Virus record (IMG/VR): IMGVR_UViG_3300034168_000797
Span: 1 to 34,717 of that record
Length of the DNA: 34,717 bases
Origin: a virus
Strand: one strand, 5' to 3'
Each line of letters begins with the position of its first letter. Positions within the stretch are counted from its first letter, which is position 1. The notes under the pieces were generated by a model, which was not told the DNA's origin, made no database searches, and saw only the letters and a program-made list of their open reading frames with translations. A program made the translations under genes and the position numbers. Shown here piece by piece: positions 1 to 34,717 of this stretch.

Positions 1-989
1 GCATTAGTTGTTGCCAAAGCTAAATCTACTTTTAGCCTTTGCCCTTGTGCGCCTGTTATCCTTACAACTTGATAGTTAGCCTCTAACAAATTTACGTTTG
101 TAGCTGTTTTATTAACTACTCTGACAACCTGCTCTTGCCCGATTTGTAGCGTTACATTTCCACCCTTTAGGCCTAAGTCCAAAGTGCCGTCTGCATCATT
201 CCACGCAAGTTCGCCTTCAGTAACTGTATGCGCTGCGGCTGTGTCAAAGTCCAAATAATCTATATCAATTATTGAATTATCTGCGGAATTTCCTGAGCCC
301 AAAACTTGACCTAAAGTCGGAACAGCATTCGATTGCAATGTCCAAACAGCTGCGCCTGTTGTAGGATCAGCACAAATATAAACGCTTCCATCGTCTAATG
401 TCCAAATCGAGCCGATTTGATAACCTTCTGTATTGTCATTAGTTGGATGTGGAGGAACAACAAAGTTATACAAAGACTGTCTTATAAAAAGACCATTAAC
501 GTCCATCACATACAACCTACCAGCTTCCCACTTCAACTCATAGCCAACTCCGCAAATCTGAGCAATACCTTTAGCACCGCCTTGGCCTGCGTCAATTGTT
601 CCTTCTCTAAGCCTTGAAGCATTGGCAAATTGCAATCCTTGAGTTGCATCAAATATTATATCATTAGCTCCGGACGTGTTACCAGCAATTAAAACATTTG
701 CAAGATCACCACCGGCACCGCCACCGCTTACGTCAAAAAAAAAAGAGCTGGAAAGCAAAGCGACCAAATCAAAAGCATTGCCTGAAAATGCGACCGGAGA
801 AGCTGGCTCAACTTCAGTATTATCGATCTGACTTGCAAATAAAGAATGCCATTGGTTAAATCCAAATTTTATTATTACCTCGTCCGTTCCTTTTACGTCC
901 AAAGCGTTGACGTTCACAAAGACCTTTTGGATATTGCCAGCTGCATCCGTTAGAACGACGTTACCTGTTGATTGTTTTACTATGTTCAT
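1..989 (-). CDS. Tail-fibre-like structural protein, 3' end beyond the left edge
   Basis: An open frame starts at the ATG at 989 and runs off the left edge, giving 329 codons plus two bases. The N-terminal part (MNIVKQSTGN) is followed by a glycine-rich stretch (GGGAGGD), then a region with TEGELAWNDADGTLDL and LGLKGGNVTLQIGQEQVV. I recognise this last signature from tail-fibre or tail-tip proteins of many phages. A T10 run (plus-strand A at 734-743) sits inside the gene and the frame continues through it. The connector gene stops just upstream at 991. If the window ends are joined, the frame continues into the fragment at 34660-34717 and ends there. Relatives as I recall them have longer C-termini, so sequence may also be missing. 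The exact role (fibre, tip or receptor binding) is inferred. Confidence 0.75.
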   Translation of the reverse strand, partial: MNIVKQSTGNVVLTDAAGNIQKVFVNVNALDVKGTDEVIIKFGFNQWHSLFASQIDNTEVEPASPVAFSGNAFDLVALLSSSFFFDVSGGGAGGDLANVLIAGNTSGANDIIFDATQGLQFANASRLREGTIDAGQGGAKGIAQICGVGYELKWEAGRLYVMDVNGLFIRQSLYNFVVPPHPTNDNTEGYQIGSIWTLDDGSVYICADPTTGAAVWTLQSNAVPTLGQVLGSGNSADNSIIDIDYLDFDTAAAHTVTEGELAWNDADGTLDLGLKGGNVTLQIGQEQVVRVVNKTATNVNLLEANYQVVRITGAQGQRLKVDLALATTN

Positions 990-990
990 A

Positions 991-1626
991 TCAATAAAAT
1001 AAAATATTAGTTGAAGTATTTTTTTTAGTCTCGCATGTATGACAATGCTTGCCGGTCATATTAAAATAGCCGCATCCACAATCTGTATGACAATGCCCAC
1101 AATCGTCCTCACACGGGCAATTTTTAGCATCAAACAAAGGTAAAAGAGTCTTATTAGCACAAAGGAAATTTTCAATTAAAGGCTTTAAATTGTCAATCCG
1201 CTGCATCATATTGTCCTGCAGAAATCGCACTCCAGAGACCCCAGCATTTTGAGCAAACTCGCTATCGTTTTGATAAATACCTTTACTACTAACTTGAATA
1301 GTCAGATAAGGCAATACCTCATAATAAACAGCATAAGCAGTATACCTAAGCAAATATCCAGTCCAAAGCGTTTCATATATTGCAGGAGCCGGAGCAATAA
1401 ACTTATTTACAATTGCTCCTACAGATGGATTGTAATTGCTCTCTAAAGCGTTTTGCTGAGCAATCATGTCATCATACAAAGCAACTCCCAAAAGTGGCTG
1501 CAGAAACCGCTCCTCGCTGTCCTTAATGTGAGGACTTATTTGGTTAACATCAAAGCGAGCAGTAACTGGAGCAGGTCGATATATACCTGTGTTAACTACT
1601 TCGCCCGGCTTAATTAGTGTTTGCAT
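991..1626 (-). CDS. Putative head-tail connector with Cys-rich C-terminus
   Basis: This encodes 211 residues and overlaps the end of the portal gene by 17 bases. The N-terminal 150 residues (LIKPGEVVNTGIYRP, ISPHIKDSEERFLQPLLG, LYDDMI) resemble the mostly helical adaptor that follows the portal in Bacteroidetes phages. That would place it on the head side of the neck, closing the portal ring and providing a surface for the tail. The C-terminus is unusual. Residues 170-198 hold eight cysteines (170, 172, 176, 179, 183, 185, 195, 198) with four histidines (178, 180, 194, 196), which could coordinate two zinc ions. The connector role rests on gene position and the N-terminal pattern; metal binding is inference. 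Confidence 0.65.
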   Translation of the reverse strand: MQTLIKPGEVVNTGIYRPAPVTARFDVNQISPHIKDSEERFLQPLLGVALYDDMIAQQNALESNYNPSVGAIVNKFIAPAPAIYETLWTGYLLRYTAYAVYYEVLPYLTIQVSSKGIYQNDSEFAQNAGVSGVRFLQDNMMQRIDNLKPLIENFLCANKTLLPLFDAKNCPCEDDCGHCHTDCGCGYFNMTGKHCHTCETKKNTSTNILFY

Positions 1627-3022
1627 CTTCTTTATAAATTTCCTCTTGTTCTGTATGAATTTCCTCTTTTTCTATTTGTTGAAACCCTAACTCCGCTCTC
1701 ATCTCATCCACCGTTAAAATGTCTTTGATTGGAATATCCCCAGCAAAAGATACCGGCATTGGCTTAGCTATATCGACCGCAATATTTGACCAGTCAAAGC
1801 CGAGCCATTTCCCAGCGTCCTGAATAACCGGATTCAAAAACTTTGTAAGGTATAGCCGTTGCATCGGACGGATAACAGTATTGTAAACTATGTCGAACTC
1901 TGAGCGGATCTGCTGATTAGTTCCTAAACTGCCTGCTGTTCTAAGTCCTGTAAGCGAAACAGACCAACGATGAGATGCAATGATATTTGTCTGAGCCATA
2001 TTCTGCAGGTTCAAAAATTCGCCCTCATTGCTGCTATTTAAAACTTGAACGTCGCTTTTATAAGTCGGATCTCTAAGGGCCTGAATAAACATTTTGCTAT
2101 TGTTCCCGGTGCCGGTAAAGCATTCTTTCATTGCCCTAACAACCTGTTGAGCTTCCTCCTGGTTAGCTGATCCAAAAAGACTAATTATAGCGGAAGGAGT
2201 AAAGCCGTTCTCGAACTTGCTTTGATTGTATTTTGGTATTCTATACTCAAGTTCAGCCCATATTTTTGAACTAACCCAGTCAGGAATTCCCCAATAAACC
2301 AGCGTTGGTTCGTAATTTTTCAAATGTACTATTGACTTTTCAACACCTCCGATTTTTTCAAATACCGGAAAGATAGGTAAATCCGTTACATTTTGCGGAG
2401 TGATCTCCCAAGCCTCTTCGAATTCATCAGAGACCCCTATGTGAGTAGGATAAATACTGTCCTTTGCAGCCTTTCGAGGTCGGCACCAGTTAATAGGTAA
2501 GCATCGCAAATAATACTTTTTTGTCTGACCTACTTTGATCCGCTGCACTTCGATAAACGCATTGCCAAATGATGCAAAATCTTTACAAATTTTAGCAGTT
2601 AGTTCCTCGACATTTAAACCTTCTGGAGTTAACAAAGTAAGCCAATCATTTAGCGATTGGATCTGCTCTTCCGTTATTTCTGCCGCCTCTGCCTTTGCTG
2701 TCTTTAAACTTGCAAGCATTGACATTGTAGCTGCTGGTACCGTATAAAATCCGTCACCGCCAAAGTAATTTACTTTTTGCTGTATAATACCGGCTGTTGT
2801 CGGGCTATTGTTACAAATAGCCTGCAATCGGTCGAGCCTGCAAAGGTCATAAGTAGAAAATGGAACATATTCCCAAACAGTTCTATCTAAAACCTCTCGT
2901 GTTGGCTCCCGAAAAATATCGTCGACTTTAAAAGGATGTACTCCATTGTTAAGAGATCCCCATGCGTAAACGTCTGTTTTTGGCTTAATTTCTGCCTGTA
3001 TAATAGGTTTTCTTCTACTCAT
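1610..3022 (-). CDS. Portal protein
   Basis: This 470-residue protein matches the usual portal size. It should form the dodecameric ring at the capsid vertex through which DNA is packaged and ejected. Supporting features are the N-terminal region with a run of short helices (LDRLQAICNNSPTTAGIIQQ), the central stretch on lending residues to the channel (FASFGNAFIEVQR, LRCLPINWCRP), and the C-terminal segment TNQQIRSEFDIVYNTVIRP followed by LTKFLNPVIQDAG, all typical of the HK97/SPP1-like portal fold. Its start overlaps the end of the small gene at 3015 by 8 bases and its end overlaps the connector. It lies downstream of the capsid gene and far from the terminase, which is not the usual order. 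Confidence 0.85.
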   Translation of the reverse strand: MSRRKPIIQAEIKPKTDVYAWGSLNNGVHPFKVDDIFREPTREVLDRTVWEYVPFSTYDLCRLDRLQAICNNSPTTAGIIQQKVNYFGGDGFYTVPAATMSMLASLKTAKAEAAEITEEQIQSLNDWLTLLTPEGLNVEELTAKICKDFASFGNAFIEVQRIKVGQTKKYYLRCLPINWCRPRKAAKDSIYPTHIGVSDEFEEAWEITPQNVTDLPIFPVFEKIGGVEKSIVHLKNYEPTLVYWGIPDWVSSKIWAELEYRIPKYNQSKFENGFTPSAIISLFGSANQEEAQQVVRAMKECFTGTGNNSKMFIQALRDPTYKSDVQVLNSSNEGEFLNLQNMAQTNIIASHRWSVSLTGLRTAGSLGTNQQIRSEFDIVYNTVIRPMQRLYLTKFLNPVIQDAGKWLGFDWSNIAVDIAKPMPVSFAGDIPIKDILTVDEMRAELGFQQIEKEEIHTEQEEIYKEDANTN

Positions 3023-3215
3023 TATTATTGTCTATCGTTTCTGCTTTAAAGTTGTCTATAGCCTTGTTTTTTGGCTTTTTTCCTATCAGCTCAACTCCTT
3101 TAAAACCGATATGGTATAAGTGTTCGAGCTGGTCTTGAGTTGCCTTTGACAAATGTACAGTAAATTTCGTATTGTACACTGTGCAGTCGATGAATTTATC
3201 TTTTACTTTAAACAT
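3015..3215 (-). CDS. Small conserved phage protein between capsid and portal genes
   Basis: This encodes 66 residues, MFKVKDKFIDCTVYNTKFTV near the start, followed by a helical part (TQDQLEHLYHIGFKGVEL) and a charged tail. I do not recognise a characterised family, but short proteins with this N-terminus occur next to portal genes in Bacteroidetes phages. It overlaps the portal start by 8 bases, so translation is probably coupled. A terminator lies directly upstream and no TAnnTTTG element is visible between the terminator and this start. It is therefore probably expressed by read-through from the capsid transcript. Function unknown. Confidence 0.65.
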   Translation of the reverse strand: MFKVKDKFIDCTVYNTKFTVHLSKATQDQLEHLYHIGFKGVELIGKKPKNKAIDNFKAETIDNNNE

Positions 3216-3234
3216 AAAAACAGATTTTTAATTT

Positions 3235-3263
3235 AAAAAAGGGGAAGGATAAACACCCTCCCC
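3235..3263 (-). terminator. Rho-independent terminator after the capsid genes
   Basis: On the minus strand GGGGAGGG (3263-3256) pairs with CCTTCCCC (3248-3241), eight pairs with one G-T, around a seven-base loop, followed by six T. It ends the transcript 26 bases after the last capsid-module gene. As no promoter is visible after it, it probably only reduces transcription into the portal genes. Confidence 0.8.
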
Positions 3264-3293
3264 CTCCGTATGAATTCCCCAAAAATTCAAAAT

Positions 3294-3827
3294 CTATACC
3301 GGAATAACTACTGTCGACTCTAAAGGTATTGCTTGAACAGTACCTCTTGAAGTTAAAGTAATCGTCGATTGGTTTTGATCATTTATCGCTGTACCGGTAA
3401 CTGTTTCAAAATTTGTTAACTGTGCCGGATAAGCAATCCCCAAAGTTGTAAGATCATTTGGAGCTCCCCACAACCATCTTGTTCCGTTGTTTTCCTCGTG
3501 AATTACGATAAAGCCGCAGCAACAATCTTGCAGCTCCTTAATTGCTTCTCTCGTTGCCAAAGCATGACAAGGAAAGATAGCAACTAAAGTCTGAGTAATT
3601 ACTGTATTACAGTTAGCTCTTTCGCCTGTTTCTGTAAAGTTCGCGGTTTCCTGATAAGGTTCAAACTCATAGAATTTTGTAGCTCCTACCATTGTGATTG
3701 TATCAATTTCGCCTGCTGTGATGTTTAAAGAAGCAACATCTTCTTTCGAAGCGACCCAAAACTTTGCCAAACCACCAGCACATGCGTTAGCACAATCTAT
3801 TGTTAAACCTACTGTTAAACAGCTCAT
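3294..3827 (-). CDS. Structural protein, probably tail tube or head-associated
   Basis: This 177-residue, beta-rich protein directly follows the major capsid gene (24-base gap). The pattern of an N-terminal MSCLTVGLTIDCANACAGG, a middle FYEFEPYQETANFTETGE, then QTLVAIF, a short helix (TREAIKELQ), a strand ending in RWLWGAPN, and finally GTAINDQNQSTITLTSRG resembles tail-tube-like proteins encoded after the capsid in Bacteroidetes phages. Eight cysteines are present, with CCC at 112-114 region, which is many for a virion protein. A strong terminator follows, so it belongs to the highly expressed capsid transcript, as expected for a major virion component. Tube rather than decoration is a guess from the pattern. 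Confidence 0.55.
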   Translation of the reverse strand: MSCLTVGLTIDCANACAGGLAKFWVASKEDVASLNITAGEIDTITMVGATKFYEFEPYQETANFTETGERANCNTVITQTLVAIFPCHALATREAIKELQDCCCGFIVIHEENNGTRWLWGAPNDLTTLGIAYPAQLTNFETVTGTAINDQNQSTITLTSRGTVQAIPLESTVVIPV

Positions 3828-3851
3828 ATTTTATATTTTAAATTTGGTTAA

Positions 3852-4841
3852 TTAATATGCAACCGTGATAAGGTCAGAATGTTTGTAGTTGAAACCAAGA
3901 TAAAAACGAGATTTCACTTTCAATTTTTCTTCTTCCATATCATGCCAAGCCATAGCCTGATTAATCGGATTTGCAATGTCAGTACCTAAAACAAAGTTAG
4001 TACGCTCTGTGTATAGAACAAAGTTAGCATCCTGAACATTTAAGTAGCTGTCAGCATATTGCTGCCATTCGTACATTGGTTTAACCTCAATGCCATTAAA
4101 CGTCAAACGCTGAGCGCCATCTGTAAGCAAAGTTAAGTGAGCTGCTGAGCTTACACCATTATTTTGCAAATCTTGCAAGTACTGTCTGTAAACATTAGCA
4201 GAAACCAAGAATACTTTTTGAGCCTCCGGTACCGCAGAAAGTACATTAGTACTATTTTCCCAAACCGCTGACAGAAGATCAATACCATCGCCAGCGCCGA
4301 GCGGAGTACCGGAATTAGAATTGATGTAAGGAATCAAGTTGTTTGCAACCAATTGAGGAATATATACGGACCACATACCGTCTGTAATATTTACAGCTTC
4401 ATCAACGCTTGCTTTGTTTCCAAAGAAAGCAACCTTAAGCATCTGCTTGCGGAGTGCCTGCACCATTCTCGTCATAAGGATCTGCATAAAGATAGTTCCT
4501 TCCAAGTTGCTGCTCTGAGTGCCTGCCTTAAGTTTTTGCTTATAAACAGTACCGACAAACTCGTCATAACAAAGTTCGAGATTTACTTTGATCTCATCTA
4601 CTTCAATACATCTTTCAAACAATCCGAGTGATCCTTTTGGAGTCCATCCGCAACCGCCGCTTAGCTGCATAATGTCTTCCATTACACCTACATAACCGAT
4701 TTGCTGCTTATTGTTAACGAGTACCATTGTCTCGAAAATATCTTCGATTTCTGCGTCAAAAAACACTGGTTTAAAAAGCATTTCCTGCGCCTGAGTGCCT
4801 ACAAGTCCGATTCTGAACTGTCCAGCTTCAAAAGTTGCCAT
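3852..4841 (-). CDS. Major capsid protein
   Basis: This 329-residue protein has the size and pattern of an HK97-fold capsid subunit of Bacteroidetes phages. It has no long N-terminal scaffolding arm; the protease gene upstream carries a scaffold-like coiled coil instead. Features include a central helix (LMTRMVQALRKQMLKVAFFG), a long middle domain with VFLVSANVYRQYLQDLQ (spine-helix-like), FNGIEVKPMYEW, and the C-terminal strand VKSRFYLGFNYKHSDLITVAY typed ending that I know from this capsid family. It lies between a beta-rich protein and the tail-tube-like gene, all on one transcript from the promoter at 6666. The fold assignment is from pattern memory, not from a structure search. Confidence 0.85.
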   Translation of the reverse strand: MATFEAGQFRIGLVGTQAQEMLFKPVFFDAEIEDIFETMVLVNNKQQIGYVGVMEDIMQLSGGCGWTPKGSLGLFERCIEVDEIKVNLELCYDEFVGTVYKQKLKAGTQSSNLEGTIFMQILMTRMVQALRKQMLKVAFFGNKASVDEAVNITDGMWSVYIPQLVANNLIPYINSNSGTPLGAGDGIDLLSAVWENSTNVLSAVPEAQKVFLVSANVYRQYLQDLQNNGVSSAAHLTLLTDGAQRLTFNGIEVKPMYEWQQYADSYLNVQDANFVLYTERTNFVLGTDIANPINQAMAWHDMEEEKLKVKSRFYLGFNYKHSDLITVAY

Positions 4842-4876
4842 ATATATAATATTTTGATTTGTTTAAATAATATTTA

Positions 4877-5668
4877 TTACGCTAAAGTATAAGTAATTGT
4901 AATTACTTGTGTAGTGCCATCCGTGTAGGTAAACACTACAGTACCTGAATAGCTGCCTACGGCTCCAGAAGAATCAAGAGTCGTTGCAATCTTACGAATA
5001 TTAGTAGCGAATAAAGTTTCTGCTCCGAGCAAAGTAGTATCGATTGCAGCCGATAAAACGTCTCCAGTAACCGTTACAGTCGCAATTCTTAAAGCATTTA
5101 CGCCAACGTTTTGAACGTAAAAATCGAAGTCCTCAGAAGTTCCGCCATCAGGGAAAGCTCCTGCAGGTACAGTCGTAAGATTATAAGTTCCGCCAACTGT
5201 AGCCGATGCTCTAAGAACACCAATTCCTAAAGTAGATGTGTCGATTGCAAGAGTACCGCCATCATAAGCGAAAGAGAATCTCCTTACACAATTACAGCTT
5301 AGTATATCAAGATCGCCCGTAGCAATTTCGATAATTACAGACCAATCGCTTCCGGTTAAACTTGACACATTTATTGCAATACTTGCAACTGTACCGGTAT
5401 CCACGCCAGTAACAAAATTACCAGCACCGTCGGTAATTTGAACTTTAATATACTTTGTATCGTAACCGCTCGTCGGAGCATTAAACGTGAAAGTTGTTGT
5501 ACCTGTAGTGGTTGCAGCACTAAAATCAAGTTGAAGATCACAGGTTCCTCCGCAATTCTCAATTTTTAGGATCTCAGCATTTGCAGCGTTTGCAAGTGGA
5601 TTTGTGCGATTGAAAAAAAACTCTTCAGAGTTCCCATCGACAAAAAAGTTATCTTTAAGAAATGACAT
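4877..5668 (-). CDS. Beta-sandwich protein, probable capsid decoration protein
   Basis: This encodes 263 residues rich in Thr, Ser, Gly and Ala. Two beta-rich halves can be seen. Residues about 30-125 (CDLQLDFSAATTTGTTTFTF, then TGSDWSVIIEIATGD) are followed by about 135-263, where FDFYVQNVGVNALRIATVTV and YSGTVVFTYTDGTTQVITIT resemble Ig-like or choice-of-anchor-D domains. Its place between the prohead protease and the major capsid gene, only 6 bases after the protease, suggests a head protein such as a decoration protein or fibre on the capsid surface. Three cysteines near the N-terminal domain edge (GGTCD, SCNC) are noteworthy. No catalytic motif is visible; the role is inferred from position. 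Confidence 0.55.
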   Translation of the reverse strand: MSFLKDNFFVDGNSEEFFFNRTNPLANAANAEILKIENCGGTCDLQLDFSAATTTGTTTFTFNAPTSGYDTKYIKVQITDGAGNFVTGVDTGTVASIAINVSSLTGSDWSVIIEIATGDLDILSCNCVRRFSFAYDGGTLAIDTSTLGIGVLRASATVGGTYNLTTVPAGAFPDGGTSEDFDFYVQNVGVNALRIATVTVTGDVLSAAIDTTLLGAETLFATNIRKIATTLDSSGAVGSYSGTVVFTYTDGTTQVITITYTLA

Positions 5669-5674
5669 TTTATA

Positions 5675-6649
5675 TTAGTTTTTGATGAGTGAGTTAATAA
5701 ATTTTGATGCTTGTACGATCTGGTCTTGAGTGAAACCGATCTCAGCAGTTTTTTCAGCCTTAACGTCGCTTTTATAGCTAATTTTTGCTTGAATTTCAGC
5801 CTCTAAAGCTTCAAGTTTTAATTGTTTTTCCTCGAGTTGTTTGTCAAGAGCTTCGATTTTTGCCTCCATTTCAGCATTATCATCGGCCTTAACTTCCTCT
5901 TTCACTTGAACAGCTGGCTCTACGGCTTTGTCATCACTAACTGCAGCCGCTTCGACTTCGTCCTCAGTAATTTCAGCCTTAAAACCAAACATTGCAGCAA
6001 GTTGCTGAAGAAAAGTCTTCTTTTCTGATTGCATATTGTTTTTGATTTTGTTTGGAATGTTTTTAAATTTTGCCTCTGCTCTTATCATTGCATAGGTTTC
6101 TTCATATATAGTTTGCTCTTCTTTTTTCTCTTCAATTATGCTGTCAATAAAGCCCATTTCCATAGCTTCATCTGCAGTTAGCCAGGTCTCTGCTTCCATC
6201 ATTCTTTTGACTTCATCCAGAGTTTTATCTTTGCTTCCTCCAATCAACTTTCCTTTACTTTCCAACTGAGCTGTATAGATTTGAGCCATCTGGTCATCGA
6301 ACATTCTTAAAAGTTCAATAGTCTTTTCAAGTTCCATTGCATTACCCTCAACTCCGCCCCAACTGTTATGCATCATAAAAAAGGAGTTCTTTGTCATTTC
6401 CTTTTTCTTTCCTGCCATCAGTATGATAGTTGCAGCACTTGCAACAATTCCAATACCTCTCGTTACAGTCTTACCTGCATACAAAGCAATCATTTCAGAT
6501 ATTGCCATTCCTTCAATTATAGATCCTCCGGAGCTGGATATATTGATGAGCATGTCCTGACCGCCTGCATCGTTTAGTGCTTTTTTAACTGAGTCTTTTG
6601 TCTCGCTATCTTTCCCGCCTATTACTCCAAAAATATTTAATTCAAACAT
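5675..6649 (-). CDS. ClpP-type prohead protease with scaffold-like C-terminus
   Basis: The chosen ATG at 6649 gives 324 residues (MFELNIFGVIGGKD). An ATG at 6682 would add 11 residues but lies upstream of the predicted transcription start. Residues 1-185 form a ClpP/SppA-like serine peptidase. The segment SSSGGSIIEG is the substrate loop, Ser71 lies in GIVASAATI, His94 in MMHNSWGG, and the third residue aligns to Glu154 in AETWLTADEA where ClpP has Asp. Residues 200-324 are charged, with a coiled coil at about 255-295 (EEVKADDNAEMEAKIEALD), as expected for an internal scaffold cleaved during maturation. It should process the prohead encoded downstream. First gene of the capsid transcript. Confidence 0.85.
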   Translation of the reverse strand: MFELNIFGVIGGKDSETKDSVKKALNDAGGQDMLINISSSGGSIIEGMAISEMIALYAGKTVTRGIGIVASAATIILMAGKKKEMTKNSFFMMHNSWGGVEGNAMELEKTIELLRMFDDQMAQIYTAQLESKGKLIGGSKDKTLDEVKRMMEAETWLTADEAMEMGFIDSIIEEKKEEQTIYEETYAMIRAEAKFKNIPNKIKNNMQSEKKTFLQQLAAMFGFKAEITEDEVEAAAVSDDKAVEPAVQVKEEVKADDNAEMEAKIEALDKQLEEKQLKLEALEAEIQAKISYKSDVKAEKTAEIGFTQDQIVQASKFINSLIKN

Positions 6650-6665
6650 ATTTATAGATTTTAGA

Positions 6666-6673
6666 CAAATATA
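6666..6673 (-). promoter_or_regulatory. Bacteroidetes-type promoter for the capsid genes
   Basis: TATATTTG on the minus strand fits the -7 consensus TAnnTTTG. A T-run ending in TTTG lies 14 bases upstream, close to the -33 region though shorter than ideal. Transcription would start near 6659, about ten bases before the protease ATG at 6649, and directly after the terminator at 6753-6781. Confidence 0.6.
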
Positions 6674-6747
6674 AGCAAGCATTTACTCAAAAAAAAACGA
6701 TAAATAAAAAACCGATACCCGGGAAGGATAGCGATTGTATTAGGCAT

Positions 6748-6781
6748 AAAAAAGGATCACCAACAGTTAGTTAGTGATCCT
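6748..6781 (-). terminator. Terminator after the methyltransferase region
   Basis: AGGATCAC (6753-6760) and GTGATCCT (6774-6781) form an 8-bp perfect stem with a 13-base loop. Read on the minus strand it is followed by TTTTTT; on the plus strand it is followed by TAATTTATTTTTTT, so it can work in both directions. Confidence 0.8.
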
Positions 6782-6838
6782 AATTTATTTTTTTACGTTC
6801 GAGTCAATATAGTTTGGACGACAGCGAGCCCCGAACTG
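6748..6838 (-). ncRNA. Candidate small RNA of about 90 bases
   Basis: The 184 bases between the methyltransferase stop (6867) and the capsid promoter have no good reading frame. They hold a TAnnTTTG element at 6843-6850, about 90 bases of sequence that is GC-richer than its surroundings at its 5' end, then the terminator at 6753-6781. A transcript starting near 6837 would open with a hairpin closed by GTTCG (6836-6832) and CGAAC (6801-6797). It matches no RNA family that I recognise, and is not a tRNA. It may also be just the 3' untranslated part of the methyltransferase message. Confidence 0.35.
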
Positions 6839-6842
6839 ATTG

Positions 6843-6850
6843 CAAATATA
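6843..6850 (-). promoter_or_regulatory. Promoter-like TAnnTTTG element after the methyltransferase gene
   Basis: TATATTTG on the minus strand, 16 bases past the methyltransferase stop. Its predicted start would give only the candidate small RNA that ends at the terminator at 6753-6781. Confidence 0.45.
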
Positions 6851-6866
6851 AGGTAATATTTTTAAA

Positions 6867-8234
6867 TTATAAAGTTTTAAGATTTTTCAATATTTTATAA
6901 AGTACATTTACTACAATACTATTACCTGCTTGTTTGTACGCCTGAGAGTCAGAAACAGGCCATGTAAAAGTATCGGGAAAATCCATAAGGCGGAAGCATT
7001 CGCGTGGTGTTAGGCGGCGGATTTTGTAGTTATCTGCAATCAATCCTTCCTTTTGCGGATTAGGATTTGCTAACAAAGTATCAAAATAATCTTGGTCTTT
7101 TATTATCAGTTCTTTGTCTTTAAAACTGCCCGAATCTAAACCAGTCTTTTTAAAATGTTCTTTGCGTCTTTTTTTTTCTTCTTCTGAGCGACCGAATGCA
7201 ATAACCATTACGCCCTGTTTGCATTCAGTATCCAACGTTTGCGCTACACCTTTGCCGACTCTACCTCTTCGTGTTTTGCTTTCGGTAAATTCTAAGTTTA
7301 TTGAATCGCCATCTGTTGCTTCTTCATAACCTGCGGATGTTGCAGATTTGATTTTTATTCCCTCTCCTTTATTTGTGCTTAATGTTGGTGATAATCCATC
7401 CTCATTGTATATATTTCCATTTTGACCGTGACCACATGGATTTGTGTTTCCTATAATTTGTATATAATTGTCAGAATTGCCCATTTTAAAAACTCTTGAT
7501 GTTATACAAGATGCTTCTTTATCTCCTATTGTTGGATTAAATTTATTAAATTGTTGATGATTAATAAGTCCGTTTACCATCTTCTCACTCAAAAAATACT
7601 TTTCATTTACCTCACTTTCTAAAACATCTTTCAGTCTTTTTGTCAAATGCTCCTCAGCCGGAAAACTAAAAACATTATCTAAATCGTCACGAATGCCAAT
7701 CAAAAAAACACGCTCTCTGTTCTGTGGTACTCCGTGATGCTTTGCGTTTAATACTTTCCAATATAAATGATAGGGTACAGAATCGGCATAAGGAAATATA
7801 CTTGTATTTCCATTTATAGATTTACCGCCTAATAAATTAACCCACTCGCTAAAAGTTTTACCGCTATTATCTGAAAGTAAACCTTTGACGTTTTCAAATA
7901 TAAAAAAACGAGGCTTATTTGTTTCGATAAACTCTAAGGAATTAAAAAACAAAATACCTATCTTATCATTTTTGCCTAATCGCTTACCTGCTAAACTGAA
8001 TGATTGACAGGGCGGAGAGGTCATATAAATGTCCAAGGATTCGGAGGGTATTTTACGCTCATAAACATTTGTCGGATAGTATTCTGGCTCCCCGTAGTTA
8101 TGTATAAATGTTTGACGAGCATATTTATCCATATCACAGGCAAATACTTCTTTGTATTTAATGCCGAGCCTGTTCAATGCTTGATTGAATGCACCTACTC
8201 CGCTAAAATCCGATCCTACTTTTATTATATTCAT
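6867..8234 (-). CDS. DNA cytosine-C5 methyltransferase
   Basis: This encodes 455 residues with all conserved motifs of the C5 family in order. Motif I is DFSGVGAFNQAL (residues 9-20). Motif IV is SPPCQSF with catalytic Cys76. Motif VI is ENV (114-116) and motif VIII is QNRERVFLIG (171-180). Motifs IX and X are RRLTPRECFRLMDFP and QAGNSIVVNVLYKI near the C-terminus. The long segment between VIII and IX is the target recognition domain, with repeated Gly/Asn-rich pieces (CGHGQNG, LSPTLSTNKGEG) seen in phage-type enzymes. It should transfer methyl from S-adenosylmethionine to cytosine in phage DNA; no restriction enzyme lies nearby. The start overlaps the glucosaminidase stop (ATGA). It may protect DNA from host restriction or prepare 5-methylcytosine for further modification. 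Confidence 0.93.
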   Translation of the reverse strand: MNIIKVGSDFSGVGAFNQALNRLGIKYKEVFACDMDKYARQTFIHNYGEPEYYPTNVYERKIPSESLDIYMTSPPCQSFSLAGKRLGKNDKIGILFFNSLEFIETNKPRFFIFENVKGLLSDNSGKTFSEWVNLLGGKSINGNTSIFPYADSVPYHLYWKVLNAKHHGVPQNRERVFLIGIRDDLDNVFSFPAEEHLTKRLKDVLESEVNEKYFLSEKMVNGLINHQQFNKFNPTIGDKEASCITSRVFKMGNSDNYIQIIGNTNPCGHGQNGNIYNEDGLSPTLSTNKGEGIKIKSATSAGYEEATDGDSINLEFTESKTRRGRVGKGVAQTLDTECKQGVMVIAFGRSEEEKKRRKEHFKKTGLDSGSFKDKELIIKDQDYFDTLLANPNPQKEGLIADNYKIRRLTPRECFRLMDFPDTFTWPVSDSQAYKQAGNSIVVNVLYKILKNLKTL

Positions 8235-8773
8235 AGTCCTGGTATTTTATAGTCATAAATCCAAAGGTCATATCGCTCAATTATAGCTATTAAAGCCTCA
8301 GCATATTTCGGATTGGTAGCATAGCCTGCTTTCTTCAAACCTTTGGCCCATTTGCGGTATTCCATCCGGTCAAGTTTCAATAGATGTTTGTACCGATCAC
8401 TTGTCAACAGCTCCGAATGTGCCCGGTAACTTCGCCAGGCAGATTTAAATACTTGAAAACGGTCTTTTGGGCTGTCATCTTTGTAGACCGCATATTTGCC
8501 TTTTCCTTTCCACTTCATTCCAAAGTGGTTGTTGTGTTTTTTAGATAATTCGCTTCGGCCTGCATTACTTTCTATAATGCCTTGGGCTAAGGTTATGCTA
8601 ACTGGTATATTGTATTTATCCGCTTCAGCTTTTGCAGTCGGCAGAAAGCGGTTTACATAGCTGCTAACGTGTTTTGGTATCTTTACCTTGCCTTTGACAT
8701 TGGCAGGTGTTGCCAATGGTCTGGATGCGCTGATAAGGAATAGCGCAAAGAATAGGATTAGGATGTTTTTCAT
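8231..8773 (-). CDS. Exported glucosaminidase (GH73/FlgJ type)
   Basis: This encodes 180 residues. An N-terminal signal peptide (MKNILILFFALFLISAS) is followed from about residue 32 by a mannosyl-glycoprotein endo-beta-N-acetylglucosaminidase-like domain. The catalytic acid is Glu68 in AQGIIESNAG, with NNHFGMKWKGKG and the AWRSYRAHSELL segment downstream, and KAGYATNPKYAEALI, a typical family end. It cuts the glycan strands of peptidoglycan. The signal peptide means it reaches the periplasm through the host Sec system rather than through a holin. It could act in lysis or be retained and triggered later. Its neighbours are an exported SPOR-like protein and a membrane protein, which suggests a wall-directed module. 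Confidence 0.88.
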   Translation of the reverse strand: MKNILILFFALFLISASRPLATPANVKGKVKIPKHVSSYVNRFLPTAKAEADKYNIPVSITLAQGIIESNAGRSELSKKHNNHFGMKWKGKGKYAVYKDDSPKDRFQVFKSAWRSYRAHSELLTSDRYKHLLKLDRMEYRKWAKGLKKAGYATNPKYAEALIAIIERYDLWIYDYKIPGL

Positions 8774-8774
8774 A

Positions 8775-8951
8775 TTAGAATGGTGGTTTATTTAGTTCCT
8801 CAAATAGTTTTTCAGCCAAAACATCAATAACAATTCCCTTAGCATAGTTTGACGAAAAAGGATCGACGTATTTTATTGAGTCTTTTTTTCGAGATTTTAC
8901 GGCAATTGGAATGTGAAGTTCTATAAATAGTTTTAATTCCTGCTTTGTCAT
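8775..8951 (-). CDS. Small hypothetical protein, 58 residues
   Basis: A short frame starts with ATG at 8951, overlapping the stop of the SPOR-like gene by ATGA, and stops with TAA at 8775, one base before the glucosaminidase ATG. It begins MTKQELKLFIELHIPIAV and ends KLFEELNKPPF. The protein is charged and helical and has no membrane segment or signal peptide. Exact packing between two genes and the ATGA overlap make it a likely real gene. Function unknown. Confidence 0.65.
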   Translation of the reverse strand: MTKQELKLFIELHIPIAVKSRKKDSIKYVDPFSSNYAKGIVIDVLAEKLFEELNKPPF

Positions 8952-9244
8952 AGATCCGAGTATAATTTAGTAAGTTGTTTAATTTGTTCATCTGTACGCT
9001 TTACGACAATGGCGCCGCTCCATTGTTTTAACCAACTTGTATGGTAAATCATAGCTTCCTCATAGCTTTCATACACAAACAGGATCCTAAACCATTCGCC
9101 TGCCTGCTCGACCATTGCTGTGTCGGGGAGGATAGAAATCATTTCGGGTCTAAGTAGTTCTGGGTTGCGAGTTGCGCAAACCTGCACACAGTATTTCTGT
9201 GCGCATAGTTGTAAGGATAAGAGAAGAAATAGGATAGTTTTCAT
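8948..9244 (-). CDS. Exported SPOR-like protein
   Basis: This encodes 98 residues. It starts with a signal peptide (MKTILFLLLSLQLCAQ). The rest, about 80 residues, has the layout of a SPOR domain: strand YCVQVCATRNP, a helix, strand EWFRILFVYESYEEAMIYH, a second helix and strand SGAIVVKR. SPOR domains bind stretches of septal peptidoglycan that lack stem peptides. The match is by pattern, not by a search. It sits upstream of the glucosaminidase and a membrane protein, so it may guide or regulate wall cutting in the periplasm. The start context AACACTATG recurs at other genes. Confidence 0.6.
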   Translation of the reverse strand: MKTILFLLLSLQLCAQKYCVQVCATRNPELLRPEMISILPDTAMVEQAGEWFRILFVYESYEEAMIYHTSWLKQWSGAIVVKRTDEQIKQLTKLYSDL

Positions 9245-9258
9245 AGTGTTTTATGTTT

Positions 9259-9507
9259 TTATAGATTTATAAATTGTGTTAGTACTGCGCCACCGGCATA
9301 TCCTAAACCATAGGTAAAAGCCAAAGCAATACGCTGTAAATTTGTCTTAGCTTCAATCTGATATTTTAGGAAAGGAAGAGATAAGAACGGACCGACAAAC
9401 GCCCAGAATGCCATCTGAAAAACCTGCTGATCGCTTACAGCTAAGATATAGAATGTTGAGGCAAATTCAATAACAACTGCGGAGAGTATTATTACAAAGT
9501 ACTTCAT
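9259..9507 (-). CDS. Small membrane protein with three segments, holin candidate
   Basis: This encodes 82 residues. Three hydrophobic stretches are visible at about 3-24 (FVIILSAVVIEFASTFYI), 32-49 (MAFWAFVGPFLSLPFL) and 62-80 (LAFTYGLGYAGGAVLTQF). Size and topology fit a class I holin, and it precedes the SPOR-like and glucosaminidase genes. No family name is certain. As the glucosaminidase has its own signal peptide, the protein could be a pinholin-like trigger rather than a large pore. It overlaps the upstream gene by ATGA. Confidence 0.6.
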   Translation of the reverse strand: MKYFVIILSAVVIEFASTFYILAVSDQQVFQMAFWAFVGPFLSLPFLKYQIEAKTNLQRIALAFTYGLGYAGGAVLTQFINL

Positions 9508-9776
9508 TGATTACTTAGTGCATATAATAATTTTTGTAATAATATCTCTTCCGGCATTCTTTGCTCATTCCAGTAAAGCAAATGAGCAATTCTTTCAATG
9601 TCCGTCTTCTTGCCATCACAGAATACCTCGACTATATCCCATTCATGATGATCGTTTGCTGCGCCGTCGGGACCGTAAGCAGGTACCAGCTTAGCTAATA
9701 CTTCTATAGTATATTCTTTATCAGCATCGATAAAATCGGTTTCAAATATTATTGCTTGATATATTTCAGTTCTCAT
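9504..9776 (-). CDS. Hypothetical protein, 90 residues
   Basis: I take the ATG at 9776 (MRTEIYQAIIFETDFID) because it overlaps the upstream stop by ATGA; an ATG at 9812 would overlap that gene far more. The product is acidic, with Asp and Glu rich strands, a HHEWDIVEVFCDGKK segment and a helical C-terminus (RMPEEILLQKLLYAL). I do not recognise a family. It lies in the transcript that starts at the repeated promoter at 10047. No membrane segment or enzyme motif is visible. Confidence 0.6.
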   Translation of the reverse strand: MRTEIYQAIIFETDFIDADKEYTIEVLAKLVPAYGPDGAANDHHEWDIVEVFCDGKKTDIERIAHLLYWNEQRMPEEILLQKLLYALSNQ

Positions 9777-9973
9777 AGTGTTTCGGTTTTTAGTAAGTAA
9801 GTTAGCCGGCATCTGGGTATATAATGCCTCATTGTCTTTCCTTTATAGCTGTATTCGATTACAGCTCGTTTGTTAGCACTCTTTTCGTGAGTTAGCGCTA
9901 TAACATTAACTTCTGTTTTTATTGTCTCATATCCCGATTGTGTGAGATGTGTGAGATATGCATGTGCAATCAT
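9773..9973 (-). CDS. Hypothetical basic protein, 66 residues
   Basis: First gene after the repeated promoter at 10047-10070. It starts MIAHAYLTHLTQSGY and ends YLLKTETL, with an extended basic middle (KRAVIEYSYKGKTMRHYIPR). It is probably a small beta-rich or DNA-contacting protein, but no family is recognised. The stop overlaps the next start by ATGA. Confidence 0.6.
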   Translation of the reverse strand: MIAHAYLTHLTQSGYETIKTEVNVIALTHEKSANKRAVIEYSYKGKTMRHYIPRCRLTYLLKTETL

Positions 9974-10046
9974 AGTAATAAGGTTTAAAATTTAAAAGTT
10001 CGGTTTTGTTAGTTTTTTGTAGTTTAAATAATTTCCTTTTGATTAT

Positions 10047-10070
10047 CTTGATACAAAGATAGAACTACTT
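10047..10070 (-). promoter_or_regulatory. Repeated promoter, copy 1
   Basis: This 24-base element is identical at 28188 and 34032. On the minus strand it contains AGTTCTATCTTTG, whose TATCTTTG (10061-10054) fits the -7 consensus. In this copy TTTG also lies 18 bases upstream, as a -33 element should. It faces the lysis genes from 9973 down. The 160-base gap around it (9974-10133) otherwise holds only AT-rich sequence. Confidence 0.8.
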
Positions 10071-10133
10071 ATTTAAAAACAAAGCATTTTAGAAAAATAC
10101 TTTCATAAAATTGTAAATTATTTTTTTTATCCC

Positions 10134-10460
10134 CTAAAAATCAAACTTGTTAGGTAAGAAATATGCAGCGTGATTCCCCAAAATATGATAAATAGCTGTT
10201 TCTTCTACAGGCAATATCTTTGTTAATTCCGTTACTGCAATAGCTTTTTTCCCGAATCTCTCTATATATTCCGGATATACCTTTACAATCACATAGCGAT
10301 TTATGACTGACTGTCTAACGATATTGTATTTAAGCAAATAAAAGATTATTGCTTGCAAGTTGGGTATCTCTCCAAGTTTTTCCTGTAACTCAGAAGCAAG
10401 TAAGTGACAAAACAATCGCCTTGAATTTTTCTGCCGGTCCCTGGTTAGGTTTATGATCAT
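10134..10460 (-). CDS. Hypothetical protein, 108 residues
   Basis: I choose the ATG at 10460 (MIINLTRDRQKNSRR), which overlaps the stop of the upstream gene by ATGA. A longer frame would need a TTG start at 10511. The protein is basic and helical at the N-terminus, followed by LLKYNIVRQSVINRYVIVKV and a C-terminal part (ITELT-like VTELTKILPVEETAIYHI) that could hold a helix-turn-helix. No family is recognised. It follows the tape measure and is the last gene before the AT-rich gap and the next promoter. Confidence 0.6.
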   Translation of the reverse strand: MIINLTRDRQKNSRRLFCHLLASELQEKLGEIPNLQAIIFYLLKYNIVRQSVINRYVIVKVYPEYIERFGKKAIAVTELTKILPVEETAIYHILGNHAAYFLPNKFDF

Positions 10461-10693
10461 AGATCTAAATTTCGAAAGTACATTATTACTTTTCCTTTGC
10501 ATGACGAGCAACTTAAATCTTTCTTCATTCGCTTTTCTGCATTCTCTCCCCTCTGCAAAACTTTAATATATCTGTAGTAAAAATAAAAAAGCCGGGTAAG
10601 GTCTTCATATGGTATTAAGAGTGAACTTTTATTCCGGGCATTTATTTCACGAACCTCTGCCAGGTATTCCGATGGTATTTCTCTAATGTACAT
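10457..10693 (-). CDS. Hypothetical protein with CxxC motif, 78 residues
   Basis: This gene lies 10 bases after the tape measure gene. It has a helical N-terminus (MYIREIPSEYLAEVREINAR), a Tyr-rich stretch (FYFYYRYIKVL) and a C-terminal CSSCKGKVIMYF that could be half of a zinc ribbon. Position after the tape measure suggests a tail or accessory role, but no family is recognised. The stop overlaps the next start by ATGA. Confidence 0.6.
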   Translation of the reverse strand: MYIREIPSEYLAEVREINARNKSSLLIPYEDLTRLFYFYYRYIKVLQRGENAEKRMKKDLSCSSCKGKVIMYFRNLDL

Positions 10694-10703
10694 ATCGAAT
10701 TAT

Positions 10704-13700
10704 TTAAAATGATGCTGTAGCTCTAATCTCTTTTCTTTCGCTTCTTCCTTTCTCTACATCGTCATCCGTACTGGCAGTATAAATGACCTGGAGCCTGTCT
10801 ATACGGCCCTGCGTTTCTAATACGAGATCTTGCATAACTTTAAACCTATTTTGTTCCTCACCTACTTTATTAAGATTATCTTGAAGGAAGGCTGATGGAG
10901 GACCGACAGCACCACCGAGCGCAAAGTTAGGAATTCTTGCAGCTTTTAAAGTATTATATCCGATCCTACTCTGTTGCTCTCTATTCAATACCACCTCGCC
11001 AGTCTTTAGTGTTGCCAGTACATTATCGCCATTGGAAAGTGGCTTTATATTTCCCGAACTTGTTACTTTCCCACCGCCTGCGAATTGGACTATATCTCCG
11101 GACAATTGACCGACCACACCACCCCTTGCGAGAGGCTGAGCTGCGATTGTTGCAACCTGAACTGCTCCGGCAACTCCTGCTACAACTGCTGCAGCTAATC
11201 CAGCCGGTACAAATGGCTTTGTATTTAACGCTGATGTAATAGCAAGAGCTGTATTTATAATTGCTTGAATTATTGCAATTGCTTTTTCTCTTTTAGCGTT
11301 TCGTTTTCTTGCATCTTCTTTTGCTTTTTCGATAGCTGCTTGATTAGCTATCTCAGCTGCAAGTTGCTGCTCATAATAACGACGTCTTAACCCAGTACTA
11401 TTTTCAAGTTCTGCCTGCAAACTTTCCTGCCTGACCTGGCTCCTTTCGATATCTGCATCAAAAGCTGCTTGCTGTCTTTCGTTAACTACATCAAAAACAT
11501 CAGACAATAAATCTAATCCTTGTTTAAAATATTCAGCAATTTCTTCAAATTGCTTTTGCTTTATTATTTTCTGTTGATCAGCATTCTTAGCAACATCATC
11601 TGTTTGCTTTTTTTCTTCTTCTGAAAGGTCTGTAAATAACTTTTGACGAGCTAATAATATTTGATCGTACTCTGACTGAGTTATTCCAACCTTTAACTTT
11701 CCGTTTTCGTCTAATAGCTGTGCCTCAGCATCGTTAAGTGCCTGGATCTGGTTTCTAATATTTGCTATTTTGTCGATTGTTTCCTGCTCTGCTGCAAGTC
11801 GGATAATTTCCTCCCTCTTCTTAGCATCTGTCTCTTGAGCCAACAACCGGTTAAGCGTCTCTTGATTTTTTAACTCTCGCATTTCAAAAGTATTCTCGAT
11901 AAATCCTTGCTCCTCCTGCAGGATATCGTTACGGAACTGTCGCAGATCCTCCGCCGCTTGCTTTGCTTTTTCAAGTCCAGCTTTTGTAGTTTCCGAATTT
12001 GATTTATCTATATCCGAATTTGCTTTTTTAGTTACCTCGACTTTAATATTAGCTATCTCAGCAGCGACGATCTTCTCCTCTGCTCCAGATTGTTCGATGG
12101 CTTTTGCATTCTCCTCTCTAATCTTTGCGACTTCCTTAGATCCTTTCCCGTATAATTTAACAGCTTCCTGCAGTTGTTTATTTCCCTCCTCCGCTCTTGC
12201 TTTGTTTGTTTCCTGCAATGCTTTGAGCTGCTCGTCAAGTGCGAGGAGCTGTCTCTCGGAGCCTATCTTTATCTCCTTAACTTGTCGCTCTTGATCGTCT
12301 TTAATATTTTTAATCTGCTCGTCTATGTAACGGGCCCGAAGGTCGGACAATAAAGCGAGTGCGTTTTTCTGCGCTGCCAGTTCAGAGTCTATAAATTTAA
12401 CTCTCTCCTGCCCTAATTTTTCAACAGCTGCCGTATATTTTTTATTTGCTTCATCTATATCCTGCAGGCGTTTCGCCTCCGCAGCGTCAATCTTTTGCTG
12501 AGCCTCAAATGCTTCTTGATCTGCTTTCATTTTGTCATCAATTGCCTTTTGCTCCGCCTCCGCTTTGGCTTTTATTTCTTGTTGTTCTTTTGTCAATGCA
12601 GTAGTATTTGCTTCGCTTGCGTCTGTGCTTTCTTTTGTCGCATAGGCATAAGCAGCAACAGCAGAACCAGCCGCAACTAATGAGCCGACAATTAGACCTA
12701 CTGGATTCTTTTTTACTGCTGCATTAAATGCTTCTTGAGCTAACTTTGCCGTTTTTGTTACTGCCGTATAAGCGACTATTGCCCCATTATAAATGTATGT
12801 TGCTGCCGCTGCTAATGCTACAGCTATCCTTCCTAAATTAATCGCAAGAGTAAACGTTCCAACCGCCACACCAGCCGCAAATAAATAAGGTGCAAGCTGA
12901 GTCATAATACCAATCAGTCCCGTAACGAGACCTATAATAAATCGTAAAGGTGCAAGAGATAGATTTATTGCTGCAGCAAACAAGTCAATAACAGAAATCG
13001 CCTGACCTCCCGCGCCAAAAATACCACCTATCGCTGCTAAAAAATTATAAACAGCTTTCCCGAGATCGTAGAAAGCCATCCCGATAGGCTTCAAAGCATT
13101 AAACAAAGAGACTACTAAATTTATCAGCTGACCAGTTAGCGCATTTTTAAACTCCTTAAAACTTAGAACAATGTCTTTCGTCTGTTTCGCGACATTGATC
13201 TGAGATGTTGCCAGCTCTTTATTAGAATCCAGTAATCGCTTATTACCTTCCGATACCTCTGTAATGGCTCCGCCTGCCTCTTGGAACGCCGCAGGCATTT
13301 CTTTAATCTTATTAAGATAGTCGTTTGCATTTCCTTTGCCCTCGACGAGCGCCCCTTCCACCTTTCCGAGCGCTTCCTCAAATCCGATTCCAAACTCTTT
13401 ACTTATAGCCTTAGCCGCTTCCGTTATTGTTTTTGCGTCTGTGTCGAACGTCTGAGCGAGAGCTGCAGTCGATGCAGTTAACTCGTCAAGATTCTTTCCA
13501 TAGGCTCCGCTCGTTTGCATTACTATATTTCGAGTCTCCTCTATTTTCTTATTAAATTCGTCTAATTTGCCTATGGCGTTATTTATTAAATTAGCTGCTT
13601 GGAAAGCAACAAAAGCACCTATTACAGCTTTTCCATAACTATTTATATTGCCTTGAGAGTCTCTTAATTCTGTTGCAAATGCCTCAAATCCAGGTATTAC

Positions 13701-14165
13701 CTGCTGCAGACTTCGTGTTACTCTTTGGAATGTTTTTGGATAGTTACCGACATTACGCTGGAACTGCCCGACTTGACCATCGACATTCTTTAGCGTTTTG
13801 TCCAGTTGCTGGATCTCTTTTTGCATTTTGTCCAGCTCCTCAGTTGTTTTAGAGCCATCCAAAGCTGCATTTTTAAACTCTTTGCGAAGTTTATTCAGTT
13901 TTGCACTAAGTTGATCATAAGCCCCTACAGCTTTTTCAGGTAAAAAAGACTTATTTACATCGTCCTGAGCCTTTTTCAGCGCCTTCTGTGTCGCTGTCAT
14001 TTTGCCAAGAGTCTGCGAAAGTTCTTGAAAAGCCTTGTTACCTTCTTCCGTGCTAAGGTCGAGAGCGTTCATCGCTTCCTTAGTTTGCTTTATCTCTGCA
14101 TTTAGCTGGTTTATTGACTGTATGCCGTCAATATTTATAGTAAAACCTACAACTGTATTGGACAT
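10704..14165 (-). CDS. Tail tape measure protein
   Basis: At 1153 residues this is the longest gene. The N-terminal 160 residues are coiled coil (LNAEIKQTKEAMNALDLSTE) ending in FQRNVGNYPKTFQRVTRSL, a pattern I know from Bacteroidetes tape measure proteins. Residues about 345-510 are strongly hydrophobic with several possible membrane segments (LRFIIGLVTGLIGIM). Residues about 520-960 are a long charged coiled coil rich in Lys, Glu and Gln. A second hydrophobic patch at about 965-1020 precedes a Gly-rich segment (FAGGGKVTSSG) and LKTGEVVLNREQQSRIG. It sets tail length and is ejected with the DNA. By the usual rule of about 1.5 angstrom per residue the tail would be near 170 nm. This length and gene make a siphovirus very likely. 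Confidence 0.93.
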   Translation of the reverse strand: MSNTVVGFTINIDGIQSINQLNAEIKQTKEAMNALDLSTEEGNKAFQELSQTLGKMTATQKALKKAQDDVNKSFLPEKAVGAYDQLSAKLNKLRKEFKNAALDGSKTTEELDKMQKEIQQLDKTLKNVDGQVGQFQRNVGNYPKTFQRVTRSLQQVIPGFEAFATELRDSQGNINSYGKAVIGAFVAFQAANLINNAIGKLDEFNKKIEETRNIVMQTSGAYGKNLDELTASTAALAQTFDTDAKTITEAAKAISKEFGIGFEEALGKVEGALVEGKGNANDYLNKIKEMPAAFQEAGGAITEVSEGNKRLLDSNKELATSQINVAKQTKDIVLSFKEFKNALTGQLINLVVSLFNALKPIGMAFYDLGKAVYNFLAAIGGIFGAGGQAISVIDLFAAAINLSLAPLRFIIGLVTGLIGIMTQLAPYLFAAGVAVGTFTLAINLGRIAVALAAAATYIYNGAIVAYTAVTKTAKLAQEAFNAAVKKNPVGLIVGSLVAAGSAVAAYAYATKESTDASEANTTALTKEQQEIKAKAEAEQKAIDDKMKADQEAFEAQQKIDAAEAKRLQDIDEANKKYTAAVEKLGQERVKFIDSELAAQKNALALLSDLRARYIDEQIKNIKDDQERQVKEIKIGSERQLLALDEQLKALQETNKARAEEGNKQLQEAVKLYGKGSKEVAKIREENAKAIEQSGAEEKIVAAEIANIKVEVTKKANSDIDKSNSETTKAGLEKAKQAAEDLRQFRNDILQEEQGFIENTFEMRELKNQETLNRLLAQETDAKKREEIIRLAAEQETIDKIANIRNQIQALNDAEAQLLDENGKLKVGITQSEYDQILLARQKLFTDLSEEEKKQTDDVAKNADQQKIIKQKQFEEIAEYFKQGLDLLSDVFDVVNERQQAAFDADIERSQVRQESLQAELENSTGLRRRYYEQQLAAEIANQAAIEKAKEDARKRNAKREKAIAIIQAIINTALAITSALNTKPFVPAGLAAAVVAGVAGAVQVATIAAQPLARGGVVGQLSGDIVQFAGGGKVTSSGNIKPLSNGDNVLATLKTGEVVLNREQQSRIGYNTLKAARIPNFALGGAVGPPSAFLQDNLNKVGEEQNRFKVMQDLVLETQGRIDRLQVIYTASTDDDVEKGRSERKEIRATASF

Positions 14166-14166
14166 T

Positions 14167-16317
14167 TTATATCGTGTTTACTTTTGCTTCTAAAATAGTA
14201 CTTTGAATGTCGGCCTCTGCTCCGACTTCTTTATAGTCGAGTACAAAATACGTCTTTGTGGATTGATTTTTTGCTACGTCAAACGTATTTATTTCCTGTA
14301 GGATGTATGTATTATTGTTTATTAAAAACTTATGTCTGAACGTCAAATTTTGAATCATAAGTACATCCCAGAGTATAAATAATTCAAGATATTTGCCTCC
14401 CTTCTTGCGGACCATCTCAGAAAGGTAAAAACGCTTTAATAAACCCGAAACATTGAATCCGTTTACAGTTACATCTCCAAAGCTCAAAGACGTCTGAAAG
14501 CCTACTGTATCGTTATAATCGACCATATAATTTAAGGGATTGGCCTGCGGATTTGTCGCTGCTCCGTTAAATACATTTATAGTTCCGTTCGGGTATTCTG
14601 CAAAGCTCAAAGTAGGATCTGATACCAATAAACGCGGCAAAATCTGAGTAACTGTTTCAGCGCTCGTACTTGTTTCGAGGTAATTAGCTGCCCAGACAAT
14701 CGGAATCATTGGAGTTTTTAAGCTGTTTACTGCTTGTACTTCATTGTCTGCAATTACTATAGTCGGAGCAAAGAAAGGATTTTCGACAACCGTTTCACCG
14801 AATTTAAACCTACTTGCAGGAAAGTTATATCGGGCCTCTAATATTCCTAAATTTGCATTGAGATTAAGCGCCTCGACTGTCGCATCGTTACTGTCATCCT
14901 TCCATTTAAGTCTGAGCTGGCTTAGTTGCTTTGTATCGCTTACCAATTCGCCGCCCTTGCTTAGGTCAACATATGGACTAAACTCACCTAAACGAGGATC
15001 TGTATAGAATCCGTCTTCCAGATCGCTTCCGTTTGGCTCCCTGCTTTCCAATAAAAATTCGTCAGCTGGCTCAATCTGTACTGTTCTGCTTCCTTCGTTT
15101 GTTTCAAATACTAAATTAAAAGCGTGAGCAATACCTCGTATTAAATCAATAGCTTTTAATGATGAATCTATGATATATTTTAAATCCATCTGTATGCCAT
15201 CGTATATTTCTGGCTCACCCGTTACCTTTAAAGTTGCTGCAAAATCGTATGTATCTGGAGGAATAACAGATGATAAACCAACAACTTCTACTGTATCACC
15301 TGGATTTAAAAACATAACTTTTTCAGCTCTAATTATTGTATCTGCTGTGTATCCTCCAACAGAATCTCCCCAATCATCTGTAATTGCACCGCCATTTATA
15401 CTAAAACCAAAATTGCATCCTGCGACTGACGTAATATTTGTTAGTGTTACTATAACTTCAAAAAGATAGTAACCTAAATCAATGCAGGTATAAATTCCAG
15501 TTGCTGTATTATAAGGATTTGCTCCAATTGTTGGAGCAACTGTTTGATTTGTAAAAATTAAAACAGGAAAAAAACCCGGAAAATTAATTTGAGACATATC
15601 AGCCTCAACGTTCATATATTCTACACCGAACTGCGGATTTGTTATTCTCCTATTCAGTATAGGTACCGGCATTATCAACCGCTTGAAAAAATCAGTCGTA
15701 AAGAAAAAGCTGTTTAAAGTATAACCTACAGAAGCGAATGTTTTATTTATTACATCAACTACAAAAAGAGCAGGATGAGAGTCAAAAAGCGCATCTACTC
15801 TACCAAATACAGCCCAATCCTTAAACTTAATCGGCAAATATTTGAAGTCTGTAGTTGGATATTCATAATACCAAGCTAAGTAATTATCTGTATATGAATA
15901 AACGTGAGGCGTAAAGGTTAAATCCTTTATAAGTAGGTCCCCTATTCTTGTACTCCAATCCGCATTATTTCCGTAAAAAGCAACTTTGTAGCTCTTCCCC
16001 TGCCAGTAATATTGGTCCTGCCTAAGTGTAACCGACTGCAGCTGACATCGGCCGATAAAGAAAGGTAAACCATCAACCTCAATACTCGCCGATAAAAAAG
16101 CCTGCTCAGTTATTGTGTAAATTGCAGGATCGTAAAATTGATTAAAAATTGAATCATTATGCTTTGTACCCGGTAACTCGAAGGAATATTCCGACCGGCT
16201 TCCTGAATTGATCGCCAGGCCTTCCCGACTTCTAAGCGAATAAGTCAGAGGCAAATTTAAACCATTTGGAGGAAGCTCAGCGACTTGGCCATCGATAATT
16301 ATTTTTATGTCTGCCAT
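14167..16317 (-). CDS. Large tail protein, distal tail or baseplate candidate
   Basis: This encodes 716 residues and ends one base before the tape measure start. The N-terminus (ADIKIIIDGQVAELP, then SRSEYSFELPGTKHND) is typical of the large protein encoded beside the tape measure in Bacteroidetes phages. The middle contains beta-rich segments and a SLKAIDLIRGIAHAFNLVFE stretch resembling baseplate hub proteins. The C-terminus (FRHKFLINNNTYILQEINTF) is also beta-rich. No enzymatic motif is visible. It is probably part of the tail tip that surrounds the tape measure. The role is inferred from size, position and fold pattern. Confidence 0.7.
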   Translation of the reverse strand: MADIKIIIDGQVAELPPNGLNLPLTYSLRSREGLAINSGSRSEYSFELPGTKHNDSIFNQFYDPAIYTITEQAFLSASIEVDGLPFFIGRCQLQSVTLRQDQYYWQGKSYKVAFYGNNADWSTRIGDLLIKDLTFTPHVYSYTDNYLAWYYEYPTTDFKYLPIKFKDWAVFGRVDALFDSHPALFVVDVINKTFASVGYTLNSFFFTTDFFKRLIMPVPILNRRITNPQFGVEYMNVEADMSQINFPGFFPVLIFTNQTVAPTIGANPYNTATGIYTCIDLGYYLFEVIVTLTNITSVAGCNFGFSINGGAITDDWGDSVGGYTADTIIRAEKVMFLNPGDTVEVVGLSSVIPPDTYDFAATLKVTGEPEIYDGIQMDLKYIIDSSLKAIDLIRGIAHAFNLVFETNEGSRTVQIEPADEFLLESREPNGSDLEDGFYTDPRLGEFSPYVDLSKGGELVSDTKQLSQLRLKWKDDSNDATVEALNLNANLGILEARYNFPASRFKFGETVVENPFFAPTIVIADNEVQAVNSLKTPMIPIVWAANYLETSTSAETVTQILPRLLVSDPTLSFAEYPNGTINVFNGAATNPQANPLNYMVDYNDTVGFQTSLSFGDVTVNGFNVSGLLKRFYLSEMVRKKGGKYLELFILWDVLMIQNLTFRHKFLINNNTYILQEINTFDVAKNQSTKTYFVLDYKEVGAEADIQSTILEAKVNTI

Positions 16318-16319
16318 TT

Positions 16320-17606
16320 TTAGTTAGATTGTACGCTGATATAATTAGCCTCTACAAATTGTATTACCACGTTTAACAGCTCTTCGTTTTCGCTTAGTGT
16401 TATTTTTCCGTCCTGAATGACGACTGCAATAAGTCCATCACTCGTCTCCATGTAAACCTCTGGACTGCTTAACAGCTCAGCTAACCAAGACCCTTGCTGC
16501 TCATCATAAAAAGTACTTTCTACCTCGTATTCTCTTGTTACTTCTTGATTGATTTTAAATATTCCTTTATCGTAGCTCGCAGCAGGTGGCGCCGTTGTAA
16601 GCCAGCCTAAAGGCTTTTGAGCTGTATCGCTCTTCGTCTTTTCCTCGACTTTCTTTTTGCTCGTAAAGGTATAGGCATCAGATCCGCCCAATCTATTGAG
16701 CCAGTGCAGCCGGACTGATCTTTCGTTACAACAATCGACAACCTTGTACATATACTTAACTCCTTGTAGTACGAATGTCGAAGGAAGCGTTAAATTTCCT
16801 GCTTGTATTGAATAATAGTAACCCGTTGGAATGCCGGTCATCGGATTACTCGGTATTATTGTTGTTGCCTGCAGTTGCTGTATACCTGCTCCAATCGTGC
16901 GAGGCGTGAGCGTCGATCCTGGAGTGATTTGTATAAAGCCAGCTGTACCAACCACGTTTTGATTAGTGTCATAAACAACCACTCGAAGCGCGTTTGTTGT
17001 GCTGCTTGGAACATAAGACATCGTCAGATTTTCGCCGCTGCAAATCGGAATTGGATTATTAGTTTTTGTTGTGGCTGTAGGATAAACACTTCTTTGATTT
17101 GTCAAAAAATATACATCGTAAACTCCTCCGACGATTGGATAATCAATAATATAGCTATTCATTCCCATATTATTCCAGTTCCTTGTCTGTCTGGTGCCTG
17201 CGATTGCAGGGTATCCCGTCGAAACTGTGTCTATTGTTGCGAATTGAGTTAAAAGCCCCGTTACTGGATCGTTATAATAATAGCTAACTATTAAGCCGAC
17301 TCTTGTATGTATGTCAGCGCTCGCAACCTCGTAAGCGGCGTTAATCGTATCTAAAAAGACCGTTGTTTTTTGCTGTCCTTTCGGGGCCGAGTAAGTCTGC
17401 AATACCTTTGCCACATCAAAAATAAAATAGTAGGTAGTACCAATGTTATAGGCAGGAGCCTTCTGCATATTTGTAACTCCTAAGCCATCGACAACAATCG
17501 AAGCTACTGCCAAAACGAGCGGATCCGAAGAGGTCATAGACATAACAAAAACATTCGGTCGATATTGCGAGTTTAGCGTAAAGAGCGGAGCTGTAACGAG
17601 TGCCAT
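16320..17606 (-). CDS. Tail structural protein, unassigned
   Basis: This encodes 428 residues, directly upstream of the large tail protein (2-base gap). It is beta-rich with many Thr, Val and Tyr residues. It has a YYFIFDVAKVLQTYSAP segment, a central Ig-like part (DVYFLTNQRSVYPT onward) and a C-terminal RLHWLNRLGGSDAYTFTSKK followed by WLAELLSSPEVYMET. The last pattern recurs in Bacteroidetes phage tail proteins of unknown function. A double cysteine (VDCCNE) is present. It is probably part of the tail tip or tube. The exact role cannot be read from the sequence. Confidence 0.6.
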   Translation of the reverse strand: MALVTAPLFTLNSQYRPNVFVMSMTSSDPLVLAVASIVVDGLGVTNMQKAPAYNIGTTYYFIFDVAKVLQTYSAPKGQQKTTVFLDTINAAYEVASADIHTRVGLIVSYYYNDPVTGLLTQFATIDTVSTGYPAIAGTRQTRNWNNMGMNSYIIDYPIVGGVYDVYFLTNQRSVYPTATTKTNNPIPICSGENLTMSYVPSSTTNALRVVVYDTNQNVVGTAGFIQITPGSTLTPRTIGAGIQQLQATTIIPSNPMTGIPTGYYYSIQAGNLTLPSTFVLQGVKYMYKVVDCCNERSVRLHWLNRLGGSDAYTFTSKKKVEEKTKSDTAQKPLGWLTTAPPAASYDKGIFKINQEVTREYEVESTFYDEQQGSWLAELLSSPEVYMETSDGLIAVVIQDGKITLSENEELLNVVIQFVEANYISVQSN

Positions 17607-17608
17607 AT

Positions 17609-17920
17609 TTATTTATTTAATAGGTCGTTTGCTTCTGCGTCGGTAGCTACATTAGCATTAAAATTATTTATAAAGCCCTCGTCTGTTTTGGCTCCTGTGC
17701 TTTGCGTTTTGATAGAAACCCTAACAACAGAAAACTGTCCGCTCGTGTTTGCTGCTTCGTATTTTATTTTATAGACGATAGGGTAAAGGATAACGTTGTA
17801 AATCTTCTCAGCTGCATTACTCCAAAATGTATAAACAGAATATGTTAAATTTGTATTGCCAGCTATTGAAAGCTGCTCGTTAAGATCGTCTTTTAATTGT
17901 GTTGCTTGTTCGAGTGTCAT
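17609..17920 (-). CDS. Hypothetical tail-region protein, 103 residues
   Basis: The start overlaps the upstream stop by one base (17920) and the next gene follows after 2 bases. The N-terminus is helical (MTLEQATQLKDDLNEQL), followed by beta-rich sequence (TYSVYTFWSN, FSVVRVSIKTQ) and a helical end. It is probably a small tail component or a tail chaperone. No family is recognised. Confidence 0.6.
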   Translation of the reverse strand: MTLEQATQLKDDLNEQLSIAGNTNLTYSVYTFWSNAAEKIYNVILYPIVYKIKYEAANTSGQFSVVRVSIKTQSTGAKTDEGFINNFNANVATDAEANDLLNK

Positions 17921-18462
17921 TATTCGAAATATTTAATTTTTAGTGAATCTGAATTTTTCTTTTTTACCTCTGCAAAGCTGCTTAAAAACAATACGTTTAT
18001 TACCTCAGTCAGAGCCTCTGATATCAGCTCCTCGACTTCTTTTTTGCTGTCATCTATTCCATTCTGAACTGCTCCAATCTTTTTGTCAAGAGGCATTCCG
18101 AACTTTTTATGCTTCCGGGCGATGGCAAAAGCTATTCTTTCCGCTTCTTTGTCATTTGCTCCAAATCTTAGCTTTGCATACATCTTAAGACCGTCAATAT
18201 ACTTTGAACTTTTTGCACCGCTGCCCGGACTGTAGGGTATCCGGTTAGCCGGCACTCCATAGTTCAATATCATACCATAGTCGAGCAGAGTGAACTCAAT
18301 AAACGCACTTGTTACTGTCGCATTGACATTGTAATCAATTGAATTGACCAAAGCTCCAGTAAGCGACCGCCCTTGAAGAATAAAAGCCTGCTTAACCGCT
18401 TTCTTAACGACTTCGCCGACCTGCTCCCCGAGCCTTTGGTATATGTCCTTTGTGTCTGTCAT
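17920..18462 (-). CDS. Putative tail completion or head-tail joining protein
   Basis: This encodes 180 residues. The pattern TDTKDIYQRLGEQVGEVVKKA, then LLDYGMILNYGVPANRIPY, YIDGLKMYAKLRFGANDKEA and IAFAIARKHKKFGMP resembles HK97 gp10-like proteins that join head and tail. The helical C-terminus (KKEVEELISEALTEVINVLF) also fits. It should act in the neck after DNA packaging. The neighbouring gene at 18482 could be the tail terminator, which would complete the joining apparatus. Identification is by pattern and position. Confidence 0.6.
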   Translation of the reverse strand: MTDTKDIYQRLGEQVGEVVKKAVKQAFILQGRSLTGALVNSIDYNVNATVTSAFIEFTLLDYGMILNYGVPANRIPYSPGSGAKSSKYIDGLKMYAKLRFGANDKEAERIAFAIARKHKKFGMPLDKKIGAVQNGIDDSKKEVEELISEALTEVINVLFLSSFAEVKKKNSDSLKIKYFE

Positions 18463-18481
18463 TGTATTATTATGCCTGATA

Positions 18482-19060
18482 TTATTCTTTCTCTAAATCT
18501 GTAATTGATGGAGGAAGCGTATTGAATGGAGCAGGAAGTCCTGCAATATTGACAACGTCTGTCGGGCACTCCCAAACGTAATATAAATTAAATCCAACAT
18601 CAACCAATACTAAATTTTCATTGTGAGCATCACTCAAATAATCTATTGTAATCGGATTTTGTATGCCGGTACTCATCCCGTTTGCCGGTATGCGACCAAC
18701 TCTGTTAAATTCAGATATAATGTTAATTGCCAGAGCTTCAAGTTCTGCCTGCGCCTCTATTATACTTTGATTAATATAGCTGCCGTCATTCTCGTAGTAT
18801 TGCGGACGGCTAACAACCAAACGGCACCGGAGCAATCCCTTAACTGATTTCTCTTTTACTTCAATATTTGCTGTAGGATACATAAATTGGACAGCAGGAT
18901 ATAGTCTTCCGAGTGCATTCGATATTGTCCAGTTATTTGATATGTTCGCATTTATATCAGAGTACCAACCATAATGATAAAATCCTATACGCCCAGCTGT
19001 TTGAGCGTTTATGCCTAAACAAACCTGATTAAATAGATTAGATATTTGAACTATATTCAT
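18482..19060 (-). CDS. Putative tail terminator or neck protein
   Basis: I use the ATG at 19060 (MNIVQISNLFNQVC), 192 residues, because it overlaps the stop of the small gene upstream by ATGA; a longer frame needs a TTG at 19090. The protein contains FYHYGWYSDINANI, YPAVQFMYPTANIEV and a beta strand pair LLRCRLVVSRPQYYE, then a long helix (IIEAQAELEALAINIISEF). This fits a small alpha-beta tail terminator type fold, but I am not certain. Position before the gp10-like gene supports a role in head-tail joining. Confidence 0.55.
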   Translation of the reverse strand: MNIVQISNLFNQVCLGINAQTAGRIGFYHYGWYSDINANISNNWTISNALGRLYPAVQFMYPTANIEVKEKSVKGLLRCRLVVSRPQYYENDGSYINQSIIEAQAELEALAINIISEFNRVGRIPANGMSTGIQNPITIDYLSDAHNENLVLVDVGFNLYYVWECPTDVVNIAGLPAPFNTLPPSITDLEKE

Positions 19061-19230
19061 AATGAATTGTGATATTTTGATGCTGTCCAACCGAGCATAA
19101 ACAGTAAAATTGAGCTGATCGCCTTAACTATGTCTCCGCCTGCAAGTATTGCAATTGTTAAAGCTAATGTGCCAAATATACAACTAATTAGAACAATACT
19201 ATTTAAAAGCATTCTTGGATTTACTCTCAT
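19057..19230 (-). CDS. Small membrane protein, 57 residues
   Basis: A short frame begins with ATG at 19230, two bases after the stop of the frameshift extension (19233), and its TGA overlaps the next ATG. It starts MRVNPRMLLNSIVLISCIFG and ends LGWTASKYHNSL. Two membrane segments are visible at about 8-30 and 34-50 with a short loop (AGGDIVK). It could be a small holin or a membrane factor of unknown role. Tight packing on both sides makes it credible. Confidence 0.7.
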   Translation of the reverse strand: MRVNPRMLLNSIVLISCIFGTLALTIAILAGGDIVKAISSILLFMLGWTASKYHNSL

Positions 19231-19232
19231 TT

Positions 19233-19523
19233 TTACGATTTTTTACTATGTACTTCTGATAATCTTTTTTGATAGTCTGATTCAGCTTTGCATGCTGCAA
19301 GATAGGTAAATGCTTCGTATAGATTTGCCTGTTCTGCTGATTGTAACGGCGTGAGCGTTGGCTGGTTGAATATTCCGCTCTCTGCTATTGCTTTTAGTGT
19401 TAGGTACCATCCAAAACTGTCATTTAGTTTATCGATTCCCGCTTTACGTTCATCAAATCCTGAGCTGCCATATAGATTAGCATATTTTGTTGAGATGTTT
19501 CGTTTCGTTTCAGCAAAAAAAAA
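19233..19523 (-). CDS. Tail chaperone C-terminal domain, reached by -1 frameshift
   Basis: This frame has no ATG, GTG or TTG of its own before the conserved-looking part, and opens at the T9 run at 19523-19515. After a -1 slip following codon 224 of the upstream gene it encodes 94 further residues. These begin FAETKRNISTKYANLYG and contain SFGWYLTLKAIAESGIF and ANLYEAFTYLAACKAE, ending at TAA 19233. The full fusion would have 318 residues. The arrangement copies the lambda G/GT type tail assembly chaperones, where a small part of ribosomes shift to make the longer form. It overlaps the end of the unshifted gene by about 94 bases and leads into the small membrane gene after 2 bases. Confidence 0.75.
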   Translation of the reverse strand, partial: FFFAETKRNISTKYANLYGSSGFDERKAGIDKLNDSFGWYLTLKAIAESGIFNQPTLTPLQSAEQANLYEAFTYLAACKAESDYQKRLSEVHSKKS

Positions 19524-20188
19524 GCAACCTTGAGGCAGTTTTCAAGCGTCCAGGATAAAAACATCTCTTCACGCTTTAGTAATTTGTCGCTATACTGTTC
19601 GCCTTCTTTGCGGATTAATACGCACATAATCTTAGCGAGTGCTTTCCAGTTCCCATCTTGTACATCTTTCAAGTTAGCCTCGAATTGACTTGACTCAGCG
19701 TATTCGATTAGTGTACTTTTCTCCATGTAACGCATTGGCAAATACCAGAGCTCATCATCTACCAAAATGACGTTTGTATATTCGGGTTCTTCATAGCTGT
19801 TGAGCATCTTTACAATGCTTGTATAAAGATATTCAAGGTTCCCGATATTCATCCCGTCTCCTTGATTTTTGCCTCCAATAATTTCAGCTTCAGTTATTCC
19901 CTTTGCAAAATGAGAAACTACTCGCGCAAAGTACGGATAAACTTTCCGGTACATCACAATATCGTTGCAGGCATTAACTGCCAGCTCCAAATCTACTGCA
20001 GCTTTCTCTTTCTCCTGCTCTGTTTCTGCTTCATTATTAGCCTGAGAAGCAGTTTCAATAGCTATAAGTTCAGATGGCTTAGTAGGTTCGACAAATGTCA
20101 TAAAGTCGATGTACTGACCAAGTGTTATATCCGACAATGTTTGAGGAAAGCTGAATGTTATGCCTGACGATGTGTTTATATTAAACAT
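19424..20188 (-). CDS. Tail assembly chaperone, unshifted form
   Basis: This encodes 254 residues. ITLGQYIDFMTF near residue 21, then NWKALAKIMCVLIRKEGEQY (180-199) and a hydrophobic stretch NCLKVAFFLLKRNE (217-230) resemble the phage tail chaperone family of Bacteroidetes phages. It should bind the tape measure and start tail tube polymerisation in the cytoplasm. It carries the slippery run at codons 222-225. The unshifted form ends in 24 extra residues with KRESIN at the end. It lies six genes before the tape measure gene, farther away than in lambda. Its start overlaps the upstream gene by 8 bases. Confidence 0.65.
   Translation of the reverse strand: MFNINTSSGITFSFPQTLSDITLGQYIDFMTFVEPTKPSELIAIETASQANNEAETEQEKEKAAVDLELAVNACNDIVMYRKVYPYFARVVSHFAKGITEAEIIGGKNQGDGMNIGNLEYLYTSIVKMLNSYEEPEYTNVILVDDELWYLPMRYMEKSTLIEYAESSQFEANLKDVQDGNWKALAKIMCVLIRKEGEQYSDKLLKREEMFLSWTLENCLKVAFFLLKRNETSQQNMLIYMAAQDLMNVKRESIN
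19515..19523 (-). promoter_or_regulatory. Slippery site for -1 frameshifting (T9)
   Basis: The minus strand reads GC then nine T then GC. In the zero frame the heptamer T TTT TTT (19523-19517) ends codon 224. A slip of one base lets both tRNAs re-pair with TTT and continues in the extension frame. A T9 run could also cause slippage by RNA polymerase. Confidence 0.75.
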
Positions 20189-20504
20189 TCTTTTTCTTTA
20201 CATTTTTTGGAACAAAATCTCCATCCGTCTCATCAATTGCTAATAGGTTAGTAGGGCCTTCTTGCTCTCTTGCCTTTGCTGCTTCCATCAGTCCGATTGG
20301 TTTTGTTTTTGGCTTTATCTGCTCATTCAGTACAGTGCCGGGCTTAACTTCTTTCTTAAACTTGCTATCTCGAACCTTTTGTCCGTGATTTTGCTTAAGA
20401 TAATTTGCTGTCTGATTAAACAGCGCCTTTGTTGTAAAATCGTGACTGTAAGCGTTTAGGATTGCCATCCATTGTGCCCCGATCTGGAGTTCTTCGTTTG
20501 TCAT
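20181..20504 (-). CDS. Hypothetical protein, 107 residues
   Basis: This lies between SSB and the tail chaperone and overlaps the latter by 8 bases. The N-terminal half is helical (MTNEELQIGAQWMAILNAY). The C-terminal half is charged and probably disordered (KPGTVLNEQIKPKTKP, then KNVKKKNV). No family is recognised. It may be a small cofactor of tail assembly because of the overlap, but that is a guess. Confidence 0.6.
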   Translation of the reverse strand: MTNEELQIGAQWMAILNAYSHDFTTKALFNQTANYLKQNHGQKVRDSKFKKEVKPGTVLNEQIKPKTKPIGLMEAAKAREQEGPTNLLAIDETDGDFVPKNVKKKNV

Positions 20505-20532
20505 TGTTATTGAATTTTGGAGTTAAAAAATA

Positions 20533-20895
20533 TTAAAAAGGCAAAGGATCGCCTGAAACATCTACTGCTTCATAGGTTATCGACTCTTGCGTTTTTTGCT
20601 GACCTGCTATAGTTTTATAAGCCTTTACATATTTCGCTCGCACTTGCGTCTTTTTGACGCCATCAGTACCAGTATAATAAGCCAGCTCGCCCTCGACCAT
20701 TACGAGGTCGCCTTTTTTCGCATCGACTGACCAGTTAGCGATAACATAATGCCATTGCGTTACCTCGATCCATTTTTTGTTAACGTCATAATATCCTCCG
20801 GTCGTTGCAAGATTCAGTAAAGTGTAAGTAGATCCTTTCCCTTCTTTGATGTCAGAGTCTGAGCCGAGTCGGCCAATTAAAATTACTTTATTCAT
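20533..20895 (-). CDS. ssb: Single-stranded DNA-binding protein
   Basis: This encodes 120 residues. It starts with the classic MNKVILIGRLGSDSDIKEG and continues with LLNLATTGGYYD, WHYVIANWSVDAKKGDLVMVEG and YVKAYKTI, which together form an SSB OB-fold. The C-terminal tip DVSGDPLPF resembles the acidic DDLPF end that docks repair and replication partners. It would coat single strands during phage replication and ERF-driven annealing. Its location directly after the large terminase, away from the replication genes, is unusual. It differs from host SSB in being shorter, with almost no linker. Confidence 0.9.
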   Translation of the reverse strand: MNKVILIGRLGSDSDIKEGKGSTYTLLNLATTGGYYDVNKKWIEVTQWHYVIANWSVDAKKGDLVMVEGELAYYTGTDGVKKTQVRAKYVKAYKTIAGQQKTQESITYEAVDVSGDPLPF

Positions 20896-20905
20896 GTATT
20901 TATTT

Positions 20906-22096
20906 TTATCCGTATGCTAATAATCCTTTTGTATGTCCTTTCTTTAACATTCCCATTGCCCAGTACCGGCATGCATCCCATGAGTGATTGAACGCATCGA
21001 CAGGTACCGCTAATTTTTTACCATCCCTCGCCTCTCGCCATTTGTAATTTTGCGCCTCCTTGATCCAGTTCTGACTATTCCTCGTTAAATTTATTTTTCC
21101 GTATTGCTTCATCAAGTTTATTGAGTATTGTATGCTGTCGGGCCCTTTGTCAGCTGGCATTATGTTCCATCCATACATCTTCAACTCATAGATTGATTTC
21201 GGATCTGCAGAGTCTGCAAAGATTTGATCGTTTTTTCTTACGCCGTTCTCAATAAATAAAGAGTTTATGTCTCTATTCGTTAAGCCTATCTGATAAATAA
21301 CCTCTTTGCCATAAATCTCTCCGTCTGATATGCCGCACTCTACCAAAGTTGTTGGATCGTTCGTAAATCCAAAATCGAGACCGAAAGCTCGTTTATCTGT
21401 TTGTGATGGCATTTCATCAACTATTCGATAATCGAAGACAGTACCCTCTATTTTTCCAGTCTGCCCCAGTCCGTAAACCCGCCACAACATCGGATCCTTT
21501 TCTTTCAGCTTTAATATTCCCTCGACGATGCTATCGCTTACAAAATTATTGTGCATAAAGTTAGAGATAAAGTAAGCGACATTGTCATTTCCGATTATCT
21601 TCTCATGTACCCAGAACTCACTATTAGGATTATAGTCAATAAATACCCTCTTATCTGTCCTTAGATTCAGCTCGTTAAATATGTCATAGTGTACCCCGTT
21701 CGCCTCGTTTACAAATAATACGTTACGCTTTCCGTTCTTTGCATCCTGCGCCGTTTGATAACTCGTAAACTCTAAAATAGAACCGTTTTTAAATTTATAG
21801 CATTTCGATGTCCGATTAAATCCTCCGTCTAAGCTGGCTAAAATGAAAGGAGTTTCCGCTGCTATCTTTTCGCTGTCTCTTATGCTGCCCTTTGCCAAGT
21901 TCGGATAATCTTGTCCAACTACAGTAATAACCCATCCGGGATTCTCAATTGCCAGGCAAAACAGAACTTGCATAATAGCGTAAGTTTTACCTGCTGCCGT
22001 TCCGCCTTGATTGATGCAAATAACTTTTTTATTCTTATCTACCTTTGCGTACTTTTCTGGAGTTCTATTCCATAAAAAAATGGCTGTTGTATTCAT
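20906..22096 (-). CDS. terL: Terminase large subunit
   Basis: This 396-residue motor packages DNA into the prohead. The ATPase part has Walker A GGTAAGKT at 31-38 and Walker B VLFVNEAN at 126-133 with catalytic Glu131. The nuclease part has the RNase H-type acids Asp241 (GLDFGFTNDPTT), Asp295 (IFADSADPK) and Asp374 in HSWDACRYW. It resembles the Terminase_3/PBSX-type group. The start overlaps the small terminase stop by one base. Packaging from concatemers by headful cutting would agree with a permuted genome, but the packaging mode cannot be read from the gene alone. It is separated from the portal gene by all tail and lysis genes. Confidence 0.95.
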   Translation of the reverse strand: MNTTAIFLWNRTPEKYAKVDKNKKVICINQGGTAAGKTYAIMQVLFCLAIENPGWVITVVGQDYPNLAKGSIRDSEKIAAETPFILASLDGGFNRTSKCYKFKNGSILEFTSYQTAQDAKNGKRNVLFVNEANGVHYDIFNELNLRTDKRVFIDYNPNSEFWVHEKIIGNDNVAYFISNFMHNNFVSDSIVEGILKLKEKDPMLWRVYGLGQTGKIEGTVFDYRIVDEMPSQTDKRAFGLDFGFTNDPTTLVECGISDGEIYGKEVIYQIGLTNRDINSLFIENGVRKNDQIFADSADPKSIYELKMYGWNIMPADKGPDSIQYSINLMKQYGKINLTRNSQNWIKEAQNYKWREARDGKKLAVPVDAFNHSWDACRYWAMGMLKKGHTKGLLAYG

Positions 22097-22428
22097 TACT
22101 CTGGCTTATAAGGTAGGTTTTCCTTTCCCTGCACTACATTGATTGTAAAGTCTATCTTTTCACCCTCTGCGCCCGTTATCTCAGTCCGTTGTGTTGCTTT
22201 GCCGTAGGTATAGCCTAAAAGCATTTCGACGGCTTTTAAATCGCCTTTAAGGGCCTTATTAACCACAACCGACATAAGTCCGTCGATTAACTGAGTGCCG
22301 TTCTTTTCTTGGCTGAGCAGGTCTTGAAGGACAACCTTAATGTCTTTGAGTGCTGACTTTGGTCGGCCGTTCGGGTTCCCTGACTGACCTTTCTTGTATT
22401 TAAACTTTTGAATATCGTCTTTTGCCAT
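22096..22428 (-). CDS. terS: Terminase small subunit (DUF5681 type)
   Basis: This encodes 110 residues. The N-terminus KYKKGQSGNPNGRPKS is the signature of the DUF5681 family, found just before large terminase genes. A helical centre (LKDIKVVLQDLLSQ, LIDGLMSVVVNKALKGDLKA) follows, then an extended C-terminus (INVVQGKENLPYKPE) that may contact the large subunit. It should recognise the packaging site and start packaging. The gene overlaps terL by one base. Confidence 0.8.
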   Translation of the reverse strand: MAKDDIQKFKYKKGQSGNPNGRPKSALKDIKVVLQDLLSQEKNGTQLIDGLMSVVVNKALKGDLKAVEMLLGYTYGKATQRTEITGAEGEKIDFTINVVQGKENLPYKPE

Positions 22429-22446
22429 TGTGCTGTAATTGTGCTG

Positions 22447-22632
22447 TTAGTTTAGGCTTTCTAATTTCTTAAGCATTGCTGTTATTGTTTCCATCCGGCC
22501 TTGCAGCTTATCGAGTTTAATCTCAATCTGATCATCTGTCGGATCTGATAATACAAACCAGCTGATCATCTCGCTACAGCCTCGCAAATATTCGAACTCC
22601 CTGCGGAGACGTGTCCGGTCTTCTTTCTTCAT
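22447..22632 (-). CDS. Small helical protein, 61 residues
   Basis: This lies between the GIY-YIG gene and the small terminase and overlaps the endonuclease stop by ATGA. It is charged and fully helical, probably a coiled coil (RRLREFEYLRG-like start MKKEDRTRLRREFEYLRG, end MLKKLESLN). No family is recognised. Before the endonuclease was inserted it may have followed the gene at 23107 directly, as the repeat at its start suggests. Confidence 0.6.
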   Translation of the reverse strand: MKKEDRTRLRREFEYLRGCSEMISWFVLSDPTDDQIEIKLDKLQGRMETITAMLKKLESLN

Positions 22633-23096
22633 CCTTCTATTTCTTTAACTTTTAATTTTACATACCTCTCAATTGTTGAAGACGGAATATTATACTTATT
22701 TGCAAGTTTAATTGTTCCAAAAACATAAGGTATATAGTCAGCTTGAATTTTTTTTATCAAGTCATAATTATATTTAAAAACTCCTTTATTTTTTGCCTTT
22801 ATGCCTTTATTCGGAGAACAATCCCCTCCATCGGTTGCATTTAATAACTTTACTCCTGCAGACCTAAAAAATTTAATATATTGAATTTCTGCCAATTTCG
22901 CTTCCTCTAATGTTAGACTATCCTCGATTAAAACAATTTTTATATTTGGTTTATTTTTATTTATCCAATTTATTTTATGAAAATTATGTCTAAAATCATT
23001 TAGGTGAACTGTAAGTCTTGAAGATAACTTTTTGCAAGTTAAACCTATGTATCTAATTTTATTAGAAATATCAGTTAAATAATATATTTTATACAT
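22629..23096 (-). CDS. GIY-YIG endonuclease, free-standing homing type
   Basis: The first ATG is at 23096, giving 155 residues; a longer frame needs a TTG at 23117. The N-terminus MYKIYYLTDISNKIRYIGLT carries the GIY-YIG strand pair (KIYYL and YIGLT), followed by Arg in SSRLTVHL and the conserved Glu in KLAEIQYIKFF. The C-terminal 50 residues (IKKIQADYIPYVFGTIKLAN, then NIPSSTIERYVK) look like a helix-turn-helix for DNA binding. Such genes cut homologous sites lacking them and spread. This gene is more AT-rich than its neighbours. It is flanked by a 21-base imperfect direct repeat. It starts 10 bases after one gene ends and overlaps the next by ATGA. Confidence 0.85.
   Translation of the reverse strand: MYKIYYLTDISNKIRYIGLTCKKLSSRLTVHLNDFRHNFHKINWINKNKPNIKIVLIEDSLTLEEAKLAEIQYIKFFRSAGVKLLNATDGGDCSPNKGIKAKNKGVFKYNYDLIKKIQADYIPYVFGTIKLANKYNIPSSTIERYVKLKVKEIEG
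22633..22653. repeat. Direct repeat copy at the 3' end of the GIY-YIG gene
   Basis: The 21 bases here and at 23111-23131 agree at 19 positions, both ending in TTTAACTTTT on the plus strand. They encode the shared C-terminal residues KVKEIEG here and KVKQIEG there. Confidence 0.75.
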
Positions 23097-23106
23097 TATA
23101 TAAATT

Positions 23107-23571
23107 TTAGCCTTCAATTTGTTTAACTTTTCTAATTGCCCAGTCTACACCCTCAGTTCCTCCCCACGCATCCCAGACAATTGTGCCGCATCCTTCCTCG
23201 TAGGACTTTCCGGCAAACCTTCTGAACCTTTGGAAGGCTGCCATTCTTTTGATTGTTTCAAAACTTATCGGCTCTCTATTTGCTAACTGATTAGCTCGGG
23301 CCCATCCTACCGGAGTGCCGCATCCTCTCGGGTTTCCTGTTTCGTCTCTCCATTTCAAAGCCCTCTTTGCATTTATTGTCGCTGCTTGCGGATAGTCGGT
23401 AAATGTCTCTTGAGCTAATATTTCCTTTTGCGCCTGCTTTTCGTATGTGACAAGACAAACTGCATACCTTTGCTTTTCGTCCGGATAGTCAGTATTCATA
23501 TTTTCGTCCGACATACAGCGATCGATAAACTTGTCGACGTCTTCTGTTGGTGTTGGCGTGGGTATTGGCAT
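23107..23571 (-). CDS. Conserved phage protein of unknown function, 154 residues
   Basis: The N-terminus (MPIPTPTPTEDVDKFIDRCM, then DYPDEKQRYAVCLVTYEKQ) matches a short motif found in many phage virion and morphogenesis proteins. Residues about 65-154 form a second domain (NAKRALKWRDETGNPRGC, FETIKRMAAFQRFRRFAG, then IVWDAWGGTEGVDWAIRK) that is widespread in phages and ends in the typical KVKQIEG. Function is not established as far as I know. Neighbours are a glycosyltransferase and the inserted endonuclease. Its last 21 bases form one copy of the direct repeat. Confidence 0.6.
   Translation of the reverse strand: MPIPTPTPTEDVDKFIDRCMSDENMNTDYPDEKQRYAVCLVTYEKQAQKEILAQETFTDYPQAATINAKRALKWRDETGNPRGCGTPVGWARANQLANREPISFETIKRMAAFQRFRRFAGKSYEEGCGTIVWDAWGGTEGVDWAIRKVKQIEG
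23111..23131. repeat. Direct repeat copy upstream of the GIY-YIG gene
   Basis: This is the partner of 22633-22653, 478 bases away, with 19 of 21 bases identical. It forms the 3' end of the gene at 23107 and lies just before the ATG of the endonuclease at 23096. Confidence 0.75.
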
Positions 23572-23573
23572 AG

Positions 23574-24338
23574 TTATAATTTTTTTTTAAATTGTTTCCA
23601 ATCTATCATATGATGATGACGATTAAATCTTATTACGGTCTTTGTATATTGCGGCCAAACCGCCTCTAACATTTTTGCTTTTAAAAGATTTTTTTTTGGA
23701 GCATTACCTTTATATAATTCTGTTTGATTTCCACCTTTCATTTTAACCGCTGTGCTTACTTTATTAGCCATATAATAAACACAACTCGCCGTACTTCCTC
23801 CATTATGTAATACTTGTAAACATAGGTCTACGTCTTCATTATATTTTAGTCTCCACCTAAATGGTAAGTTATTTTTAATTAACATAGCTGAATATACGTG
23901 ACAATTAATTTTAAATGGTTTTTTAGGTGGCTTTACTACAAAATTTGGCTCTTCAAATCCACCTATTGAAATATTATTTTTTTCAACGAAATTTTCTACA
24001 TATATAAATCCTTCTTTTAATGATTCAATTTTTTTTCTTTTACCATTTATCCATTTCATCCAAAATAATATATTATCGTCAAATAGCCAATGATATTTTG
24101 CTCCTATAGATTTTGCATGTTCCCAACAAAAATTTCTTGCTGGATATGAACCTAAACCAAGATTACAAAAAGGTAGTTTTAAAACTCTATGAACTCCTAA
24201 TTTATTACAATAATGTTCATATTCTTGTGGCTCAACTGCAATATAATAATCAATACCAGCAGCTTCAAAATTATCGGCTGTTAACGTTTTTTCATATCTT
24301 CCTTTTGATATTATATAGACTGGATATTTTATTTTCAT
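23574..24338 (-). CDS. TET-associated-type glycosyltransferase (TAGT-like)
   Basis: This encodes 254 residues. The pattern YPVYIISKGRYEKTLTADNF, then AVEPQEYEHY (34-43), LPFCNLGLGSYPARNF (55-70), HWLFDDNI (83-90) and YNEDVDLCL (166-174), and the end RFNRHHHMIDWKQF fit the phage family known as TET-associated glycosyltransferases, related to the C-terminal domain of GREB1. DDN probably takes the metal and nucleotide-sugar role of a DXD. Members add sugars to hydroxylated 5-methylcytosine in phage DNA. Here it overlaps the second glycosyltransferase by ATGA and follows a ParB-like gene, while a C5 methyltransferase lies at 6867. The gene is AT-rich, suggesting acquisition. The substrate is inference because no TET enzyme is visible. 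Confidence 0.75.
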   Translation of the reverse strand: MKIKYPVYIISKGRYEKTLTADNFEAAGIDYYIAVEPQEYEHYCNKLGVHRVLKLPFCNLGLGSYPARNFCWEHAKSIGAKYHWLFDDNILFWMKWINGKRKKIESLKEGFIYVENFVEKNNISIGGFEEPNFVVKPPKKPFKINCHVYSAMLIKNNLPFRWRLKYNEDVDLCLQVLHNGGSTASCVYYMANKVSTAVKMKGGNQTELYKGNAPKKNLLKAKMLEAVWPQYTKTVIRFNRHHHMIDWKQFKKKL

Positions 24339-24991
24339 TTTTTTTGCTTATTTGGATTTCCTCCCCATTTATGATTAGAAAAATGTGCAGCAATCATTTC
24401 CTCAGGAAAGTTTTTTATATTTTTGAACATATATTCTTTTTCATTTTTTTTAGGCGCCATAAATCCATTATATGGATAAAATGTTTTTATAGGCAAATGC
24501 GTAACATCTGATCTTCCAAATAAAACAGATGAAATAAATGCAGGGCCAGTTTGAACAGATGCGCTATGATTTATATGTTCATAAAACCATTTTGGCAGTT
24601 TATTGATTAGTTCATAAATTGCTAAATGATTTTTTGGACTACCAATTATTGCGCTTTCAAAACTTTTAGAGGATCTCATTCCTAAAAATGGATTTATGTT
24701 ATTTATTAAATTATTAAATGACTTGATAGGCATTACATCAGTGTCTACATAAATTCCACCGTATTAATACAATGCTAATATTCTTGCAACGTCAGACCAA
24801 CCAGCATAAGTTTTAATTTTTTTTAAAATTGGGGCAATCTCATCTGGAACATATAATTGTTTAAAATCAGTTATAGTGATAAATTCATAATCTGGATGAA
24901 TTTTTTTAAAATCCGCCCACCATTTTTCAAATTGTATTGGAATAACATCATTTCCAAACCATACTCTTATGAATCTTTTTGGTATTGTCAT
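24335..24991 (-). pseudogene. GT32-type glycosyltransferase interrupted by an in-frame TAA
   Basis: Reading from the ATG at 24991, 75 residues (MTIPKRFIRVWFGNDVIPI to GWSDVARILALY) are followed by TAA at 24766-24764. The same frame continues without shift as YGGIYVDTDVMPIKSF and on to TAA at 24335. The family pattern is LxLYxYGGIYLDTDV, so the stop replaces one residue just before the catalytic DTD motif. The C-terminal part has TGPAFISSVLF and AAHFSNHKWGGN, also typical of the OCH1/capsular sugar transferase group. One base change from AAA, CAA or GAA would explain the stop. The upstream part lacks the active site; a restart at the ATG at 24733 would also miss it. Both ends overlap neighbours by ATGA, so the operon is otherwise intact. 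It could be a real loss, a sequencing error or read-through. Confidence 0.85.
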
Positions 24992-25617
24992 AATTGAAAT
25001 TTTTTTGTTGACATATCAACTTGCCAAGCCATATTTCTTTTAATAAATTTTACATTTAATGAGTTTAAATAACTCTCCGCCTCTTCATTTCCATCGAATA
25101 TAAAAACAACTCTTTGCTGTCCTGCGCTTAATCCTATTGGGTCAAAATCATCATCAAGATTAATATCTTCTTCAGACATTAAATTTTCGTCAATTCCTAA
25201 ACTCCAATTAGGAACATCCATTCCCCACTCTTCCAGCTCCTCCGCCTCCCACTCATTCGCAAGCAAGTCCCAGTCGTTTTCACCAAATGCAACATTATCT
25301 TTTATAGTAAATGCTCGCAGCTGCTCAGCTGTTGTTTCCGCTGATAGGATCTTGCAGGGAAGTTCTGTATAACCGAGATCGACCGCAGCACGATATCGCA
25401 TATTGCCGCCTATTATGACAAAAGTATCGTTAAGAGGATAAACAAGCAGTTCCCTTGCCCCGAGCATTTCGGGATTGTCCTCTATAGATTTTTTTAGCTT
25501 TTCGTACTTTTGATCCTTTATAAAACGAGGATTTTTTGGCACGCCTGCAATCTGACCAGTATTATTACAAATCTTAGATATGGCAATGCTTTTACTTTTT
25601 ATAATTTCAATTTTCAT
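24988..25617 (-). CDS. ParB/sulfiredoxin-fold protein
   Basis: This encodes 209 residues. Residues about 20-95 carry a ParB-like N-terminal domain: GVPKNPRFIKDQKYEKLKKS, then the nucleotide-binding motif GGNMRYRAAVDLGY and LPCKIL. Residues 95-150 (RAFTIKDNVAFGENDWDLLA) continue as in phage ParB-like proteins. The C-terminal 60 residues (RVVFIFDGNEEAESYLNSL) form a small domain found with them. Known roles of the fold include CTPase, nuclease and base-modification-linked functions. It is unlikely to be a partition protein because no parA or parS array is present. Its stop overlaps the glycosyltransferase start by ATGA, which suggests a joint role in DNA modification; this is inference. Confidence 0.75.
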   Translation of the reverse strand: MKIEIIKSKSIAISKICNNTGQIAGVPKNPRFIKDQKYEKLKKSIEDNPEMLGARELLVYPLNDTFVIIGGNMRYRAAVDLGYTELPCKILSAETTAEQLRAFTIKDNVAFGENDWDLLANEWEAEELEEWGMDVPNWSLGIDENLMSEEDINLDDDFDPIGLSAGQQRVVFIFDGNEEAESYLNSLNVKFIKRNMAWQVDMSTKKFQL

Positions 25618-25644
25618 TTTTGGGTTTTTATGTTTAATAATTTA

Positions 25645-26295
25645 TTACCAGAGGTCTGCAGTTTCCAAAGATTCTATGACTTTTAGCGCAAGATTGCATT
25701 GAAATTTGTCAGAGAAAAGCATTTTTGCATCGTCGATCTGGTCGAAGAAACCGAACTCAAATAATATCGATGGCATCTTTGTAGCCTCCAAAACATAAAA
25801 GATCTGAGTTTTTGCTGCATCCATCCATCCCTCTCGTAACGGCTGAGGACTGACTGATCCTTTTTCAATGAATAGCTGTTGAATTGGATTAACAATTTTA
25901 CTTGCTATTCTTTTGCCTCTATCGCTGTACGGATGGTAAAAGACATTAAAGCCTCGGTTAACGCTTTTGAAAGCATTGGAATGGAAGGATAAGTAGGTAC
26001 CGGTCTTGCCAGCTATCTCATCAAAATATTTATTGGCTGTCTCTACTCTATTGCCGAGTGAGGTATCTTGAATCGGATCGTAAACGGGAACACAATGAAA
26101 GCCTGCCTGAGTTGCTATCTCAATAAACTTTGCAGCAAATGACCTGTTAAATACTCCCTCGTAAAAAATGCCGCCTTTGTGGAATGTACCTGCGGTTTTA
26201 TGGTCGAAGAACTTGCCTTTTGTCGGGGGAGTAGTGTAATTACCTGCAGCATCGACTCCGCCATGCCCGGCATCTATGTATAATATTTTGCCCAT
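25645..26295 (-). CDS. N-acetylmuramoyl-L-alanine amidase (Amidase_3)
   Basis: I take the ATG at 26295 (MGKILYIDAGHGG), 216 residues. An ATG at 26325 would lie upstream of the predicted transcription start. Zinc ligands are His11 (DAGHGG), Glu46 (FYEGVFNR) and His105 (LSFHSNA); the catalytic Glu is probably Glu180 (ILFEFGFFD). The enzyme cuts the bond between muramic acid and stem peptide. There is no signal peptide, so export would need a holin, such as the one at 34136. It is the first gene of the transcript that also carries the DNA modification genes and terminase. Confidence 0.9.
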   Translation of the reverse strand: MGKILYIDAGHGGVDAAGNYTTPPTKGKFFDHKTAGTFHKGGIFYEGVFNRSFAAKFIEIATQAGFHCVPVYDPIQDTSLGNRVETANKYFDEIAGKTGTYLSFHSNAFKSVNRGFNVFYHPYSDRGKRIASKIVNPIQQLFIEKGSVSPQPLREGWMDAAKTQIFYVLEATKMPSILFEFGFFDQIDDAKMLFSDKFQCNLALKVIESLETADLW

Positions 26296-26314
26296 AAAGT
26301 TTTGTAATTTTATA

Positions 26315-26322
26315 CAAATATA
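26315..26322 (-). promoter_or_regulatory. Promoter for the amidase transcript
   Basis: TATATTTG on the minus strand fits the Bacteroidetes -7 consensus. The start would be near 26308, about 13 bases before the amidase ATG. No clear TTTG lies at -33. It is one half of a divergent promoter pair with the element at 26335. Confidence 0.6.
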
Positions 26323-26334
26323 CATTTTATAATG

Positions 26335-26342
26335 TAACTTTG
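26335..26342 (+). promoter_or_regulatory. Promoter for the plus-strand gene
   Basis: TAACTTTG on the plus strand matches TAnnTTTG and lies 26 bases before the ATG at 26368. The two -7 elements of this divergent region are only 13 bases apart, so the two polymerases probably compete. Confidence 0.55.
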
Positions 26343-26367
26343 TGTTATTAACCTAAAAAATATTCTT

Positions 26368-26712
26368 ATGTCTGCTTTAAAAACCTGCGTCGTTATTAGC
26401 GCTGAGCTAATTTCTGAGATTGGAAAGATTGTTGAAGATAAAAAAGTTCAATTCGCTGAACTTGTCGCTCTTGTACCAGAGTTACTTAAATTGCCTAAAT
26501 TCGTTACTAATATATCCGCCGCAGTCGATGAACTGAAAGCTGGTATTACTGCCCAATATAGCGACGAGATCAAACAGGCTGTAGCGCAAAAGTTGGAGCT
26601 GAGTAATGACAAAGCAGAGGCGATTGTTGAACATTGTATCAATTGGATTGTTGTAACTTCGTCAGTTGTTCTGCAGGTTGTCAAAGTCGTGAAAAATAAA
26701 GCTATTCAATAG
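26368..26712 (+). CDS. Conserved hypothetical protein on the opposite strand
   Basis: This is the only plus-strand gene, 114 residues. It starts MSALKTCVVISAELISEIGK and contains VQFAELVALVPELLKLPKFV and a C-terminal hydrophobic helix WIVVTSSVVLQVVKVVKNK that could lie in or on a membrane. Similar short proteins occur alone in Bacteroidetes phages, but I know no function. It has its own promoter (26335) and a strong terminator (26751), as expected for a separately timed gene. Immunity, exclusion or lysis timing are possible but unsupported. Confidence 0.75.
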   Translation: MSALKTCVVISAELISEIGKIVEDKKVQFAELVALVPELLKLPKFVTNISAAVDELKAGITAQYSDEIKQAVAQKLELSNDKAEAIVEHCINWIVVTSSVVLQVVKVVKNKAIQ

Positions 26713-26750
26713 CTAAAGTCCTATAGTGGTTTATAGTGTTTAAAAGGAGA

Positions 26751-26779
26751 AAGCCCCGCAGTGATGTGGGGCTTTTTTG
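26751..26779 (+). terminator. Strong terminator after the plus-strand gene
   Basis: AAGCCCCGCA and TGTGGGGCTT (26751-26760, 26765-26774) form a ten-pair stem with one G-T pair and a GTGA loop. It is followed by TTTT on the plus strand. It also lies at the end of the minus-strand transcript that finishes with the gene at 26780 and may stop it. Confidence 0.9.
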
Positions 26780-26890
26780 TTATTCGTTTTTTGGTTCTCT
26801 ATATCTGTTTAGGCTCTTACGCCTTTCCCTTTGCGGGGCCCACAATAGCAGGCCCGATATAATGCAGAATGCTGCGATTCCTAAAAGCAT
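26780..26890 (-). CDS. Very small membrane protein, 36 residues
   Basis: ATG at 26890 overlaps the upstream stop by 10 bases and TAA lies at 26780. The product MLLGIAAFCIISGLLLWAPQ continues with a basic tail (RERRKSLNRYREPKNE). One membrane segment followed by positive charge is typical of real small membrane proteins. It lies just before the convergent terminator. No family is known to me. Confidence 0.5.
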   Translation of the reverse strand: MLLGIAAFCIISGLLLWAPQRERRKSLNRYREPKNE

Positions 26891-27105
26891 ATTTTTATGT
26901 CATTCAAGCTGTTATCGATTTCAATTTTTACGCCTAACATATGAGTTAACGCTTTTGTTTGCGTTGGAAAGTTGCTGAATACCTTCCTGTGTTCATTGTA
27001 TTCCACCTGTAACGAATCGAATGTATCTTGGTTCATTGCGATGGCTGCAGGCTTACAATCTGAAGTCATGTGCAAAATTGTATCTTTGATTGGTGTGTGT
27101 ATCAT
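26881..27105 (-). CDS. Hypothetical protein, 74 residues
   Basis: This lies 4 bases after the Gp157 gene. It starts MIHTPIKDTILHMTSDCKPA and has a central helix (QDTFDSLQVEYNEHRKVF) and a C-terminal strand (HMLGVKIEIDN). No family or motif is recognised. Its context is the small-gene transcript from the promoter at 28188. Confidence 0.55.
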   Translation of the reverse strand: MIHTPIKDTILHMTSDCKPAAIAMNQDTFDSLQVEYNEHRKVFSNFPTQTKALTHMLGVKIEIDNSLNDIKICF

Positions 27106-27109
27106 AGTT

Positions 27110-27589
27110 CTATTTAATGTTTAGTGAGTAATTTTCTACTATCAAAGCTCCTGCAACTTCTTGACCTGCGTCTAGTGCCTCCTTAATCAAGGTCTTATTT
27201 GGTTCCGTCTTCACTCGCATAAATTCCGCCCCTAACAAACTTTCATCAGTAATTGATACTGACTTACTCCTACGTGATGATATTGTCACGAATGCCGTTT
27301 TAATTTGACCATGAGTGATAACTGACTGCAAAAGTGTATCTGATAATTTGACAACTGAGTTATCGTAATGCCTTGCTAGGTCCTGCAGGCGTTTTGCTTC
27401 CGTCTTCAATAGCTCGCTCTGGGACTTTAAATGTTTTATTACATGTACATAGCCCTCGCCTTTCGTTAATCGCTCTGCTTCCGTAATTTCGAGTGTTGCC
27501 TCCAGCTCTGGTGTCATTTCGCCGCCGTTATTTTCGATGTCTGTGTAAAGTGCGAACAGGTCCGCATCGATGTTAAATAGATTCTTCAT
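27110..27589 (-). CDS. Siphovirus Gp157-like protein
   Basis: This encodes 159 residues. The pattern LYTDIENNGGEMTPELEATL, then a long helix with LKSQSELLKTEAKRLQDLAR, VITHGQIKTAFVTISSRRSKSV-like strand region and the end EPNKTLIKEALDAGQEV with GALIVENYSLNIK matches the Gp157 family of siphoviruses. The family was linked to phage resistance in Streptococcus thermophilus phage Sfi11 work and its molecular role remains unclear; recombination or replication accessory is often guessed because it neighbours annealing proteins. Here it lies in the small-gene transcript from 28188. Confidence 0.85.
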   Translation of the reverse strand: MKNLFNIDADLFALYTDIENNGGEMTPELEATLEITEAERLTKGEGYVHVIKHLKSQSELLKTEAKRLQDLARHYDNSVVKLSDTLLQSVITHGQIKTAFVTISSRRSKSVSITDESLLGAEFMRVKTEPNKTLIKEALDAGQEVAGALIVENYSLNIK

Positions 27590-27615
27590 AAAAATATGGT
27601 TTATAGGTTTATAAA

Positions 27616-27846
27616 TTAACCGACTACTTTGTCGGCATAGATTGAAGGGGCCATTGAATAAGTACCAGCTTTGATATACTCACAGCCGTTGTACTCTTTG
27701 ATTCTGCAGTTAAGCGTTTCGTGTGTACCCTTAAGAGTAACCGTTTTGTCTGTGCGCTTTACGCAAACAAACTGAGGGCGGAGATCAGCGTCACCAATGA
27801 AAAGCATTTGGTATGTTTTGCCTGTTTCGAATTTAGTAGCAGTCAT
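27616..27846 (-). CDS. Hypothetical beta-rich protein, 76 residues
   Basis: It starts MTATKFETGKTYQMLFIGDA and is made of short strands (PQFVCVKRTDKTVTLKG, CRIKEYNGCEYIKAG) as in a small SH3-like or KOW-like barrel. No family is certain. Its leader (ending AACCACTATG) is nearly the same as that of the gene at 27909, which suggests joint control. Confidence 0.6.
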   Translation of the reverse strand: MTATKFETGKTYQMLFIGDADLRPQFVCVKRTDKTVTLKGTHETLNCRIKEYNGCEYIKAGTYSMAPSIYADKVVG

Positions 27847-27908
27847 AGTGGTTTGGTTTTTTGTGTTATAAATTATTAAGGTTTTTCGGATGCCTATCCC
27901 CGTTTAGT

Positions 27909-28142
27909 TTATACAATTTTAATAAAAAATACTCTTGAACTTATGCTTTGAAAAACAAAGCAATTTACGCTTTGTTGCTGTAATTTCTCAGACATATTAT
28001 TTGCCTGAGTCCAATTTGAATACGTTGCTGCGTTAATTCCATACTCTTTGTGTTTTTTTGCAAAAACTAATGTTCCGCATCTTAATTTTGATGTTAAAAC
28101 TTCAATTTTTTTAACTTGTTTTGGAGCTGTTAGCGTTGTCAT
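27909..28142 (-). CDS. Hypothetical protein, 77 residues
   Basis: First gene of the transcript from the repeated promoter at 28188. It starts MTTLTAPKQVKKIEVLTSKL and continues VFAKKHKEYGINAATYSNW. The middle (YSNWTQANNMSEKLQQ) and the end (SSRVFFIKIV) fit a small alpha-beta protein. No family is recognised. Confidence 0.6.
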   Translation of the reverse strand: MTTLTAPKQVKKIEVLTSKLRCGTLVFAKKHKEYGINAATYSNWTQANNMSEKLQQQSVNCFVFQSISSRVFFIKIV

Positions 28143-28187
28143 AGTGGTTTGGGTTTTTGTGTGTTTGTAATTTGCTTTCTTAAATAA

Positions 28188-28211
28188 CTTGATACAAAGA
28201 TAGAACTACTT
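28188..28211 (-). promoter_or_regulatory. Repeated promoter, copy 2
   Basis: This is identical over 24 bases to 10047-10070 and 34032-34055. TATCTTTG (28202-28195) is the -7 element. It precedes the small-gene transcript starting at 28142. The upstream part is AT-rich without a clear TTTG at -33. Confidence 0.8.
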
Positions 28212-28268
28212 TTTATATTTTTACTATTTTGATAAATTTATTTTCAAAAATGTTTGTTTTTTTTCTTT

Positions 28269-28787
28269 TTAGGGCTTCTTTTGGCCTTTTTCTGCGCTTT
28301 TGGCCTTAAAATATTCAAATTTTGCCATTAGTGCTAACTTGAAAGCGTCCCTTTTATCCTGCTCAGATACTAAGCCTTTGTAATTAAAAAGCTCTAAGCC
28401 GTGATTTTTCGCCTCCGCTCTGGTGATCATGTCCGACCACTTCATCCCCTTTGCGGCTGGGCTTACTGAGTGAATGCCGCTACCGATGATATAATTGCAG
28501 TAATCTACTGACATTTGACTTATAGCTTGGTTCTTTCCTACGTCCCTGCTTATTTTCTCTCGTGCCGGTGCGCTGCGTACCTTCGGACTGATAAACGTGT
28601 GATTCGTTTCATTGCTGTTCTCTATGCAGATAGTTACCCCAGTTGTATTTTCTGCAAGTGCGTCAACGTATTTCACAAAGTCAATGAAGCCTTTCATCTT
28701 GTAAAATATCACTACCGCTGCCCGAATTTCGCAAACATAGAAACCGTTATCTCTGTATGCAGGATCTACCCCTATGTAGGTAATCAT
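28269..28787 (-). CDS. RuvC-like Holliday junction resolvase
   Basis: This encodes 172 residues with an RNase H fold. Acidic residues at the expected places are Asp8 (IGVDPAYRDNGF), Glu56 (VTICIENSNE) and Asp144/Asp147 (SEQDKRDAFKLAL). The sequence between holds the strand-helix pattern of phage RuvC-like nucleases. It should cut four-way junctions formed by ERF-mediated recombination and clear DNA for packaging. Its start overlaps the upstream gene by ATGA. It is the last gene of the replication transcript. Confidence 0.8.
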   Translation of the reverse strand: MITYIGVDPAYRDNGFYVCEIRAAVVIFYKMKGFIDFVKYVDALAENTTGVTICIENSNETNHTFISPKVRSAPAREKISRDVGKNQAISQMSVDYCNYIIGSGIHSVSPAAKGMKWSDMITRAEAKNHGLELFNYKGLVSEQDKRDAFKLALMAKFEYFKAKSAEKGQKKP

Positions 28788-28984
28788 TCCTCGCTTGCTT
28801 GTACCAGCTTAACAAACTCATCCCATTTAAGGCCTCTCATTTTCTTTGTCCAATCCTTGCGAATTAAAGCGTCTTTCGCAGGGTGATAAACATACTCCTT
28901 GCCGTCTATTTTTGCGCCGCCATAGTGCCGAGCTATTGAAAAATAAGGCTGTTTTGATACGTCAATAATGATAATGTCTTTCAT
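28784..28984 (-). CDS. Small conserved hypothetical protein, 66 residues
   Basis: It begins MKDIIIIDVSKQPYFSIARH and has a middle KEYVYHPAKDALIRKDW that resembles short proteins from other Bacteroidetes phages. It overlaps both neighbours by ATGA, so translation is coupled with the resolvase. No function is known. Confidence 0.6.
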   Translation of the reverse strand: MKDIIIIDVSKQPYFSIARHYGGAKIDGKEYVYHPAKDALIRKDWTKKMRGLKWDEFVKLVQASEE

Positions 28985-29430
28985 AGTGTTCTATATTTAT
29001 TTAAGTACTTTAGTGTTTTATTGCTTTTGTATCCTGCAGGACCGCCGCACCACATCCTGGCGAGTTCCTCATAAGTTGGGTACCTTCCGTTCTTCTGTGC
29101 AAAGGTATGACAAAATATGCCCATTGTCGCCCAGAAGACATGCTTTGATTTTTCAGCATTATACATATCAAAATGCGAATATCCTAATAGGTCTGTCATT
29201 CCAGATCCTTTAACGCAAATATTATAAATGCCAAACCTACCTCGCCCGGCATTATTTTCTCCCGTTATACTGTCAATGTTTCCGCTTTCAATCTGTCCAA
29301 TCTTCCGGATAAACTCGCTATCACAGGTATCTCTATAAACTATTACCTCTTTAATTATTACAGTTGGCTCAGCATGACTGCAGCCGTATAGGGTAAAGCA
29401 TAGTATTGTTAATCTGATTAGTTGTTTCAT
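28981..29430 (-). CDS. Lipoprotein with lysozyme/transglycosylase-like domain
   Basis: This encodes 149 residues. The signal peptide ends in the lipobox LYGC with Cys17, so the mature protein should be lipid-anchored. Residues 40-149 show a lysozyme-like pattern: catalytic Glu48 in KIGQIESGN, GRGRFGIYNICVKGSG, then RMWCGGPAGYKSNKTLKYLNKYR at the C-terminus. It probably cuts peptidoglycan from the inner face of the outer membrane or the outer face of the inner membrane. Acting in lysis, entry or superinfection exclusion are all possible. It is encoded with replication genes, far from the other two wall enzymes. Confidence 0.7.
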   Translation of the reverse strand: MKQLIRLTILCFTLYGCSHAEPTVIIKEVIVYRDTCDSEFIRKIGQIESGNIDSITGENNAGRGRFGIYNICVKGSGMTDLLGYSHFDMYNAEKSKHVFWATMGIFCHTFAQKNGRYPTYEELARMWCGGPAGYKSNKTLKYLNKYRTL

Positions 29431-29444
29431 ATTAATATTTTTAG

Positions 29445-29783
29445 TTATAATATTGCTCCGTTTTGTCTGTTTTCAGATACAAAAATAAGCTTTTTAACTT
29501 CTTCGATAATCCAATCCTGTTGCTCCGGATGAACAATTGCAAGCATTGCAATTATCTCTACTATTAAACCAACTGAATCAAAGCTATGCTCGTTTAATAA
29601 ATCTTTATTATCTTTTGTTGTAGGAAGGGATGCAAGAAAGTTTTTGTTAGCGTTTCTAAGATTTGAATATCTCATTTTTTGCATCTGCTTCATTTTGTCT
29701 GGCTCCAGCTGAGATATCGCAAATAGTGTTAAGTTCAAAGATGTAACGAGCAGATAGGCATTCATTGCTTTATAGTTGTCCAT
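29445..29783 (-). CDS. Hypothetical protein, 112 residues
   Basis: The protein is helical, starts MDNYKAMNAYLLVTSLNLTL and has a second hydrophobic helix near FDSVGLIVEIIAMLAIVHPE. Its start shares one base with the stop of the upstream gene. It may be a small helicase loader partner because of its location, but no family is recognised. Confidence 0.6.
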   Translation of the reverse strand: MDNYKAMNAYLLVTSLNLTLFAISQLEPDKMKQMQKMRYSNLRNANKNFLASLPTTKDNKDLLNEHSFDSVGLIVEIIAMLAIVHPEQQDWIIEEVKKLIFVSENRQNGAIL

Positions 29784-30607
29784 TATATTTCATGTTGTTT
29801 AATATATTCAAAAATAAGCCTTTTTGCGTAAATCCTACGAGCTGGCTCTGATATTATTTGACTTTCTATATTTTGCATTAAAAGATGCTTCGCTTTTCTT
29901 GCTTCAGTTAAATTGCTAAGATCTTGAGACATTTCGATAAGTTCTCTTTTTGCGATTTCTTTGCTTTCCTCCCAGATTCTTTTTTTAAACTCTGAACTGA
30001 CTTCGATCCATCCCTCAGAAACTGCTATTTCTGCATAATGGACCGGTACATCGTGCCAACTTTGGTAAAAATAGATTCCTTGCTGTATGCTGATAATTGC
30101 TGCTTCAATATCATTTTTAATTTTTTGCCGGGCAGAATTATTCCTCTCCTCTTTTTTTAATTCTGTATCATATTCCTTTTGAGCCTTATCCTTAAGATCT
30201 AAATATTTTGCAATTGTTTTATTCCTATGTTTTGTGTAAGCATCCAGGATATCTCCCAGAGTTGCAATAGACATTTGTCCAAAATAAGCTGTCATGTTTA
30301 CGCCGTCGAATTCGTTTGCTGCTGCCATCTGGAATGCGTCCTTAATCTCGCTTATCCCTAAATGTGAAAATTTAGCAAGTACAAATTTTGATGCTTCAAT
30401 AATTGTCTGCTTCATTATTTCGCCCTCTGACATTCCGCAGTAAAGCGTTGCACATATCATAATATTTTGAGCAAGTACTGGAGCAATACTTTGCTTTTCA
30501 AATTTGCGGATTGGCTGCAGATATCCCTCAACGATTTTCTTTTCCTTAATCGTTAAAGCCAAAATCGACGTCTCGGAGCTCGTTGAAATATTTTGCAAAA
30601 TTTTCAT
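29783..30607 (-). CDS. Putative replication accessory, helicase-loader candidate
   Basis: This encodes 274 residues and overlaps the end of the initiator gene by 62 bases. The central part ISEIKDAFQMAAANEFDG, then AYFGQMSIATLGDILDAYTK and HRNKTIAKYLD recurs in proteins of mobile elements of Bacteroidetes and resembles the loader family of phage SPP1 (G39P) in arrangement. The C-terminal half is charged and helical. No Walker motif is present, so it is not a DnaC-type ATPase. Function is inferred from the neighbour; the overlap suggests coupled synthesis. Confidence 0.5.
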   Translation of the reverse strand: MKILQNISTSSETSILALTIKEKKIVEGYLQPIRKFEKQSIAPVLAQNIMICATLYCGMSEGEIMKQTIIEASKFVLAKFSHLGISEIKDAFQMAAANEFDGVNMTAYFGQMSIATLGDILDAYTKHRNKTIAKYLDLKDKAQKEYDTELKKEERNNSARQKIKNDIEAAIISIQQGIYFYQSWHDVPVHYAEIAVSEGWIEVSSEFKKRIWEESKEIAKRELIEMSQDLSNLTEARKAKHLLMQNIESQIISEPARRIYAKRLIFEYIKQHEI

Positions 30608-31523
30608 CTCTTTTTGTTTTAAATTGATTATTTGAATTTGTTTGCTGTTTGTTTTGCTGCTCGACTTTTTTCATGTCAATAAAAGTACCTTGCCATCCAT
30701 TTGCAACGGCTGTCTGTATGCTATCTAAGACTATTAACTCGCCGTATGCTTCTATCTGATCGCTAAACTGGTTTACTTTTGTTAGCAGAGACTTTTCCGA
30801 CTTAAATGGCTTATTAATTTCTTTCCTGTACTCTATGAAATTTTCAACAGCTCTGATGATTGCAGTAGTAAAGTTGACCGGGTAAATTTGTGGGCTTTTT
30901 ACTTTGTCTGATTTTGGTTTTTTATATACGACAACGGGCAAAATCTCTTGAGTTGTTTTTTTATCATTTAAAGATATAATCTCTGGATCATTTTCTAAAA
31001 AAGAAAAATCTGTTTTTCCGATATTACTATCTATATTATAATCTATATTAATATCTATATTAATATCTATATTATTATCTATATTAATATGGTTATGATT
31101 TTCATTAGGCTGCCTAACAATATCCATAATACTGCCTTCGGGTTTTTTGTATGCTGCTTTATCTTTTTCATTAGACTGCCTTTCAATATTCGATATGCTG
31201 GATAAGTCTTTTTTTATGTCTGCATCCATATTTATTATAGGCATATCGTTAAGTAAATTTGTATTTACAGACAAATATCTTTTTCTGCCATCAAACTTTT
31301 TAGGTTCGAATAGAAGTCCAGATTTTTTTAATTTTGATATAATTCCTGAGCAGGAAGTCGGAGTTATTTGCACAAACTTTGAAAGGTATTCATTCGAAGC
31401 ATAGCATCCGACTCCATTGTCAAGCCCTAAAATTGTAACTATTAATATTTTTTCAGCCAGTGATAAATCTTTAATAAGAAATATATCCGCAGGTATAAAA
31501 ATACCTTTAAAATTTTCGCTCAT
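30546..31523 (-). CDS. Replication initiator with helix-turn-helix and internal iterons
   Basis: This encodes 325 residues. Residues about 15-90 are a winged helix-turn-helix as in phage replisome organisers (LSLAEKILIVTILGLDNG, then NEYLSKFVQITPTSCSGIIS and LKKSGLL). Residues about 145-165 are a low-complexity Asn-Ile-Asp repeat (INIDNNIDINIDINIDYN) encoded by five 12-base iterons. The C-terminal part (YPVNFTTAIIRAVENFIEYR, then AVANGWQGTFIDM) is a DnaD-like or helicase-recruiting domain. In lambda O and related systems the initiator binds iterons inside its own gene. The gene follows a promoter and structured leader at 31541-31665. It should bind the origin and recruit helicase. Confidence 0.75.
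   Translation of the reverse strand: MSENFKGIFIPADIFLIKDLSLAEKILIVTILGLDNGVGCYASNEYLSKFVQITPTSCSGIISKLKKSGLLFEPKKFDGRKRYLSVNTNLLNDMPIINMDADIKKDLSSISNIERQSNEKDKAAYKKPEGSIMDIVRQPNENHNHINIDNNIDINIDINIDYNIDSNIGKTDFSFLENDPEIISLNDKKTTQEILPVVVYKKPKSDKVKSPQIYPVNFTTAIIRAVENFIEYRKEINKPFKSEKSLLTKVNQFSDQIEAYGELIVLDSIQTAVANGWQGTFIDMKKVEQQNKQQTNSNNQFKTKRDENFAKYFNELRDVDFGFND
31029..31085. repeat. Five iterons inside the initiator gene, candidate origin
   Basis: ATCTATATT occurs on the plus strand at 31029, 31041, 31053, 31065 and 31077, exactly every 12 bases. The linkers are three AT bases. The region around it is very AT-rich, suitable for melting. The period keeps the reading frame. Confidence 0.85.
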
Positions 31524-31540
31524 GACTGTATTTTTTACAA

Positions 31541-31651
31541 TAAAAAAACCCGAAATAATCGCAGAGAGTAGGAGTTCTCATTGATTAAATCGGGTTAAAC
31601 CTTATTTTATGACTGTCGAATTTATAAGAGCTCCTACCCTTTTATAAATCC
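31541..31651 (-). ncRNA. Structured leader RNA with terminator before the initiator
   Basis: A transcript from the promoter at 31658 reads GTAGGAG (31637-31631), AACCCGA (31596-31590), CTCCTAC (31574-31568) and TCGGGTT (31553-31547), followed by five more T. The second and fourth segments form a terminator stem. The first and third pair across it, extended by CTC with GAG after a two-base bulge. This is either a pseudoknot or a switch between two structures. Control of initiator level by attenuation, or release of a free RNA of about 110 bases, would follow. It matches no riboswitch class that I know. Confidence 0.6.
31542..31596 (-). terminator. Terminator-like hairpin inside the leader
   Basis: AACCCGA/TCGGGTT form a perfect 7-bp stem on the minus strand with a 36-base loop, and T's follow at once. 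The long loop makes it weaker than the other terminators and open to control. It lies 19 bases before the initiator ATG at 31523. Confidence 0.6.
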
Positions 31652-31657
31652 TATACA

Positions 31658-31665
31658 CAAATATA
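31658..31665 (-). promoter_or_regulatory. Promoter for the replication transcript
   Basis: TATATTTG on the minus strand fits the -7 consensus. Transcription would start near 31651 and make about 130 bases of leader before the initiator ATG. It lies 11 bases past the stop of the gene at 31676. Confidence 0.6.
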
Positions 31666-31675
31666 GAATTATTTT

Positions 31676-32512
31676 TTATAATAGTAGCTTTTGCTGAGAT
31701 ATTTTTTTGCCTAAAATTTTAGGATAATTTTCTCGCTCTGAGTCAAATGATAACTTTTTTAGAACAGTCCCCTTAACAAAACAATTCCACGCCTTAATCA
31801 TAAAAATTGTCTTTAAAGTATTGTTTATTTTTTTATGACTCATCTTGTCTTTCATAAACGTATTTCTGAGCAAAAGCATTGTTCCATTAGATACGTTAAT
31901 GCCTGAACAAAGCTCATCCATAAATTTTTCAGCAAGATCTGGATCTATTTCTTTAAAAACTGAATAAAATCCTCCTATAAAACTTTTTGCTAATATTTTT
32001 GCAAATGATAAATACCAGTTATGCGATTTTTTACATACATCTTGCCACAATTTATCATTTTCATAATATTTTTCTAATAGTTGAGCATTAGTAAGTCTCA
32101 TGTTTTTTTGACCGGATGTAAAATGACCATTATTTATTAAATAATACGTTTGCATTATAGAAGGAATTGAGCTGTCATTTGCTATTCCATTAAGCTTAAA
32201 AACATCAGTAGCATTCCTTACGCAACCAGTATCAAGGACATCGCTTACTGATTCTTCAACTCCATAACAAATATCCATAAACACATGAGTATTTGCTTTT
32301 ATTATTGCGTAAAGTCGATGCTGTCCGTCTAAAACAATACCGGAGTTCGATATTTTTATAAATTCTGCAGTATCTTGCTTCCAGCGCCCGGCTAAAATGT
32401 CATTAGCATATCTTATCACAACTTCTGTTTTTACTCGTCTGTTGTTTATATTTCCTTCGAGCAATTCTTTCGCTCTTGAAGGGGTTATCAATTCTTTTTT
32501 AAAATAAATCAT
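31676..32512 (-). CDS. DGQHRL-motif protein (ParB/sulfiredoxin-like)
   Basis: This encodes 278 residues. The N-terminal 80 residues include VVIRYANDILAGRWKQDTAE and the motif GIVLDGQHRLYAI (58-70). This motif occurs in ParB-like and DndB-like DGQHR proteins of phages. After VSDVLDTGCVRNATDVFKLN the rest is helical (LLEKYYENDKLWQDVC) and without known motifs. A role in DNA binding, sensing of modified DNA or transcription control is possible. It is the last gene of the first early transcript. Confidence 0.7.
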   Translation of the reverse strand: MIYFKKELITPSRAKELLEGNINNRRVKTEVVIRYANDILAGRWKQDTAEFIKISNSGIVLDGQHRLYAIIKANTHVFMDICYGVEESVSDVLDTGCVRNATDVFKLNGIANDSSIPSIMQTYYLINNGHFTSGQKNMRLTNAQLLEKYYENDKLWQDVCKKSHNWYLSFAKILAKSFIGGFYSVFKEIDPDLAEKFMDELCSGINVSNGTMLLLRNTFMKDKMSHKKINNTLKTIFMIKAWNCFVKGTVLKKLSFDSERENYPKILGKKISQQKLLL

Positions 32513-32542
32513 AATATAAGTGTTTAAAAAGTGATTGTAAAA

Positions 32543-32998
32543 CTAAATTATTTTACTAAAAAATTCTTTAAGATCCTGAGTCATAACAACTCTCTGCAGG
32601 ATAGCCGCCGCCATCAACTGCTTCGTTAGCTTTTGCCGTCCGATATTACTTCCAAGATATCGCCTCGTCTCTGGTAGCAACTGAACGCATATTTTTCTCA
32701 GCTCTTGCAATTCTTTTGCCTGATATACATTCTTTAACCTACTCCAATTTTTGCAGTAAGCAGATAATAGCATAGAGGCGAGCTCTTTCTTATTGTACCT
32801 CTTTTCCTCGCCTTTTTTTGGCCTTCCCGAATCCATACCTGGCGAATATACTGCAATGGCCTCACTTGCTTCATTTGTAAGCATAACTGTAATTTTGCGT
32901 ATAGAATCATCAGCTTCTCTTTCCTGTAGCGTTGGGTTAGTTATTTTTTCGAGGGTACAATGTACAGCGTCAGCGTTTGTTAAAATTATAAATATCAT
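32543..32998 (-). CDS. Hypothetical basic protein, 151 residues
   Basis: It overlaps the ERF stop by ATGA. The middle (KITVMLTNEASEAIAVYS, then RPKKGEEKRYNKKELASML) and the helical C-terminus (ELRKICVQLLPETRRYLG) suggest a DNA-binding protein, perhaps ribbon-helix-helix like. No family is recognised. It may control early transcription or aid recombination. Confidence 0.55.
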   Translation of the reverse strand: MIFIILTNADAVHCTLEKITNPTLQEREADDSIRKITVMLTNEASEAIAVYSPGMDSGRPKKGEEKRYNKKELASMLLSAYCKNWSRLKNVYQAKELQELRKICVQLLPETRRYLGSNIGRQKLTKQLMAAAILQRVVMTQDLKEFFSKII

Positions 32999-33558
32999 AA
33001 GTTTGTTTCTATAAAATTTTTCTGCTCTTTTGTGAGCTCAAATAAATCTAAGTAATCATTCTGCCGCTCTGGGTTATTTATAAGCCATCCTAAGAGCTTT
33101 TGTAACTCGTCGATAGTATTTACCTTCTTCTTTGCTTTAAGTTGCACAGCCTTAATTTTTGACGTATGTGCATCGTCATCTGCATCGACTGAAATTCCAA
33201 GCAGAGCGCTAATAGCATATCGCTTTGCGTAGGTAATGCCTCCGCCGAGCTCTTGCAGAGCGTTGGTCCCCTTGTTTCCGCTCATTGGATGGAATGGCAT
33301 CTCGCTTTGTATGTACTGCCCGGAGACGTGATAAATACTTGTTACAAGGTATTCTCCAGCAAGTGCCTGGATAATGACCAGGCCATTTTTTGTTAGGATT
33401 GGACGAACTGTATTGAGGATATTGTCGAGCGTCAAATATTTGTTCCTCAAATGCTCGTTTTTTCCATCCTTCAATAACTTAGTATTTTGAAATTCGAGAT
33501 TAAAATTAACCATAGCGAGAATTAACTCGCTAAGGTTGTCTGTCTGTTTGTAGTTCAT
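32995..33558 (-). CDS. erf: ERF-family single-strand annealing protein
   Basis: This encodes 187 residues. The sequence YLTLDNILNTVRPILTKNGL (41-60) and the hallmark GGGITYAKRYAISALLGI (105-122) followed by DADDDA identify the ERF superfamily. It anneals complementary strands, and acts with SSB and the RuvC-like resolvase to recombine or circularise phage DNA. The C-terminal part (KKKVNTIDELQKLLGWLI) is helical. A terminally redundant, circularly permuted genome would need such a protein to circularise in a host without RecA help. Confidence 0.93.
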   Translation of the reverse strand: MNYKQTDNLSELILAMVNFNLEFQNTKLLKDGKNEHLRNKYLTLDNILNTVRPILTKNGLVIIQALAGEYLVTSIYHVSGQYIQSEMPFHPMSGNKGTNALQELGGGITYAKRYAISALLGISVDADDDAHTSKIKAVQLKAKKKVNTIDELQKLLGWLINNPERQNDYLDLFELTKEQKNFIETNL

Positions 33559-33584
33559 AAAAATAAGGTTTATAGATTATAGGA

Positions 33585-33995
33585 TTATCGGCGTGAATCA
33601 TAGTCGCTTTGATTTTTTACGTGATCATACCACATTTGGGCTTTCTGATCATCAGTATAGATTTGCTCTACCGGCTCAGTTGATTCTTCTACATCTGCAA
33701 GGATCTTCTCCCATTCAGATGTTATCAATCCGGCTTCTAACAACTCAGCCTCGTAAGCTGCAAAGCGATTGCGGCAATTGTCAATGATTGACAATCTACT
33801 TTCCCTTACATCCTGCAGAACTGTACTATGTACTACAATACCTCCGACAATCGTCAGCAAAGATGTACAATTGTTGTAATAAATATCAAAGTATTTTGAC
33901 GAATCATCTACTTCATAATAGAATCTTAAATTGAATTCGCATAGTGCAAGTAATTTCTTAGCTGTTTCGTACTGACTTTTAATAATAGCGCTCAT
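33585..33995 (-). CDS. Hypothetical protein, 136 residues
   Basis: This is the first gene after the repeated promoter at 34032. It is helical at the start (MSAIIKSQYETAKKLLALCE), with a middle hydrophobic strand (CTSLLTIVGGIVVHSTVLQ) and an acidic end (YTDDQKAQMWYDHVKNQ). No family is recognised. Its position first in the earliest-looking transcript suggests an early function. Confidence 0.6.
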   Translation of the reverse strand: MSAIIKSQYETAKKLLALCEFNLRFYYEVDDSSKYFDIYYNNCTSLLTIVGGIVVHSTVLQDVRESRLSIIDNCRNRFAAYEAELLEAGLITSEWEKILADVEESTEPVEQIYTDDQKAQMWYDHVKNQSDYDSRR

Positions 33996-34031
33996 AGTTA
34001 TAAGGTTTAAATAGTTAAAATATGTTTGTAA

Positions 34032-34055
34032 CTTGATACAAAGATAGAACTACTT
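34032..34055 (-). promoter_or_regulatory. Repeated promoter, copy 3
   Basis: This is identical over 24 bases to the copies at 10047 and 28188, with -7 element TATCTTTG at 34046-34039. It comes between the terminator at 34108 and the gene at 33995 and should start the recombination genes. Confidence 0.8.
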
Positions 34056-34099
34056 ATTATAATAAAAAAGCTTTTAACGATATTTATTTTCTATTCATA

Positions 34100-34131
34100 A
34101 AAATAAAATGCCGCTCATTGATGAACGGCAT
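34100..34131 (-). terminator. Terminator after the holin-like gene
   Basis: ATGCCGTTCA and TGAGCGGCAT on the minus strand (34131-34122, 34117-34108) form a ten-pair stem with one G-T pair and loop TCAA. A T-rich tail follows. It separates the late transcript from the repeated promoter copy 3. The plus-strand side also has seven T, so it may work in both directions. Confidence 0.9.
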
Positions 34132-34135
34132 TTTT

Positions 34136-34663
34136 TTATCCTTTTATTTTGCTTTGCAGATCTCTAATGATCTGGTCTTTTACTTCAATTTGTTGTTTCA
34201 TCAGATCTTTATGCTCCTTGTGTATCTCGTGAAAGTCTGTCAAGGTTTCTTTGTGTTCCTTCCTCAGCATTTCTGTTTCTACACTAAAGTGCGTCATCTG
34301 CTCTTTAATCTGCGTCTTCATGTTTTGCAGCCAGTACCAAAGTACAGCAACCACACCAAATTTCGATATGATTTCAAGTATAGTGTTTTCTATTCCGACC
34401 TCGGCGCCAGTGAAAAGAAATAGGCCGCTCAACGCAAGTACATCAGGTATCAAAGTTTTGTCCATTACATTAGTTTTGTATTCAACAAGTGGCAGATGTT
34501 TTACCCACCAAAAATCTATGTTTTTGTTATTTTCGATTTGATCTAAAGGAAGTATCCAATTGTTGTCAGCATCCTGCAAAGGCGTAAAGTATCTGTTAGG
34601 GGCATATTCCTGCCCCTCCAGTGCTTCTTTTTCATCATTGTCTAAGATTCCTACCTTTTTCAT
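34136..34663 (-). CDS. Holin-like protein (BhlA/UviB-like)
   Basis: This encodes 175 residues. The N-terminal part has YFTPLQDADNNWILPLDQIE, then NIDFWWVKHLPLVEYK, a motif that recurs at the ends of phage tail-gene regions of Bacteroidetes phages. Residues about 75-90 (IPDVLALSGLFLF) and 98-115 (ISKFGVVAVLWYWLQNM) are hydrophobic. The second is followed by a charged coiled coil (LRKEHKETLTDFHEIHKEHK), as in BhlA/UviB-type holins. It could export the amidase, which has no signal peptide. The gene overlaps the upstream partial gene by ATGA and ends at a strong terminator. Confidence 0.6.
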   Translation of the reverse strand: MKKVGILDNDEKEALEGQEYAPNRYFTPLQDADNNWILPLDQIENNKNIDFWWVKHLPLVEYKTNVMDKTLIPDVLALSGLFLFTGAEVGIENTILEIISKFGVVAVLWYWLQNMKTQIKEQMTHFSVETEMLRKEHKETLTDFHEIHKEHKDLMKQQIEVKDQIIRDLQSKIKG

Positions 34664-34717
34664 GCTACGATTTCAGCAGTATAGCCTAATTCTGAAAATG
34701 CAGTCCGCATATAAAGC
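34660..34717 (-). CDS. C-terminal fragment of a gene cut by the right edge
   Basis: Nineteen codons are visible, reading LYMRTAFSELGYTAEIVA then TGA, which overlaps the ATG of the holin-like gene. If the ends of the window are joined, this is the end of the tail-fibre-like gene at 1-989 (frame preserved, 348 residues in total). No motif of its own is visible. Confidence 0.6.
   Translation of the reverse strand, partial: LYMRTAFSELGYTAEIVA

Follow-up and report, generated by a model that had tools for sequence, protein, structure and literature searches.

In phages T2 and T6, which are among the closest described systems, DNA is glucosylated by a TAGT; TAGT enzymes have the GT-A fold, and the T6 TAGT adds a second glucose (PMC13216743). 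TAGT genes were present without an alpha- or beta-GT in 288 of 753 phage genomes, for which the authors suggest novel transferases (PMC13216743). ParBc genes occur near the cytosine carboxymethyltransferase CmoX, and ParB-methyltransferase fusions are frequent, their role being stated as unknown (PMC12783734). Non-specific nicking by a ParB-methylase has also been described (PMC5512222). Here we analysed a viral DNA stretch of 34,717 nucleotides (IMG/VR record IMGVR_UViG_3300034168_000797, referred to as the window), in which a TAGT gene and a ParB-like gene lie close together just before the terminase genes. Judged from sequence, these genes are most likely a swappable set that would put sugars on the phage's own DNA.

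The window-type TAGT resembles the T2/T6 enzyme Ggt (beta-glucosyl-HMC-alpha-glucosyltransferase) in being a phage gene product with a PF20691 match, a GT-A fold, and DxD-type and ED motifs. It differs in having a ParB-like partner and a very distant sequence, and no hydroxymethylase or other DNA glucosyltransferase was found with it. The TET-TAGT hypermodification clusters (e.g. Nonlabens phage P12024L) have the TAGT family and Bacteroidota phages of similar size in common with this locus, but the window cassette and record are without TET, and near its C-terminus the window-type TAGT carries a region with an HH motif (RxHHxxxW) that the TET-linked TAGTs compared do not have. As in the ParB-methyltransferase fusions and the ParBc genes beside CmoX (PMC12783734), a ParB-type domain in phages is fused to or lies beside a DNA-modifying enzyme; here, however, the enzyme is a glycosyltransferase and the ParB tail is specific to TAGT. 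Mom cassettes have a related ParB N-domain directly upstream and a terminase downstream, as here, and differ in the enzyme (PF25680) and in having another ParB tail. The solitary TAGTs (PMC13216743) are likewise without alpha- or beta-glucosyltransferase; that paper does not mention ParB, whereas here the TAGT has a fixed partner and a fixed place. A literature search that covered few subscription journals found no publication joining ParB with TAGT or other glycosyltransferases, or a ParB-like protein with Mom and terminase, in phage DNA modification. The features considered are the following:

6867..8234, minus strand: C5-cytosine DNA methyltransferase (PF00145, 225 bits), judged to lie outside the cassette
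20906..22096, minus strand: terminase large subunit (PF04466 and PF17288 above cut-off; phrog_5653)
22096..22428, minus strand: probable terminase small subunit (DUF5681; PF18932, 55.7 bits), overlapping the large subunit gene and named from its position
22629..23117, minus strand: GIY-YIG endonuclease gene (PF01541, 29.5 bits), AT-rich (GC 0.25), a probable mobile insertion
23107..23571, minus strand: small conserved gene with no assigned function (phrog_2859), directly downstream of TAGT and near ParB-TAGT in 7/45 loci
23574..24338, minus strand: TAGT-family GT-A glycosyltransferase, 254 aa (PF20691, alignment, fold model)
24335..24991, minus strand: GT32-type glycosyltransferase, interrupted, optional in the cassette (translation, intact relatives)
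24988..25617, minus strand: ParB-like gene, whole ORF
24988..25167, minus strand: ParB C-terminal tail, matched to the partner, the proposed TAGT dock (tail profile, GC)
25168..25617, minus strand: ParB N-terminal part (residues 1-150) with ParB/Srx-fold and GGNMR (GxxR) motif, the constant part of the cassette

The ATGA overlaps that the original prediction described between the ParB-like, GT32 and TAGT genes were present at 24988-24991 and 24335-24338, and the operon runs on into the terminase genes. Conservation of this order was analysed in 45 loci, namely the window and 44 IMG/VR contigs with TAGT relatives of 67-100% identity, by clustering all ORFs. In 44 of the 45 loci the gene immediately upstream of TAGT was ParB; the exception (L006) is truncated by the end of its contig. 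TerL-like genes followed ParB-TAGT in 40/45, usually with TerS between TAGT and TerL. Megablast with the first 25 kb of the window found no near-identical cultured phage.

The predicted TAGT gene proved real. The ORF matched PF20691, the Pfam TAGT family, over the full profile (124.7 bits against a cut-off of 27.5, E=6.4e-36; residues 5-203, profile positions 1-205 of 205), and also phrog_842 (E=4.3e-33). Mean column identity across the alignment of 34 TAGT sequences was 69%, the motifs DDN (87-89), NED (167-169) and KGGNQ were invariant, and dN/dS was approximately 0.05-0.12, indicating purifying selection; this strong conservation together with the selection shows that the ORF is not a chance one. 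The predicted structure (pLDDT 80.5) has a GT-A fold and aligned with GT-A enzymes at Z 13-15, values that fix the fold only and say nothing of the acceptor. Placement in a polysaccharide glycosyltransferase family, the outcome named beforehand as contrary to the prediction, was not observed. No solved structure was found among the sequence relatives. In the tree, the nearest neighbours of the window clade were TAGTs from phages of Vibrio, Aeromonas and Pectobacterium. T6 Ggt, the characterised TAGT, stood far off and was missed by the window-clade profile, a distance that counts against the proposed role in DNA modification; the closest named relatives had 30-40% identity and included T4-like phages such as Aeh1. 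Arabinose as the sugar, as in the RB69/POP12 idea, was considered and not adopted; POP12 sits in the wider TAGT clade.

Two kinds of natural damaged TAGT allele were observed. In L010:7983-8753 and L011:1520-2290 a tryptophan codon is replaced by a stop after FDDNIQY, the intact gene of L009:7983-8753 being 99.87% identical. The remnant in L056:3674-3948 joins residues 4-33 to 193-253, so that the catalytic middle is deleted while the ParB tail is kept. TAGT is thus dispensable in some settings, a point against the proposed cassette. Vibrio phage Kuja (L049:3233-5921) has two TAGT genes in tandem, both extended at the N-terminus, adjoining a DNA end protector gene. A ParB-TAGT fusion in cultured Vibrio phages was rejected as an explanation of such extensions, which were unlike ParB by eye and gave no match with the ParB profile.

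The ParB-like gene was also confirmed, although its single-protein Pfam score was under the cut-off (18.6 vs 26.3 bits). A family profile compared with the PDB retrieved ParB crystal structures at E=1.5e-8, with the match confined to the N-terminal domain, and the predicted fold resembles CTP-bound ParB. No Pfam match was obtained for a second domain in the protein.

The second glycosyltransferase, which the original prediction had named as a possible partner in DNA glycosylation, is neither a complete gene in the window nor a regular member of the cassette. One in-frame TAA (24764-24766) interrupts the GT32 DXD region (LY*YGGIYVDTD) and leaves the fragments 24764-24991 and 24335-24733. The genes of L005, L007 and L026 are uninterrupted (PF04488, 42-45 bits), with TAT, GAT and CAA respectively at the position of the stop. 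L001 has the same stop and is 100% identical to the window over 11.9 kb, and consequently does not count as independent evidence. GT32 genes were found in 5/45 TAGT loci (the window and these four) and in the contigs L175 and L176, always between ParB and TAGT. A role as core partner was ruled out, the gene being optional and broken. At the same place L033:2596-3570 has a 324-aa gene of no assigned function.

Relatives of the ParB-like protein were collected by ParB alignment alone (594 found, the best 80 of which were kept). In these 80, the partner at the same position, usually before the terminase, was an N6/N4 methyltransferase fusion, Mom, a C5 methyltransferase, an ABC-GNAT protein, a DpdA-like protein, TAGT, TAGT with TET, FkbM with TET or a GT-B-like protein with TET. 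Pfam supported Mom (172.8 bits), N6_N4_Mtase fused to ParB_N, DNA_methylase, QueC and PAPS_reduct, and a Tet_JBP match was obtained at 40.1 bits (cut-off 34.9); the GT-B label of L101 was given by eye only, with no family matched. In the Melioribacter locus L129 the genes ParB, DpdA-like, ParB, TAGT and terminase are consecutive. From these sequences we conclude that ParB-TAGT is a putative exchangeable, ParB-guided DNA-modification cassette. That some of the partners (the ABC-GNAT protein and a phosphoesterase-like protein) are DNA-modifying enzymes is not proven, which counts against this conclusion.

Several of the partner genes are of interest in themselves. The DpdA-like genes (phrog_887) behind ParB in L053 (with QueC), L066, L106 and L129 mark probable deazaguanine DNA modification cassettes. 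A protein combining an ABC-type ATPase and a GNAT acetyltransferase accompanies the same ParB in L074, L083, L086, L105, L115, L119 and L125, and in Leptospira phage LE3 (L161:6486-7586); it is possibly a Mom-like modification system. TET lies behind ParB with an FkbM-type methyltransferase (L092, L113, L120) or a GT-B-like protein (L099, L101) in the place of TAGT, and these cassettes are possible sources of new TET-based modifications. In L118:5569-7559 ParB is followed by an uncharacterised protein and a PAPS-reductase/DUF3440 protein. Radical-SAM-type proteins adjoin ParB (L055:5825-7033) or ParB-TAGT (L168:6871-7833, by motif only).

The two parts of ParB behaved differently across partners. 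The N-domain profile scored 96-187 bits for every partner type. The window-clade tail profile scored 64-106 bits in loci with a window-type TAGT, 78 bits in L056 and approximately 0 with other partners. All-against-all comparison of the tails gave 255 similar pairs, 184 of which had the same partner label (mean 34 and maximum 54 in 1000 shuffles), and the pairs of window-type TAGT tails matched in 105/105 cases. TET cassettes had one common tail type, whether the other enzyme was TAGT, FkbM or GT-B. In these sequences the tail behaves as if it followed TET in the TET cassettes and TAGT in the window-type TET-less cassettes. Shared ancestry of loci with the same partner may account for part of this matching, and the shuffles ignore kinship; the similarity of the N-domain across partners argues against pure descent as its cause. 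GC content was 0.40 in the ParB N part, 0.29 in the tail, 0.285 in GT32 and 0.277 in TAGT, against 0.376 in the whole window. The drop at the tail boundary, with low values to the end of TAGT, points to an exchanged block of approximately 23574-25167, and a GC fall inside ParB is the pattern that would be expected of such a block.

Next, enzymes that could provide an acceptor for the sugar were considered. The absence of a TET enzyme, already stated in the original prediction, was confirmed. Of 48 records searched with PF12851 (TET), the 11 whose cassette has a TET-like gene all gave a match and the 37 with TET-less cassettes gave none; these 37 take in records of 42, 34.5 and 29 kb and the window, whose record may be incomplete. 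A profile made from the TET genes of related cassettes and run over all ORFs of 11 records gave nothing credible outside TET-adjacent cassettes and had no match in nine long TET-less records, and a TET hidden elsewhere in the record was discarded as an explanation. PF00303 (thymidylate-synthase family, including dCMP hydroxymethylase) had no match in 23 records or in four ParB-TAGT phage records, while the same search picked up T6 gp42 (dCMP hydroxymethylase) as a positive control; hydroxymethylation at the nucleotide level was rejected. The Pfam scan of the larger ORFs of the window showed no oxygenase, and many small ORFs had no family match. Among the nine longest TET-less records only ParB and TAGT were universal, the other widely common genes being phage core genes such as TerL. 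A new oxidation enzyme is possible, but if it exists it is consequently not one that these records have in common. ParB itself is unlikely to be the hydroxylase, since ParB proteins of this type also accompany methyltransferases and Mom. The searches detected no enzyme that would yield a hydroxylated base, which leaves the acceptor without a source and counts against the proposed cassette.

Two complete Lactobacillus phage genomes, phi jlb1 and JNU_P11, and the genome of a P. gingivalis phage also had the order ParB-TAGT-TerS-TerL. Pfam confirmed the TAGT in phi jlb1 and the P. gingivalis phage, and PF12851 and PF00303 detected neither TET nor a thymidylate-synthase-family enzyme in any of the three. 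The window-clade ParB profile recovered the ParB of jlb1 and JNU_P11 (E approximately 5e-19) and, weakly, that of the P. gingivalis phage (9e-4). Among the six papers that a literature search on phi jlb1 listed, none was evidently on its DNA modification. In 395 genomes of the Melioribacter phylum there were three strong TAGT matches (90-123 bits), each after a ParB-like gene and two of them followed by a terminase; one of the three is not independent, since the search was centred on Melioribacter. Six further matches were weak, and the three of them inspected sit among sugar-transferase genes without ParB.

We consider it likely that the ParB-TAGT pair is a two-component DNA-modification cassette beside the terminase, in which the ParB tail would hold TAGT on phage DNA for glycosylation of the bases. 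The basis for this is gene order, homology, partner exchange, tail-partner matching and the absence of TET and thymidylate-synthase-family enzymes. The ParB N-domain, common to many such cassettes, would bind DNA, probably in a nucleotide-dependent manner, and the C-terminal tail would dock the modifying enzyme, here TAGT, which in TET-less cassettes would occupy the place taken elsewhere by Mom, a methyltransferase or TET. TAGT would then add a sugar, taken from a nucleotide-sugar of the host, to bases late in infection, before or during packaging, and the sugar-bearing DNA would presumably be protected from nucleases.

Alternative readings differ in the acceptor or in the target. Compatible with the two-component cassette, and a real possibility although short of an even chance, is that TAGT acts on a hydroxylated pyrimidine provided by an unrecognised phage hydroxylase or a host enzyme: TAGT chemistry in PMC13216743 and PMC13390438 always uses 5-hydroxymethyl- or hydroxy-cytosine-type acceptors, TAGT adjoins TET in related cassettes, and the small ORFs without family match leave room for such an enzyme; against this, complete phage genomes and the longest records lacked PF12851 and PF00303 although the T6 control was found, and the nine longest TET-less records had nothing beyond ParB, TAGT and core genes in common. 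Direct, ParB-guided attachment of the sugar to an unmodified base (e.g. at an exocyclic amine), without prior hydroxylation, is a more tentative suggestion. The pathway of the original prediction, in which the C5 methyltransferase makes 5mC, an oxidase hydroxylates it, and TAGT and GT32 add sugars, is very improbable. The methyltransferase is full-length as predicted, but it lies approximately 15 kb from the cassette and has counterparts in only 2/38 relatives, on which ground a role as the first step was judged unlikely; TET is absent and GT32 is broken. Phage DNA glycosylation, the more general part of that prediction, is well supported by the ParB partner swapping and the matched tails, while the roles assigned to the methyltransferase and GT32 are not supported.

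GT32 families usually act on glycans. This would suit an action of TAGT, with GT32 where intact, on proteins of the virion or on the surface of the host, in which case the place beside the head genes would be incidental; protein and polysaccharide glycosyltransferases also top the fold search, as would be expected with any GT-A fold, and a PBCV-1 capsid-glycosylating enzyme is among the Foldseek matches. We regard such a target as unlikely, however, given that TAGT is constantly accompanied by a ParB-like protein, which pairs elsewhere with DNA-modifying enzymes and has partner-matched tails, and that the weak TAGT-like matches in bacterial polysaccharide-type loci are without ParB. Least probable is a plasmid-type partition protein whose pairing with TAGT is functionally meaningless. 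Several phage records do annotate a ParB-like partition protein, but in solved ParB proteins the family profile matches no more than the N-terminal domain, the rest of the phage protein being the partner-matched tail, and the adjacency to TAGT extends through 44/45 loci and into unrelated hosts.

The proposed two-component cassette joins two questions, the substrate of solitary TAGTs (PMC13216743) and the role of ParB beside phage DNA-modifying enzymes (PMC12783734). The fixed pairing, the matched tail and the exchange site within ParB suggest that ParB serves as a shared platform by which various DNA-modifying enzymes are brought to phage DNA where the packaging genes lie. The complete cultured Lactobacillus phages, with ParB-TAGT and no TET, may have a DNA modification that is new, or else a new acceptor route; direct base glycosylation, if true, would be a hitherto undescribed kind of DNA glycosylation system, made up of two proteins. 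In the window, a second protein with a DGQHR motif recalling ParB-like proteins is encoded at 31676-32512 (phrog_5931, no function assigned).
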